Positions 1-53,482 of a stretch of 53,482 nt of DNA are shown one piece after another. This stretch comes from an uncultured Subdoligranulum sp. Lineage in GTDB: Bacteria; Bacillota; Clostridia; Oscillospirales; Ruminococcaceae. Numbering within the stretch: the stretch's first letter is position 1; each line of letters opens with the position of its first letter. Position numbers and translations under genes: made by a program. Under the pieces are notes generated by a model that saw nothing but the letters and a program-made list of their open reading frames with translations, ran no database searches and was not told where the DNA came from. The DNA lies in assembly GCA_904390925.1 (NCBI GenBank), contig CAJFMB010000008.1:1-53482 (forward strand), in the 5' to 3' direction.

Positions 1-264
1 GAGAGCCTCGACCGTCTTGTTGGACGGCTTCAGAATGTCGATCAGACGCTTGTGGGTGCGGGACTCGAACTGCTCACGGCTGTCCTTGTACTTGTGGACA
101 GCACGCAGGATCGTGACCACTTCCTTGTCGGTGGGCAGGGGGATCGGGCCGGAAACGCGAGCGCCAGTGCGCTTAGCGGTCTCCACGATCTTGGCCGCAG
201 CCGCATCGATCAGGGATGCATCGTAGCTCTTCAGACGGATTCTGATTTTCTCTTTGACTGCCAT
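1..264 (-). CDS. rpsJ: 30S ribosomal protein uS10, C-terminus beyond window
   Basis: Structural protein of the small ribosomal subunit head, also known as the antitermination factor NusE. The 88 visible codons start [15 protein letters not shown] and contain the family signatures [15 protein letters not shown] and [18 protein letters not shown], which make the identification secure. Bacterial S10 is usually about 102 residues, so roughly 14 are cut off by the window edge. The start at 264 is chosen because a strong AGGAGG ribosome site lies at 272-278; a second ATG at 269 is out of frame. It should be the first gene of the S10 ribosomal operon, which continues to the left. Confidence 0.97.
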
Positions 265-269
265 TGCAT

Positions 270-590
270 TCGCCTCCTGAAATTTGTTTGCCTTAGGCGA
301 GCCGATAAACTACACACGCTACCGGGTGTTCAACCCCTTTGCATGAGAAAAACCGGTGAACCGCACACGCAGTTCTCCCGGAACGAATCTCCGCAAAGCT
401 GATTGGACATTGGTCCGTGCCGCAGAATGCAGCAGCGTACATATCCCTTCGCATTCGTAATTCTTTCGCCCGGTTCTAAGATCGGACATACTCCGCGGAA
501 AAACCCGTGCTCATCGCACGGCAACCTCCCGCATCAACGCATATCGTGGCTTGTGTTGAACGGATGTTCTTCACAAGCCGTTCGCAGCCG
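270..590 (-). promoter_or_regulatory. long structured 5' leader of the S10 operon
   Basis: About 320 nt separate the promoter from rpsJ and hold no convincing gene. Read on the minus strand it contains an 8-bp stem (548-555 with 572-579), then a 6-bp stem with a five-base loop (505-510 with 516-521) followed directly by five U residues (499-503), the shape of a weak attenuator. Nearer the gene lies a third stem (353-361 with 372-381). Ribosomal operons are commonly autoregulated through such leaders. I do not recognise a named family, so the regulatory role is inference. Confidence 0.5.
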
Positions 591-593
591 TGT

Positions 594-625
594 ATTATAT
601 TACCACACGCAGCCCGGTGTTGCAA
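594..625 (-). promoter_or_regulatory. sigma-A type promoter for the S10 operon
   Basis: On the minus strand TTGCAA (620-625) is followed after 17 bases by TAATAT (597-602), overlapping a perfect TATAAT at 594-599. Transcription would start near 588, leaving a leader of about 325 nt before rpsJ. From 626 to about 800, beyond this promoter, the sequence is AT-rich and then featureless; I see nothing else there. Confidence 0.7.
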
Positions 626-808
626 GTGTTTTTTCGCATTTTAGCAAAATTTTTTTGAAAAAATTTTACGTTGCGCATACTTGACAGCATCGGATGGACG
701 GTTTGGAGCGTTTTGTGCAGAACGTTCGCGTTTTGTCCATTTTTCCGCGGCGCGGCGGCAATTTTTCACGGTTTTTCACGCCGAGAGGTATCATATCACA
801 CCTCAGGG

Positions 809-855
809 CAAAAGAAAAGCCCCTGCCGGGAGAAAAAGATCCCTTGCGGCAGGGG
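809..855 (-). terminator. intrinsic terminator after the WG-type lipoprotein
   Basis: CCCCTGCC (820-827) pairs with GGCAGGGG (848-855), and on the minus strand the hairpin is followed by CTTTTCTTTT. It lies about 40 bases past the stop codon of the lipoprotein at 896. Confidence 0.8.
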
Positions 856-895
856 AAAACTGGTAGAATTGACGAAGTATGACTTTTGGCCCATT

Positions 896-2026
896 TCAGC
901 CGGCATCCGGCAGCTGACCCTGATGCCATCCGTCGGCCTCCTTGACCCAGAGGGTGGTGCCCTCCCAGGCCACGCCGGCCTTTTCGCAGGGGATGACTTC
1001 GGTGCCGTCCGGTCCCAGCAGGCCCCAGGCGCTTCCCTGGCGCACAGCAGCGTAGCCGTTTTGCAGGTGGGCGGCATAGAGCGGCTCGGTGCCGGAAAGG
1101 CCGGTGGTGGCATCCCGCACCGTATCGCAGGTGGGATCATAGATTCCTTCGGTGACCGGCTCCTGGCTGTCCCGGCCGAGATAGGCCCACTTGCCGCCGG
1201 TCAGCTGCACCGGCGCCATCAGTTCATCAAAAAAGAAGCCCGCCACCTGCACATCCGGCGTCAGCAATGCCCAGCCCTCCCGGCTGGCATAATAGTGCAC
1301 CACCTGTCTGCCGTCGCCCCGCATACCGGGCACCGGGTCGGAGGGATAGACCGGGTCCCCGTCGCCGCCCTCCTCGTGGGCGTCGTAAACCGGCAGCAGG
1401 TCCCCGTATTTGTTCCACATCTCGTCGGTGATTTCCACAATATCCCCGGGGCCATCGGAGGAGACATAGGCCCGCAGCGCGCCGGTATCAAAGGCTGTCA
1501 TGTCCCGCCCCGGTGCATCCAGGTCATAGAAGAAGTACAGCGCCCCGCCGCCGTGGCCGGGGCAGATGCCGTTCTCCCCCTCTGCCGCCAGCTGGGCGGA
1601 AAGGGCGTCCTGCTCCTCCCAGCTCATGCCGGAGACGCTCCAGATCCAGTGCCCTTCCGGAGTGCAGAGCTCCACCGGAGTATCCGCCCGGCAGGCAAGC
1701 AGCTCGGTACCGTCGGCCCGGATCAGCCCCCACTTGCCGTCCTTGGAAACGGTAAAGTAGCCCTCCAGCTGGGTGCTGGGTGTGGTTCCGTAGACTGAAA
1801 CATTGCGGATCTCGTCATAGTCCAGCACATCAGGGTCGGGGGTGGAGGCAGGTTCCGGGGTGGGGTCCGGCACTTCGGTGGGGGAAGCGGGATTTTCCGG
1901 CGATGCAGTGGCGGCGGGCGGCGTCTCTGTCGCTGTCGGAGTTGTGCTGTCCGGCAGCCATCCGCACCCCGCCAGCAACGTGCCCGTCAAGGCCATTGCC
2001 GTCAGGAAAGCGATCTCTCGTTTCAT
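896..2026 (-). CDS. secreted lipoprotein with WG-like repeats, function unknown
   Basis: A 376-residue exported protein. Residues 1-21 form a lipoprotein signal peptide ending in the lipobox LLAGC, so the mature protein should be lipid-anchored at Cys21 outside the membrane. A Pro/Thr/Ala-rich spacer follows to about residue 68. The rest has repeats of the WG type: DGKWGLIRADGTE near residue 100, GGKWAYLGRD in the C-terminal third and GSAWGLLGPDGTEVIP near the end. Such repeats form beta-propeller-like modules whose ligands are mostly unknown. The ribosome site GGGAGG supports the start at 2026. It stands alone, with its own terminator. I do not assign a function. Confidence 0.85.
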   Translation of the reverse strand: MKREIAFLTAMALTGTLLAGCGWLPDSTTPTATETPPAATASPENPASPTEVPDPTPEPASTPDPDVLDYDEIRNVSVYGTTPSTQLEGYFTVSKDGKWGLIRADGTELLACRADTPVELCTPEGHWIWSVSGMSWEEQDALSAQLAAEGENGICPGHGGGALYFFYDLDAPGRDMTAFDTGALRAYVSSDGPGDIVEITDEMWNKYGDLLPVYDAHEEGGDGDPVYPSDPVPGMRGDGRQVVHYYASREGWALLTPDVQVAGFFFDELMAPVQLTGGKWAYLGRDSQEPVTEGIYDPTCDTVRDATTGLSGTEPLYAAHLQNGYAAVRQGSAWGLLGPDGTEVIPCEKAGVAWEGTTLWVKEADGWHQGQLPDAG

Positions 2027-2113
2027 GGAAAGTTCCTCCCTTCTTCCTATTCAATATTGGGGTGTTGTCGCAGTGCCCTGTTTCTGTCTTCATCATATCA
2101 TATCCGTTCCGAC

Positions 2114-2149
2114 AAAAAAAGGCTCCGGGACCCGGTCCCGGAACCTTTT
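2114..2149 (-). terminator. intrinsic terminator of the ABC exporter operon
   Basis: A GC-rich hairpin (2121-2145, arms GGCTCCGGGA and TCCCGGAACC) is followed on the minus strand by seven T residues. It closes the two-gene ABC operon, 30 bases past the permease stop. Confidence 0.85.
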
Positions 2150-2176
2150 ACAAAGCAGATGAACGTCGGACGAATT

Positions 2177-3766
2177 TCACCCCAGCGACGACAGTCGCCG
2201 GGCTCCCGCGGTGCAGAGCCAGCGGTCCAGCAGCAGGCTGAGTCCCGCCAGCAGCACGGCACAGATCAGCAGATAAGCCTCCGTTCCCAGCAGGGATTGC
2301 AGAGCCAGACAGAGCCCGATGCCGACCCCTACCAGCACCATGCCGCCGAAGATACCGATCACCGCCGACAAGGACTGTTTGCAGATGACGGTATCATTGG
2401 CCGCATCCAGCCGCGGAAAGCTCAGATTGGCAACTGCCCCCAGCAGCGAGACAAACCAGGCCAGCGCCGCACTGCAGGCAAGCAGTGCAATGCCCTGCAG
2501 CGGCGTGAAGCCCAGCATTCCCCAAAGCACCACAATGCAGAGGGCGGTGAGCGGCCAGCCCACCAGCAGATTGAAGCAAACCTTTGCCCGGAGAATCTGT
2601 GTCGCCGGAACCGGCAAGGATTTGAGAATCCAGAGGCTGCGGCCCTCCAGGCTGAGCGATACGCTGGAGGTGCATACGGTGGCCAGCAGGAAGCAGACGG
2701 TGCCGGCCAGCGCCCCGTACAGACTGCCCGAAGAAAGGGGAATCTCCATCTCCTGTGCCAGCAGACTGAGGACGGCATCCCGTTTCCAGCAGATTGCCGC
2801 CACCGCCGCCACCAGCAGAATCAGGCCAAAGCCGGTGTTGAACAGATAGATGGGGGTATGGAAAAAGCGGATGGATTCCTTGCGCAGCAGCGCCCTCATG
2901 GGGGAGGCACTGCGCTGGGCGGTCATACGGTATTTCCGCCGGGCAGCACGTGCGCCCATCCGGGTGAGCAGATGCCGGTAACTGCCCCGCAGCAGCAGGA
3001 CAAACAGCACAGCCGGCAGGATACTGCAAAGAAGCGTGACCGCCATAGCTGCCAGGTCCCCGGCGCAGGCGGCCCCCATCCGCCCGAACAGCCACAGCGG
3101 ACCCCGGAAGGCAGCGCCCAGTCCCTCGGCCATGGCGTCCCCCTCCATCATGCCGGTGCGGGTGGACACGTTGATGGCCAGCGAGAAGCCAAAGCTGCCC
3201 AGAATCACCAGTCCGTATCCCAGATTGGCCAGCAAGGCATTGTGGCGGGTGTGGCTGGCGATCCAGGTGACGGCCCAACCCACCAGCGACGCCAGCAGGG
3301 TGGGGATCAGTGTGCCGAACACCGCCACCGGAACAGCCAGCAGGAATCCCACCGGGCTGCCTTTGGCAGCGCAGTAAAAAATCATGCCGGGCAGCAGTGT
3401 CAGGGCAAAGTTCAGCAGGTTTTCCAGGTAGACCGCCAGCAGCCGGGTGGTGAGCAGCATCCAGTCCGGGATGGGCAGCGCCAGAAGCAGGTCATTGTCC
3501 TTGCCGCCGAACAGCAGTCCCCCTGCCCCGAAGGCGGTGAACAGGAATGCCATCGCCGCCGCCATGACACACAAAAACCCCGGCACCAGATCCAGTGCCC
3601 CCAGCGGGGCCAGCGCCACCGTCAGGATACCGCCGAACATCAGGGACATCAGCACCGACAGACCCGCCATCAGTCCCACCGACACCGCCACCCCGGCCTT
3701 GCCGGGAGAGATGGATTTGAGCAACGCGGTCATGCTGACCCGCAGCAGTGCAGCAAAGGCTTTCAT
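2177..3766 (-). CDS. ABC-2 type exporter permease subunit
   Basis: A 529-residue polytopic membrane protein and the transmembrane half of an ABC exporter. It has about twelve hydrophobic segments, among them AGVAVSVGLMAGLSVLMSLM near the N-terminus, VFGTLIPTLLASLVGWAVT and a cluster at the C-terminus. Size and layout fit the large fused permeases of Gram-positive bacteria that pair with one ATPase. The start codon overlaps the ATPase stop by four bases (ATGA), so the two are translationally coupled. The substrate cannot be read from sequence; relatives export peptides, drugs or unknown compounds. No peptide precursor or sensor kinase lies nearby. Confidence 0.85.
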   Translation of the reverse strand: MKAFAALLRVSMTALLKSISPGKAGVAVSVGLMAGLSVLMSLMFGGILTVALAPLGALDLVPGFLCVMAAAMAFLFTAFGAGGLLFGGKDNDLLLALPIPDWMLLTTRLLAVYLENLLNFALTLLPGMIFYCAAKGSPVGFLLAVPVAVFGTLIPTLLASLVGWAVTWIASHTRHNALLANLGYGLVILGSFGFSLAINVSTRTGMMEGDAMAEGLGAAFRGPLWLFGRMGAACAGDLAAMAVTLLCSILPAVLFVLLLRGSYRHLLTRMGARAARRKYRMTAQRSASPMRALLRKESIRFFHTPIYLFNTGFGLILLVAAVAAICWKRDAVLSLLAQEMEIPLSSGSLYGALAGTVCFLLATVCTSSVSLSLEGRSLWILKSLPVPATQILRAKVCFNLLVGWPLTALCIVVLWGMLGFTPLQGIALLACSAALAWFVSLLGAVANLSFPRLDAANDTVICKQSLSAVIGIFGGMVLVGVGIGLCLALQSLLGTEAYLLICAVLLAGLSLLLDRWLCTAGARRLSSLG

Positions 3767-4485
3767 TGTGCCGCCTCCTCCCGCTCCAGCTGGAGAAAGA
3801 CCTCCTCCAGGTTGCGTTTGCCCACAATCTCGGCGGTGGGACCCGCCTCAATCAGGCGGCCGTTTTTCAGAATGGCCAGCTTGTCGCAGAGCTTTTCCGC
3901 CACCTCCAGCACGTGGGTGGAGAAAAACACCGCGCCGCCTTCCCGGCAGAGCTGGTGCAGCATCTGCTTGAGGGTATAGGCCGCGTTGGGGTCCAGGCCC
4001 ACAAAGGGTTCGTCCAGCAAAAGCAGCCTGGGGCGCCGGATCAGGGCCGAAATCAGGGCAAGTTTCTGTTTCATGCCGTGGCTGTAACTGCCGATGGGGC
4101 TGCCCAGGTCTCCGGTCAGGGCAAAGGCCCCGGCAAACTCCTGGATGCGGGCGGTCCGCACATCCGCCGGGACGGCACAGATGTCGGCAACAAAATTCAG
4201 ATACTGGATGCCGGTGAGGAAGTCATACAGATCCGGGTTGTCCGGCAAGAAGGCCATCGCCTGTTTGGCCGCCACCGGTTCGGTGCGGATGGAGTGCCCG
4301 TCGATGGTGATATCCCCCTCGGTGAAATCCAGCACCCCCGCCACAGCGCGGAGGGTGGTGGACTTGCCGGCGCCGTTGTGGCCCAGAAAGCCGCAGATCT
4401 CGCCGGGGGCAACCTGCAGCGTCAGGTCCTGCACGGCATAGCGCCCGGGGGCATACTGTTTGGAGAAATGGTTGATGGAAAGCAT
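3763..4485 (-). CDS. ABC transporter ATP-binding protein
   Basis: A 240-residue ATPase powering the permease that follows. It shows Walker A GHNGAGKST near residue 36, the signature SYSHGMKQK near 133, Walker B LLLLDEPFVGLD near 155 and the switch histidine in FFSTHVLEVAE near 190. The order is canonical for ABC-2 exporters and no key residue is missing. The ribosome site GGGAGGG lies 8 bases upstream of the start. It is the first gene of a two-gene operon that begins at a clear promoter with an adjacent palindrome (4574-4601), so expression is probably controlled by a regulator encoded elsewhere. Confidence 0.93.
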   Translation of the reverse strand: MLSINHFSKQYAPGRYAVQDLTLQVAPGEICGFLGHNGAGKSTTLRAVAGVLDFTEGDITIDGHSIRTEPVAAKQAMAFLPDNPDLYDFLTGIQYLNFVADICAVPADVRTARIQEFAGAFALTGDLGSPIGSYSHGMKQKLALISALIRRPRLLLLDEPFVGLDPNAAYTLKQMLHQLCREGGAVFFSTHVLEVAEKLCDKLAILKNGRLIEAGPTAEIVGKRNLEEVFLQLEREEAAQ

Positions 4486-4573
4486 ATAGATCCCTCCCTG
4501 GCCCGGAGTTGGCCGGGCCGTCCAGTTGGTCTGTACCCCGGCGGCCGATGCGGACGTCGCGGGCAGAGTCAGG

Positions 4574-4601
4574 GAAAATTTAGAAGAATTTCTAAATTTT
4601 C
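4574..4601 (-). promoter_or_regulatory. perfect palindrome at the start of the ABC transcript, candidate operator
   Basis: Two perfect 12-base arms, GAAAATTTAGAA and TTCTAAATTTTC, flank a four-base centre. The element covers the predicted transcription start and about the first 24 bases, a classic position for a repressor operator. It is strikingly AT-rich for this genome. An RNA hairpin at the 5' end is the alternative. Confidence 0.6.
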
Positions 4602-4604
4602 CAC

Positions 4605-4633
4605 AGCATACACCCTGGTGACAACTTTGTCAA
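4605..4633 (-). promoter_or_regulatory. promoter of the ABC exporter operon
   Basis: On the minus strand TTGACA (4628-4633) is followed after 17 bases by TATGCT (4605-4610). Transcription would start near 4598. Confidence 0.7.
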
Positions 4634-4691
4634 TGGTTTATCAATCTTTTCACAACTGGATTTCCTGTTCGTTTGCCGGGCGGTTGCCGGA

Positions 4692-4715
4692 CAAAGCAAA
4701 ACAGCCCGCCGGGCT
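4692..4715 (-). terminator. weak hairpin with T-rich tail, possible terminator of the rqcH cluster
   Basis: AGCCCG (4703-4708) and CGGGCT (4710-4715) form a short hairpin, followed on the minus strand by TGTTTTGCTTTGT. The loop is only one base, so the real fold is less ideal. It lies about 260 bases past the rqcH stop, beyond the repeat element. Confidence 0.35.
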
Positions 4716-4727
4716 TCTGCGCGGTTC

Positions 4728-4904
4728 CATAAGAAAACAAAGCCGCAAAATTCTGTCTGCAATACGGCATCTGCCGCGTTATCGGGCTTTGCATTCCACC
4801 AAGGAGTGCTGCAGCCCTCTGCCTTGCATCTGCCGCCTTGCAGCGATTTTGCGATGCTTCGCAGTTCTTGCAGAACCTTTGTTTTCTTATGTCACTCGCG
4901 CCTT
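4728..4904. repeat. dispersed intergenic repeat, MITE-like, copy 1
   Basis: The element is bounded by a perfect 15-base inverted repeat: CATAAGAAAACAAAG at 4728-4742 and its reverse complement at 4877-4891. Inside are partly repeated motifs such as GCATCTGCCGC (twice) and CGCAAAAT with its complement. Positions 4795-4904 match the inverted copy at 53373-53482 in 108 of 110 bases without gaps. It sits between convergent signals in non-coding DNA, between rqcH and the ABC operon. Small size, terminal inverted repeats and no gene fit a non-autonomous mobile or REP-like element; no target duplication is obvious. Confidence 0.8.
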
Positions 4905-4972
4905 ATCCGTCAGACTGTTTTTCAGACGATCCGGCAGGCGGTGCTTCCATTCGGCAAGTGCCGCAGCCGGAT

Positions 4973-6757
4973 TCAATTTTTCTTTTTGGGGAAGTCGGCT
5001 GCATTTTTGCGCAGCTGGTCTTCCAGCCCCGGGCGGGGGGTGACGTAGACGGTGGTATACACCTCATACAGCACCATGCCGGGTTTGGCGCCGTTGGCCT
5101 TCCAGATGTTTTTGACCTCGGTGGTATCCACCGGGACCTTGGCACCGCCGTTCTGGCTGGAGTGCAGCACCGCCAGCTCGGCAGCCTCCTGCCGGGTGGT
5201 GTCGGGGATGTCCTGTCCCCCGCTCAGCACCACCGTGTGGCTGCCGGGGGCTTTCTGCACATGGAACCACAGGTCCTTGCCCCGGGCGGTGTGCAGCGTC
5301 AGCTTGTCGTTCTGGGTATTGTTGCGGCCCACCAGAATCTCGAACCCGTCACTGGACCGGTAGCGCAGGAAGTCGGCCGGTTTCTGCCGCTTGTCCCGCT
5401 GCTTGTAGTATTTCAGGTAGCCCTGACTTTTCAGCTCGGCGCGGATCTCGTTGAGTGCCGCCTCGCCGGGGGCGCTCTCCACCTCGTAGAGGACGGTGCC
5501 CAGATACTCGATCTCAGCCTCGCCCTCCACCAGCAGCTTTTTCAGCATCTCACCGGCGGTCTGCTTTTTCTTGTAATCCTTGAAGTATTTCTGGGCGTTC
5601 TCGTTGGGGCCAAGACGCGGGTCCAGCGGAATGGTCACATCCTCGCCGGTATAGTAATTCTGCACCGTGACCTGCCGGTCTCCCTTGTGCACCGCCCACT
5701 GGTTGGCCTGCAGCAACTCGCCGTACAGGCGCAGCCGGTCCGCCTTGGTGCTGGCGGCCTGCTCCTCCCGGCGGGCAGCCTGCTTGCGCACCGCACGCTC
5801 GTGCATGTTGTGCACCGCCTTGTAGAGCTCGCGGCTCTTCTGGCGCAGACGCTCGGCCCGGTCCTTGGTGGCGTAGTAGTCCTCCAGCATCTCGCTGTAG
5901 GTGGGATAGGTACTGATCTTTGCCGTGGAACCGTACTGCTGCGGCACAAAAAAGCTGAACTCGGTGGGCTTTTCGGTACCGTCCGCCCGGGGCAGCCGCA
6001 CCGCAGCGGGGGTGCCGCCGGCGGCGTGCTGTTCTTTCAGGGCATCGTAGGCAGCGGCCAGGGCGTTTTTCTGCATCTCGTCCAGCTCATTGGCCAGCAG
6101 GGCAGTCTCACCGCCGAAGGCCCGCCAGGCGATTTCCCGCATCACCACAGGGCCGACGCCGCCGATGCTCTTGGTCAGGGCATCCGCCGGGGGCAGGTCC
6201 CGACGGCAGGCCAGCGACACCGCCTGAGCGCCCGATACCGCAAGGAAATCCGGCTTGCCGGGTTTGGGCGGCAGCGTGTAGGGCAGGCCGGGCAGCAGCT
6301 GACGGATCTCGCTGTCCTCAAAGTCCACCCGCTTGAGGGCATCAATGATCTTTCCGTTCTGTACCAGAACCAGGTTGGAATACCGGCCCATCAGTTCGGC
6401 GGCCATGGTGTTGACCACCAGGTCCCCCATCTCGTTGGTGCAGCGGAAGTCAAAATAGACGATGCGGTCCCCCGGTTCCATGTGCAGCCCTACCAGCCGG
6501 CCGCCGGTCAGGTGCTTGCGCAGCAGCATGCAGAATCCCGGCGGGGTGGTGGGATTTTCAAAGCTTTCGTTGGTCAGGCAGACCCGGGCGGAACCGCTGC
6601 GGGCCGAGAGCAGCAACCGGAAAGTTTCGGTGCGGCTGCGCAGAAGCAGCAGTACCTCGTCCCGGGTGGGCTCAAAGATTTTGTCAATGCGGGCATCCAG
6701 CAGGCGGCTGTTCAGTTCCGCCGTCACCAGTGCCAGCGTTGCGGCGTCAAGCGCCAT
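4973..6757 (-). CDS. rqcH: RqcH (NFACT family), ribosome quality control Ala-tail factor
   Basis: A 594-residue member of the Rqc2/RqcH family, formerly called fibronectin-binding protein A. It binds obstructed 50S subunits and directs C-terminal alanine tailing that marks stalled peptides for degradation. The N-terminal NFACT-N domain starts MALDAATLALVTAELNSRL and includes the conserved SFENPTTPPGFCMLLRKHL. A coiled-coil middle region (about 280-410, rich in Arg, Lys and Glu) follows. The C-terminal NFACT-R domain carries GKDLWFHVQKAPGSHTVVL and ends in a Lys-rich tail. Length is normal for the family. It ends a four-gene minus-strand cluster 30 bases after the Nif3-like gene. The ribosome site AGGGGG lies upstream. 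Confidence 0.93.
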   Translation of the reverse strand: MALDAATLALVTAELNSRLLDARIDKIFEPTRDEVLLLLRSRTETFRLLLSARSGSARVCLTNESFENPTTPPGFCMLLRKHLTGGRLVGLHMEPGDRIVYFDFRCTNEMGDLVVNTMAAELMGRYSNLVLVQNGKIIDALKRVDFEDSEIRQLLPGLPYTLPPKPGKPDFLAVSGAQAVSLACRRDLPPADALTKSIGGVGPVVMREIAWRAFGGETALLANELDEMQKNALAAAYDALKEQHAAGGTPAAVRLPRADGTEKPTEFSFFVPQQYGSTAKISTYPTYSEMLEDYYATKDRAERLRQKSRELYKAVHNMHERAVRKQAARREEQAASTKADRLRLYGELLQANQWAVHKGDRQVTVQNYYTGEDVTIPLDPRLGPNENAQKYFKDYKKKQTAGEMLKKLLVEGEAEIEYLGTVLYEVESAPGEAALNEIRAELKSQGYLKYYKQRDKRQKPADFLRYRSSDGFEILVGRNNTQNDKLTLHTARGKDLWFHVQKAPGSHTVVLSGGQDIPDTTRQEAAELAVLHSSQNGGAKVPVDTTEVKNIWKANGAKPGMVLYEVYTTVYVTPRPGLEDQLRKNAADFPKKKN

Positions 6758-6787
6758 GGGGATTCCCCCTCTCGTTGGATTCGGAAC

Positions 6788-7534
6788 TTAAAAATAGGTA
6801 TACGGGTCCCGGTCGGTCTCGGCGGATTCCACCTTCAGGTCCGGGAACGCCTGGGCCAGGCGGTTTTTCAGCACCGCGGCAATGGGATGCTCGGTGCCCC
6901 AGTGTCCCGCCACCACCAGGCCGATGCCGCAGCGTTTGGCATCGCAGGCCACATGATGGCTGGCCTCGCCGGTGACCAGGCAGTCGGCACCCAGCTCCAG
7001 CGCCTCCTGCCAGTAGCTGCCGCCGCCACCGCTGACCTCCGCCACCCGGGTGACCGGATGATCCGCCTCCACGTAATGGACGCCGGGGCCCAGCGTGGTC
7101 TGGCAGAGCTTGGCCAGGTGGGCGGCGGTGGTCTCGTCCACCATGCCGATCCGCCCGCAGCCGTCGGCAAACACCTGGGTGTCCCGGATGCCCAGAATGT
7201 CGGCCAGCGTATCATTGACACCGCCCTCGGCGGCATCCAGATTGGTGTGCATGCAGATGGCGGAAATACCCTTGTGCATCAGCATGCCGGGCACGTCCTT
7301 GACCGACAGGGATTTGAGCGGCTGAAAAATCACCGGATGGTGGGAGACAATCAGTTCGCAGCCCAGGACATCAGCCTCCGATACCACGGCAGGGGTGATG
7401 TCCAGCGCGGTGAGAATCCCGCTGACCGGACGGCCCGCATCCACCAGCAGTCCGACGTTATCCCAGCTCTGGGCCAGTTCAGGCGGGGCGATACGGCGCA
7501 TCTCGGCCAGCACGTCCTGTACGGTTACGATCAT
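6788..7534 (-). CDS. Nif3-like dinuclear metal centre protein (YqfO family)
   Basis: A 248-residue member of the Nif3 family of hexameric proteins with two metals per subunit, sometimes annotated as GTP cyclohydrolase I type 2. Visible metal-ligand motifs are SHHPVIFQPL (two histidines), HTNLDAAEGGVND and GHWGTEHP near the C-terminus. The biochemical role is not settled in any bacterium. The start at 7534 (MIVTVQDVL) is preferred over the longer reading frame because GGGAGG lies seven bases upstream. It follows trmK, as in many Firmicutes, where the two are a conserved pair. Confidence 0.92.
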   Translation of the reverse strand: MIVTVQDVLAEMRRIAPPELAQSWDNVGLLVDAGRPVSGILTALDITPAVVSEADVLGCELIVSHHPVIFQPLKSLSVKDVPGMLMHKGISAICMHTNLDAAEGGVNDTLADILGIRDTQVFADGCGRIGMVDETTAAHLAKLCQTTLGPGVHYVEADHPVTRVAEVSGGGGSYWQEALELGADCLVTGEASHHVACDAKRCGIGLVVAGHWGTEHPIAAVLKNRLAQAFPDLKVESAETDRDPYTYF

Positions 7535-7591
7535 AAAAATACCTCCCATCCAGTATTTCTGTTGCATTGTTTTCCACCGGACAGTGTCCGC

Positions 7592-8269
7592 TTACGGCAG
7601 CGTTTCCAGCCTGCGCAGCAGTTGGTCCACCGCGTCGGCCTCAGGGCCGGGCGTCAGGCCCCGGCGGTACTTTTCCACCTTGGGGCGCTGCTGGGCCAGA
7701 TAGCCTCCAAAGCCCGGCTGGTCCTCTGTCAACCCGGTCAGGCAGAACCAGGCATCGGGGGTGCGGGCCTGTCCGTCAAACCTGGCATTGATGACGGTAT
7801 ACCAGCGCCCCGCCGCCTGACAGAGGGTCTCCCCCGCCAGCGCAAAACCCCGGCGGGCCAGCCCCAGCCGAAGCAGGCTGTGCTTGGTGGCCGGCACCAG
7901 AATCAGGTTATATTCCGGGCTGCGTACCCAGGGGGCGGCGTCCAGGATTTCCAGAATTGTCTCCGCCCCCATGCCGGCGATGATGATCTCGCTGGCCTCC
8001 CCGGGGGCAAGCACCGAAAGCCCACTGCCCAGCCGGCATTCCACCACGTCCGCCCAGGGCGCGCAGTTTTTTTCAGCTTTGGCCAGCGGGCCGGGGCGCA
8101 GATCGCATGCAAAAACACGCGGGCAGCGTTTGCTGCCCGCGAGCCACGCGCTGAGTTTGCCGTGATCACAGCCGATGTCCGCCGCCGGGCGGCCGGGCCG
8201 CACATAGGCGGCTGCAGCCGACAGCCGGGCGTCCAGACAGGGCGGCTGCGGATTACTGCTTCTTGGCAA
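7592..8269 (-). CDS. trmK: tRNA (adenine(22)-N1)-methyltransferase
   Basis: A 225-residue Rossmann-fold methyltransferase that makes m1A22 in tRNA using S-adenosylmethionine. The SAM-binding motif I is AADIGCDHGKLSAWL, typical of TrmK, and IIAGMGAETI matches the second signature. Family members usually begin just before the LDARLSA segment, so the start is short of upstream material. The best start is TTG at 8269, which overlaps the preceding DUF1858 gene by 17 bases and suggests translational coupling. Neighbours TrmK and Nif3-like are a common pair. Confidence 0.9.
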   Translation of the reverse strand: MPRSSNPQPPCLDARLSAAAAYVRPGRPAADIGCDHGKLSAWLAGSKRCPRVFACDLRPGPLAKAEKNCAPWADVVECRLGSGLSVLAPGEASEIIIAGMGAETILEILDAAPWVRSPEYNLILVPATKHSLLRLGLARRGFALAGETLCQAAGRWYTVINARFDGQARTPDAWFCLTGLTEDQPGFGGYLAQQRPKVEKYRRGLTPGPEADAVDQLLRRLETLP

Positions 8270-8461
8270 AGTAGTCGTTGAGCTGGGCGATCAGGGCGTC
8301 CACATCCACGCCATGAACGGCGCAGGCCTCGGCAACGGTCTCACCATGGGCAGCCAGGCAGCCCAGGCAATGCATGCCGGTGGACAGGAAGATGGGCACG
8401 CAGCCCTGCTCGGGATCGTTCTGCAGAATCTCGGCAATGATGGTATCTCTCTGAACAGTCA
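8253..8461 (-). CDS. DUF1858 small redox-domain protein
   Basis: A 69-residue protein that consists of one DUF1858 domain, a helical domain related to the redox-disulfide module found next to hybrid cluster proteins. It carries the paired cysteines in GMHCLGCLAAHGETVAEAC, with a further Cys near the middle, suited to disulfide chemistry or metal binding. The start at 8461 follows AAAGGAAA at proper distance; the longer open frame upstream is not coding. It overlaps trmK, so it probably leads the trmK, Nif3-like and rqcH transcript. The exact partner is unknown. Confidence 0.85.
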
Positions 8462-8524
8462 TGGGTAAATTTCCTTTCTTGCGATGAATTGCTGTGTGGG
8501 CGGCAAGCTTGCCTCCCACCCCTA

Positions 8525-10816
8525 TTATGCCGTCACCTGCCAGGTTGCATACAGGCTGTAACCCTGCAGGAGGACAAACGATGTGATGCACAGCACGGCA
8601 TAAACCGCGCCGCGTCCCGCCGGACGGCGGGTGAAACACCGGCGGTTGCCATGGAGCAGCAGCAGTACCAGCGGCAAAACCGGCAGCCAGTACCGCCCCT
8701 GCACCCCGAAAATGGTGGTGTAGTTGATGGGGGTCCAGTTGAGGGCGGTAAAGAAGGTCAGCCCCACCACGCAAAGTGCCACCAGGCTGATGCCCAGACG
8801 GCTGCGGCCAGACAGCTGCAGATTGCTGCGGGGGTCACTCTCGGCCGGCAGGGCCGCGGCCGCCAAGGCAGCCAGCAGACCGATGGTCAGCAGCCAGCTG
8901 ACCTCCACCCGATAGACGATGGGCTCCCCCAGCACGGTGCCAAGCACACCTTCCAGCCACAGTGCCCCCTGTTCGGGGACAGAGCGCAGCAGCAGCTTGA
9001 CCGCGGCGCCCAGGTTGCGGCAGAGGTACCCTGCCGAGAAGGTGTAGATCGAGTCGCCGTTGGGCTGGATGCTGTTCACCAGATCCTCCGGCGTCAGGCC
9101 ACCCCACATGTGGGTCAGGTTGTAAAACACCACCGGTACCCCGATCACGACACCGGCAATGACCACGCCGTAAAAGATCCGGCGCGTCAGCGTGTGCTGC
9201 CTTGCTTTGTAATATACAACACCCAGCACCACCACGGCGGTTGCCAGGGCAACGGCGCCGCGGGTCAGACCCACACTGTCCACGTCCCGGGTGGCATACA
9301 GTAGGGCACCGAGGTTGGCCTGCACCCAGCAGCCCCCGGCCAGCAGAACGGCCAGCAGCTTGACCAGGTTGCTTGCCGCAATCCGCACCGGGCCAATTTT
9401 CAGCGGTGCGACACGTACAACAGGCCGCCAATCCAGGTGCGCGGCAGGGATCAGCAGGCAGAGCAGCACCACCGGCAGATAGATGGCCTTGGCCGGGCCG
9501 ACACAGGCGGCCAGAATCAGCAGCAGCAGGATCTGCCAGGGAGCGCCAGCCCGCTGGCGCAGCGCAAAGCAAAGGGCGGTGTAGCTGAACACCACGCCCA
9601 GCACCATGGCGTCGGCAGAAAGACTGCCCGCCAGTTGCAGCGACATGGGCAGCAGAGCTGCAGCGGCAAACAGCCACTTGTGGCCCGGATGCGCCAACCG
9701 TACCGCCAGCGCAGCCAGCAGCAGGTAAACCAGCAGATTTCCCAGGCGTCCCAGCAGCAGCATGGCAAAAAAGCCAAGGCCCAGCAGCCGGGCCAGCGCA
9801 ATGCCGGCGGTCTGGCCCAGATAGAGCCAGGAGATACGGCCTGTCATGTCGGTAAAGATGCCGGTGGGGGTGTCGGGGATTCCGCCGCCGGGCTGGAAGA
9901 AGGCCTCACCCATGGTTTTGTAGGCGAATATGCCGATGTCCCCGGTCTGGTTGAGGAAGTAGGGGGCATCGCAGGCACGGACCAGCACACTGCCGTCCCC
10001 GGCAATGGTGGGCTGGCCCAGAAGCTGTCCGGCAAACTGGTAGGCCACCGACAGATGGGTGTATTCATCCGGCGCCACCAAAGGCGGGGTGACAAGGGCA
10101 AAGGCGCAGCCCAGCAGGCCGCCTGCCGCCAGCACCGCCAGCGCAGGCCGGGGATTTTTTCCCAAAAGCAGCCAGAAGGAGATCGCCACAGCGGCAAGGA
10201 TCAGCATTCCCGGCACCAGCAGCATCCGTGCCGACCAGTTGCCGGAATAATCCACCACATACTGCAGCGCCGCCGTGGCATTCAGGTCCTCCGTGGCATC
10301 GGTCAGGGCCATGTCATCCACCTGCACGTCGCTGGCCCAAAGTCCCAGCGGCAGGTCCAGGTCCACGCCGGACATTCCCTCATACCACAGATGCAATGTC
10401 AGGTTGCCGTCTGCGAAAGGAAGATACGGCTCGGAGAAAATGATGGTTTCAAAGGTGTTGTCCCGGATGGACAGGCAATCCATGCTGCCCTGAGCCAGTA
10501 CGCTGCCGTCCGCCGCCAAAAGATCCGCATGCAGGGTGCCGGTGGCGAAAGCATGGTCATAGGTGGTCATGTTCACCCGCACGCCGTACAGCCGCTGGTT
10601 CTGCCGCACCGGGATTTTCTGTTTCAGCCCTCCGCTGGCCGGAATGGCCACCGTGCGGGAATAGTCATCGTTGACAATCTGATACACCGGCTGATTATCC
10701 GTACGTTCGGCCAGATCGTAGCGCACCCAAAGGATGGCCAGGATACAGACCGCCACCACCGCCAGCCAGGCAATCAGCAGCCGGCGCCGGTGCAGAAAAC
10801 TCCTTACCTGTTCCAT
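8525..10816 (-). CDS. DUF2142 family polytopic membrane protein, GT-C-like
   Basis: A 763-residue protein with an N-terminal membrane segment (about residues 14-32), an extracellular beta-rich region (about 45-190) and then about ten membrane segments. The motif TPPLVAPDEYTHLSVAYQFAG at the first outside loop is the DUF2142 signature and resembles the acidic loop of GT-C glycosyltransferases, which take sugars from lipid carriers. A carbohydrate-transfer role at the cell surface is therefore likely but unproven. A canonical promoter sits just upstream (10873-10901). It neighbours another GT-C-like gene (10916-12394). Confidence 0.82.
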   Translation of the reverse strand: MEQVRSFLHRRRLLIAWLAVVAVCILAILWVRYDLAERTDNQPVYQIVNDDYSRTVAIPASGGLKQKIPVRQNQRLYGVRVNMTTYDHAFATGTLHADLLAADGSVLAQGSMDCLSIRDNTFETIIFSEPYLPFADGNLTLHLWYEGMSGVDLDLPLGLWASDVQVDDMALTDATEDLNATAALQYVVDYSGNWSARMLLVPGMLILAAVAISFWLLLGKNPRPALAVLAAGGLLGCAFALVTPPLVAPDEYTHLSVAYQFAGQLLGQPTIAGDGSVLVRACDAPYFLNQTGDIGIFAYKTMGEAFFQPGGGIPDTPTGIFTDMTGRISWLYLGQTAGIALARLLGLGFFAMLLLGRLGNLLVYLLLAALAVRLAHPGHKWLFAAAALLPMSLQLAGSLSADAMVLGVVFSYTALCFALRQRAGAPWQILLLLILAACVGPAKAIYLPVVLLCLLIPAAHLDWRPVVRVAPLKIGPVRIAASNLVKLLAVLLAGGCWVQANLGALLYATRDVDSVGLTRGAVALATAVVVLGVVYYKARQHTLTRRIFYGVVIAGVVIGVPVVFYNLTHMWGGLTPEDLVNSIQPNGDSIYTFSAGYLCRNLGAAVKLLLRSVPEQGALWLEGVLGTVLGEPIVYRVEVSWLLTIGLLAALAAAALPAESDPRSNLQLSGRSRLGISLVALCVVGLTFFTALNWTPINYTTIFGVQGRYWLPVLPLVLLLLHGNRRCFTRRPAGRGAVYAVLCITSFVLLQGYSLYATWQVTA

Positions 10817-10872
10817 ACAGCGCTGTACCGCCCTTTCTCCGGCATTTGTCCGGCAAAGAATATGCCCATGTT

Positions 10873-10901
10873 ATTATACCCCAGCCCCCAAAAAAGCGCA
10901 A
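10873..10901 (-). promoter_or_regulatory. promoter of the DUF2142 gene
   Basis: On the minus strand TTGCGC (10896-10901), 17 bases, then TATAAT (10873-10878). The spacer is T- and G-rich and might double as the tail of a terminator for the upstream gene. Confidence 0.65.
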
Positions 10902-10915
10902 GTTTCGGGGTCTGG

Positions 10916-12394
10916 TCAGTCCGCCACCCGGTACAGATACCAGGTGGACATTCCTTCACCGCCGTCATAGCTGGCCTGGTCCATCAGCCGGTACCCAAAG
11001 CGCTGGTCCAGCGACCCGTCCCGGCTCACCACGTAGGTCACGCCGCCGTCCGCCAGCAGTGCATCCTGCTGGGCCTGCTGTTCGGGCAGCGGCAGGTTGG
11101 TGACGCAGAAATACTTGCAGGGCGGCATCCAGCCGGTGACGGTGTAGAACCCGCCGTCCAGCGTGCCGTAGTTGAGCAGCCCGGTGCCGCCATCCGCCTG
11201 CATCCGGGCGGCAAAGCGGAACTGGGGCAGCTCGCTTTCCGGACGGAGCATCTGGTTCACATTGCGGCAGGTCAGCAGGCAGAAGCCCGCCGCTGCGGCA
11301 GCCCCCAGCACAGGCAATCCCCGGCGCAGCTTCGGAAAAGCCGGCAGCCGCCCGGCCGCTTTTGCAACGGGGGCAATCCCCAACGGCGCAAACACCGACA
11401 GCGGCAATGCGTAGTAAATATGGTATTCCCCGAAGGCGAACGCCGTCACCGCCAGTCCCGCAGCCATGGCCGCCATGGCAAGGGCACAGCCAATACGGCG
11501 GCGGACCAGCAGCCAGGCAAATCCTGCCAGTGCCAGCAGCAGCGGCAGCGGTGCGTCGTGCAATGCCCACCAGAGCCGCTGCACCACCGCAAGGCAGGCG
11601 GCCCCCAGTGCAAAGCCGCCGGTTTTTCCGGCATAGAGGAAGAGATTGTCCCCGAAATAGGTGCCGAAGAAATCCCCCAGGGCACCGTTTACCCCAAAGT
11701 ACACCAGCCAGGGCAGCAAGGTGACCACCATGCCCGCCAGCCAGGCGGCGATGCTCTGCACCAGGCGCACACCCCAGCCGGCGCGGAGATACCCCACCGC
11801 CAGGGCCAGGGCAAACCCGGCAAACAGGCCCAGCATGGTAAATTTGACCCACAGCACACAGCCGGCGGTCACCCCCAGCAGGGCAGCCTGCCAAAGGGGC
11901 AGTGGCTGCCGGCGGGAGGATTCCTCCCCGAAAAAGCGCATCGCCGCCCAGACCGGTGCGGCAAGCAGTGGCAGGCAGAGTTCCTCCGCACTGCCGCCGT
12001 GGGCAAAGGTGGTGGCGGCTGTCACCGCAGCCCCAGGCAGAAGCGCCCAGGCAGGATGCACCGGCCCGGCCACCGCCTGTACCGTCCGCAGCCCTGTGTA
12101 GAGAAACGCCGTCATGGCCAGGATCTCCAGCAGCCAGACACCGAAAAAGCCGGTATGGTCCAGCAGCCAGCCGATCCCATACACCAGGTAAAGCAGCGGG
12201 CCCTTGTGGTCAAACACATCCCGGTAGAGTATCTGGCCGTTCATCATCGCCTTGCCTGCGGTATAGAATATGTTGGCGTCCATCCAGTCGTTCAGCGGAT
12301 ACAGCGGCGAGGACTTGGAACAGACCGCCAGCACCAGCGTTGCAACAGCCAGGCAGATCAGGACGGATTTGCCGCGGGAAAAACGGGTTGCCAT
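10916..12394 (-). CDS. GT-C type membrane glycosyltransferase, PMT/ArnT-like
   Basis: A 492-residue integral membrane protein. After a first membrane segment (ICLAVATLVLAVC) comes the loop NDWMDANIFYTAGKAMMNGQILYRDVFDHKGP, which carries the paired acidic residues and the DHKGP motif typical of GT-C transferases of the PMT/ArnT/PIG group. About nine more membrane segments follow, then a soluble C-terminal part of about 100 residues. Such enzymes move sugars from polyprenyl phosphate to proteins, lipids or wall polymers; the acceptor here is unknown. The start at 12394 (MATRFSRGK) is preferred because GGAGG lies seven bases upstream; the longer frame lacks a ribosome site. Confidence 0.82.
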   Translation of the reverse strand: MATRFSRGKSVLICLAVATLVLAVCSKSSPLYPLNDWMDANIFYTAGKAMMNGQILYRDVFDHKGPLLYLVYGIGWLLDHTGFFGVWLLEILAMTAFLYTGLRTVQAVAGPVHPAWALLPGAAVTAATTFAHGGSAEELCLPLLAAPVWAAMRFFGEESSRRQPLPLWQAALLGVTAGCVLWVKFTMLGLFAGFALALAVGYLRAGWGVRLVQSIAAWLAGMVVTLLPWLVYFGVNGALGDFFGTYFGDNLFLYAGKTGGFALGAACLAVVQRLWWALHDAPLPLLLALAGFAWLLVRRRIGCALAMAAMAAGLAVTAFAFGEYHIYYALPLSVFAPLGIAPVAKAAGRLPAFPKLRRGLPVLGAAAAAGFCLLTCRNVNQMLRPESELPQFRFAARMQADGGTGLLNYGTLDGGFYTVTGWMPPCKYFCVTNLPLPEQQAQQDALLADGGVTYVVSRDGSLDQRFGYRLMDQASYDGGEGMSTWYLYRVAD

Positions 12395-12426
12395 GGACAT
12401 TCCTCCAGCATTGCAGAAAACGGCAG

Positions 12427-12474
12427 CAAAAAGGGTGCGCCGCACCGGGGAACCGGCAGCAGCACACCCTTTTC
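12427..12474 (-). terminator. intrinsic terminator after the zinc-ribbon gene
   Basis: AAAAGGGTG (12429-12437) pairs with CACCCTTTT (12465-12473) around a GC-rich middle, and a five-T tail follows on the minus strand. It separates the zinc-ribbon gene from the GT-C gene. Confidence 0.75.
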
Positions 12475-12512
12475 AAAAAAGCTCAGTTCAAGTACCGGCA
12501 GAATCCGCAGAC

Positions 12513-12788
12513 TCAGTTCTGGCGCATCTTGGCGAAGCACTCGCTGCAGTAGACCGGACGATCCTCGCGGGGCTGGAAAGGCACCTTGCAGGCCTTGCCG
12601 CAGCTGGCGCAGACAGCGTCGTACATCTGACGCTCGCCACGGGTCTGGTTCTTCATGGCAGCGCGGCAGTCCTTGCAGCGCTTGGGCTCATTCTCAAAGC
12701 CACGGCTGGCGTAGAACTCCTGCTCACCGGCAGTCCAAACGAACTCTTTGCCGCATTCCTTGCAAACCAAAGTCTTGTCTTCGAACAT
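12513..12788 (-). CDS. small zinc-ribbon protein
   Basis: A 91-residue protein built of two zinc-binding modules. The first has CKECG and CKDC (about residues 9-12 and 37-40), the second CASCG and CSEC (about 60-63 and 80-83), each a four-cysteine ribbon. The first module matches the probable zinc-ribbon family found alone in many Clostridia. It has no membrane segment or signal. Function is unknown; ribbons of this sort bind nucleic acid or partner proteins. The ribosome site AGAGGAG lies eight bases upstream. It is probably transcribed alone, as a terminator follows. Confidence 0.88.
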   Translation of the reverse strand: MFEDKTLVCKECGKEFVWTAGEQEFYASRGFENEPKRCKDCRAAMKNQTRGERQMYDAVCASCGKACKVPFQPREDRPVYCSECFAKMRQN

Positions 12789-12960
12789 AGTGGGTATCTC
12801 CTCTTTTTAAGTTTTGCCCGCGGAAGGATTTCATCCGACACCTTGGATAACGTGTGCATCTGCTGAAACTCGAGACACCCGTTGGGTTCTGAATGCTAAA
12901 CTACTGGGGGCATATATTTGCCTGGCCGGGTTACGGCCGGGTGCCTGGGGGGTGAGATGG

Positions 12961-13503
12961 TCACGGCGCACCGCGCAGTTTGCGGCGGGCACGGGCCAGA
13001 GCGTTTTCCACAGCCTTGGCGTCGCGGCCCAGAATCTGGGCGGTCTCGGCTGTGGAATGCCCGTCAATGGCGCAGAGCAGAGCACCGCGCTCAAAGCTGG
13101 AAAGCCGGGTTTCCATCCGGCGGATCACGTCATCCACTGCCTCCCCGGCAATGGCGAGTTCCTCCGGTCCCGGCGTGACCGAGTCCTCCGGCAGCGGAAC
13201 GCTGGTGTTCAGCGGCGCATGCTTTTTGCGGGTGGCCGAGCGGGCGGCGTCCTGCTGCCCGTGGGCAATGCAGGCAGCGGCATAGGCGACAAAGGGCGTG
13301 CCGTTGCTCCCATCATAGCTGCGCACCGCGTCGAACAGTCCGATCAGTCCCTCCTGCACCGCGTCCTCAAAGTCAAGGCCGGGTGCCGTGTATCGGGCTG
13401 CACCGCGCCGGATGGCGGGCATCATGCGGGCGATCAGCGCGGCAAGAGCAGTTTCTTCCCCGGACTTGGCCCGGTCGATCAGTTCCGAATCCACCTGCTG
13501 CAT
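12961..13503 (-). CDS. RNA polymerase sigma-70 family factor, SigH-like
   Basis: A 180-residue sigma factor. Region 2 reads DFEDAVQEGLIGLFDAVRSYD, then CIAHGQQDAARSATRKKHAPLNTSVPL, which closely resembles B. subtilis SigH (Spo0H) in the same place. Region 4 carries the helix-turn-helix STAETAQILGRDAKAVENALARARRKL. It is about 35 residues shorter than Spo0H. The start at 13503 (MQQVDS) is set by GGGAGG seven bases upstream; an ATG closer to the site is too near. Spo0H directs early sporulation and competence genes; whether that role is kept here cannot be told. Confidence 0.83.
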   Translation of the reverse strand: MQQVDSELIDRAKSGEETALAALIARMMPAIRRGAARYTAPGLDFEDAVQEGLIGLFDAVRSYDGSNGTPFVAYAAACIAHGQQDAARSATRKKHAPLNTSVPLPEDSVTPGPEELAIAGEAVDDVIRRMETRLSSFERGALLCAIDGHSTAETAQILGRDAKAVENALARARRKLRGAP

Positions 13504-13537
13504 TGTCATGCCTCCCGCCGGCATCACGATTATTAAC

Positions 13538-13566
13538 ATAATACCGTCTTGCGGCCGGTTTGTCAA
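13538..13566 (-). promoter_or_regulatory. promoter of the SigH-like gene
   Basis: On the minus strand TTGACA (13561-13566), 17 bases, then TATTAT (13538-13543). Near-consensus vegetative promoter 35 bases upstream of the start codon. Confidence 0.72.
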
Positions 13567-13589
13567 TAAAGAATTCTTCTTCAGAAGGG

Positions 13590-13645
13590 GGACGGCGCGG
13601 CTGTTCGACATCCTTTGACAGGATATCCGCACAACCGCGCCGTCC
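13590..13645 (-). terminator. strong hairpin after the oadB transcript
   Basis: GGACGGCGCGG (13590-13600) pairs with CCGCGCCGTCC (13635-13645) and the pairing extends inward. It follows the 42-residue gene on the minus strand. The tail is CCCTTCT rather than a clean T run, so it may stop transcription inefficiently or protect the message end. Confidence 0.5.
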
Positions 13646-13678
13646 TACCGGGTCAGACCCGGAATTGTTTTGTTTTTC

Positions 13679-13807
13679 TTATTCTCTGCCCGAGAACAGG
13701 AAGTTGAACAGGTAAACCAGTGCAATGATGATCAGCGTGACAATAAAGACGCCCATCCAGCCCTGAAGGGCGTTGACCAACACCGGCAGAAAGGTTGCAA
13801 AGTTCAT
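13679..13807 (-). CDS. 42-residue membrane protein, OadG-like small subunit
   Basis: A short gene of 42 codons, starting MNFATFLPVLVNALQG and ending LFNFLFSGRE. One membrane segment (about residues 17-36, GWMGVFIVTLIIIALVYLF) fills most of it. A good ribosome site (GGGGG, seven bases before ATG) and its position 20 bases after oadB support translation. Small one-helix proteins of the OadG kind hold the beta subunit of sodium-pumping decarboxylases together with the soluble subunit; this one is far shorter than usual and lacks any soluble tail. I infer it assembles with the OadB protein. Confidence 0.75.
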   Translation of the reverse strand: MNFATFLPVLVNALQGWMGVFIVTLIIIALVYLFNFLFSGRE

Positions 13808-13827
13808 GTGTGTACCCCCTTCTCACA

Positions 13828-14949
13828 TCAGGCGAACAGCGCCAGGATCATGCCGCCGGCAATGACCGAGGCGATCTGGCCGGAGACGTTGACACCCACT
13901 GCATGCATCAGCAGGAAGTTCTGGTTGTCCTCTTCCAGGCCCATCTTGTTGATGACGCGAGAGGACATGGGGAAGGCCGAGATACCGGCTGCGCCGATCA
14001 TCGGGTTGATCTTCTCCCGGGCAAACAGGTTGTAGAGCTTGGCGATCATAACGCCGCCCACGGTGTCAAAGACAAAGCCCAGCAGGCCCAGCACCAGGAT
14101 CATTAGGGTGGTGGGGTTGAGGAAGCTCTCGGCCTGCATCTTGGTGGCGACGGTGATGCCCAGCATCAGGGTGACCAGGTTGGCCAGGGCTTTCTGGGCG
14201 GTCTCAGACAGGGCATCCAGAACGCCGCATTCCCGGATCAGGTTGCCGAACATCAAAAAGCCGATCAGCGCCACACTGCGGGGGGCAAAGATGCCGGCCA
14301 CAGCGGTGATGAAGATGGGGAACAGAATCTTGGTGGTCTTGGAGACACTGCGCTCCGCATACTTCATGCAGATCAGGCGCTCCTTCTTGGTGGTGACCAG
14401 ACGGATGACCGGCGGCTGGATGATGGGCACCAGTGCCATATAGGAGTAGGCCACCACGACAATGGCGCCGATATAATCCGACTGGAAGTAGTTTGCCACA
14501 AAGATGGAGGTGGGGCCGTCCGCCGCCGCGATGATGGCGATGGAAGCGGCGTTTTTGATGTCAAAGCCCAGCAGGCTTGCCACACAGAGGGTGAAGAAGA
14601 TACCGAACTGTGCCGCCGCGCCGAAGATCATCAGTTTGGGGTTGGACAGAAGCGGCGTGAAGTCGATCATGGCGCCGATGCCGATGAAGAGCAGCAGCGG
14701 GAACAGCTCGTTGGAGATACCGCTGTTGAACAGAATGTCCAAGATACCTTCCTCGGTGCCGCTCTCATAGACCTGGGTCACCGCGCCGGACAGGGGCAGG
14801 TTGACCAGAATGGTGCCGAAGCCGATGGGCAGCAGCAGCGACGGCTCCATGCCCTTTTTGATGGCCAGGTAGATCAGCAGCGCGCCGATCGCCCACATGA
14901 CGACCTGCTGCCACTGAAGGTTGAGTACATTACCAAACAGTGCCTCCAT
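13828..14949 (-). CDS. sodium ion-translocating decarboxylase beta subunit, OadB/GcdB family, orphan
   Basis: A 373-residue membrane protein of the OadB family, which couples biotin-dependent decarboxylation to sodium export. Family hallmarks are IIAAADGPTSIFVANYF near residue 150, where the aspartate is the ion ligand, and AVGVNVSGQIASVIAGG at the C-terminus. About ten membrane segments are visible and no key motif is lost. The start at 14949 (MEALFGNVL) follows GAGAGGAG. No gene for the carboxyltransferase alpha subunit or the biotin carrier lies anywhere in the window. It sits behind a yybP-ykoY riboswitch (15097-15184), so a role tied to manganese rather than to decarboxylation is possible. 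Confidence 0.9.
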   Translation of the reverse strand: MEALFGNVLNLQWQQVVMWAIGALLIYLAIKKGMEPSLLLPIGFGTILVNLPLSGAVTQVYESGTEEGILDILFNSGISNELFPLLLFIGIGAMIDFTPLLSNPKLMIFGAAAQFGIFFTLCVASLLGFDIKNAASIAIIAAADGPTSIFVANYFQSDYIGAIVVVAYSYMALVPIIQPPVIRLVTTKKERLICMKYAERSVSKTTKILFPIFITAVAGIFAPRSVALIGFLMFGNLIRECGVLDALSETAQKALANLVTLMLGITVATKMQAESFLNPTTLMILVLGLLGFVFDTVGGVMIAKLYNLFAREKINPMIGAAGISAFPMSSRVINKMGLEEDNQNFLLMHAVGVNVSGQIASVIAGGMILALFA

Positions 14950-15051
14950 AGAAAAACTCCTCTCACACAGCGGGGCTGTTGTCCCGTCAGCCCGGGCACC
15001 CGGACTGTTTCCGATTTGAAGAGAGTATGCCCGGTTTCCCCGTCCGGACAC

Positions 15052-15101
15052 AAAAAAGGCTTTTGCCACAACAAGCAAACGAGGCTTGCCCGGTGGCAAA
15101 A
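15052..15101 (-). terminator. riboswitch-controlled terminator before oadB
   Basis: TTTTGCCAC (15093-15101) pairs with GTGGCAAAA (15061-15069), with a further inner stem, then six T residues (15052-15057). The first arm shares five bases with the closing stem of the aptamer (15097-15102). When ligand holds that stem the terminator cannot form, so the switch should turn the gene on. Confidence 0.82.
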
Positions 15102-15184
15102 GTCTTGCTATTTGATCCGGTCGCGGGCTGATGCCGTACTGACGCAAACCGACACGGCTTTTTGCCGCAAGCTACTCCCTTTTG
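15097..15184 (-). ncRNA. yybP-ykoY (manganese) riboswitch aptamer upstream of oadB
   Basis: The RNA begins CAAAAGGGAGTAGC (15171-15184) and ends TAGCAAGACTTTTG (15097-15110). These two blocks pair as CAAAAG with CTTTTG and carry the GGGAGTAGC and GCAAGAC sequences that mark this family. Between them lie a CGGCAAAAAGCCG hairpin and the conserved-looking GTCAGTACGGCATCAG loop. Members of this class sense manganese and usually control manganese exporters of the MntP, YkoY/TerC or P-type families. The terminator overlap predicts activation by ligand. Confidence 0.85.
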
Positions 15185-15193
15185 TTCCCTTCT

Positions 15194-15222
15194 ATTATGC
15201 GAAAGGGCGCGGGGTTTGTCAA
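15194..15222 (-). promoter_or_regulatory. promoter of the riboswitch-oadB transcript
   Basis: On the minus strand TTGACA (15217-15222), 17 bases, then CATAAT (15194-15199). Transcription would start near 15187, only a few bases before the aptamer. Confidence 0.75.
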
Positions 15223-15257
15223 GGGATTTTGTGGATTCTGCTGCAGTTTTGCCCTGT

Positions 15258-16803
15258 TTACGACTGCTGATGCAACACTGTCGAAAAGCCCCAGTATCCG
15301 GTCAGGGTATCGGCGGTAAATTCCGCCGCCAGATTACCCATCGGCTCCTGGGTAAAGCAGGCGTGCAGGGTGCCGGACTCGTCCTGCGTCAGGCTGTCCA
15401 GCCGGTACAGCCAGCTCAGATCCGCCATCTGGGCGTCGGTCCAGGGCATGTTCAGCTGCTGCCAGGTGGCGCCATCGTCGGTGGTGACGTATACGTTGGG
15501 CCAGTTGTTGTCGGATGTTGTCTCCGTCGAGACCATCAGGGAACCGTCCTCCAGCATGGCGGCGCCGCAGATGCTGCGGCTTTCCGGCATGGTGGGTGCC
15601 TGGGTCCAGGTCTCGCCGCCGTCATGGGTGAACCACAGCTCACAGAATCCGCCTGACCCCATGGTCCACTCCCCACCGTAGGAGACAAAGCCGTTGCCGT
15701 CCGGCAGCATCCCGGCGGTGCGGCGGTCCACCTTGACATCGCCCACATAGAAATCGTGCTTTTGCCAGGAGGTGCCGTCCATCGTCCAGACCAGGGTGGC
15801 CCCGCTGCCCAGCAAAAAGGCCGCCGGGCCATCTGGTTCGGGCGAGAGATACCAGCTGGACCGGGTCACCCCGGTATAGGCGTCGGTGCATTCCGACACC
15901 AGCGCGGCATCGTCGTCGGGGATGGCCTGCCAGGTTTCGCCCCAGTCACGGGTATACTCCAGCCCGTCGGTCAGCATCCGGATGTCCCGGCGGGTGTACC
16001 GGTCCGGGTAGCCGACCCACTGGTCCGGATTTTCCAGCGGGTAACAGAGCAGCCACTCCGGCTGGTCACCATCATAGGGGCTGACCCGCAGCGTCCAGCG
16101 GGGACCGCCGTCCGCCGTGCCGTAGTCCCCCGCCTGATAGCTCTGCTGTTCCAGGGAGGCGGGCGGATTGCTCATATCCACCACCGGCGTGTCCGCCTGC
16201 GGGTGGTCATAGGGTGTGAAGGAAATCACCAGTCCCGACGGCATCTGCTGCCGCAGTGTCTCCATCGGAAGCCGTGCCAGGGCACCATCCACAAATTCCA
16301 GCGTCAGATTGTCATTCTGGTATCCCGTCGGGTCATTGTCGTACAGGGTGCCCAGAGTCTGATAGGAAAGCCGCCGGGCGGTGCCGTCCCAGTCGATGGC
16401 AAACCCGCCCTGGTATACCGCCGGGGTGCCCAGATACTCGCAGACCGTCACTTGCGCACCGATCAGTTCACCCTTGGGGTCCACCCGCAGGGTAAAGCTG
16501 TCCACATTGTACATCGGGCAAAGAGAGCGCCCCAGCCGGGCTTCCACCGCCTCCAGCAGCGGGGCCAGGCCATTGCCTGACAATGGATACGGCGCAAGGG
16601 CAAAGGTGTTCTCGCCGGGTTCCAGCGGTTCGGTAAGGTCCGGAGCAAGGTTTTCCGCCACGGTATCCCCGCTGCTTTCCAGCGAGTCCCCGATCATATC
16701 CACCAGATCAAAAATGCTCAGCGGAATCCGGTCGCAGCCGGTCAACAGCGCACAGGCAAGTGCCGCACAAGCCAGGCGCAGAAGAATTTTTTTTCCTTTT
16801 CAT
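15258..16803 (-). CDS. Asp-box (BNR/sialidase-like) lipoprotein with apparent frameshift in an A8 tract
   Basis: A secreted lipoprotein with several Asp-box motifs typical of beta-propellers: TRDWGETWQ, TMDGTSWQ, THDGGETWTQ and TTDDGATWQQ, in the C-terminal two thirds. No catalytic sialidase residues are evident. The uninterrupted frame begins at 16745 in the middle of the lipobox LLTGC, too late for export. Just upstream, ATG at 16803 has an ideal ribosome site (GAAGGA, seven bases), but its frame is off by one because of eight adenines (T8 at 16787-16794 on the plus strand). With seven, the protein reads MKRKKILLRLACAALACALLTGC, a perfect signal peptide. The corrected length is 514 residues. 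A sequencing error, a slippery switch or a recent mutation would all explain it. Confidence 0.75.
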
Positions 16804-16916
16804 ACAAATTTCCTTCTTTGGATTTTTTCGCCTACCATCGTAGCACGTCCGTGCGGTGTTGTCCACCGGAAAAGGGGGTCTGTGCCGTCAAGCCGCATGT
16901 GGTGAATACTTTTCAC

Positions 16917-16945
16917 TTGACGGTTTAGCCACATTCAAGTATAAT
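16917..16945 (+). promoter_or_regulatory. promoter of ilvA-ridA
   Basis: TTGACG (16917-16922), 17 bases, then a perfect TATAAT (16940-16945). Transcription would start near 16952. Confidence 0.8.
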
Positions 16946-16954
16946 CAACCATAT

Positions 16955-17002
16955 CGCTTCGACGGCGAAGCGGAATTGCCCCGCCGTGTGCGGGGCAATT
17001 TT
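16955..17002 (+). terminator. tandem hairpins in the ilvA leader, possible attenuator
   Basis: The first hairpin has 7-base arms CGCTTCG and CGAAGCG (16955-16961, 16966-16972). The second has perfect 11-base arms AATTGCCCCGC and GCGGGGCAATT (16974-16984, 16990-17000) and runs into TTTTG. Both come within 50 bases of the predicted transcript start and before the ilvA ribosome site. The shape is that of an intrinsic terminator, but the tail is short, so it may attenuate ilvA or protect the 5' end. Confidence 0.5.
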
Positions 17003-17056
17003 GCGCACTTTTTCCGGCGGACCTGCCGCCCGCCATTTGAACAGGAGGTTCCTTTC

Positions 17057-18262
17057 ATGCTGACACTGGACAAGATCTACCACGCTGCCTTTGTGCTGAA
17101 GGAGGTGGCCCGCCGCACCGACCTGATTGCGGCCCCCCGCCTGCGCGAGGATTGCGCCCTTTACCTGAAGACCGAGAACCTGCAGGTGACCGGCAGCTTC
17201 AAGGTGCGGGGTGCCTACTACAAGATCAGCCAGCTGTCCCAGGAGGAACGCGCCAAGGGTGTGATTGCCTGCAGCGCCGGCAACCATGCCCAGGGCGTGG
17301 CACTGGCCGCCACCCGCATGGGGCTGCGCAGTGTGGTCTGCATGCCGGACGGCGCCCCCATCATGAAGGTGGAGAGCACCAAACGTCTGGGCGCCGAGGT
17401 CTGCCTGGTGAAGGGCACCTACGACGACGCCCACGACAAGGCGGTGGAACTGCAGAAGGAGACCGGCATGACCTTCATCCATCCCTACGATGACGAGCAG
17501 GTGATTGCCGGCCAGGGCAGCATCGGGCTGGAAATTCTGGACCAGCTGCCCGACGTGGAGGCGGTGATTGTCCCCATCGGCGGCGGCGGACTGATTGCCG
17601 GTGTGGCTTTTGCCATCAAGAGCCTGCGCCCCGACGTGAAGGTCTACGGCGTGCAGTCGGCAGGGGCTGCAAGCATGTACAAGGCCTTCCGTGACCATAC
17701 TTATGAGACGCTGGACACGGTGGACACCTTTGCCGACGGCATTGCCGTTAAGACACCGGGCGAGCTGACCTTTGACCTGGTGGAAAAGTACGTGGACGAC
17801 GTGGTTACCGTCAGCGAGGACGAAACCGCCGCGGCGATCCTGTCGCTGATGGAAAACCAGAAGCTGGTGGCGGAGGGCGCCGGTGCCGTGTCGGTGGCGG
17901 CGGCTCTCTACAGCAAGCTGCCCATCCAGGGCAAAAAGACCGTCTGCCTGGTTTCCGGCGGCAACATTGATGTGAACATCCTTTCCCGCGTGATCAACCG
18001 CGGCCTGGTGATGAGCGGCCGCAAGTGCAACCTGATGATCGCGCTGGAGGACAAACCCGGCCAGCTGACCCGGGTCAGCGAGATCATCTCGGGCTGCGGG
18101 GCCAATGTGGTCAGTGTCCAGTATGATCTGGCCGACACCAACATGGCCATCACCAGCTGCTATCTGAAACTGGCGCTGGAAACCCGCGATGCCGCCCAGA
18201 TCGCCCAGATCAAGCAAGCCCTGACCGACGCCGGTTTCAAGCTGGTGAGCGAGCGGGCATAA
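17057..18262 (+). CDS. ilvA: threonine ammonia-lyase (threonine deaminase)
   Basis: A 401-residue PLP enzyme that converts threonine to 2-oxobutanoate and ammonia, the first committed step to isoleucine. The PLP lysine lies in TGSFKVRGAYYK near residue 52, the phosphate-binding loop is PIGGGGLIAGVAFA near 176 and SGGNIDVNILSR follows near 305. The C-terminus carries a single ACT domain (about 330-400), as in the shorter IlvA/TdcB-like class rather than the E. coli IlvA with two. The start at 17057 follows AGGAGG. RidA is encoded 62 bases downstream, matching the chemistry, since this reaction releases reactive enamines. Confidence 0.95.
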   Translation: MLTLDKIYHAAFVLKEVARRTDLIAAPRLREDCALYLKTENLQVTGSFKVRGAYYKISQLSQEERAKGVIACSAGNHAQGVALAATRMGLRSVVCMPDGAPIMKVESTKRLGAEVCLVKGTYDDAHDKAVELQKETGMTFIHPYDDEQVIAGQGSIGLEILDQLPDVEAVIVPIGGGGLIAGVAFAIKSLRPDVKVYGVQSAGAASMYKAFRDHTYETLDTVDTFADGIAVKTPGELTFDLVEKYVDDVVTVSEDETAAAILSLMENQKLVAEGAGAVSVAAALYSKLPIQGKKTVCLVSGGNIDVNILSRVINRGLVMSGRKCNLMIALEDKPGQLTRVSEIISGCGANVVSVQYDLADTNMAITSCYLKLALETRDAAQIAQIKQALTDAGFKLVSERA

Positions 18263-18324
18263 CCAAACCAAATTCCTATCTAATATATAGTAAGATAAAG
18301 AATGCAGAAAGGAACGTGTTTTCC

Positions 18325-18699
18325 ATGAAAGTCATTTCCACCAACAAGGCTCCGGCCGCCATCGGTCCCTACTCCCAGGCACTGGACCTGGGCAACCTGG
18401 TATTTGTCTCGGGTCAGATTCCCGTCAATCCTGCCGCCGGCACCATGCCGGAGGATGTTCAGGACCAGGCCCGGCAGAGCCTTGCCAACCTGAAGGCCAT
18501 TCTGGCCGAGGCGGGGCTGTCCATGACCGACGTGGTCAAGACGGTGGTGTTCCTGGCTGACCTGAACGACTTTGCCGCCGTCAACGAGGTCTATGCCCAG
18601 GCTTTTGCCGAGCCCTTCCCTGCCCGCAGCTGCGTGCAGGTGGCCGGCATCCCCAAAGGTGCCAAGGTGGAGATCGAGTGCATCGTCGTGCGGAAATAA
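18325..18699 (+). CDS. ridA: RidA family enamine/imine deaminase
   Basis: A 124-residue trimeric RidA protein that hydrolyses reactive 2-aminoacrylate and related enamines made by PLP enzymes such as threonine deaminase. The signatures IGPYSQALDLGNLVFVSGQIP and FPARSCVQVAGIPKGAKVEIE are intact, including the arginine that binds the substrate carboxylate. Length is normal. The ATG at 18325 is preferred to a GTG nine bases earlier because the AAAGGA site is better spaced. It is co-oriented with ilvA and probably co-transcribed. Confidence 0.95.
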   Translation: MKVISTNKAPAAIGPYSQALDLGNLVFVSGQIPVNPAAGTMPEDVQDQARQSLANLKAILAEAGLSMTDVVKTVVFLADLNDFAAVNEVYAQAFAEPFPARSCVQVAGIPKGAKVEIECIVVRK

Positions 18700-18734
18700 T
18701 TTTCGATTCTGCGCCAAATCCCGTTTTATTCCAT

Positions 18735-18767
18735 AAAAAAGCCGCATCCGGCAGCGCCGGGTGCGGC
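18735..18767 (-). terminator. intrinsic terminator of the DUF815 gene
   Basis: GCCGCATCCGGC and GCCGGGTGCGGC form a strong hairpin (18741-18767), followed on the minus strand by TTTTTT (18735-18740). It lies between the convergent ridA and DUF815 genes; on the plus strand it lacks a T run. Confidence 0.85.
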
Positions 18768-18786
18768 AGGGAAACGCGGTTTTCGG

Positions 18787-19992
18787 TTACAGCTGAACCC
18801 CGCCCTTGCACAGTTCAATGAACTGCTTGGCCACGCGGGGACTGCGGCCGCCGGCGCGGATGGCGAAGGCCTCGCCCTTGATGTACAGCTGATCGGCCGG
18901 CATCTGGACGCCGTACTGGCGGGCCAGCTCCAGCAGGATGGCCTCAAATTTGGCTTTGTCCGGGCGCTGGAAGGTGACGGTCAGGCCGAACCGGGCGGAC
19001 AGGCTCATCATCTCCTGGCGGGTATCGGCGGCGTGGAGATCATCGCCCTCCCGGTCGCTCATCCGCTCCTTGACCAGATGGCGGCGGTTGGAGGTGGCAT
19101 ACACCGCAATGTTGTGGCTGCGGCCGCCCACGCTGCCTTCCAGAATCGCCTTCAGCGCGGCAAAGTCGTCGTCGTTGGAGGAGAAGCTCAGATCGTCAAT
19201 GAACAGGATAAACTTGAGCGGGTTGTCCGCCAGCGATTCCATCACGGCGGGAATCTGGTACAGCTGATTCTTTTTGACTTCCACCAGCCGCAGTCCATCG
19301 GCGGCAAACTCGTTGCCGATGGCCTTGACGGTGCTGGACTTGCCGGTGCCTGCGTCGCCGTACAGCAGCACATTGTTGGCCGGCAGGCCGGCCAGCAGGG
19401 CCTTGGTGTTGGCAATGACCTTGGCGCGCTCGGTCTCATAGCCGGGCAGCTCGCTGAGCCGCTGCGGGTCGGGACAGTGGACCGGCACCAGACGTGCGTC
19501 CTCCACCGTAAAGACATGGTAGCGGGCAAACATGCCGTAACCCTTTTTGCCCACCTCGGCGCGCCGCTTGTCGTAGGCAGCGGCGTAGTCGGCGGAGCCG
19601 GTCTCCCACCGGGGCAGGAAGCGGCAGGCCTGACGCAGCGCTTCCGGTGCGTCGTCCAGCAGTTCCTCCAGGCCCCACTCCCCTGCCTGCTGCAGCACTG
19701 CCAGCTCGCTGGCCAGGGCAGCCTCGGCAGCCGGGCCCGCACCGCCCGCCGCCGCGCGGCGGATACAGATGTTGTTGTTTTCCAGCACTGTATCCAGCAG
19801 GTAGTCGGTCCAGCAGCGGCCGCTGTCAAACAGGGCAGCCTCAAACTCGGCCGCCGCCGTCACAAAGGCGGCTGGGTCCCCCGACGCAGCCACCATGGCT
19901 GCGTACCGCTTGACCACCGGGTCCTGCAGGATGCCGCGCACAATCACCAGCCCCCGCAGGCGAAGGTCCATTTGTTCCAGTTTCATTTTCAT
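18787..19992 (-). CDS. DUF815 AAA-type ATP-binding protein
   Basis: A 401-residue P-loop ATPase of the DUF815 family. An alpha-helical N-terminal half (1-200) precedes an ATPase domain with Walker A GDAGTGKSSTVKA near residue 216, Walker B FILFIDDLSFS near 258 and the sensor-like VYATSNRRHLVKERM near 294. Members are widespread in Clostridia but their role is not established; the layout recalls AAA clamp-loader-like and DNA-associated ATPases. The start MKMKLEQ follows GGGGG five bases upstream. It stands alone between its own promoter and terminator, opposite to the flanking ilv genes. Confidence 0.88.
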   Translation of the reverse strand: MKMKLEQMDLRLRGLVIVRGILQDPVVKRYAAMVAASGDPAAFVTAAAEFEAALFDSGRCWTDYLLDTVLENNNICIRRAAAGGAGPAAEAALASELAVLQQAGEWGLEELLDDAPEALRQACRFLPRWETGSADYAAAYDKRRAEVGKKGYGMFARYHVFTVEDARLVPVHCPDPQRLSELPGYETERAKVIANTKALLAGLPANNVLLYGDAGTGKSSTVKAIGNEFAADGLRLVEVKKNQLYQIPAVMESLADNPLKFILFIDDLSFSSNDDDFAALKAILEGSVGGRSHNIAVYATSNRRHLVKERMSDREGDDLHAADTRQEMMSLSARFGLTVTFQRPDKAKFEAILLELARQYGVQMPADQLYIKGEAFAIRAGGRSPRVAKQFIELCKGGVQL

Positions 19993-20030
19993 AACTTCCC
20001 CCTAAAATAGTCGCTTCAAGAGCACATACC

Positions 20031-20059
20031 AGTATACCCTCCGCAGGCAGCGCCTGCAA
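20031..20059 (-). promoter_or_regulatory. promoter of the DUF815 gene
   Basis: On the minus strand TTGCAG (20054-20059), 17 bases, then TATACT (20031-20036). It is back to back with the ilv operon promoter 40 bases away. Confidence 0.68.
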
Positions 20060-20100
20060 GCACGGCACAGCAAAAAATGTGTTTTTTCCACAAAAAGCTG

Positions 20101-20129
20101 TTGACATGGTTCGGAAATTGCAGTATATT
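20101..20129 (+). promoter_or_regulatory. promoter of the T-box ilvBNCD operon
   Basis: TTGACA (20101-20106), 17 bases, then TATATT (20124-20129), followed about 8 bases later by the start of the T-box leader. Confidence 0.75.
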
Positions 20130-20139
20130 TTCTGTATAA

Positions 20140-20440
20140 CATTTCAGAAATGCAGTGACGGGAACCAGTAACCCCCAACACCGCCCCAAGAGAGCTGCCG
20201 GTTGGTGCAAGGCAGCGGGCAAGGATGCGGGTGAAGTCCTCCCCGAGCAGGTCGGCTGAAACGCAGCGCGCGGTAGGCAGGCACGGCAGCATCCGTTACC
20301 ATGCAGGGCTTTGTTGGAAGTCCGTTGAGGGGGCATGTCATCCACATGCCAATAAGAGTGGTACCGCAGAGTGCAATTACCGGCCTTTGTCTCTTGAAAG
20401 CGCTAAAGTGCGCAGAAGAGACAAAGGCTGTTTTCTTTTC
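20140..20440 (+). ncRNA. T-box riboswitch leader of ilvBNCD
   Basis: All main parts of a T-box are visible: the AGAGAG motif in stem I (20189-20194) followed by GCTGCCGGTTGGTGCAAGGC, the T-box core AAGAGTGGTACCGCAG (20354-20369) and a terminator with 13-base arms (20383-20395 and 20416-20428) followed by TTTTCTTTT. The specifier lies in GTGAAGTCCTCCCC (20231-20244); consecutive GTC (valine, 20236-20238) and CTC (leucine, 20239-20241) are both possible. The bulge GTGGT would pair with a tRNA whose discriminator base is A. Uncharged tRNA should switch to the antiterminator and turn on the operon. Confidence 0.92.
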
Positions 20441-20532
20441 GGCATTTTGCCGTATCCGGCTGTCTTTCCTGCATCTGGCAGTGCAGGGGATTTTTCATAG
20501 CAAGCATAGAGAAGGAAAAGGAGAGGATCACG

Positions 20533-22197
20533 ATGATGCTGACAGGTTCCCAGATTTTTGTCGAGGTGCTGGCCGAGCAGGGCGTGGATACCATTTTTGG
20601 CTATCCCGGCGGCGCGGTTTTGAACCTGTACGACGAGCTGTATAAAAATTCCGACCGGATCCGGCACATCCTGACCGCCCATGAGCAGGGCGCCGCCCAC
20701 GCTGCCGACGGTTATGCCCGTGCCACCGGCCGCACCGGCGTGGTGCTGGCCACCAGCGGTCCCGGTGCTACCAACCTGGTCACCGGTATTGCCACCGCGT
20801 TCATGGACAGTGTGCCGATGGTTGCCTTTACCGGCAACGTGGCCACCTCCCTGCTGGGCAAGGACAGCTTTCAGGAAGCCTACATCGAGGGCGTGACCAT
20901 GCCCATCACCAAGCACAACTACACCGTCCGTCGGGTGGAGGATCTGGCCGACACCATGCGTGCCGCCTTCCGCATTGCCCAGAGCGGCCGCAAGGGCCCG
21001 GTGCTGGTGGACATTCCCAAGGATGTGACCGCAAACTCCTGCGAGTTCACCCCCAAGCCGCCGGAGCCGGTGCGCACCGTCACCCACTTTGACGAGGAAA
21101 GCGTCAAAAAGGCCGCCGAGATGATCAATGCCGCCAAAAAGCCGGTGGTGGTGTTCGGCGGCGGTGTCCGGGGCGCTGCGGGCTGTCAGCCGCTGCGGGA
21201 TCTGCTGACCAAGGCCGAGATCCCCGCCACCTACACCCTGATGGCAGCCGGTGTGCTGGCCTACGGTGAGCCGCTGAACCTGGGGCTGCTGGGCATGCAC
21301 GGCTGCTACACTGCCAATAAGGCAGTGGACGAAGCCGACCTGCTGATTGCCGTGGGCACCCGGTTTTCCGACCGTGTGGCGCTGAAGCCGGAAACCTTCG
21401 CCCACAACGCCAAGCGCATCCAGATTGACATTGACCCCAGTGAGATGGGCAAGAACGTCCCCATTGATCTGGCCCTGGTGGGAGATGCCGCCTACATCCT
21501 GCAGGCGATGCTGCCCCACATCCAGCCCGCCGAACACAAGGACTGGATGTCCCAGATCCGGGAATGGCAGTCCCATGACTACAAGCCGCTGGACAGCGAC
21601 ACCGAGCTGAAACCCCACCAGATGATTGACGAGATCTGCCGCCAGGCCGGCCCCAATGCCGTCTATGTCACCGACGTGGGCCAGCATCAGATGTGGGCAG
21701 CCCAGTATCTGCACCACACCAAGAGCCGCGGCTTTATCACCAGCGGCGGTCTGGGCACCATGGGCTTCGGCTACGGCGCTGCCATCGGCGCACAGCTGGG
21801 ACTTGGTCCCGACGCCCGGGTCATCATGCTCACCGGCGACGGCAGCTTCCACATGAACCTGAACGAGGGCTGCACCGCCGTCAGCTACCAGCTGCCCATC
21901 ATCACCGTCATCTTCAACAACCAGGTGCTGGGCATGGTCCGTCAGTGGCAGACCGCCTTCTACGGCAAACGGTATTCCAACACCGACCCCCACCGCCACA
22001 CCGATTTTGCCAAGGTGGCCGAGGGCTTTGGTGCCAAAGGATACCGCTGCACCACCCCCGACGAGTTCCGCGCCGCTTTCGCTGACGCTTTAAAGCAGAA
22101 AGGTCCCAGCTGGATCGACTGCCGCATCGGCAAGGACGAGAAGGTGCTGCCCATGATCCCGGGCGGCGGCGACATCAACGATATTCTGATGGAGTAA
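20533..22197 (+). CDS. ilvB: acetolactate synthase large subunit
   Basis: A 554-residue thiamine diphosphate enzyme that condenses two pyruvates to acetolactate, or pyruvate with 2-oxobutanoate to acetohydroxybutyrate. The catalytic glutamate is in TAHEQGAAHAADGYAR (near residue 50), the FAD/cofactor segment is TGNVATSLLGKDSFQE and the ThDP-magnesium motif is GDGSFHMNLNEG near 437. Length is normal. It follows the T-box leader and starts after GGAGAGG. The small subunit starts 16 bases after its stop. Confidence 0.96.
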   Translation: MMLTGSQIFVEVLAEQGVDTIFGYPGGAVLNLYDELYKNSDRIRHILTAHEQGAAHAADGYARATGRTGVVLATSGPGATNLVTGIATAFMDSVPMVAFTGNVATSLLGKDSFQEAYIEGVTMPITKHNYTVRRVEDLADTMRAAFRIAQSGRKGPVLVDIPKDVTANSCEFTPKPPEPVRTVTHFDEESVKKAAEMINAAKKPVVVFGGGVRGAAGCQPLRDLLTKAEIPATYTLMAAGVLAYGEPLNLGLLGMHGCYTANKAVDEADLLIAVGTRFSDRVALKPETFAHNAKRIQIDIDPSEMGKNVPIDLALVGDAAYILQAMLPHIQPAEHKDWMSQIREWQSHDYKPLDSDTELKPHQMIDEICRQAGPNAVYVTDVGQHQMWAAQYLHHTKSRGFITSGGLGTMGFGYGAAIGAQLGLGPDARVIMLTGDGSFHMNLNEGCTAVSYQLPIITVIFNNQVLGMVRQWQTAFYGKRYSNTDPHRHTDFAKVAEGFGAKGYRCTTPDEFRAAFADALKQKGPSWIDCRIGKDEKVLPMIPGGGDINDILME

Positions 22198-22212
22198 AGG
22201 AGGACCCCTGCA

Positions 22213-22800
22213 ATGCCCACTGTGAAGAAAAACGACGCGGCCGACCGCCGGGTCATCAGCATCCTGGTGGATAACCAGCGGGGCGTCCTGGCCCGGGTTT
22301 CCAGCCTGTTCAACCGCCGTGGCTTCAATATTGACAGCCTGACGGTCTCGACCACCAACGACCCCAGCATCAGCCGCATTACCGTCACCACCCATGGCGA
22401 CGAAAATTCCATCAGCCAGCTGCTGCTCCAGACCGACCGTCTGGAAGTCACCCGCCAGATCTTTGAACTGGATCAGGACAACAGCCTGCAGCGGGAGCTT
22501 TTGCTGCTGAAGGTGAAGGCCGACGTGAAAAACCGCGCCGAGCTGCGGGAGATTGCCAGCATCTACAAGTCCAAGATCATCGACCTGTCCCCCGACAGCA
22601 TGGTCTTTGAGCTGACCGGCAAGCCCAGCAAGATTGACGCCTTCCTGGTCATGTTCCAGGATTACGACATTCTGGAAATGTGCCGCACCGGCGTCACCGC
22701 CATCGAGCGCGGCGGCATGCACCAGCACATGCAGAAACCCAAACAGGAAATCAGCGAGATCGACTACCCCACCTACGGTCCCGGCGGGACCCGGGGCTGA
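22213..22800 (+). CDS. ilvN: acetolactate synthase small (regulatory) subunit
   Basis: A 195-residue regulatory subunit that activates IlvB and mediates valine feedback. An N-terminal ACT domain begins RRVISILVDNQRGVLARVSSLFNRRGFNIDSL with the pattern usual for IlvN/IlvH, followed by the C-terminal domain with YKSKIIDLSPDSMVFELTGKPSKIDAF. The ribosome site AGGAGG is well placed. The residues known to alter valine sensitivity in E. coli IlvH (Gly14, Ser17) correspond to this ACT region; none is obviously changed. Confidence 0.95.
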   Translation: MPTVKKNDAADRRVISILVDNQRGVLARVSSLFNRRGFNIDSLTVSTTNDPSISRITVTTHGDENSISQLLLQTDRLEVTRQIFELDQDNSLQRELLLLKVKADVKNRAELREIASIYKSKIIDLSPDSMVFELTGKPSKIDAFLVMFQDYDILEMCRTGVTAIERGGMHQHMQKPKQEISEIDYPTYGPGGTRG

Positions 22801-22859
22801 GCAGTTGTCCTTCCCGCCCACCAGACAGATTCCCCGCCTCTCGGCGCTGAATATACAAA

Positions 22860-23921
<1,062 letters not shown>

Positions 23922-23943
23922 TCGACCGAATCCAATCACCCTG

Positions 23944-23976
23944 GGGGACGGGCAATGCGCCTCGTCCCCTGTTTTG
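23944..23976 (+). terminator. hairpin between ilvC and ilvD, partial terminator
   Basis: GGGGACG (about 23944-23951) pairs with CGTCCCC (about 23963-23969), followed by TGTTTTG. It lies 22 bases after ilvC and just before the ilvD ribosome site, so it may lower ilvD expression relative to ilvC rather than end the operon. Confidence 0.45.
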
Positions 23977-23994
23977 TATCAGGAGGAGATTCCC

Positions 23995-25653
23995 ATGCGC
24001 AGCGATAATGTTACCAAAGGCCCCGAGCGCGCGCCCAACCGCAGTCTGTTCTATGCCCTGGGCTACACCCCCGAGGAGCTGGAACGCCCCTTGATCGGCG
24101 TGGTCTCGGCCTACAGCGAGATTGTGCCCGGCCACATGAACCTGGACAAGCTGGCAGACGCGGTCAAGGCCGGCGTCCGGATGGCCGGCGGCACCCCCAT
24201 TCTGATCCCGGCCATCGGCGTCTGCGACGGCATCGCCATGGGCCACATCGGCATGAAGTATTCGCTGGCCAGCCGTGAGCTGATCTGCGACAGCGTCGAG
24301 ACCATGTTCATGGCCCACCAGCTGGACGGCCTGGTTCTGGTGCCCAACTGCGACAAGATCGTGCCCGGCATGCTGATGGCCGCCTGCCGTCTGGATGTGC
24401 CCGCCATCGTCTGCTCCGGCGGCCCCATGCTGGCCGGCCGCTACGGCGGCGAGGAGGTCAGCCTGTCCAAGATGTTTGAGGCGGTGGGCGCCTACAAGGC
24501 AGGTCTGATCGACGACGCACAGCTGGAGGACTGCACCTGCAACTGCTGCCCGGGCTGCGGCTCCTGCAGCGGCATGTACACCGCCAACAGCATGAACTGC
24601 CTGTGCGAGGCCATCGGCATTGCACTGCCCGGCAACGGCACCATTCCCGCCGTCTACGCCAAGCGGCTGCAGCTGGGCAAGCGCTCCGGCATGGCCATCA
24701 TGGATCTGGTGCGCCGGGGTGTCACCGCCCGCCAGATCGTCAACGAGCGGTCCATCCGCAACGCCCTGACCTGCGACATGGCTCTGGGCTGCTCCACCAA
24801 CACGGTGCTGCACCTGCTGGCCATCGCCCATGAGGCGGGCGTGCCGCTGGATCTGAAGATTTTCAACGAGATCAGCGCCAAGACCCCCAACCTCTGCCAT
24901 CTGGCCCCTGCCGGTCCCACCCACATGCCCGACCTGTACGAGGCCGGCGGCATTCCGGCGGTGCAGGCCGAGCTTGCCAAGAAGGGCCTGCTGGATCTGG
25001 ATGTGCCCACCGTCACCGGCAAGACGCTGGGTGAGAACATCCAGGGTGCCCATATCCTGAACGAGAAGGCCATCCGTCCCATCGACAACCCCTACAGCCA
25101 GACCGGCGGTCTGCAGATTCTGTGGGGCAACCTGGCCCCCGACGGCTGCGTGGTCAAGCGCAGCGCCGTGGCGCCGGAAATGCAGTGCCATTCCGGTCCT
25201 GCCCGCGTCTTTGACAGCGAGGAACAGGCCATCGACGCCATCTACAATGGCCGCATCCATCCCGGCGACGTGGTGGTCATCCGCTACGAGGGCCCCAAGG
25301 GCGGCCCCGGCATGCGGGAGATGCTCAACCCCACCAGCGCCCTGGCCGGCATGAAGCTGGACACCACCGTGGCGCTGATCACCGACGGCCGCTTCTCGGG
25401 TGCGTCCCGCGGTGCCGCCATCGGCCATGTCAGCCCGGAGGCTGCCTCCGGCGGCCCCATCGGCCTGGTGCAGGAGGGCGACACCATCTCCATCGACATT
25501 CCCAATGCCAGCATCACGCTGGAAGTGGATGACGAGGAACTGGCCCGCCGCAAGGCCGCCTATGTCCAGCCGGAGCCTAACGTCAAGACCGGCTGGCTGA
25601 GCCGCTACGCCCGCATGGTCACCAGTGCCAACTTCGGCGCAGTGCTGCAGTAA
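23995..25653 (+). CDS. ilvD: dihydroxy-acid dehydratase
   Basis: A 552-residue iron-sulfur enzyme that makes 2-oxo acids for valine and isoleucine. Cluster cysteines are visible in NCDKIVPGM (about residue 117) and [22 protein letters not shown] (about 183-200), and [12 protein letters not shown] marks the C-terminal domain. Length matches the family. The start at 23995 (MRSDNVTKG) is chosen because AGGAGGAG lies seven bases upstream; the longer frame begins inside that site. It is the last gene of the T-box operon. No leucine-specific gene (leuA, B, C, D) lies in the window. Confidence 0.96.
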
Positions 25654-25683
25654 ACGCACTTTCCTACCCCCATACAAAGCCAG

Positions 25684-25722
25684 GCCGCCCGGCAGGTTTT
25701 CCGCCTGCCGGGTGGCTTTGTG
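25684..25722 (+). terminator. intrinsic terminator of ilvBNCD
   Basis: GCCGCCCGGCAGG pairs with CCTGCCGGGTGGC (one G-T pair), followed by TTTGTG. It begins 31 bases after the ilvD stop. Confidence 0.75.
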
Positions 25723-25734
25723 CTGCGGTGCCCC

Positions 25735-25763
25735 TTGCAAGGGCGGGCCGGAATGTGTATGAT
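25735..25763 (+). promoter_or_regulatory. promoter of the nucleotidyltransferase gene
   Basis: TTGCAA (25735-25740), 17 bases, then TATGAT (25758-25763), immediately after the ilvD terminator. Confidence 0.65.
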
Positions 25764-25826
25764 AGAAGCAGTAAGATTTCCGCACAAGTCTGCCGCTGCG
25801 GCGGCAAAAAAGGAGCGTTTTGGAAT

Positions 25827-26750
25827 ATGAGCAAACCGATTCTGGTGGTGATGGCGGCCGGCATGGGCAGCCGGTACGGCGGCCTGAAGCAGATTGACCC
25901 GGTGGGACCCTGCGGCGAGGCCATCCTGGATTACAGCCTGTACGATGCCCGCCGGGCGGGATTTTCCACCGTGGTGTTCATCATCAAGCATGAGATCGAG
26001 GCCGAGTTCAAGCGCACGGTGGGTGCCCGCGCCGAGCAGGCCGGGCTGGAGGTGCGCTACGCCTTCCAGCAGCTGGAACTGCTGCCGGAGGGATTTTCCG
26101 TGCCGGAGGGCCGCGTCAAGCCCTGGGGCACCGCCCACGCAGTGCTGTCGGCGGCAGCCTGCATCGACGCGCCTTTTGCCGTCATCAACGCCGACGACTA
26201 CTATGGTCCCGCCTGCTTCCGGCTGATCTACGACTATCTGTCCACCCACACCGACGGCGAAACCCTGTCCTGGGCAATGGTGGGCTTCCGCCTGAAAAAC
26301 ACCGTCTGCGAGAACGGTTCTGTCAGCCGTGGTGTCTGCGTCACCGATGCGGAGGATCATCTGGTTTCCGTCACCGAGCGCACCCGCATTGAACCCCATA
26401 ACGGTGCCATTGCCTACACCGAGGACGAGGGCAAGACCTGGGTGGAGTTGCCGGGGGATTCCATCGTCAGCATGAATCTGTGGGGCTTCACCCCCAGCTT
26501 TGTGCAGGCAGCCAAACAGGGCTTTGCAGACTTTCTGCGCGCCAGCCTGCCGGTGAACCCCCTCAAGTGCGAATACTACCTGCCCAGTGTGGTCTCGGCG
26601 GCGCTGGCTGACGGCCGCGCCCGGGTCAAGGTGCTGACCAGCCCGGACAAATGGTACGGCATCACCTACCGGGAGGACAAACCCGCCCTGATGGCGGCGC
26701 TGGAAGCCATGACCCAGGCAGGCACCTATCCGCGGGGCCTGTGGAAATAA
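25827..26750 (+). CDS. sugar-phosphate nucleotidyltransferase family protein, substrate unknown
   Basis: A 307-residue protein with the Rossmann-like nucleotidyltransferase fold. The N-terminal MAAGMGSRYGGLKQIDPVGPCGE is the nucleotide-binding loop with its conserved Arg and Lys, and NADDYYGPACF near residue 122 holds the metal-binding aspartate. Family members activate sugars or choline-type groups as nucleotide derivatives. No partner kinase or transferase lies beside it, so the substrate stays unknown. The start at 25827 follows AAAGGAG. It is transcribed alone and ends at a terminator shared with dnaJ. Confidence 0.83.
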   Translation: MSKPILVVMAAGMGSRYGGLKQIDPVGPCGEAILDYSLYDARRAGFSTVVFIIKHEIEAEFKRTVGARAEQAGLEVRYAFQQLELLPEGFSVPEGRVKPWGTAHAVLSAAACIDAPFAVINADDYYGPACFRLIYDYLSTHTDGETLSWAMVGFRLKNTVCENGSVSRGVCVTDAEDHLVSVTERTRIEPHNGAIAYTEDEGKTWVELPGDSIVSMNLWGFTPSFVQAAKQGFADFLRASLPVNPLKCEYYLPSVVSAALADGRARVKVLTSPDKWYGITYREDKPALMAALEAMTQAGTYPRGLWK

Positions 26751-26764
26751 TCCTGAAGCAAAAC

Positions 26765-26818
26765 AAGATCAGCCCGCTTCCCGGTGACTTTCACCATTGG
26801 GAAGCGGGCTGATCTTTT
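26765..26818. terminator. bidirectional terminator between the nucleotidyltransferase and dnaJ
   Basis: Perfect 18-base arms (26765-26782 with 26799-26816) beginning AAGATCAGCCCGC make a long hairpin. The plus strand is followed by TTTTGTT and the minus strand by TTGTTTTG, so it serves both converging genes. Confidence 0.9.
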
Positions 26819-26857
26819 GTTATGTCCGGCTTGCGCGAAAGGCTCTGCCCGAGAGCA

Positions 26858-28030
26858 TCACAGGAAGCGATCCTTCAGGTTTTTGAAAAAGCCCTTGCGC
26901 TTTTCATAGTTGTCCTCCCGCAGAGAATCCTCGAAGGCTTTCAGCGCGTCGCGCTGTGCCTTGGTCAGCTTCTTGGGGATTTCCACATCCACCACCACGT
27001 ACTCGTCGCCGCGGCCGCGGCCGTTCAGGTACTGGATGCCCTTGCCGCGCAGGCGGAACTTGGTGCCGCTCTGGGTGCCTTCCGGCAGGGTGTAGGCCAC
27101 CTTGCCGTCGATGGTGGGCACCGTGATCTCGGCGCCCAGCACCGCCTGGCTGAAGGTGATGGGTTCATGCACCCACACATCAAAGCCGTCGCGCTCAAAC
27201 ATCGGGTCGGGCTTGACGGTGACATGGACAATCACATCACCGGCGGGGCCGCCGTTGGTGCCGGCGTCGCCCTGGCCGCGCAGCGCGATGTTCTGATCAT
27301 CGTCAATGCCGGCGGGGATGCGGACCTCCAGCGTTTTGCGGCTGTTGGTCTTGCCGGTGCCGCGGCAGGTGCGGCAGGGGTTCTTGATGATGGTGCCACG
27401 GCCGCCGCAGTAGCTGCAGGGCTGCTGGCTCTGCATCACACCGAAGGGGGTGCGCTGCTGGGTGACCACGTAGCCCCGGCCGCCGCAGTGGGGACAGGTC
27501 TCGGGGCTGGTACCACGCTCGGCACCGGTGCCGCCGCAGTCATGGCAGGTCTGCTGCCGGGTAATGTTGATGGTCTTGGAACAGCCGTGGGCTGCCTCCT
27601 CGAAGGTCAGAATCACACTGGCCTGAATGTCATGGCCCTTGCGCGGGGCATTGGGGTTGGCACGGCCGGTGCCGCCGCCAAAGCCGCCGAAGCCGCCGAA
27701 AATGTCGCCGAAGATATCGCCCAGGTCCACACCGCCGAAGCCGCCGCCGAACCCGCCGCCAAAGCCGGCCCCTGCGCCACCCTGCTGGGCTGCGTAGTTG
27801 GGGTCTACGCCGGCAAAGCCGAACTGGTCATACCGCTTGCGCTTTTCGGGGTCGGACAGAACGTCGTGGGCCTCGTTGACCTCCTTGAATTTCTCCTCGG
27901 CCTCCTTGTCGCCGGGGTTCAGGTCAGGGTGGTACTTTTTGGCAAGTTTGCGGTAGGCGCTCTTGATCTCGTCTTCGGTGGCATTTTTGCCAACGCCGAG
28001 AACCTCGTAGTAATCACGTTTTTCTGCCAT
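26858..28030 (-). CDS. dnaJ: molecular chaperone DnaJ
   Basis: A 390-residue class I J-protein that delivers clients to DnaK and stimulates its ATPase. The J domain starts [25 protein letters not shown] with HPD intact near residue 36. A Gly/Phe-rich stretch follows (about 75-130), then four CxxCxGxG zinc repeats ([32 protein letters not shown]) and the C-terminal client domains. The start at 28030 (MAEKRDYYE) lies at the family start; the longer frame upstream is not conserved. It is the last gene of the heat-shock operon, 241 bases after dnaK. Confidence 0.97.
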
Positions 28031-28165
28031 ACTATCACACCTTTCCATTCGCTGTACCCACCGGCGCGTTGCCGCGTCTGACAAAGCAGGCCCAGTGACT
28101 GGCTGGGGCAGGCCGGCTGACGCCGGAATGCCCGTCTGATTTTCATCCGGTTATAACCCCACAAG

Positions 28166-28197
28166 GGCCGCCGTCGGTCAAAATCCGGCGGCGGCCA
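28166..28197 (-). other. GC-rich hairpin in the dnaK-dnaJ gap
   Basis: GGCCGCCGCCGG pairs with CGGCGGCC on the minus strand without a T tail. It may separate or stabilise the two messages. The remaining 240-base gap shows no gene. Confidence 0.35.
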
Positions 28198-28271
28198 GTG
28201 GGTCGTAGTTGCTTACAGGTCAGACAATCTGTCTGCCGTCCATGATGGGAACACCGCCCCGGGGCTGTACA

Positions 28272-30119
28272 TTACACCTCGTGGAAGTCAGCATCCACAG
28301 CGCCGTCATCGGTCTTGTTCTGGCCGTTGTTGGGCTGTGCGCCGGCACCCGGGTTGGCACCGGCCTGGCCGGCCTGGCCCTGCTGGGCAGCCTGCTGATA
28401 GACCTTCTCGCTGACAGCGTAGAATGCCTTCTGCAGTTCTTCCTGCTTTGCCTTGATGTCGTCGATGGTGCCGGACTTCAGGGCTTCCTTCAGGGCGCTG
28501 GCCTTGGTCTCGATGTCGCTCTTCTCAGAGGCAGAGACCTTGTCGCCGAACTCGCCCAGAGCCTTCTCGGTCTGGAACACCAGCTGGTCGGCGTTGTTGC
28601 GGACATCCACTTCCTCGCGGCGCTTCTTGTCCTCGGCAGCGTACTGCTCGGCGTCCTTGACAGCCTTGTCGATGTCGTCCTTGCTCATGTTGGTGGAAGC
28701 AGTGATGGTAATGCTCTGCTCCTTGCCGGTGCCCAGGTCCTTGGCGCTGACATGGACAATGCCGTTGGCATCGATGTCGAAGGTGACCTCAATCTGAGGC
28801 ACGCCACGGGGAGCCGGAGCGATGCCGTCCAGATGGAAGGTTCCCAGGCTCTTGTTGTCGCGGGCAAACTCACGCTCGCCCTGCAGAACGTTGACCTCGA
28901 CGCTGGACTGGTTGTCGGCAGCGGTGGAGAAGATCTGGCTCTTCTTGGTGGGGATGGTGGTGTTGCGCTCGATGATCTTGGTGCAGACGCCGCCCAGGGT
29001 CTCAATGCCCAGGCTCAGCGGGGTGACATCCAGCAGCAGCAGGCCCTTGACATCGCCCTGCAGAACGCCGCCCTGGATGGCAGCGCCGACAGCAACGCAC
29101 TCATCGGGGTTGATGCCCTTGAAGGGCTCGCAGTTCAGTTCCTTCTTGACGGCGTCGTAGACAGCGGGGATACGGGTGGAACCGCCGACCATCAGGACCT
29201 TCTTCAGGTCGGAAGCCTTCAGACCGGCATCGGCCAGAGCCTTGCGGACAGGACCCATGGTGCGGTCGACCAGGTCAGAGGTCAGCTCGTTGAACTTTGC
29301 ACGGGTCAGCGTCATGTCCAGATGCTTGGGGCCGGTGGCGTCTGCCGTGATGAAGGGCAGGTTGATGTTGGTGGAGGTGGCGCTGGACAGTTCGATCTTG
29401 GCCTTCTCGGCAGCCTCCTTCAGGCGCTGGGCAGCCATCTTGTCCTTGCGCAGGTCGATGTTGTTCTCGCGCAGGAAGTCCTCGGCCATCCAGTCGATGA
29501 TGCGCTGGTCGAAGTCGTCGCCGCCCAGGTGAGTATCGCCGTTGGTGGCCAGAACTTCGGTGACACCGTCGCCCATCTCGATGATGGAGACATCGAAGGT
29601 GCCGCCGCCCAGGTCGTAGACCATGATCTTCTGATCGGCTTCCTTATCGATGCCGTAGGCCAGAGAAGCGGCCGTGGGCTCGTTGATGATACGGCGGACG
29701 TTCAGGCCGGCAATGGTGCCTGCGTTCTTGGTGGCCTGACGCTGGCTGTCGTTGAAGTAAGCGGGAACGGTGATGACTGCCTCGGTGACGGTCTCGCCCA
29801 GGTAAGCCTCGGCGTCAGCCTTCAGCTTGGACAGGATCATAGCGCTGATTTCCTCAGGGGTGTAATCCTTGCCGCCGGCATGGACCTTCTCGGCAGTGCC
29901 CATCTTACGCTTGATAGAAGAAATGGTGTTTTCGGGGTTGGTGATGGCCTGGCGCTTTGCAACCTGGCCAACCAGACGTTCGCCGGTCTTGGTGAAGCCG
30001 ACCACAGACGGGGTGGTGCGGGCGCCTTCAGCGTTGGGGATGACAACCGGCTCGCCGCCTTCCATAACGGCGACGCAGCTGTTAGTAGTACCAAGGTCGA
30101 TACCAATGATCTTGCTCAT
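28272..30119 (-). CDS. dnaK: molecular chaperone DnaK (Hsp70)
   Basis: A 615-residue Hsp70 chaperone. The ATPase domain opens [20 protein letters not shown] and contains [13 protein letters not shown] near residue 170 and the linker [11 protein letters not shown] near 365; the substrate domain and helical lid follow, ending in a Gly/Gln/Ala-rich tail. Firmicutes-type length, lacking the insert of proteobacterial DnaK. AGAGGAGATC is the ribosome site. Third gene of the HrcA-controlled operon; 144 bases separate it from grpE. Confidence 0.98.
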
Positions 30120-30263
30120 AATAATGATCTCCTCTCTATTGGGGCATCCTTTGTGCGGATGTCCAAGCCCTTACAAAAAGTGTGGGTGAAACTGTTTTGA
30201 GAATATATGATCAGGTGGGGCTTTGTTGTATTGCAGAAGCCGGAACCTGTCATGTCCGGGTTG

Positions 30264-30938
30264 TTATTCGGCGACTACGACAGTGGCATGGCGGATGACT
30301 TTGTCACCAATCATATAGCCTTTCTGGAAGACCTGCACCACGCTGCCGCTCTCCTGGCCTTCTGCCGGGGGAACCTGCTGCACGGCGTTCATGAAATTGG
30401 GGTCAAAGGGTTTGCCCAGCGCCTCAATCTCGGTGACATGCAGCGTATCCAGCGCCTTGGCGGCTTTGTCCAGCGTCATCACGACGCCTTTTTTGTAGTT
30501 CTCGTCGCTGCAGGCGGCGTTGGCCGCCATGTCCAGGGTATCCAGAATGCCGAGAATCTGGGTGACGGCATGCGAGATACCGTCATTGAACTTGCGGTCG
30601 GCTTCCCGGGCCGAGCGCTTGCGGAAGTTGTCATACTCGGCGGCGGTGCGCAGCAGCTGGTCCCGCAGGTCTGCGGACTTTTTCTCGGCCGCCTCCAGCT
30701 TGGCCTTGGTGGCCTCCAGCTCCTTGGCGGTCTTGCCGCCGAACCAGTCCTTTTTCTGTTTGGGCTGGTCGGCTTTCTTGTCATCCGCTGCGGGCTGCTC
30801 TGCCTTGGTATCGGCGGGAGCTGCCTGCTCCTGCCCGGAGGGCCTTGCTGCGCCGCTGGCCGGTTCGGCAGCGGGTCCTGCCTGCTCGGCGGCGGGCTGT
30901 TCGTCCTGCGTGCCGGGCACTTTGGTTTCTTCGCTCAT
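30264..30938 (-). CDS. grpE: nucleotide exchange factor GrpE
   Basis: A 224-residue DnaK nucleotide exchange factor. A long acidic, Ala/Pro/Glu-rich N-terminal tail (1-70) precedes the coiled coil (about 75-115, TAKELEATKAKLEAAEKKSADLRDQLLRTAAEYDNFRKR) and the beta domain with GVVMTLDKAAKALDTL and KGYMIGDKVIRHATVVV. The tail is longer than in most relatives. The start overlaps the hrcA stop by four bases (ATGA), so the two are translationally coupled. Confidence 0.95.
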   Translation of the reverse strand: MSEETKVPGTQDEQPAAEQAGPAAEPASGAARPSGQEQAAPADTKAEQPAADDKKADQPKQKKDWFGGKTAKELEATKAKLEAAEKKSADLRDQLLRTAAEYDNFRKRSAREADRKFNDGISHAVTQILGILDTLDMAANAACSDENYKKGVVMTLDKAAKALDTLHVTEIEALGKPFDPNFMNAVQQVPPAEGQESGSVVQVFQKGYMIGDKVIRHATVVVAE

Positions 30939-31960
30939 GTTTGCTCCTCCTGTCGTTTTCCCGACATGCTCTGTCCGAGCCTGCCGGCAAAGTAATTCAA
31001 AATCGGAATCAGCCGTGAGAACGGCATTCTGCTGGAACCGATGATCGCCATGGTGCCGGTCAGGCCACCGCCGGCAAGATACCGCTTGCTGACGATGCAC
31101 AGGTTCGGCATGGCAGGTTCCAGATCCTCGCCCAGCTTGGCGGTGATGCGGCCGCCCTCCGGTTCAATCAGCCGGGTGGCTGCCCGGTTGTCGGAGAACA
31201 GCTCCAGCAGCGTGCCGAGATTCTGGCGGACATCGGTTTTCTGTGCCAGGTACTGGGCACCCTCCAGGTAAACCTGGGGGCCGGTGCGGACCAGTGCCTC
31301 GGCGGCAGCCACCACCGGTGCCAGCCGTGCCCCGCAGGCCACCCGCAGACTGGCGGACAGCATGGGGGTCAGATCCCGGGGCGAGACGAAGGTCAGGCTG
31401 CGGTTGAGCAGCTGGGCCAGCTGGGCGGCATCGCTGCGGGAAAGTCCGGTATCCACCCGGGCCACCCGGGTGCGGACCCCGCCGGCGCTGGTGACTGCCA
31501 GCACGGCGGCGGAAAAGCGTCCCACCTGCACGACCTCGAAGTGTGCGATGCACAGATCCTCGGCCCGGGGGGTGGTGGCTGCTGCGGCGCAGCCGGTGTA
31601 GTCGGCCAGGGCGCGGGCCGCAGCGGGTGCCAGCTTTTCCGGCTCAGCATCCATGGCGGCAAACAGTGCGTCGATCCGCCGGCGGTCCTCATCCCCCAGT
31701 GCCGTGGCACCGGAGCCCTGCAGCAGGTGATCCAGATAATAACGGTAGCCTTTGGGGCTGGGCACGCGGCCGGCGCTGGTATGGGGCTGTTCCAACAGCC
31801 CCAGCCGGGTCAGCGCCGCCATCTCGTTGCGCAGCGTGGCGCTGGACACTGCCATGTCAAAATAATTGGCAAGCAGGCCGGAGCCCACCGGTTCCCCGTC
31901 CATTGCATAGAGGGCGACAATCGCTTCCAGGATACGCTGTTTCCGTGCATCCATTGCCAT
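30935..31960 (-). CDS. hrcA: heat-inducible transcription repressor HrcA
   Basis: A 341-residue repressor that binds CIRCE and is maintained by GroEL. The N-terminal winged helix reads RKQRILEAIVALYAMDGEPVGSGLLANYF, followed by SSATLRNEMAALTRLGLLEQPHTSAGRVPSPKGYRYYLDHL, the family hallmark. The C-terminal part with GTMAIIGSSRMPFSRLIPILNYF is normal. It leads its own operon, which begins at a perfect CIRCE (31985-32011), so it represses itself and the chaperones that follow. Confidence 0.96.
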   Translation of the reverse strand: MAMDARKQRILEAIVALYAMDGEPVGSGLLANYFDMAVSSATLRNEMAALTRLGLLEQPHTSAGRVPSPKGYRYYLDHLLQGSGATALGDEDRRRIDALFAAMDAEPEKLAPAAARALADYTGCAAAATTPRAEDLCIAHFEVVQVGRFSAAVLAVTSAGGVRTRVARVDTGLSRSDAAQLAQLLNRSLTFVSPRDLTPMLSASLRVACGARLAPVVAAAEALVRTGPQVYLEGAQYLAQKTDVRQNLGTLLELFSDNRAATRLIEPEGGRITAKLGEDLEPAMPNLCIVSKRYLAGGGLTGTMAIIGSSRMPFSRLIPILNYFAGRLGQSMSGKRQEEQT

Positions 31961-31984
31961 TCCTGTCGCCTCCCGCCTGATGTT

Positions 31985-32011
31985 TTAGCACTCTATGTTC
32001 CCGAGTGCTAA
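31985..32011 (-). promoter_or_regulatory. CIRCE operator
   Basis: Perfect consensus TTAGCACTC (31985-31993), nine bases, GAGTGCTAA (32003-32011). HrcA binds here. The element starts directly after the promoter -10 box and overlaps the predicted transcription start. It is 25 bases upstream of the hrcA start codon. Confidence 0.97.
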
Positions 32012-32015
32012 GTCT

Positions 32016-32043
32016 ATTATATTCCAACCGCCGATTCTGTCAA
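32016..32043 (-). promoter_or_regulatory. promoter of the hrcA-grpE-dnaK-dnaJ operon
   Basis: On the minus strand TTGACA (32038-32043), 16 bases, then TATAAT (32016-32021), directly followed by CIRCE. Confidence 0.85.
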
Positions 32044-32134
32044 GAGGGTTTGGAAAAAACTTTCAAAGTTTAACAGTTTCGTCACAAACCCGGTGCAAAC
32101 CGCTGCGGCAGGGCTGGTATTGCCGGTACAGGTG

Positions 32135-32177
32135 CAAAAAAGCCGCTGCCGGCGGAATTTTCTTCTGCGGCAGCGGC
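32135..32177 (-). terminator. intrinsic terminator of spoVT
   Basis: GCCGCTGCCG (32142-32151) pairs with CGGCAGCGGC (32168-32177); six T residues follow on the minus strand (32135-32140). Confidence 0.85.
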
Positions 32178-32217
32178 GGTTTGGTTTGTTTCGGATGGGA
32201 CTCTGACTGCCGGATTA

Positions 32218-32781
32218 TCATTCCTCCATCCAGCGTGCCAGAAAACTGGCGGCAATGCGCACCGCGTCGGTCTGGGATTCCGCCGGCGGGGCCCCCTGGG
32301 CGGAGCTGAGCAGGCAGACACCGCCTTCGATGTCACCGCCCACCACGATCGGCGCGGCACAGCCCAGCACTCGCTCCCCCTGCCCGCTGACCGCCCGCAC
32401 CCGCCGGGAGGGGTCCGTGGGGGCGGTATAAATGCTGCGGGATGCCAGCAGCTTTTCCAGCTCATGGGTAATGGGCTGCCCCAGCAGGCTGCCCTTTTCC
32501 AGCCGGGCACCCCGGCCGCCGCCTGCCGCGGCAATCACCGCGTCCCGGTCACAGACCAGAACCGGTGCGCCCAGGTCCCTGGCCAGCACCTCGGCATACA
32601 CGCCGGCCAGCTCGTTCAGCTCCATCACCGGCGAATACTTTTTGAAAATCACTTCCCCGTCCGACGCCGTGTAAATTTCCAGCGCGTCCCCCTGACGGAT
32701 ACGCTGGGTACGGCGGATCTCCTTGGGGATGACCACCCGGCCCAGCTCGTCAATGCGTCGCACAATTCCTGTCGCTTTCAT
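32218..32781 (-). CDS. spoVT: SpoVT family transcriptional regulator
   Basis: A 187-residue regulator with an N-terminal AbrB-type swapped-hairpin DNA-binding domain (KATGIVRRIDELGRVVIPKEIRRTQRI, 2-28) and a C-terminal GAF-like domain (about 60-187). In B. subtilis SpoVT tunes sigma-G genes in the forespore. The start MKATGIV is the conserved one. A possible sigma-G style promoter lies upstream (32844-32873). No other sporulation genes sit next to it, apart from a SpoIID-like and a SigH-like gene elsewhere in this window. Confidence 0.93.
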   Translation of the reverse strand: MKATGIVRRIDELGRVVIPKEIRRTQRIRQGDALEIYTASDGEVIFKKYSPVMELNELAGVYAEVLARDLGAPVLVCDRDAVIAAAGGGRGARLEKGSLLGQPITHELEKLLASRSIYTAPTDPSRRVRAVSGQGERVLGCAAPIVVGGDIEGGVCLLSSAQGAPPAESQTDAVRIAASFLARWMEE

Positions 32782-32843
32782 CTGTCAGCCCTCCTTGCGG
32801 AGCAGCGGTGGCCGCTCCGTTCCTTTTTTTGACAATCCGCTTT

Positions 32844-32873
32844 TATTGTGCCGCAGCGACGGCAAAATATACC
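32844..32873 (-). promoter_or_regulatory. possible sigma-G type promoter of spoVT
   Basis: On the minus strand GGTATA (32868-32873), 17 bases, then CACAATA (32844-32850), close to the forespore consensus TGAATA-N17-CATAATA with a few mismatches. B. subtilis spoVT is itself sigma-G dependent. A vegetative promoter is not evident here. Confidence 0.4.
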
Positions 32874-32881
32874 GGAATTTC

Positions 32882-32910
32882 TTTTCAACGGGGCCAACGC
32901 GCTGTATACT
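32882..32910 (+). promoter_or_regulatory. promoter of the NUDIX gene
   Basis: TTTTCA (32882-32887), 17 bases, then TATACT (32905-32910), 40 bases before the start codon. The -35 box is weak. Confidence 0.5.
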
Positions 32911-32950
32911 GGAAACAGAGGTATGCCCGCCGGGCGGAGAGGAGATCAGA

Positions 32951-33430
32951 ATGGACAAGCTGCTGCAGACAACGCTGTGCTATCTGGAACAGGATGGCTG
33001 CTACCTGATGCTGCACCGGGTAAAGAAAAAGAAGGATGTGAACAAGGACAAGTGGATCGGCGTGGGCGGAAAATTCGAGCCCGGAGAGGACGCCCTTGCC
33101 TGTGTCCTGCGGGAGGTGCAGGAGGAAACCGGCTACACCATGCAGTCCCCGGTCTACCGGGGCATTGTGGATTTTTACTGCCCGCCCTGGCCGCCGGAAA
33201 GGATGCACCTGTTCACCTGCAGCCAGTTTACCGGCACGCCCCGTCCCTGTGACGAGGGAGAACTGGCCTGGGTGCCGAAGGATCAGGTGGAAACGCTGCC
33301 CATCTGGACGGGAGACAAACTGTTTTTCCGTCTGCTGAATGAGGGAGCCCCCTTCTTTCATCTGGAATTGTATTATGAAGGCGACCGCCTGGTCCGCGCC
33401 GTACAGGACGGGCAAACGCTGGCACTGTGA
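32951..33430 (+). CDS. NUDIX hydrolase, MutT/8-oxo-dGTP type
   Basis: A 159-residue hydrolase. The NUDIX box GGKFEPGEDALACVLREVQEETGY (about residues 38-61) is complete, with the REXXEE metal-binding glutamates. The layout and the segment WIGVGGKFE resemble 8-oxo-dGTP diphosphatases that clean oxidised nucleotides, but exact substrate cannot be fixed from sequence. The start follows GGAGAGGAG. It is transcribed alone, divergently from spoVT, and ends at a hairpin terminator shared with the zinc-ribbon gene. Confidence 0.9.
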   Translation: MDKLLQTTLCYLEQDGCYLMLHRVKKKKDVNKDKWIGVGGKFEPGEDALACVLREVQEETGYTMQSPVYRGIVDFYCPPWPPERMHLFTCSQFTGTPRPCDEGELAWVPKDQVETLPIWTGDKLFFRLLNEGAPFFHLELYYEGDRLVRAVQDGQTLAL

Positions 33431-33449
33431 CCTGGAGCTTCCATAACGA

Positions 33450-33499
33450 AAAGACAGCCGCTTCCGGCAAACGTCGGACCGCGGCTGTCTTTCTTTTGA
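33450..33499. terminator. bidirectional terminator after the NUDIX gene
   Basis: AAAGACAGCCGC (33450-33461) pairs with GCGGCTGTCTTT (33481-33492); plus strand tail TTTCTTTTG, minus strand tail TTTTCG. It lies between converging genes. Confidence 0.85.
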
Positions 33500-33516
33500 T
33501 TTGGTAAAGGCTGCTG

Positions 33517-33810
33517 TCAGGCCAGGAAGAGGAAAAACGCTTCGGCCCCCACAACGCCCAGAAGTACCACATCCAGTACACCCACCAAGATGATCTTCCA
33601 GGCAGGGGTGCGCTTGATGATCACTGCATCCGGGTCTTCTTCATAGGGCGGTTCCTCGTCCATGGTATTCGGCTGTTCCCAGCCAGCCGAGGCCGCCTGG
33701 GCAACCGGTTCCGGCCGGGGACCAGCGTTTGCCTGCTCTACCCTGGCACCACAGTGAGTGCAGAACTTGGCACCCTCTTCAATCTGACGACCGCAATGTG
33801 TACAAAACAT
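33517..33810 (-). CDS. zinc-ribbon plus single-helix membrane protein
   Basis: A 97-residue protein. The N-terminal zinc ribbon has CTHCGRQIEEGAKFCTHCG (about residues 3-20), two CxxC pairs. A Pro/Glu-rich hinge (25-65) links it to one C-terminal membrane segment (about 73-97, WKIILVGVLDVVLLGVVGAEAFFLF). The ribbon should face the cytoplasm. Similar short zinc-ribbon membrane proteins are common in Firmicutes, without known function. The start at 33810 is set by GAGGAG nine bases upstream. Confidence 0.82.
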   Translation of the reverse strand: MFCTHCGRQIEEGAKFCTHCGARVEQANAGPRPEPVAQAASAGWEQPNTMDEEPPYEEDPDAVIIKRTPAWKIILVGVLDVVLLGVVGAEAFFLFLA

Positions 33811-33947
33811 ACCTGTCATCTCCTCTTCTTTCCGCGCTGCGCAGCGGCGGCAAACCTGCCGCAAAAGGTTCTGAAGTAAGCGTACCATGTGCTGCGGAAT
33901 CCGTCAAGCAATTCACAGGATTTTTCCGGATTTCGGCCGACGAAGCC

Positions 33948-34559
33948 TCAGACGCTGCTCTCCATCAAAGGTTGCGGGCTGCTTTGCCGGCTTTCCCGCT
34001 CAATGCGCCGCAGACGGCTGAGGGTGACATTGGTCATTTGCAGGTAGGACGCAATGTATTTGTTGCTGACAACCTCGATCAGGCCCGGATACTCCTGCTG
34101 AAACCACTGATACCGCTCCATGGCACTGCCCCGGCAAACCGCAATCTGGGTGGTCACCAGACGCCGCAGCGCCTGCTGCAAAAGCTGGTTGTAAATCCGC
34201 AGACATTCCACAGAGGAATTGACCAGGTGATTGGCAAGACTGAGTGGAATGGACAACACATGACTGTCGGTCAGCGCAATCATCGATGCCGTTGCCGGTT
34301 CCTCCATGGAAAAGGAAGCCATGGCTGCCTCGCCGGGACGACAGCAAAAACAAAGGACAACCTTTTCGCCCTTGCAGTTCTGTGAGATGCCGCACAGGCA
34401 TCCGCTGATCACAAAATCAATGTACTCCTGCATTTCCCCTTCGCGAACCAACATCCGGCGGCGAGGAATCCGTCGGATAACTGCCGCCTTGGTCAATTGC
34501 CGCACTGCGTCCATATCTTTCAGGTCAAATAATTGGTCGATTATATCGTCGACACGCAT
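33948..34559 (-). CDS. Crp/Fnr family transcriptional regulator
   Basis: A 203-residue regulator. The cyclic-nucleotide-binding-like beta roll covers about 20-110 (VREGEMQEYIDFVISGCLCGI near the start), then a dimerisation helix (about 115-140) and a helix-turn-helix with SNKYIASYLQMTNVTLSRLRRI near 165-186. No cysteine cluster of the Fnr type is seen at the N-terminus, though several cysteines (CLCGISQNCKGEK, CFCCRP) sit in the beta roll. The start is 86 bases from a PrfA/Crp-like box (34639-34652), which suggests self-regulation. Confidence 0.9.
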   Translation of the reverse strand: MRVDDIIDQLFDLKDMDAVRQLTKAAVIRRIPRRRMLVREGEMQEYIDFVISGCLCGISQNCKGEKVVLCFCCRPGEAAMASFSMEEPATASMIALTDSHVLSIPLSLANHLVNSSVECLRIYNQLLQQALRRLVTTQIAVCRGSAMERYQWFQQEYPGLIEVVSNKYIASYLQMTNVTLSRLRRIERESRQSSPQPLMESSV

Positions 34560-34609
34560 CGCAGTTTCATCCTCCGTTCATATTTTCCCCTACTTTAGGT
34601 GATGCTACT

Positions 34610-34638
34610 ATTATGAACGATTTTGTCGGATGATTGCA
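34610..34638 (-). promoter_or_regulatory. promoter of the Crp/Fnr regulator
   Basis: On the minus strand TGCAAT (34633-34638), 17 bases, then CATAAT (34610-34615). The poor -35 box next to the regulator box fits an activator-dependent promoter. Confidence 0.55.
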
Positions 34639-34652
34639 TTAACACCGGTTAA
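34639..34652 (-). promoter_or_regulatory. PrfA/Crp-like operator
   Basis: On the minus strand TTAACCGGTGTTAA (34639-34652), whose two TTAAC/GTTAA halves are perfectly symmetric. It differs in one base from the PrfA box TTAACANNTGTTAA, a target of a Crp/Fnr regulator. Its centre is about 42 bases before the predicted transcription start, the exact position for class II activation. The rest of the gap up to 34785 is AT-rich and holds another palindrome, ATTGGGTCCCAAT (34662-34674). Confidence 0.6.
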
Positions 34653-34785
34653 CAAACCAGCATTGGGTCCCAATATTTGTATATTTTTTTTGAAAATGTA
34701 AAATTCTGGAATCATATATTTCTATAATAAATACATTTATTTGACCTGATGTGCCCTTTTTGGCATTCAAAAGTATGTCTTTTCA

Positions 34786-36120
34786 TCAAAATTGTTTTCG
34801 GTTCAGCCATCGGCAAAGTCTGCGCCGTCCGGCGTCCGGACTGCAGGCCGCATGCAGGAAGGCCAGTCCGGCAAAGACGGTCACTCCCAGGCTGCGCCAG
34901 GTAAACCAGCCGTGCTGGATGGAATGGGTGCGCAGCAGGGCCAGCCAGGCCGGAGCAGAGAGTGCAGCCAGCAACAGCGGCAGCGCGCCAAACAGCGCAC
35001 GGCGATCCCGCAGGCAGAGTGCGAATGCTGCCAGCAGAACCACCAGCAGGATCACCAGCGGCCAGAAAAGCCCCCGCCCATTGAGTGTATCAAAAACAAA
35101 GCGGAAAATGTTGGGCCAGGTCAGCTGGATGCCATGCCAGCTGTCGGCTGAGGTGCGCACCGACGCCTGATGCAGCGCGTCGCCAATGATATCCTGTCCG
35201 GTGACGGCGCCGGCCAATACCCACTTGGAGGCCCAGCAGAGGGCGTAGCCTCCCCCCCAGCTGATGGCCCCTCCCAGCACGGCACCACAGCGGCGCAGTG
35301 GTGCCGTGCGGTCAGGAACCCGGGCATCCAGCAGCCAGACGGTCAGGGGCAGACCGAGGGTCAAAATCGGCGTGACCAGCAGATCCAGGAAGGCGGTGCA
35401 GACCCCCACCGCCACCAATCCGACAGCCAGTCCGGCTGCCGTGCGGGGTTTTGCCAGAACCCACAGGCAGGCGGCATAGCTGATGGCAAAGCAGGTGAAG
35501 AACTGTACCTGGTGGGGGGCGAAAAAGGCGGTGACCGCCACCTGACTGATGGCAAACCACACCGCGGGCCAGCGGCCGCAATGTTTCCACAGTTGCCACA
35601 GCAGTGCTGCGGCCATCACCGCGAACACCAGATAGTTGAACACCCGGACCTGCCCGTAGGTCAGAAACAACAGGAGCGGGCGCAGCCAGATCAGGTAGCC
35701 GTGCCAGTAACGGGCGTAGGAGAAGGGTTCCAGGCCAATGTCGGCACCGGTTTTGCCCTGCTCCCGGGCAGCGAGATAGTCGCCCAGGTCATCCTGCAAG
35801 GTCTCGAAGTTGTCCACATTGTAGGCGGTGGCGGTCATCATGGCGGTGAGAGGCTCTGTCTCGTCGGCGCTGGCGGCCTCAAACAGCATGATGGTGTCGG
35901 TGTAGTTGTCCATCTGGAACAGCTTGAACCCGAAAAATTCCGGGTAAAGGCCTTCCTGCTGCAACAGCGGCACCGAGCGGGCGATATTTTCCCGCACCGG
36001 TGCCCCGGGCAGCGAGAAGGCCCCCAGCAGCAGAACAAACAGCACTGCCAGTGTCAGGGCAAAGACAGCGACGGCACGGCCGGCAAACCGGGCGGCGCGG
36101 GCAGGGGCGGAAACGGGCAT
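34786..36120 (-). CDS. polytopic membrane protein, possible GT-C type transferase
   Basis: A 444-residue membrane protein with about ten hydrophobic segments. The first (about 14-36) is followed by an extracellular loop of about 90 residues containing LFQMDNYTDTIMLFEAA, then dense membrane helices. Only the overall layout suggests a sugar transferase of the GT-C class; I see no decisive motif, so the function is unknown. The start at 36120 (MPVSAPARA) is set by AAGGAG eight bases upstream, the longer frame is not coding. It is separated from ftsW by a terminator. Confidence 0.75.
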   Translation of the reverse strand: MPVSAPARAARFAGRAVAVFALTLAVLFVLLLGAFSLPGAPVRENIARSVPLLQQEGLYPEFFGFKLFQMDNYTDTIMLFEAASADETEPLTAMMTATAYNVDNFETLQDDLGDYLAAREQGKTGADIGLEPFSYARYWHGYLIWLRPLLLFLTYGQVRVFNYLVFAVMAAALLWQLWKHCGRWPAVWFAISQVAVTAFFAPHQVQFFTCFAISYAACLWVLAKPRTAAGLAVGLVAVGVCTAFLDLLVTPILTLGLPLTVWLLDARVPDRTAPLRRCGAVLGGAISWGGGYALCWASKWVLAGAVTGQDIIGDALHQASVRTSADSWHGIQLTWPNIFRFVFDTLNGRGLFWPLVILLVVLLAAFALCLRDRRALFGALPLLLAALSAPAWLALLRTHSIQHGWFTWRSLGVTVFAGLAFLHAACSPDAGRRRLCRWLNRKQF

Positions 36121-36213
36121 GGCAAAGGCTCCTTCTGTATGGCTTTGCGGGGGTGGAGGCAAATCTCCGACAGCACACCGCAAAACGGGATACTTGTAAT
36201 ACAGCCCCACGTA

Positions 36214-36244
36214 CAAAAACGGGGAGGCAGTTTTCTGTCTCCCC
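36214..36244 (-). terminator. intrinsic terminator of ftsW
   Basis: GGGGAGGCAG (36221-36230) pairs with CTGTCTCCCC (36235-36244), followed on the minus strand by GTTTTTG. Confidence 0.82.
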
Positions 36245-36293
36245 ATTATACTAGATGTTGTTCTCCTCTTCAACCGACGAACACTCCCCGCCG

Positions 36294-37466
36294 TCATCCG
36301 TCCGCCTGGCGGGAGACCGACAGCACAATGCCCATTTCTCCCAGCAGCATCATCAGGCTGGTGCCCCCGGACGAGAAGAACGGCAGGCTGATACCGGTAT
36401 TGGGGATGGTGTTGGTGACAACGGCGATGTTCAGAACCGCCTGCAGGATCACCTGTACCACAAAGCCCACCACCAGCAGGGCGCCGAACCGGTCCCGGGC
36501 CCGCACCGCCAGATACATGCCCCGCAACAACAGCAGCAGGAACAGCCCGATGACCACTGCCGCCCCCACAAAGCCAAGTTCCTCGCAGAGGATGGAAAAG
36601 ATAAAGTCGTTCTGCGGTTCGGGGACATAGAGGTATTTCTGGCGGCTGTTGCCCAGTCCCAGCCCTGCAATGCCGCCGGAAGCGATGGCATACAGGCTCT
36701 GGATGGTCTGGTGGCCCTCCCCCAGCGGGTCGGCAAACGGGTCCTGCCAGGAGGCCAGCCGGTCGGCGGCGTAGGGCACCAGTTCCGGCAAAAGAATCAC
36801 CGCAGCGGCAATGGCGGCCCCGGCCGCCGCCCCGGCCAGACCAAACCATTTCAGCCCGGTGCCCCCCACAAACATCAGCACCGCACCGATGCCCAGAATC
36901 AGCAGCGTGCCGGAAAGATGGGGTTCCAGAAGCATCAGCACCGTCACCACACCCAGAATCACTCCGAAGGGCAGCACACCGGTGGAAAAGGTCTTCATCC
37001 GGTCATGGTTTAAGGAAATGATGTGGGAAAAGACCAGCACCACCGAAAACTTGGCGATCTCGCTGGGTTGCAGGGTGCCAAGGCCGGGCAGCACGATCCA
37101 GCGTTTGCAGCCGTTGTATTCCGGCATGAAAAGTACCACCGTCAGAAGTACCAGCGACAGGCCCATCAGCGGCCAGGCCAGTTTGTGCCAGATATGGTAA
37201 TCCACCAGCGAAGCCAGATACATGGCCACCACCCCCAGTGCTGCAAACAGCAGCTGGGGGCGGATGTAGGTGAAGGCATCTCCCCGGCGATAGAGTGCCA
37301 CCGCATACCCGGCCGAGAAAAGCATCACCAGACCCAGCCCCACCAGCAACAGCAGAATGGCCAGAAACGGCAGGTCCAGCCCCGGCAGGCTGCGCACCCG
37401 CCGGCGCAGCGCAGACAGTCTGGTCCAGACGGTGCCCTTTTGGGCGCGGTAGACGGTTTTGTCCAT
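36294..37466 (-). CDS. ftsW: FtsW/RodA/SpoVE family peptidoglycan glycosyltransferase
   Basis: A 390-residue SEDS family protein that polymerises lipid II with a class B penicillin-binding protein. Hallmarks are PGLGTLQPSEIAKFSVVLVFSHI (about 155), the LEPHLSGTLLI loop with the catalytic aspartate region, YVPEPQNDFIFSILCEELGFVG (about 300) and NTGISLPFFSSGGTS near the C-terminus. About ten membrane segments. It could be FtsW (division), RodA or SpoVE (spore); YVPEPQNDFIF favours FtsW or SpoVE. The start at 37466 (MDKTVYRAQ) follows GGGGGAAAGG. No penicillin-binding protein lies beside it. Confidence 0.92.
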   Translation of the reverse strand: MDKTVYRAQKGTVWTRLSALRRRVRSLPGLDLPFLAILLLLVGLGLVMLFSAGYAVALYRRGDAFTYIRPQLLFAALGVVAMYLASLVDYHIWHKLAWPLMGLSLVLLTVVLFMPEYNGCKRWIVLPGLGTLQPSEIAKFSVVLVFSHIISLNHDRMKTFSTGVLPFGVILGVVTVLMLLEPHLSGTLLILGIGAVLMFVGGTGLKWFGLAGAAAGAAIAAAVILLPELVPYAADRLASWQDPFADPLGEGHQTIQSLYAIASGGIAGLGLGNSRQKYLYVPEPQNDFIFSILCEELGFVGAAVVIGLFLLLLLRGMYLAVRARDRFGALLVVGFVVQVILQAVLNIAVVTNTIPNTGISLPFFSSGGTSLMMLLGEMGIVLSVSRQADG

Positions 37467-37544
37467 CCGGCCTTTCCCCCTTTCCTGCAATCTCTGAGTA
37501 TTGTATGCGGAAAGGGCCGTGTTTAAACCTGGCCCGGCAGCAGC

Positions 37545-37577
37545 AAAAATCCGCCCTGTGCCGAAGCACAGGGCGGA
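37545..37577 (-). terminator. strong intrinsic terminator of the SpoIID operon
   Basis: TCCGCCCTGTGC (37550-37561) pairs with GCACAGGGCGGA (37566-37577) around a four-base loop, and five T residues follow on the minus strand. Confidence 0.9.
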
Positions 37578-37602
37578 CAGGTATAAATTCCGTTGAGAAC
37601 GA

Positions 37603-40600
37603 TCAGTAGGTGGTCAGGCTGGTACCGGGGTAATAGTGCTGCAAAATCTGCTGGTAGCTCCAGCCATTGTTTGCATAGCCCACCGCGCCCCACTGGCTCA
37701 TGCCGACGCCGTGGCCGTAGCCGTACACGTCAAAGATGAAGCAGTCGCTGGCAGAGTCATAGCTGACGGTAAAGCACTGGCTGCGCAGGCTGCGGCCGTC
37801 CACGCTCTGGCCGGCCAGCAGCGTTTCCCGGAACCAGCTGCCGCGGCAGGTGGTGTTGGGACCGCTGTCCGGGCCGATCTGCATCTGACTGACCCAGCCA
37901 TACTGGTTGGCGGACAGAATCTTGAACCAGCTGTTGGGGTCCACGCCGCTCAGGTCGATGCCCAGCACATCCTGAATACGCTGCTGCAGCGTAGCGCGGG
38001 AGAAACGTGCCGTGCCCGAGGTTGCGCCGTTGGTGTTCCAGTGGGAGGCAGTGCTCTGGTCATAGGGACTGTCCACCGCCTGCAGCCAGGCTCGGTCGCT
38101 GCCCCACACATCCGCCGCCGAAGCAGTACCGGTGGAGGCGGAGGCAAAATAGGGAGTAAAGCAGACATTGCCGCCGTAGGTCACCAGCACATGGGCAACC
38201 TCCTGTGCGGCGGCCAATGCCGCATCGCCGGGGGTTGTGCCGGCCACCGAAGGGTAGCCGCCCTGGCTGATAATCCAGCAGTGGGCCGCCACACACTGGG
38301 CCTTGTAGGCCTCGGCGGGGGCGCCGGGTCCCAGCTCATTCTGGGCGATCATGGCCAGGCAGGTCACCAGATCCAGCGTCTGCTGGCTGCCGTTCATCGT
38401 CACATTGATGGTCTCCCCTGCTGCGGAGCTTCCGCCGGAAGATTCCGGTGCCGGAGTCGCCTGTGCGGCAGGCTGGGAGTTGTCCGTGCCGCCGGAAGAT
38501 TCCGGCGCCGGGGTGGGTGTCGGGGCCGGGGTGGGATTTGCGGATGCGATCTGCTCCACCGAGATTTCCTGCTCCGGCAGGGTGCCCTCAGCGCCCTGGT
38601 GCACGTCACTCTCGGCGGCGCCCTCCTCCCCTGCCTTGTCGGTCAGACCTGCCAGCAGCTTGTCCACGTCGGTCATCAGCTGGTTGGTCTGTGCCTGCAG
38701 GTCGGCAATGTTCTGGTCCAGCGCCTGGGTATCCACGCCGGTGGGCGCGGCAGGCTGGTCCTTGCCCTCGTTGCCGGAGCTTTCCTCTGCCGACTCGGGG
38801 GACGCCGTACCCGTCGACGCACAGGCCGAAAGGTACCATTCCAGCTGGTCCCCCAAAAGTGCTCCCACATCCGGCATCTGGTCACCGTCGGTACCGTAGC
38901 GCACGGCGGGAAGCAGCGGGTCGCTGTTCAGTTCCACCTGTCCCGCGGAGAGTTCCCCGCTGCCGGAGGTGGCCAGGCGGCCGGTGACGCAAAGGCGCAC
39001 CCCGTCATTGCCCGGCTCCGAAGCCAGCGTCAGGAAACCGGCATGGTCGGTCATGGAAAGGTCCACATCCGCCAGCGACCGGGCACGGGCACCCAGCACA
39101 AAATTCAGATATTCGCTGTACTCGGTCAGCGGACGGCCGGATACGTCAAAGGCACCTGCGCCGGTCTCGTTGGGGTCCTGGTAGTAGACAGCCAGTACCT
39201 CGTAGCGGTAGCTGGTATCAGCAAGGTAAAGGGTAAAGCCGGTGTTTTCCCGCAGGGTGGTCAGGTCAGCCAGCACATCCAGCGATTCGTCGTTCATTTC
39301 CAGCAGAGTGTTGGCGGGATATTCGCTGCCCAGATAGCTGGTGCCGGACACGGCAGGCCCGTCGGGGGCCTCCTCGCCGGATGCGCCGGACAGGTAAACC
39401 AGTTTGCCCTCCATGCCGGGGAAGGCCAGGTATCCTGCCACATCGGCATCCCGTCCTGCGGCCTCGGCCAGATACTCGGTCACCGCGCTGTCAAACTGAG
39501 CGGTACCGTAACCGTCAGCCGACGGTGCGGGATTGGAATGGATATTGAGGAAATAGAACAGGGCGCCTGCCAGCGCCAGAATCACCACCAGGAAGCCGAC
39601 AAAAACCGCCGTCATGGCCATGCTCTGGCGGCGCTCGTTGCGCAGTACCCGGGCAAGGCTGCGGCTCTGACCCAGGTCCATGGCCGGCATGGCTTCCGCC
39701 GTGCTGTTTTCCTTTTTCCGGGACACCCGGGTGGTCCGCCGGGCCGGAGCAGAAGCTTTGCGGGCGGGCTGCTCGTCGGAGAGATGCTCCACCGCATCGC
39801 GGAAGTCCTCCAGCGAGGTGGGCGGCGACTGGTCATCCGCCTGCTGGGCGGCACGGACTGCTTCCGGGTCCAGGCCGCTGGTCAGATCCGGCACATCGTC
39901 GTCCAGAATCGAGCGAGGTGGTTGGGAACGGGTGGCGGTTCCGGTATCCCGCTGGATGCGGGTCAGACGCCGTCCGCCGCTGCGGGCCGCACGGTAATCG
40001 GCAGCCGCCTTGGCACCGTTGGTGGCAAAATCCAGCGGCGCGGCAGCCTGGGGGGGATCGGCGTTTTCAAATGTAATGGAGCCCTTGGGACTGTTGCTGT
40101 TCCAGCTTTGCTCGGCTGCCGCATGGGCCGCAGCCGCCACATCGGCGGCGTTGTCCGGTACCGGGCGGGCAGGGCGCGCGGTGTCGGTCTGCGTGTCCTG
40201 CTGGGGATTGTCCTCGCCCATGGAGGCGGCAACCGCAGCGGCGGCGGCATCCTGCATCATCGACTTGGGAATGGCCGCCGTGTCAAAGTCCAGCATCGGC
40301 TCAAAGGAGGAACGTCCGCCTGAACGGCGCCGGCGCAGCGAGAACCGGGTGGTATCGCCGCGGGTCTGTCCGGCGCGGGAGACCAGCAGCAGCGGATGCT
40401 CGTGTCCGGGATGGAACTGGATGGTGCCGGAGGTGAATTTCAGGCCCAGGGTACGCCGCCGCACCAGGTCCAGAATGTTGTTGGCAATGGCGGCATCGGT
40501 CAGGTCCGGGCGCAGCGCACAGGCCACAGCCCCTTTCCGGTCGCAGATCAGCACAAAGGGTGCCTGCCCCACCGTGGCCGGCATGTAGACGGCGGCGATG

Positions 40601-41115
40601 TCCGCCTCGCCCACATCCATGGCCTGCTGGGCGCGGCCTGCCGCCGCCTGCACCACATCGCCCGGGAATTTTTTCAGAAGCTGGGGCGGCGTGACGATGT
40701 CGCGGGAGACAATGGGATCGGCATAGCTGTGTGTGCCGAAATCAAACACTGCCTCGCCGTGTTCCAGCGGCCGCAGCAGATCCCCCAGCAGCCGGCCGGT
40801 GGTTTCATCGGTGGCCACCAGCAGACGCCGCTTTTGCAGCAGGGCATCCAGTGTGGCCTGGGCCAGGCTCGTCTCGCCGGTGGCGTAGACGGCATCGCCA
40901 AAGCGGGCGGCCAGTTTCTGCGCCCACTTGTCACAGTGGGCATCCGCCATGGCCTGGGTGGGGGCCGAAGCCTGCACGCAGACGGCAAACTCGCCGTCCC
41001 GTTCCAGCAGGCGCAGACCGGTGCAGCCGTCCGCCTGCGCCTGGCGCAGGATGGCGGTTACCTCGGCCGAAGTCAGGCCGAACACGCGCAGGATGCGCAG
41101 CTGTGTCGACACCAT
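37603..41115 (-). CDS. giant chimeric SpoIID/LytB protein with CinA-like and sortase-like domains
   Basis: A 1170-residue membrane-anchored protein. Its order is: residues 1-225, cytoplasmic, resembling the CinA C-terminal half but lacking the catalytic serine (VATDETTGRLL against ATAESCTGGLV); 240-495, disordered, Pro/Asp/Arg-rich; 501-524, one membrane helix; 530-715, resembling class B sortase without the usual His and Cys (FLTLASEPGNDGVRLCVTGRL); 765-898, acidic coiled coil and PTPAPTPTP linker; 900-1170, SpoIID/LytB domain with the hallmark GYGHGVGMSQWGAVGYA and YQQILQHYYPGT. SpoIID enzymes cut denuded peptidoglycan glycan. It ends a transcript with cinA, thiI and a desulfurase. Start: GGAGG 8 bases upstream. 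Confidence 0.88.
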   Translation of the reverse strand: MVSTQLRILRVFGLTSAEVTAILRQAQADGCTGLRLLERDGEFAVCVQASAPTQAMADAHCDKWAQKLAARFGDAVYATGETSLAQATLDALLQKRRLLVATDETTGRLLGDLLRPLEHGEAVFDFGTHSYADPIVSRDIVTPPQLLKKFPGDVVQAAAGRAQQAMDVGEADIAAVYMPATVGQAPFVLICDRKGAVACALRPDLTDAAIANNILDLVRRRTLGLKFTSGTIQFHPGHEHPLLLVSRAGQTRGDTTRFSLRRRRSGGRSSFEPMLDFDTAAIPKSMMQDAAAAAVAASMGEDNPQQDTQTDTARPARPVPDNAADVAAAAHAAAEQSWNSNSPKGSITFENADPPQAAAPLDFATNGAKAAADYRAARSGGRRLTRIQRDTGTATRSQPPRSILDDDVPDLTSGLDPEAVRAAQQADDQSPPTSLEDFRDAVEHLSDEQPARKASAPARRTTRVSRKKENSTAEAMPAMDLGQSRSLARVLRNERRQSMAMTAVFVGFLVVILALAGALFYFLNIHSNPAPSADGYGTAQFDSAVTEYLAEAAGRDADVAGYLAFPGMEGKLVYLSGASGEEAPDGPAVSGTSYLGSEYPANTLLEMNDESLDVLADLTTLRENTGFTLYLADTSYRYEVLAVYYQDPNETGAGAFDVSGRPLTEYSEYLNFVLGARARSLADVDLSMTDHAGFLTLASEPGNDGVRLCVTGRLATSGSGELSAGQVELNSDPLLPAVRYGTDGDQMPDVGALLGDQLEWYLSACASTGTASPESAEESSGNEGKDQPAAPTGVDTQALDQNIADLQAQTNQLMTDVDKLLAGLTDKAGEEGAAESDVHQGAEGTLPEQEISVEQIASANPTPAPTPTPAPESSGGTDNSQPAAQATPAPESSGGSSAAGETINVTMNGSQQTLDLVTCLAMIAQNELGPGAPAEAYKAQCVAAHCWIISQGGYPSVAGTTPGDAALAAAQEVAHVLVTYGGNVCFTPYFASASTGTASAADVWGSDRAWLQAVDSPYDQSTASHWNTNGATSGTARFSRATLQQRIQDVLGIDLSGVDPNSWFKILSANQYGWVSQMQIGPDSGPNTTCRGSWFRETLLAGQSVDGRSLRSQCFTVSYDSASDCFIFDVYGYGHGVGMSQWGAVGYANNGWSYQQILQHYYPGTSLTTY

Positions 41116-41174
41116 GGTAACACCTCCGGGTGATCAGTTCAGGAAAACAACGCCCGCAAAGCGGGCCGGAAAAT

Positions 41175-42482
41175 TCAAAGATTCAGGCTGTCCGGGTCGG
41201 TCAGGCAGTCGGATTCCGCCTGCAGCGCCTCGGGCAGGGGCAGGTCCAGCGCCATGCGGCGCAGCATATCCAGCGCGTACAGGGCCGCCCGGGTGCGGAT
41301 GATGTCCCGCTCCCGGTAGCCGCCCAGCGTCAGGCGCATCAGATAGACCTTATGGTTGCGGGCATCGCAGCCGCCCAGATAGACGGTTCCCACCGGTTTG
41401 CCGGGCAGGGCACCGCCGGGGCCGGCAATGCCGGTCAGGGCAACCGCCACATCGGCGCCGGATACCCGCTGTGCGCCCAGCGCCATGGCCACCGCCACAG
41501 GGCCGGAAACCACGTTGTACTGTTCGATCAGCGCCGGGTCCACCCCCAGCAGCTTGCTTTTTGCGCCCTCGGCGTAGGTGACAAAGCCATAGCCGAACAC
41601 CTCGCTGGAGCCGGGCACATTGGTCAGCCGTTCGGCCACCAGCCCCCCGGTGCAACTTTCCGCCGTGGCGGCGTGCAGGTGATGCTCCCGCAGGGCACGG
41701 ACCACCGTGTATTCCAAAGCCGGTACATCCACATCATAGGCCGCGTCCCCCAGCCTGTCGCGGAGCTTGTCCAGCGCCGCGTTGCAGTCGGCTTCCGCCT
41801 CGGCGGCGGTGGCGGCCCGGGCGGTGACCCGGATCTCGCTCTCGCCGGTTTTGCAGTAGATGGCAACGGTGGGATTTTCGCTGTCAAACAGGCTGCCCAC
41901 CTTTTCGGCGATCCGGCTTTCGCCCCCCAGCACATGCAGCGTCCGGCTGTGGATGGTGCAGTTCTGCCGCCGTTCCAGAATCGGGCGGACCTGCTCCTGC
42001 CACATCGCCTTCATCTCCCGGGGGACCCCCGGCATCAGGGCGGCGCAGTGGCCGTTGGCATCCTCAAACCAGGCGCCGGGCGCGGTGCCGTGGGCGTTGG
42101 GCAGCTTGTGCCCCTTCACTGGAACCATCGCCTGCTTGCGGTTGTTCTCGGTGGGGGTGCGGCCGGTGCGGGCAAAAAAGTCCACAATCTTCTGCCATTC
42201 CTCCGGGTCGAACCGCAGCGTATCCTCGAAGGCATCCGCCACCGTTTCCTTGGTCAGGTCGTCCTCGGTGGGGCCCAGCCCGCCGGAGAAAATCAGCAGA
42301 TCGCTGCGGGCGCGGGCGGTGTTCACCAGTTCCTTCAGGCGGGCGACGTTGTCCCCCACCACATGCTGGTGCAGCACCGAGATGCCCAGTTCGGCCAGTT
42401 CCCGGCTTAAATACTGCGCATTGGTATTCAGGATATCACCCAGCAAAAGCTCGGTGCCCACACAGATCAGTTCGGCGGTCAT
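41175..42482 (-). CDS. cinA: CinA: competence/damage-inducible protein, NMN amidase
   Basis: A 435-residue CinA. The N-terminal MoaB-like domain starts AELICVGTELLLGDILNTNAQYLS and holds FSGGLGPTEDDLT near residue 65; a KH-like middle (about 205-255) leads to the C-terminal amidohydrolase with TAESCTGGLVAERL (273-286), whose serine is catalytic for hydrolysis of nicotinamide mononucleotide. Substrate residues TGIAGPGG follow. Length is normal and nothing is missing. It lies 33 bases after thiI and 59 bases before the SpoIID-like gene. The domain at 205-410 of CinA is echoed in that next protein. Confidence 0.96.
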   Translation of the reverse strand: MTAELICVGTELLLGDILNTNAQYLSRELAELGISVLHQHVVGDNVARLKELVNTARARSDLLIFSGGLGPTEDDLTKETVADAFEDTLRFDPEEWQKIVDFFARTGRTPTENNRKQAMVPVKGHKLPNAHGTAPGAWFEDANGHCAALMPGVPREMKAMWQEQVRPILERRQNCTIHSRTLHVLGGESRIAEKVGSLFDSENPTVAIYCKTGESEIRVTARAATAAEAEADCNAALDKLRDRLGDAAYDVDVPALEYTVVRALREHHLHAATAESCTGGLVAERLTNVPGSSEVFGYGFVTYAEGAKSKLLGVDPALIEQYNVVSGPVAVAMALGAQRVSGADVAVALTGIAGPGGALPGKPVGTVYLGGCDARNHKVYLMRLTLGGYRERDIIRTRAALYALDMLRRMALDLPLPEALQAESDCLTDPDSLNL

Positions 42483-42515
42483 GGAATATCTCCTTTTCAG
42501 TCAGCAGCGCCCAGG

Positions 42516-43709
42516 TTACAGTTCCGGGTCGTCGCCGATGCGGATGCGGATCTTCTCCACATTGGCGGCAGCCTCGGCTTCCAGTTCGGCCAGGCCGGGC
42601 ATACCTGCCTCCGCCTCCTCGATCTCGGCCAGCGTCGGCCGGGTCTTGGGATGGGCGGGGGTGAAGATGGTGCAGCAATCCTCGTAGGGTTCAATGGAGG
42701 TCTCAAAGGTGCCGATCTCCCGGGATTTGGCAATGATCTCGGTCTTGTCCATGCCAATCAGGGGGCGCAGCACCGGCAGGCGCTGGGCGGAATCGGTGCA
42801 GGCCAGCGCCGCCAGCGTCTGGCTGGCCACCTGGGCTAGGCTTTCGCCGGTGATCAGCGCCTGCATATCCGAGGTGGCGGCCACACGCTCGGCAATGCGC
42901 AGCATGCTACGGCGCATCAGCACCGTGAACAGCACATCGGGAGCGTTGTCCCGGATGTATTCCTGGGGTTTGGTGTAGGGCACCACAAACAGCATGCAGT
43001 TGCCGGTGTACTCGCTGACCTCCCGGGCCAGCGCCACCACCTTGAGCTTGGCACGCAGGCTGGTGTAGGGCGGCGAGGCAAAATGAATGTGATGCAGCGC
43101 CAGGCCGCGGCGGGCCATATACCAGGCCGCCACCGGGCTGTCGATGCCGCCGGACAGCAGGTTCAGTGCCCGGCCGCTGGTGCCCACCGGCAGGCCGCCG
43201 GCGCCGGGGAACTTGGGCCCGTGGATGTAGGCGCCGAAGTCCCGGATCTCCACCATGACCTCCAGCTGGGGGTTGTGCACGTCCACCCGAAGGTAGGGAT
43301 GTTTGGACAGCAGGAAGGCCCCCAGTTCCCGGCAGAGTTCCGGGCTTTTCATCGGGAAGGTCTTGTCCGAGCGCTTGGCCTCCACCTTGAAGGTCTTGAC
43401 CCCGCGCAGCACCTGGCCCAGGTACTCCTCGGCCACCTGGCAGATGGTATCAAAGTCCTTTTCGCAGACGGCGGCACGGCTGAGCCGGGCAATGCCGAAC
43501 ACCTTGGACACCCGGCGGAAGGCCTCGTCCATGTCGATGTCCTCGTCCTGGGGCTGGATGTACAGGGTGCTCTGGGCCATGCGGAGTTTGAACTCGCCCA
43601 GGTCCTCCAGGCGGTGGCGGACCTCCTTGATCAGCTTGGCTTCAAAGGTGCCGCGGTTCAGGCCCTTGAGGGCCATTTCGCCCTGGAAGGCCATGATGAT
43701 TTCTCTCAT
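42516..43709 (-). CDS. thiI: tRNA 4-thiouridine synthase / thiamine sulfur transfer ThiI, short form
   Basis: A 397-residue ThiI, which makes 4-thiouridine at position 8 of tRNA. The N-terminal ferredoxin-like and THUMP domains (1-165) precede the PP-loop LNLLSGGIDSPVAAWYMARRG near residue 180 that adenylates the uridine. It ends with the catalytic-cysteine segment EDCCTIFTPAHPKTRP, without the C-terminal rhodanese domain of E. coli ThiI, which is typical for Firmicutes where the cysteine desulfurase hands over sulfur directly. That desulfurase is encoded just upstream. The ribosome site before 43709 is weak (AAGG). Confidence 0.96.
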   Translation of the reverse strand: MREIIMAFQGEMALKGLNRGTFEAKLIKEVRHRLEDLGEFKLRMAQSTLYIQPQDEDIDMDEAFRRVSKVFGIARLSRAAVCEKDFDTICQVAEEYLGQVLRGVKTFKVEAKRSDKTFPMKSPELCRELGAFLLSKHPYLRVDVHNPQLEVMVEIRDFGAYIHGPKFPGAGGLPVGTSGRALNLLSGGIDSPVAAWYMARRGLALHHIHFASPPYTSLRAKLKVVALAREVSEYTGNCMLFVVPYTKPQEYIRDNAPDVLFTVLMRRSMLRIAERVAATSDMQALITGESLAQVASQTLAALACTDSAQRLPVLRPLIGMDKTEIIAKSREIGTFETSIEPYEDCCTIFTPAHPKTRPTLAEIEEAEAGMPGLAELEAEAAANVEKIRIRIGDDPEL

Positions 43710-43780
43710 GTGTTTCAACCTTTTCTTTGTAGTTTCTGTGCGGAAAAGTTTCTGGGCAGGGCCGGAAACCGGCCGCAAAG

Positions 43781-43809
43781 TCTGATACAAAATGTATTAT
43801 TTTATCAGA
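43781..43809 (-). promoter_or_regulatory. inverted repeat in the desulfurase-thiI gap
   Basis: TCTGATA (43781-43787) and TATCAGA (43803-43809) are perfect arms around an AT-rich loop, in the 159-base gap. A possible promoter overlaps but is not convincing, so thiI may be read from the desulfurase promoter. Confidence 0.4.
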
Positions 43810-43868
43810 TATTACAAGTCAGAATGACGGATGACCGGGCCGGAGCCCCCATTTTTGCCAGCGCAGCG

Positions 43869-45026
43869 TCAGATATGCTGCAGCTCGGTCAGGCCGCTCT
43901 TCAAACCGGCCAGCAGGGCATCCACATCGCCCTCGTCATTGTCGGCGCAGAAGCTGACCCGCAAAGCGGTGGCCACTGCCCTGTCCTCGCAGCCCATGGC
44001 CATCAGGGTGTGGCTGGGCTCCCCCTTGTCGCAGGCGCTGCCGCCGGAGACATAAATCCGGCGATCGCTCAGGTAGGTGATAAAGGTCTGGCTGTTGACG
44101 CAGTTGGTGGAGAAGTTGAGCACCTCCGGCACCGCGTCATCGGGGGAATGGATGGTGATGCCCGGCAGCTGAGCCAGCCCCTCCCGCAGGCGGGCATTGA
44201 GGGCGGCCGCATGGCAGGCATTGGCTTTCAGCTTTTTGGCGCCCTGCTCGGCGGCCAGTCCCAGACCCACGGCGTAGGGCAGATTTTCGGTACCGGGACG
44301 GATGCCCCGCTCCTGGTGGCCACCCAGATAGGCTGGCTGCAGGTGCTGGCGCTGGTTGTCGCAGAGATACAGCGCGCCGATGCCCTTGGGGGCATGGACC
44401 TTGTGGCCGGAGACCGACAGCGTATCCACGCCGCGCAGTTTTTTCAGATCCAGCGGAATCCGCAGCCAGGCCTGCACCGCATCAATATGTACGGCGGTAC
44501 GGCTGTTTTTTTCTTTGACCTCTGCCGCCAGACGGGCAATGTCCTGCACGGCGCCGGTCTCGTTGTTGACCGCCATGCAGGCCACCAGAACCGTGTTTTT
44601 GTCCACCGCGTCGATCAGCTTGCCCACATCCAGACGGCCGTCGGCTTCGGGAAGGATCTCCACCACGGTAAAGCCCCGGTCCTTCAGCGCCCGGATAGGA
44701 CGCTGGACACTGGGGTGCTCGAACCCGGTGGTGACAATCTTGTTGCCCCAGGTCTGCCGCGGAATGGCCGCGCCCAGAATGGCCAGGTTGTTGCTCTCGC
44801 TTCCGCAGGCGGTGAAATAGATCTCATCCCGGGCGCAGTTCAGCGTTTTGGCAATTCTGCCGCGGGCCACCGACAGCTGATGCTCGGCCAGGATGGCCGG
44901 CTCGTACAGGCTGGAAGGATTGGCCCAGCAGTTGCGCATGGCGTCATTGATGACATCGGCCACCGCCGGGTCCACCATGGTGGTGGCGGCGTTGTCCAGG
45001 TAGTGCAGATTGGGGTCGGTTCGCAT
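43869..45026 (-). CDS. cysteine desulfurase (NifS/IscS-like)
   Basis: A 385-residue PLP enzyme that takes sulfur from cysteine as an enzyme persulfide. Motifs: YLDNAATTMVDPAV near the start, TTGFEHPSVQRP with the PLP-binding His, SGHKVHAPKGIGALYLCD with the PLP lysine near 200, and RIYVSGGSACDKGEPSH with the catalytic cysteine near 325. It is co-oriented with thiI and fits the NifZ-ThiI pair of Firmicutes that makes 4-thiouridine. The start at 45026 (MRTDPN) is one of two near starts. Confidence 0.94.
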   Translation of the reverse strand: MRTDPNLHYLDNAATTMVDPAVADVINDAMRNCWANPSSLYEPAILAEHQLSVARGRIAKTLNCARDEIYFTACGSESNNLAILGAAIPRQTWGNKIVTTGFEHPSVQRPIRALKDRGFTVVEILPEADGRLDVGKLIDAVDKNTVLVACMAVNNETGAVQDIARLAAEVKEKNSRTAVHIDAVQAWLRIPLDLKKLRGVDTLSVSGHKVHAPKGIGALYLCDNQRQHLQPAYLGGHQERGIRPGTENLPYAVGLGLAAEQGAKKLKANACHAAALNARLREGLAQLPGITIHSPDDAVPEVLNFSTNCVNSQTFITYLSDRRIYVSGGSACDKGEPSHTLMAMGCEDRAVATALRVSFCADNDEGDVDALLAGLKSGLTELQHI

Positions 45027-45134
45027 GATGGTAAAAGCCTCGTTTGAAATAAAGTCAGGAGAACGGCACCGGTGAAAATCCACCGCTGCGGTTCTCTGCG
45101 GTATGCCGCAATTTGACATACCGATACAGGGTAA

Positions 45135-45175
45135 ATTATAGCACGCCCCGGCGCCTGTGTACAAGCGCCGGGGCG
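45135..45175 (-). promoter_or_regulatory. promoter of the desulfurase operon overlapped by a GC palindrome
   Basis: On the minus strand TTGTAC (45159-45164), 18 bases, then TATAAT (45135-45140) with an extended TG upstream. A perfect 11-base inverted repeat, CGCCCCGGCGC (45144-45154) and GCGCCGGGGCG (45165-45175), spans the spacer and -35 box. It could be an operator or the terminator stem of the aldo/keto reductase gene placed inside the next promoter. Confidence 0.6.
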
Positions 45176-45212
45176 AAAAAATCATGGAATTGTTGTGTCA
45201 GGGCCAAAAAGG

Positions 45213-46226
45213 TCATTCACCGAAATCGGCGGCAACCTTTTTCAGCATCTGACGGATGGGCAGCTGATAGGGGCAGCGGGTCTCGCAGGCGCCGCACTCA
45301 ACGCAGGCGCTGGCCTTGACCTTGAGGGTGCTGTACCGTTCCCGTGCCCAGCCTTCCAGGCCATACCGGTTCAGATAGCCCTGGAACAGGAAGCAATTGG
45401 GGATGGAAATGCCCACCGTGCAGGGTGCACAGTAGTTGCAGCGGCGGCAGAACTGGGTGCCCAGGCTCTTGCGGACAGCCTCGCAGGCGTCCAGCTCCTC
45501 CTGGGTCAGCGGGGAGGCGTCAGCCTCGGCGGCCACGTTCTGCTCCAGTTCCTTGGGGTCTGCCATGCCGGGGATGACCACCGTGACATTGGGGTTGGCC
45601 AGCACATAGCGCACGGCCAGGCGGCCGTCCTCGATGGCACCGCCGGCCAGCGGCTTCATGGCGATAAAGCCCTTGCCTGCCGCATGGCAGCGGGCAATCA
45701 GGTCGGCACCCTGCTGTTCCACAATGTTGTAGGGGAACATGATGGTCTCGATGTCCGGGCAGGCCAGAGCCTTCTCGAAGGTGGCGGCCAGATGGGCGGT
45801 CACGCCGATGTGCTCCACAATCCCGGCAGCCTTGGCGCCCTTCAGGGCCTCCAGTGCGCCGCCCGGTGCCAGGATGCGGTCAAAGTCCGCCGGGCTGGGA
45901 TTGTGGAACTGGTACAGCTCGATGTGGTCGGTGCGCAGATTTTTCAGGCTGGCATTCAGTTCGCTCTCCATCTCCGCAGCGGTAATGGCACGGCACTTGG
46001 TGGCGATGACAAACTCATCCCGCAGGCCGCTTTCCTCCAGGGACTGGCCGATCCATTCCTCACTGACCGTGTAGCCGCGGGCAGTGTCAATGTAGTTGAT
46101 GCCCGCCTTGTGGGCATCCTCCAGCATCTGACGGGTGCGGGGCTGGTCGATGCGCTGCACCGGAATGCCGCCGAATCCCAGACGGGAAATCTTCAGGCCC
46201 GTCTGTCCCAAAGAAACATATTGCAT
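45213..46226 (-). CDS. aldo/keto reductase with C-terminal 4Fe-4S ferredoxin domain
   Basis: A 337-residue enzyme. The aldo/keto reductase barrel (1-265) starts GQTGLKISRLGFGGIPVQ, with the catalytic tyrosine region in YIDTARGYTVSEEWIGQSL and lysine in VIATKCRAI, and a C-terminal module with CRRCNYCAPC and CVECGACETRCPY for iron-sulfur clusters. This fused family is common in anaerobes and reduces unknown substrates with ferredoxin and nicotinamide. A canonical promoter lies upstream (46297-46324). Single gene on the minus strand. Confidence 0.92.
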   Translation of the reverse strand: MQYVSLGQTGLKISRLGFGGIPVQRIDQPRTRQMLEDAHKAGINYIDTARGYTVSEEWIGQSLEESGLRDEFVIATKCRAITAAEMESELNASLKNLRTDHIELYQFHNPSPADFDRILAPGGALEALKGAKAAGIVEHIGVTAHLAATFEKALACPDIETIMFPYNIVEQQGADLIARCHAAGKGFIAMKPLAGGAIEDGRLAVRYVLANPNVTVVIPGMADPKELEQNVAAEADASPLTQEELDACEAVRKSLGTQFCRRCNYCAPCTVGISIPNCFLFQGYLNRYGLEGWARERYSTLKVKASACVECGACETRCPYQLPIRQMLKKVAADFGE

Positions 46227-46296
46227 AATTTTGTACGCCTCCGTTTTGGCTGTGGCACGGCCTGCTTGATTCGGCCATACCGGAATTCTCGTTCAT

Positions 46297-46324
46297 ATTA
46301 TACCAGAACCGACACAAATTTCAA
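46297..46324 (-). promoter_or_regulatory. promoter of the aldo/keto reductase gene
   Basis: On the minus strand TTGAAA (46319-46324), 16 bases, then TATAAT (46297-46302). Confidence 0.7.
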
Positions 46325-46372
46325 TTTTGTTTTTACCGGCTGCCGGCTTGCCGGTTTGTTCACCGCTTTCAA

Positions 46373-46401
46373 TTGACAAAGCAGGCCGCATGCGCTAGGA
46401 T
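46373..46401 (+). promoter_or_regulatory. promoter of the proC-proB-proA cluster
   Basis: TTGACA (46373-46378), 17 bases, then TAGGAT (46396-46401). The 5' leader is about 80 bases and shows no riboswitch that I recognise. Confidence 0.6.
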
Positions 46402-46490
46402 AATACACATATAAAAAGGATAGATACTGTGCAGAGGGCCCGCGGCCGGATCTGGCAGGGCGGGCCCGGCAATCCAGAAGGAGTGTGTCA

Positions 46491-47297
46491 ATGACCATGC
46501 GATACGGGTTTATCGGGTGCGGCAATATGGGCGGCGCTGTGGCGCGTGCCGTCTGCAAGGGAGCCGGTGCCGGCGAGGTACTTCTCGCCAACCGCACGGT
46601 GGCCAAGGCGGAGGCCCTGGCCGCAGAGCTGGGCTGCCAGGTCGGTGACAATGACCGGGTTGCCCGGGAATGCAGCTATATTTTTCTGGGCGTCAAACCC
46701 CAGATGATGGAGGATATGCTGGACGGCATTGCCGACATTCTGTCCGAGCGTCAGACCCCCTTTGTGCTGGTGACCATGGCGGCGGGGCTTTCGATGGCCC
46801 GCATCCGGCAGATGGCCGGGGACGCCTACCCCATCATCCGGATCATGCCCAACACCCCTGTGGCGGTGGGCGCCGGCATGGTGCAGTACTGCGCCAAGGA
46901 TGTGGAGCCGGAACAGCTGGAAGAATTTCTGAAAGCGATGGCTCCGGCCGGCGTGCTGGACCCGGTGGACGAGCGGGTGATTGACGCGGCCAGCTGTGTG
47001 TCCGGCTGCGGTCCGGCCTGGGCGTATCAGTTCATCGAGGCGCTGGCGGACGGCGGCGTGGCGGCGGGACTTCCCCGCGCCAAGGCACAGCTGTACGCCG
47101 CCCAGATGCTTCTGGGCAGCGCCCGCATGGTGCTGGAAAGCGGCAGTCATCCCGGCGTTCTGAAGGACGCGGTCTGCAGCCCGGGCGGGTCCACCGTGCA
47201 GGGCGTGCGGGTGCTGGAGGAGCGTGCCTTCCGCGGTGCCGTCATGGATGCGGTGCTGGCCGCTTTTGCCAAGACCCGCGAGATGGGCAAGGGCTGA
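46491..47297 (+). CDS. proC: pyrroline-5-carboxylate reductase
   Basis: A 268-residue NAD(P)H enzyme for the last step of proline synthesis. The Rossmann loop is YGFIGCGNMGGAVARAVCKG (5-24), the family motif VKPQMMEDML follows near 70 and the C-terminal helix bundle carries SPGGSTVQGVRVLEE near 225. Length is typical. The start at 46491 (MTMRYG) is favoured by AGAAGGAG seven bases upstream. First gene of a proline cluster; proB follows 49 bases on. Confidence 0.95.
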   Translation: MTMRYGFIGCGNMGGAVARAVCKGAGAGEVLLANRTVAKAEALAAELGCQVGDNDRVARECSYIFLGVKPQMMEDMLDGIADILSERQTPFVLVTMAAGLSMARIRQMAGDAYPIIRIMPNTPVAVGAGMVQYCAKDVEPEQLEEFLKAMAPAGVLDPVDERVIDAASCVSGCGPAWAYQFIEALADGGVAAGLPRAKAQLYAAQMLLGSARMVLESGSHPGVLKDAVCSPGGSTVQGVRVLEERAFRGAVMDAVLAAFAKTREMGKG

Positions 47298-47346
47298 GCC
47301 CGGCCAGGAAAGTTTTGGGCAGTATCTGCCATGAGGGGTTGCAAAG

Positions 47347-48126
47347 ATGCGTATTGTGGTAAAAATCGGCACCAGCACGCTGGCCCATGCAGGCGGGCGG
47401 CTGAACATCCGGCATACCGAGGACCTGGTCAAGACCCTGAGCGACCTGAAAAACGCCGGGCATGAACTGATCGTGGTGTCCTCCGGCGCCATCGGCATGG
47501 GGGCGGGCAAGCTGCAGATTTCCCGGCCCAAGGATATGCCCACCAAGCAGGCGGCGGCATCGGTGGGGCAGTGTGAGCTGATGTACACTTACGACCGGCT
47601 GTTCTCGGCCTACAACCATACGGTGGCCCAGATCCTGGTGACGCGGGAGGACTTCGACCGTCCTCAGCGGCTGATGAACCTGCAGAATACCATCTACCGC
47701 CTGTTGCAGCTGGGGGCCATCCCCATCATCAACGAGAATGACAGTGTGGCCACCGAGGAAATCGCCGTGGGCGACAACGACACCATGGGCGCACTGGTGG
47801 CAAAATACAGCCGGGCGGATCTGCTGGTGGTGTTGAGCGACATTGACGGCCTGTACACTGCCGACCCGCACACCCACCCGGAGGCCAGCTGCATCCCGGT
47901 GGTGGAAGAGATCACCCCCGAGATTGCCGCGCTGGCAGGCGGCGTGCACAGCGGGCTGGGCACCGGCGGCATGGCCACCAAGATTCTGGCTGCCCGGATC
48001 GCCACCGGGGCCGGTGTGGACATGGTCATTGCCAACGGCGGCACGCCGACGCTGCTCTACGACATTGTGGACGGCAAGCCGGTGGGCACCCGTTTTATCG
48101 GCCGCAAACCGGTCCAAACGAAATAA
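47347..48126 (+). CDS. proB: glutamate 5-kinase, short form without PUA domain
   Basis: A 259-residue kinase that phosphorylates the side chain of glutamate for proline. The amino acid kinase fold starts [15 protein letters not shown], with [14 protein letters not shown] (about 40) and [17 protein letters not shown] (about 205). It lacks the C-terminal PUA domain (about 110 residues) of E. coli ProB, an often seen short form. Feedback sites should be kept within the kinase domain. A hairpin with T tail (48142-48186) comes between it and proA. Confidence 0.95.
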
Positions 48127-48141
48127 TTCAACCGAAACCCC

Positions 48142-48186
48142 ACAGCGCGGGGCCGGGCCGCGTGCCGGGCACTGCGCTGTTTTTGT
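48142..48186 (+). terminator. terminator-like hairpin between proB and proA
   Basis: ACAGCGC (48142-48148) and GCGCTGT (48174-48180) close a GC-rich stem followed by TTTTTG. It lies 16 bases after proB and just before the proA ribosome site, so it may lower proA relative to proB. No separate promoter for proA is obvious. Confidence 0.6.
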
Positions 48187-48205
48187 TTGTAAGGAGGCAT
48201 TTGCA

Positions 48206-49498
48206 TTGACCACACACGAGATTTTGCTGGCGGCACAATCTGCCCGCCAGCCGCTGGCCCTGGCATCCACCGACCAGAAAAATGAGGCGCTGGAGGCAAT
48301 GGCTGTGGCGCTGGTGGCGGCCAGCGAGGAAATTCTGACCGCCAACCGGCAGGATCTGGATGCAGCCCGGGGCAAGGTGTCCGATGTGATGCTGGACCGC
48401 CTGGCCCTGACCCACAACCGCCTGGCAGACATGGCCAAGGGCATGCGGGATGTGGCAGCGCTGCCCGACCCGGTGGGGCAGATCCTGCACCGGATTGTCC
48501 GCCCCAACGGACTGGTGATTGAAAAGACCTCGGTGCCCATGGGGGTCATCTCCATCATCTACGAAAGCCGGCCCAACGTCACCTCCGACGCCGCAGCGCT
48601 GGCCATCAAGGCGGGCAGCGCCTGCGTGCTGCGCTGCGGCCGGGATGCCTGGCGAAGCTGCAACGCCATTGTGCAGGCGCTGCGCAAAGGCCTGGTCCAG
48701 GCCGGACTGCCGGAAACCGCCGTCAGCCTGATTGAAGATACCAGCCATGCCTCGGCCAATGAGCTGATGACCGCCGACGGGCTGGTGGACCTGCTGATTC
48801 CCCGGGGCGGCAAGGGGCTGATCTCGGCCTGTGTGGCCAACGCCACTGTCCCCTGCATCCAGACCGGAACCGGCATCTGCCATGTCTATGTGGACAAGGC
48901 TGCCGATCTGGAAATGGCCGTGCGCATCATCGAGAATGCCAAGACCAGTCGCCCCAGTGTCTGCAATGCCGAGGAGGTCTGTCTGGTGCACCGCGACGTT
49001 GCAAAGACTTTCCTGCCGATGCTGAAAAAGGCACTGGTGGAGGATCGCATTGCCGCGGAACTGCCGCCGGTGGAGCTTCGCCTGGACGAGGCAGCCGCCG
49101 CCATCATCCCCGGCACCGCCGCGGGCCCGGAGGATTTCGACACCGAGTTCCTCAACTATATCCTGGCCGTGGGGGTGGTGGACAGCCTGGATGCCGCCAT
49201 CCAGCACATTGGCCGGCACTCCACCCATCACAGCGACGCCATCGTCACGGCGGACGAGACGGCGGCTGCCCGCTTTGTCTCCTGTGTGGACAGCGCGGCG
49301 GTGTATGTGAATGCCTCCACCCGGTTCACCGACGGCGGCGAGTTCGGCCTTGGCTGTGAGATGGGCATTTCCACCCAGAAGCTGCACGCCCGGGGGCCCA
49401 TGGGCCTTGCCGAGCTGTGCACCTACAAATATATCATCCACGGCAACGGCCAGATCCGGGGCGGTGCAGCGGCAAAGCTGCAAACGCCCTGCGGCTGA
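48206..49498 (+). CDS. proA: glutamate-5-semialdehyde dehydrogenase (gamma-glutamyl phosphate reductase)
   Basis: A 430-residue aldehyde-dehydrogenase-fold enzyme that reduces glutamyl phosphate to the semialdehyde. Hallmarks: [27 protein letters not shown] near 115 and the catalytic cysteine in [13 protein letters not shown] near 255, followed by [22 protein letters not shown] at the C-terminus. Length matches. The start is TTG at 48206 with an excellent AAGGAGG eight bases upstream; no ATG fits. Last gene of the proline set. Confidence 0.95.
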
Positions 49499-49514
49499 TC
49501 TGTTCCAAACAAAT

Positions 49515-49570
49515 ATGCCCCGGCAACAGGAAGGTTTCCCTCCCCCGCTGCCGGGGCATTTGTTGTTTTG
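49515..49570. terminator. bidirectional terminator between proA and the lysozyme
   Basis: ATGCCCCGGCA (49515-49525) pairs with TGCCGGGGCAT (49549-49559); the plus strand is followed by TTTGTTGTTTTG and the minus strand by ATTTGTTTGG. Confidence 0.85.
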
Positions 49571-49579
49571 ATGGGTCGG

Positions 49580-51676
49580 TCAGCCGATGTTCATATCCAC
49601 GCCGCCGGGCACGCCGTTGACCTTGCCGGTACTGGTGTACTGCCAGATGTCGTAGCGGTAATTGAAGTCCAGCGAATCGCGGTACTGTGCAATCCAGATC
49701 TTGTATTTGCTGATGTTTGCATAGTTCAGCGAGTTGTAGAACCAGCTGGCATAGGAATAGACGCCAGCACTGTATCCGGCATTTCGGATGGTCTCGCAGA
49801 AGGCAACCGCACAGGCAGTGCGCTCGGCTGCCGAAATTCCGTCGGCACGGCCGGTGTCCCCCGCCACCTTTTCGGTGTCGTAGTAGACACCCAGCGGCAG
49901 ACCATAGCCCTGGCAGAGGCTGATGACCATGCTGGCTTCCTCCACCGCCTCGGCCTCGTTGATGGCCTGGCTATAGAAGTAGACGCCCACCTTCAGGCCC
50001 GCCGCAGTGGCGCCCTGAATGTTGCGGCGGAAGGTGGAATCCTCCACCAGCGCACCGCTGCCGTAGCCGCGGTAGCCCACACGGATAATGGCAAAGGTGA
50101 TGCCGTCCGCCGCCACCGCGTTCCAGTCGATGTTGCCCTGGTACTTGGACACATCAATGCCGCGGGCCGTCTGGTTCAGCGCACCGTCAGCGGCGAAATC
50201 GTAGACATTGCCCTGGATGACCTGGGTGCCGGTGACCGGCTGGTGGCTGGTGGGATCATAGTAATAATTTTTGCCGTCAATGACCTGCCAGCCGGTGTAC
50301 TGGTATGTAATCTTTTCCTCGCTGGACACGTCAAAGCCATATCCGGCCAGATCCGCAGCCTTGATCTCTCCCGGCCAGCCCGCCGTCGGGTCCTTGGGGG
50401 TCGCGGTGGGCGTCGGTTTGGGTGTTGCGGTGGGGGTCGGCGCGGGGGTGGGGGTCGGAGTTGCCGTCGGGGCCGGCGTCGGCGTGGGGGTCGGGGTGGC
50501 CGTCGGCGCAGGGGTCGGCGTCGGGGTCGGCACCGGCGTGGGGGTCGGGGTGGGTTCCGGCGTCGGTGTCACCTCGGGGGTCGTCTCGGGAGAGGGAGAA
50601 GGCTGTTCCGTCTCTTCCTCGCGGACGGTCGGTTCCTCCGCGGCGGGAGAGGTCTCCGGCGCGGTGACCGGGGCGTTGCTGCCGTGACGGAAAAGTCCTG
50701 CCAGTCCCACAGCGGACAGCTGTCCGCCTGCTGCCAGTGTGCTGGCCGCCGTGGCGGCCCGTTTGGCACCGGTGAGAACATGGTTGTCGTCATACACCGG
50801 CAGGTAGGCGGTGGCGGTACCGTCCTTGAGCAGCAGATGCCCGTTGGCACTGAGCTTGGCAGTATAGACGGTAGTGCGGCCGGTTTCCACCTTGCTGGGG
50901 TCGGCGTAGCTGACCGTATCGACGATCTGCTCCTCCACCACCGTGTCGCCGCCATAGCTGGAGTCTTCCTGGCTTTCCACGACCTCGGTGGCCTGGACGA
51001 TCTTGTCCTTGACCGCTTCCACATCGGCCTTGTACTCCACCTTTTCCAGCACCGTGACGGTCACGTCGGCGGGCATGTGGTAGCCCTCCACTTCCGGGAA
51101 GGTGATGGTATACAGCCCAGGGGTCACGTCCTCCGCCAGGACAGAGCCGGTCTTGGTGTCCACCGGGCAGACCAGCGGCTTGGCATCGGTCTGGTCAGAA
51201 TCGGAGGTTTTGTTTTCCGTGTCCGGAACCGGCGTGATGGTAATGTCCATGGCAACGCCGGTCAGCGGCAGCTTGCCGCCTTCCACCGCGTTGTCGGCGT
51301 CGGCATTCTGCACCGAGATGGTCTGGGCGGTTGTGGTGCCCGGCTCCGCCTGGGGCAGATCCACCATCTGGTAAAGCTGGATGCCAATGTCCTGCTGCAC
51401 CACCGACACCTCGCTGTAGACCTCCACATCGGGGGCCGGGGTGGGGGTGGGTGCCGGGGTCGCGGCGGTCTCCTGGGTGGAGATGGGTTCTGCAATCACC
51501 GGGGCCGCGGTGGACACCGGAGCCTGCGCCGGCACACCGATAAAGGCAGCCGCCATGGCACTGGCGCCAATGCCGGCACACAGCAGCATGGCAACGCCGC
51601 CCATGGCCAGCTTGTACAGCGGCAGCCGCTGGAAGGTGCTGCCGGAAAAATATTTCATTGCTTTGCGGTTGCGCAT
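49580..51676 (-). CDS. secreted GH25 lysozyme with Cna-B-like and wall-binding modules
   Basis: A 698-residue exported muramidase. An N-terminal signal anchor (about 23-45) precedes a Ser/Thr-rich region, a beta-sandwich segment (about 85-215) resembling Cna-B/prealbumin folds, a charged region, a Pro/Thr linker (360-431) and a YYYDP-type wall-binding repeat (465-495). The GH25 domain (505-698) begins RGIDVSKYQGNIDW with the catalytic aspartate and holds YYDTEKVAGD near 598. Such enzymes cut the glycan of peptidoglycan; whether this one acts on its own wall or rivals is unknown. A promoter lies at 51758-51786. Confidence 0.9.
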   Translation of the reverse strand: MRNRKAMKYFSGSTFQRLPLYKLAMGGVAMLLCAGIGASAMAAAFIGVPAQAPVSTAAPVIAEPISTQETAATPAPTPTPAPDVEVYSEVSVVQQDIGIQLYQMVDLPQAEPGTTTAQTISVQNADADNAVEGGKLPLTGVAMDITITPVPDTENKTSDSDQTDAKPLVCPVDTKTGSVLAEDVTPGLYTITFPEVEGYHMPADVTVTVLEKVEYKADVEAVKDKIVQATEVVESQEDSSYGGDTVVEEQIVDTVSYADPSKVETGRTTVYTAKLSANGHLLLKDGTATAYLPVYDDNHVLTGAKRAATAASTLAAGGQLSAVGLAGLFRHGSNAPVTAPETSPAAEEPTVREEETEQPSPSPETTPEVTPTPEPTPTPTPVPTPTPTPAPTATPTPTPTPAPTATPTPTPAPTPTATPKPTPTATPKDPTAGWPGEIKAADLAGYGFDVSSEEKITYQYTGWQVIDGKNYYYDPTSHQPVTGTQVIQGNVYDFAADGALNQTARGIDVSKYQGNIDWNAVAADGITFAIIRVGYRGYGSGALVEDSTFRRNIQGATAAGLKVGVYFYSQAINEAEAVEEASMVISLCQGYGLPLGVYYDTEKVAGDTGRADGISAAERTACAVAFCETIRNAGYSAGVYSYASWFYNSLNYANISKYKIWIAQYRDSLDFNYRYDIWQYTSTGKVNGVPGGVDMNIG
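50384..50599 (-). repeat. Pro/Thr/Ala low-complexity repeat region inside the lysozyme
   Basis: Residues 360-431 are made of PTPTPTPAPTATP-type units, encoded by imperfect short repeats of GGGGTCGGCGT type on the plus strand. Such tracts vary in length between strains by replication slippage. Confidence 0.8.
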
Positions 51677-51757
51677 GCTTTGTCTGCTCCTGTTCTGTCA
51701 AGCCCGCAAAGGGCACCGATTCCCGCAATTTTGGGAAAAAATTGTGAATATAGATTT

Positions 51758-51786
51758 ATTATATCGCGCAGAAAAGGTCGCCGCAA
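51758..51786 (-). promoter_or_regulatory. promoter of the lysozyme gene
   Basis: On the minus strand TTGCGG (51781-51786), 17 bases, then TATAAT (51758-51763), 80 bases before the start codon. Confidence 0.7.
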
Positions 51787-51896
51787 GGGAAAAATGGCGG
51801 AAAAATATGTAAATTTTATCGCTGTATCGTCCAGCATTTTCCAGTGCAATTCGATATATAGTGGTCTTGCCGGGGCATGTCCACAAGGTGGGGAAA

Positions 51897-53021
51897 TCAC
51901 CCGGCCAGCGGCAGGTATTTTTCCACCAGAAGATCCACACAGGCACCGTAGCTGCGCATGCCCAGTTTCTGATCGTAGCTCTGCAAAAATCCCTCATAGA
52001 CCACATCGCCCACCTCCTCGGCAGGTCCCTCCCAGGCTGCCCAGTAGGCATTGTTCTGCGCCAGATCGGCAATTGCCCGGGGACAGAGTTCCTCCATGCG
52101 GGCGGCGGCCAGGTCAGGGTCGGCCTCATACAGGGCATTGGACAGGTGCAGATACCCGTATAGCCAGCCGGAATAACTGTAAATCGGGTTGTCGCTGTTC
52201 ACGGAGGCATAGATGCCGCAGAAATTGGCTTCCTGCTCGGCGGCCACACCCCGCTGATGTGCGAACTCGTGGGCAACCGTCACCGGCAGAAACACCGCCG
52301 GGCAGTCCACATTCAGGGTACTTTCCCCGAACAGCGGGCAGAGATACCCGGTAAAGCCGAAGGCGCTCATCAGTTTGGAATAAAACGCCGGTTTGGGGTT
52401 GCGCTGCGGCCCGGCCAGGAAGGGATATTCGCCGGTGATGCCGTCATAGATCCCGGCGCTCTGGTCCAGGATGGTGCGGGTATCTGCTGCGAAAACACCT
52501 TCGTCGGTGCGGGGCACTGACATTGCGGTTTCATTTACCTTTGCGGCAAAGTAGGCGGTGACGGCGTTCAGGTCCTCCACCGCCACCGGGCCCCCGGTCA
52601 TGCCCGCCTGCTCGGCAAAGGTAACGCCGTAATACTGGGTTCCCCACAGGGCACAGACCAGCAGGTAAATCCACAGAATCAATGTGACAAAGTGCAAGAG
52701 CCAGGTGCCAAGCCGGTTTTTGACCCGGCGCACTGCCAGCACCACCGCCCGCACCAGCAGGACCAGCGACGCCAGTATGGCAAGCGTGGCAGCAGCTTCG
52801 CAGGCAGAAAACGGCAGCGGGTCCACCAGTGCCGATACCACCCGCTTGACCGGCATGGACACATGGGTCAGCCAGGCGTCCATCCATTCCCGGTTGCTCC
52901 GCGTGGCCCGGAACAGGCAAAGTCCCAGCACCGCCAGCACCAGCAGGGAGAGGGCGGTTCTGTGGCGGCGGAGAGTTCCGGCAAAGCGATGCCGCAGGCG
53001 GGAAAGGATCGGTACAGGCAT
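51897..53021 (-). CDS. DUF3810 membrane protein with HExxH-like metallopeptidase motif
   Basis: A 374-residue membrane protein of the DUF3810 family. Three N-terminal membrane segments (about 23-39, 77-97, 107-127) are followed by a large extracellular domain with PVTVAHEFAHQRGVAAEQEANF near residue 250, a zinc-binding HExxH-type motif plus the third glutamate pattern. A peptidase function is likely from the motif, but the substrate is unknown. A promoter (53068-53097) lies upstream, back to back with that of the TPP riboswitch. Confidence 0.85.
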   Translation of the reverse strand: MPVPILSRLRHRFAGTLRRHRTALSLLVLAVLGLCLFRATRSNREWMDAWLTHVSMPVKRVVSALVDPLPFSACEAAATLAILASLVLLVRAVVLAVRRVKNRLGTWLLHFVTLILWIYLLVCALWGTQYYGVTFAEQAGMTGGPVAVEDLNAVTAYFAAKVNETAMSVPRTDEGVFAADTRTILDQSAGIYDGITGEYPFLAGPQRNPKPAFYSKLMSAFGFTGYLCPLFGESTLNVDCPAVFLPVTVAHEFAHQRGVAAEQEANFCGIYASVNSDNPIYSYSGWLYGYLHLSNALYEADPDLAAARMEELCPRAIADLAQNNAYWAAWEGPAEEVGDVVYEGFLQSYDQKLGMRSYGACVDLLVEKYLPLAG

Positions 53022-53067
53022 GGCGGGCTCCTTGTTTTTTGGGAATCGGAATCAAACTGTTATCTGT

Positions 53068-53097
53068 ATTATACCGGTCCGGGACTGTTTTTGTAAA
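53068..53097 (-). promoter_or_regulatory. promoter of the DUF3810 gene
   Basis: On the minus strand TTTACA (53092-53097), 18 bases, then TATAAT (53068-53073). Confidence 0.55.
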
Positions 53098-53117
53098 CGC
53101 CCGAGGTGCTGTCCCCC

Positions 53118-53145
53118 TTGACATTTTGCACAAAGCGGCTATACT
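53118..53145 (+). promoter_or_regulatory. promoter of the TPP riboswitch transcript
   Basis: TTGACA (53118-53123), 16 bases, then TATACT (53140-53145), 16 bases before the aptamer. Confidence 0.72.
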
Positions 53146-53160
53146 TGGTTTGGACATAAA

Positions 53161-53258
53161 AACAGGGGCGCTGGGAGTTCTTCCCGGCTGAGATTGAGGT
53201 AAATTGCAGCCTCAGGTCGCCTTGAACCTGATCCGGGTAATGCCGGCGTAGGAAGTTT
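53161..53258 (+). ncRNA. TPP riboswitch (THI element)
   Basis: The conserved parts GGGGCGCTGGGAG, GGCTGAGATTGAGG, CCTTGAACCTGATCCGGGTAATGCCGGCG and TAGGAAG appear in the THI-box order. CTGAGA (53189-53194) binds the pyrimidine and the GGTAATGCCGGCGTAGGAAG part the pyrophosphate side. It is followed by a terminator (53286-53322), so bound thiamine diphosphate should turn the gene off. The controlled gene is beyond the right edge, probably thiamine synthesis or transport. Confidence 0.95.
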
Positions 53259-53285
53259 GCGGTTTTGGCTGAAAAGCGGCTTTTT

Positions 53286-53322
53286 GCGTCTGCATCCACA
53301 TGCAGGCGCTTTTCTTGTTTTT
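53286..53322 (+). terminator. intrinsic terminator of the TPP riboswitch
   Basis: GCGTCTGCAT (53286-53295) pairs with ATGCAGGCGC (53300-53309), followed by TTTTCTTGTTTTT. Confidence 0.88.
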
Positions 53323-53372
53323 ATGTACTATTTTGGTCTCTGCCGGCAATCTGTCCCAAGACAAACCGGCAG

Positions 53373-53482
53373 AAGGCGCGAGCGACATAAGAAAACAAAG
53401 GTTCTGCAAGAACTGCGAAGCATCGCAAAATCGCTGCAAGGCGGCAGATGCAAGGCAGAGGGCTGCGGCACTCCTTGGTGGA
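53373..53482. repeat. dispersed repeat copy 2, inverted, cut by the window edge
   Basis: The reverse complement of this stretch matches 4795-4904 in 108 of 110 bases, including the terminal motif CATAAGAAAACAAAG at 53386-53400. The other end of the element is beyond the window. It lies between the TPP terminator and whatever gene that leader controls. Confidence 0.85.

Follow-up and report, generated by a model that had tools for sequence, protein, structure and literature searches.

In the Gemmiger group, a membrane helix links a degenerate CinA domain to a degenerate sortase and a SpoIID domain

CinA is a widely conserved protein with a link to NAD salvage; its name comes from competence and damage. 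The KH and NMN-deamidase domains of Thermus CinA are paired by two-fold symmetry (PMC4246079), the serine is essential in the Agrobacterium enzyme (PMC5384747), and CinA is occasionally fused to other domains (PMC3855486). A search of titles and abstract starts in the open-access literature gave, among the matches listed, no fusion of CinA to a sortase or to SpoIID. Here we describe such a fusion, encoded in a window of 53,482 nucleotides (the whole stretch of DNA analyzed) from an uncultured Subdoligranulum sp. Two of its component enzymes, one for recycling NAD building blocks and one for attaching proteins to the wall, appear from their sequences to be inactive. By its relatives, the window genome is a Gemmiger.

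The initial annotation aligned the N-terminal part of this protein, from residue 30, with the C-terminal half of CinA. Profile, profile-profile and predicted-structure comparisons agree on this descent and confirm that residues 5-225 constitute a degenerate CinA KH and NMN-deamidase domain, the match beginning nearer residue 5. Residues 5-174 match positions 179-349 of NF001813 (CinA) with an E value of 7e-12 and 45 bits, far under the cut-off of 379, and residues 7-78 match CinA_KH (PF18146) with an E value of 0.001 and 19.6 bits against a gathering score of 27. The window protein is therefore under both curated CinA cut-offs; PF02464 has no listed match to it, and some relatives exceed that model's cut-off of 23.5 (G004, 29.9 bits; G006, 27.2 bits). 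Against the window's own CinA the fusion protein gives an E value of 4e-9 at 31% identity, and in the residue-level alignment the two example pairs first picked out by eye (RFGDAVYATGE with RLGDAAYDVDV, VATDETTGRLL with ATAESCTGGLV) align as had been stated. When 32 Gemmiger copies were compared by hhalign with four intact CinA fusions, columns 7-226 matched with a probability of 98.9 and an E value of 1.7e-17. An AlphaFold model computed from Gemmiger rows only (pLDDT 89.5, pTM 0.86) has a CinA fold and no unrelated one, its top Foldseek match being Streptococcus mutans CinA (E 1e-14, TM 0.74). Among Foldseek matches at E 0.001 or better, 20 of 21 are CinA-type; the other, 3lou (TM 0.21), was set aside as unrelated.

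The gene and its surroundings are summarized in Table 1. The fusion frame begins 59 bases past the cinA stop, with a ribosome-binding-site-like GGAGG ahead of the ATG; the transcription unit may start at a promoter-like site close to where the desulfurase frame begins. The protein had been described as membrane-anchored, in agreement with its one predicted membrane helix, which we infer to run with its N-terminal side in and its C-terminal side out. A second hydropathy segment (residues 173-191) was taken as false, since strands are predicted there in the CinA-like fold. The N-terminal domain and SpoIID share one frame in 27 of the 31 named loci, the remaining four ending at the sequence end, and all 35 genomes surveyed in the window's genus carry the dead CinA domain in an open frame. 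The cultured type strain Gemmiger formicilis ATCC 27749 carries the gene (locus L093), which makes it testable.

Table 1. Features of the fusion gene and its neighborhood in the window.
Feature	Position	Strand	Basis
Fusion gene, 1170 aa: dead CinA C-half, linker, TM, dead sortase, linker, SpoIID	37603..41115	-	Open frame; NCBIfam matches at both ends
KH-like domain of CinA, residues 1-80	40876..41115	-	CinA_KH E 0.001 (below gathering score); AlphaFold/Foldseek to CinA; dN/dS 0.20
Degenerate NMN-deamidase (PncC) domain, residues 81-225	40441..40875	-	Alignments; residues checked; dN/dS 0.31
Low-conservation linker, residues 226-500, presumably cytoplasmic	39616..40440	-	Alignment; dN/dS 0.50 (residues 260-480)
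Membrane helix, residues 501-523, basic N-terminal side	39547..39615	-	Hydropathy scan gives 496-528
Degenerate class B sortase, residues 536-730	38926..39510	-	hhalign, C. difficile SrtB profile, AlphaFold, Foldseek, residues
SpoIID/LytB domain, residues 905-1170	37606..38403	-	TIGR02669; PDB 4rwr; dN/dS 0.21
Strong terminator-like hairpin, 3' of fusion gene, before SEDS gene	37549..37578	-	13-pair stem, then TTTTT
Stand-alone cinA, intact, 435 aa, AESCTGG and YAEGAK motifs	41175..42482	-	NF001813 466.9 bits vs cut-off 379
thiI, in conserved neighborhood	42516..43790	-	TIGR00342 over cut-off; synteny
NifS/IscS-like cysteine desulfurase, in conserved neighborhood	43869..45185	-	Aminotran_5 E 1e-70; synteny
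Promoter-like site near desulfurase frame start	45135..45163	-	Consensus match only; 4 such sites in region vs 1.8 expected

Closer examination of the CinA-like domain reveals the loss of its active site. The deamidase serine corresponds to E104 in the window and is replaced in all 31 named Gemmiger loci, as the initial annotation had noted for the window itself. The TGxAGP loop is deleted in the window and gone from the same 31 loci, and the lysine, now V136, is replaced in 24 of them and kept in seven, the type strain's copy included. The tyrosine equivalent to the phosphate-binding Tyr58/Tyr296 is kept as Y131 in the window and in 23 loci, the other eight having tryptophan, and the COG1058 domain, bearer of the ADP-ribose site, is absent from the fusion protein. 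Judged by these residues, the domain looks non-enzymatic, as had been proposed.

Residues of about 536 to 730, ahead of the SpoIID domain, are a degenerate class B sortase. This region gave an hhalign probability of 97.0, and its profile matched C. difficile SrtB with an E value of 1.2e-6; its AlphaFold model (pLDDT 89.7) matched SrtB in Foldseek (E 2.6e-9; TM 0.58 to 4ux7). TIGR03064 and PF04203 had no match on the window protein at E values up to 1. Antibody heavy chains in the PDB also matched, at profile positions of about 95-137, and were taken as chance because all 50 rows listed in the fold search are sortases. In the window the His loop is deleted, the Cys is replaced by E700 and the Arg is kept as R707; His loop and Cys are lost in all ten Gemmiger-group rows aligned. 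The initial annotation had overlooked this relic.

The outer SpoIID domain is over the TIGR02669 cut-off (106 bits vs 83.3) and under that of Pfam SpoIID, PF08486 (15.6 bits vs 23), and it matches PDB 4rwr with an E value of 1.2e-19. E927, presumably the catalytic Glu, is invariant in 11 Gemmiger rows; it pairs with the EM glutamate of 4rwr and of 5i1t, but the aligned stretches score just 1.4 and 4.4 bits. The domain is a putative enzyme that probably cuts cell-wall glycan strands. Gemmiger is not known to sporulate, and budding has been reported for it. A role outside sporulation was therefore expected for the domain, but models of SpoIIP and SpoIVA matched in five of five Gemmiger genomes tried, so the domain may have a role in sporulation.

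Related chains are found across the same family. In many genera a membrane helix connects CinA with a sortase B that looks intact, and in some of them the chain includes SpoIID as well; the fusions occupy the same place after thiI. Four intact fusions score above the Pfam cut-offs for both CinA and Sortase within a single chain; locus L056 exceeds those of class B sortase and SpoIID_LytB; and two further loci, L147 and L154, encode single chains with a whole intact CinA, a dead sortase and SpoIID. The sortase tree (100/99) and the SpoIID tree (95/98), each with four of the 32 Gemmiger loci, both place L147 and L154 together with the Gemmiger group. In the former, mutual attraction of the dead and fast-evolving rows may play a part; in the latter, the bootstrap is not settled. 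Because of this placement, fusion probably came first, then sortase loss, with CinA loss last, an order read from sequence comparisons; L147 and L154 could instead reflect later re-fusion of CinA. These chains and trees do not support the earlier proposal of a local duplication followed by fusion of a CinA fragment with SpoIID.

We take the order of events from the sortase and SpoIID trees and not from the CinA domain tree. A first tree of 73 rows (14 of the 32 Gemmiger loci) does not join pseudo-CinA and local CinA, and an AU test of the KH-PncC tree gives four placements a p of about 0.4 each. A second tree, to which intermediates were added, includes six Gemmiger loci and omits ten fused loci and eleven others that were long or redundant; it gathers all pseudo-CinA in one clade (98/99), still on a long stem. 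Neither tree joins the pseudo-CinA to the Gemmiger CinA, either nested in it or as its sister, and a recent tandem duplication of the local CinA is not rejected (AU p 0.392). A duplication, as the initial annotation proposed, is likely, because a CinA with Ser and Lys adjoins the dead copy in all 45 loci, but the domain tree does not tell which CinA was its source.

These 45 loci, in which the pseudo-CinA follows the CinA gene, are a chosen part (7 of 13 Gemmiger-like genomes from other genera were fetched, plus G376, cut by a contig end) and omit, by a score rule, L150, which also has an intact CinA upstream. Five short forms consist of pseudo-CinA and a membrane helix; the stretch retrieved for each encodes neither SpoIID nor sortase. 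Loss of the CinA motifs is, with one exception, confined to genomes that have another CinA. All 17 genomes (13 + 4) whose fused CinA keeps ESCT are without a second CinA, some of the genomes without one being incomplete (G364, 64%; G524, 67%; G349, 78%). A second CinA is present in 14 of 15 genomes whose fused CinA has no ESCT, G358 being the exception, and in all five Gemmiger-type genomes of a later set. Fisher's test (13/13 vs 1/15 without a second CinA; p 7.5e-7) takes no account of relatedness among the genomes and is no more than indicative; the count is uncorrected for kinship, with about two independent losses behind it. In the 15 fusions without ESCT the Ser is lost in six and kept in nine, the Lys is kept in most, and the phosphate-binding Tyr is lost in all. 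A mirror-tree test gave partial correlations with the CinA C-half of 0.35 for pseudo-CinA and 0.43 for SpoIID and did not single out CinA as the partner. Adjacency to CinA can be inherited with the operon and not selected.

We propose, with moderate confidence, that in the fusion lineage of this family a dead CinA came to serve a membrane protein as a non-enzymatic cytoplasmic module for dimerization or docking, and that it perhaps keeps CinA at the membrane. The lineage is widespread in the family, and the window protein would be its end product. The sequences show chains in the family with CinA, one membrane helix and a class B sortase outside the cell, in some genera with SpoIID too. In the Gemmiger group they show a sortase without its His and Cys and a CinA part without its Ser, with a CinA gene retaining Ser and Lys directly upstream. 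The dead domain may dimerize or dock in the cytoplasm and the outer SpoIID may cut glycan strands. Less surely, the partner would be the adjacent CinA, because CinA pairs via the same KH and deamidase domains, and the pseudo-CinA would hold it at the membrane as the ancestral single chain did. More tentative is a stronger form, a membrane receptor recruiting the adjacent CinA by heterodimer and bringing NAD metabolism and wall remodeling to one site.

Somewhat more doubtful is a pure scaffold, in which homodimers of the domain would bring SpoIID domains into pairs across the membrane, involving neither a further partner nor a ligand. A fold kept while the active site was lost, and the two-fold pairing of these domains in CinA, fit a scaffold, but it leaves unexplained both the constant adjacency of CinA and the survival of pseudo-CinA with a membrane helix in the five loci lacking SpoIID.

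The initial annotation had favored a cytoplasmic sensor of a nucleotide or NAD metabolite (NMN, ADP-ribose) signaling to the outer wall enzyme. The retained CinA fold under purifying selection, the tyrosine kept in most loci and the lysine kept in seven would suit a sensor, but the loss of serine and TGxAGP loop in all 31 named loci, the lysine missing from most copies, the absent COG1058 domain, the tryptophan substitutions and the five short forms, which have no wall domain to signal to, make it unlikely.

Over 27 Gemmiger sequences, the dead sortase has a dN/dS of 0.49 and the linkers have values of 0.50-0.68, and the lower values of the CinA-like parts (Table 1) place the pseudo-CinA domain under purifying selection. 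That the CinA part is a functionless relic on its way out is very improbable: it belongs to a graded decay series, its sortase neighbor evolves as fast as the linkers and fused CinA domains are eroding in another clade too, but its KH-like part has a lower dN/dS than the KH of stand-alone CinA (0.20 vs 0.275), 31 Gemmiger loci are 62-90% identical to the window across 238 residues, and the frame is open throughout the genus.

That many genera of a single gut-bacterial family join CinA, across the membrane, with a sortase and a domain associated with the wall is a strong hint of an envelope role. If the docking proposal is true, the NAD-salvage enzyme CinA would be part of a cell-envelope machine in Oscillospirales. 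The passage from neighboring genes to one chain, and then to sortase loss and CinA loss, would also constitute an unusually full natural record of enzymes becoming non-enzymes.

Compared with CinA/PncC proteins bearing COG1058 (Thermus thermophilus, Streptococcus mutans), the fusion shares sequence homology and the KH and deamidase fold; it differs in having no COG1058, a replaced Ser, in the window a replaced Lys, a deleted TGxAGP loop, and a membrane helix with outer domains. The non-functional E. coli paralogues YfaY and YdeJ are likewise CinA domains without deamidase activity beside an active one, but are classed as one- or two-domain proteins, in a text that nowhere names a sortase (PMC3855486). 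The SpoIID domain resembles SpoIID and SpoIID-LytB proteins in its TIGR02669 score and, in low-scoring stretches, in a Glu aligned with those of 4rwr and 5i1t, and differs from the sporulation equivalog TIGR02870 in reaching 97.2 bits against a cut-off of 234.75; another SpoIID-like gene elsewhere in the genome, at 214.6 bits, is also under it. Likeness to C. difficile SrtB and TIGR03064 lies in the fold of residues 531-750 and the profile match, and the Gemmiger-group fusion differs from class B sortase in having shed the His loop and Cys, which the fused sortases of its relatives in the family keep together with the Arg.

The N-terminal region of the window's fusion protein, which the initial annotation had aligned by eye with CinA, is a genuine CinA relative; the example residue pairs offered for it are correct in the alignment, and the CinA gene said to lie immediately upstream is present and intact. 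A sequence search with a profile of 32 Gemmiger copies of this domain finds Streptococcus mutans CinA (6mr3) at E 3.1e-10, and profile-profile comparison matches the domain to the CinA portions of four intact fusions at a probability of 98.9. An AlphaFold model computed from input rows that are all Gemmiger (pLDDT 89.5) gives 6mr3 as the top Foldseek match (E 1e-14), with Thermus CinA next.

Coordinates of the window features and of the fetched loci (L numbers)
Feature	Position	Strand	Description
Fusion gene	37603-41115	minus	open frame, 1170 aa
SpoIID_LytB domain	fusion residues 920-1168		NCBIfam 106 bits, cut-off 83.3
CinA model NF001813 match	fusion residues 5-174		E 7e-12, 45 bits, cut-off 379
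Intact cinA	41175-42482		directly upstream of fusion gene; 466.9 bits
SEDS-family gene (FtsW/RodA/SpoVE type)	36294-37490		under cut-offs of the NCBIfam models listed
Second SpoIID-like gene, elsewhere in window's genome	L002 732-2018		TIGR02870 214.6 bits, under cut-off 234.75
Short pseudo-CinA proteins, two genera	L135, L136, L137, L138, L139		pseudo-CinA and one membrane helix alone, 316-362 aa; directly downstream of CinA
CinA-TM-sortase fusions, CinA with ESCT	L034 5373-8231; L052-L055, L057, L069, L070, L155
CinA-TM-sortase fusions, CinA without ESCT	L056, L058-L068, L071
CinA-sortase fusion	L071 4570-8412		four Big_2 immunoglobulin-like matches
Sortase fusions with MoCF/COG1058-like domain	L120 1536-4901; L121 2566-5412		most of KH-PncC gone; domain above Pfam cut-off in L120, just under in L121
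Single chain	L122 1829-4969		intact CinA, sortase without His, Cys, Arg, and SpoIID
Separate CinA of a sister genus	L146 5820-6341		173-aa deamidase domain with ESLTGG

According to one report (PMC5384747), Agrobacterium CinA has no detectable activity in its S31A, K63A and Y58A mutants. The corresponding residues in the window are E104, V136 and Y131, and the TGxAGP loop is deleted. The proposed replacement of the catalytic serine holds for all 31 named Gemmiger loci, each of which also lacks the loop; the lysine is replaced in 24 and retained in seven (L087, L088, L089, L091, L093, L095 and L102), and the tyrosine position holds Tyr in 23 and Trp in eight. Six fusions of sister genera (L140, L142-L146) likewise lack the serine in their aligned rows.

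Past the membrane helix, residues ~536-730 of the fusion are a second relic, a degenerate class B sortase. Profile-profile comparison with sortase gives a probability of 97.0, among sequences of solved structures C. difficile SrtB matches best (E 1.2e-6), and the AlphaFold model (pLDDT 89.7) matches SrtB of C. difficile, B. anthracis and S. aureus with E from 2.6e-9. The catalytic-His loop is deleted and the Cys replaced by E700, with the Arg retained as R707. Across 27 full-length Gemmiger fusions, among them that of the window, the median dN/dS (Nei-Gojobori) is 0.20 for the KH-like and 0.31 for the PncC-like part of pseudo-CinA, 0.21 for SpoIID, 0.49 for the dead sortase, 0.50 and 0.68 for the linkers and 0.57 for the membrane stretch; the three domains of stand-alone CinA (n=32) give 0.16, 0.275 and 0.226. 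Constraint on the dead CinA is thus close to that on stand-alone CinA, unlike that on the dead sortase.

One contig scan for the pseudo-CinA fusion, using patterns derived from the window's genus, yields 31 loci, all Gemmiger except one Oscillospiraceae bacterium and one Subdoligranulum, and including the type strain ATCC 27749. The N-terminal domain and SpoIID share a single frame in 27 of these; the remaining four end with the sequence. Among 61 genomes searched, the domain is found at identity of at least 62% in 35/35 of the window's genus. A profile search adds 13 genomes from six other genera within the family, where the domain lies in frames of 585-1088 aa; in one more genome, G376, it sits at a contig end. 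Seven of the 13 were fetched: six encode pseudo-CinA, membrane helix, pseudo-sortase and SpoIID as a single chain, and in the seventh (L140) the chain is cut after the pseudo-sortase.

In other genera of the family CinA itself is fused. At least 45 of 247 sampled family genomes give an unbroken one-frame match from the KH domain through the sortase, counted by hand (first position <=40, last >=520, no stops). At E 1e-80 or better, a threshold that would miss more diverged fusions, 24/295 genomes of the order match, some via CinA or sortase alone, and 2/341 of the class, both within the order. The fusions fall into groups with and without ESCT, the catalytic-serine motif of the intact deamidase (see table); sortase retains His, Cys and Arg in both (in L155 the TLSTC motif alone was read), and several chains also bear SpoIID, among them L056, L058, L060, L062 and L063, single CinA-TM-sortase-SpoIID chains without ESCT. 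G035 encodes a full CinA-TM-sortase (952 aa), with SpoIID as a separate gene after it. Upstream, thiI is adjacent in 33 of the 34 fetched fusion loci that have no CinA gene in between (the fetched sequence of the 34th, L151, is without its upstream part), and nifS precedes thiI in 30. CinA has decayed in another way in L120 and L121. In L040 and L113-L116, CinA and sortase B are encoded by adjoining separate genes, a plausible starting point of fusion.

The state of the fused CinA is mirrored, with one exception, by the presence of a second copy. Where the fused CinA has ESCT, a second CinA is absent from 13/13 genomes and from a further 4/4 (G366, G524, G542, G440), several of these genomes being 64-84% complete (G364, G524, G349, G440, G035). 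Where ESCT is lost, a second CinA is present in 14/15 (154-183 bits; the exception is G358), with motifs intact in the four copies read (L103, L105, L107, L108); the phosphate-binding Tyr is gone from every one of the 15 fused copies and the Ser from six of them. All five Gemmiger-type genomes examined (G004, G006, G351, G346, G428) have a second copy, that of G428 being a 173-aa deamidase domain with ESLTGG. G405 and G332, whose sortase fusions are without the deamidase part by Pfam and which have a separate CinA, were left out of these counts.

Two loci of one genus, L147 and L154, encode single chains of whole intact CinA, dead sortase and SpoIID. The sortase tree joins them to the Gemmiger group with support 100/99, as does the SpoIID tree (95/98, with a bootstrap that had not settled). 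We infer that fusion came first and that the sortase was inactivated next, before a second CinA gene arose and the fused CinA in turn became inactive. Since the ESCT-less fusions found in other genera group in a clade of their own (99/83), CinA decay within fusions arose at least twice. In the L122 lineage, SpoIID does not group with that of Gemmiger. The CinA tree itself is compatible with several origins of pseudo-CinA, the tandem duplication put forward initially among them.

In 45/45 loci the gene directly upstream of pseudo-CinA encodes a CinA that retains both Ser and Lys. The short proteins L135-L139, with no SpoIID or sortase within the fetched stretch, retain only pseudo-CinA and a helix beside CinA, which suggests that pseudo-CinA does its job on the cytoplasmic membrane face. 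Its KH-PncC fold may be retained as a dimer or docking surface, for which the adjoining CinA would be the most economical partner; Thermus CinA pairs via its KH and deamidase domains, as described in PMC4246079. The Glu of the fusion's SpoIID aligns with that of solved SpoIID structures, in low-scoring stretches. Members of the SpoIID family cut glycan strands, and this domain presumably does likewise. The run nifS-thiI-cinA-fusion may form a single unit, as a promoter-like site is found close to where the desulfurase frame starts and a strong terminator-like hairpin comes after the fusion gene. Within this run, cinA is followed by a weaker hairpin, ahead of the fusion gene. The SEDS-family gene follows right after the strong hairpin, downstream of the fusion. 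Gemmiger is not known to sporulate; all five Gemmiger genomes tested (G000, G004, G006, G008, G026) give matches to the SpoIIP and SpoIVA models. No description of the CinA-sortase-SpoIID chain or its pseudoenzyme descendants was found in the open-access literature searched; the individual domains of the fusion are already known.
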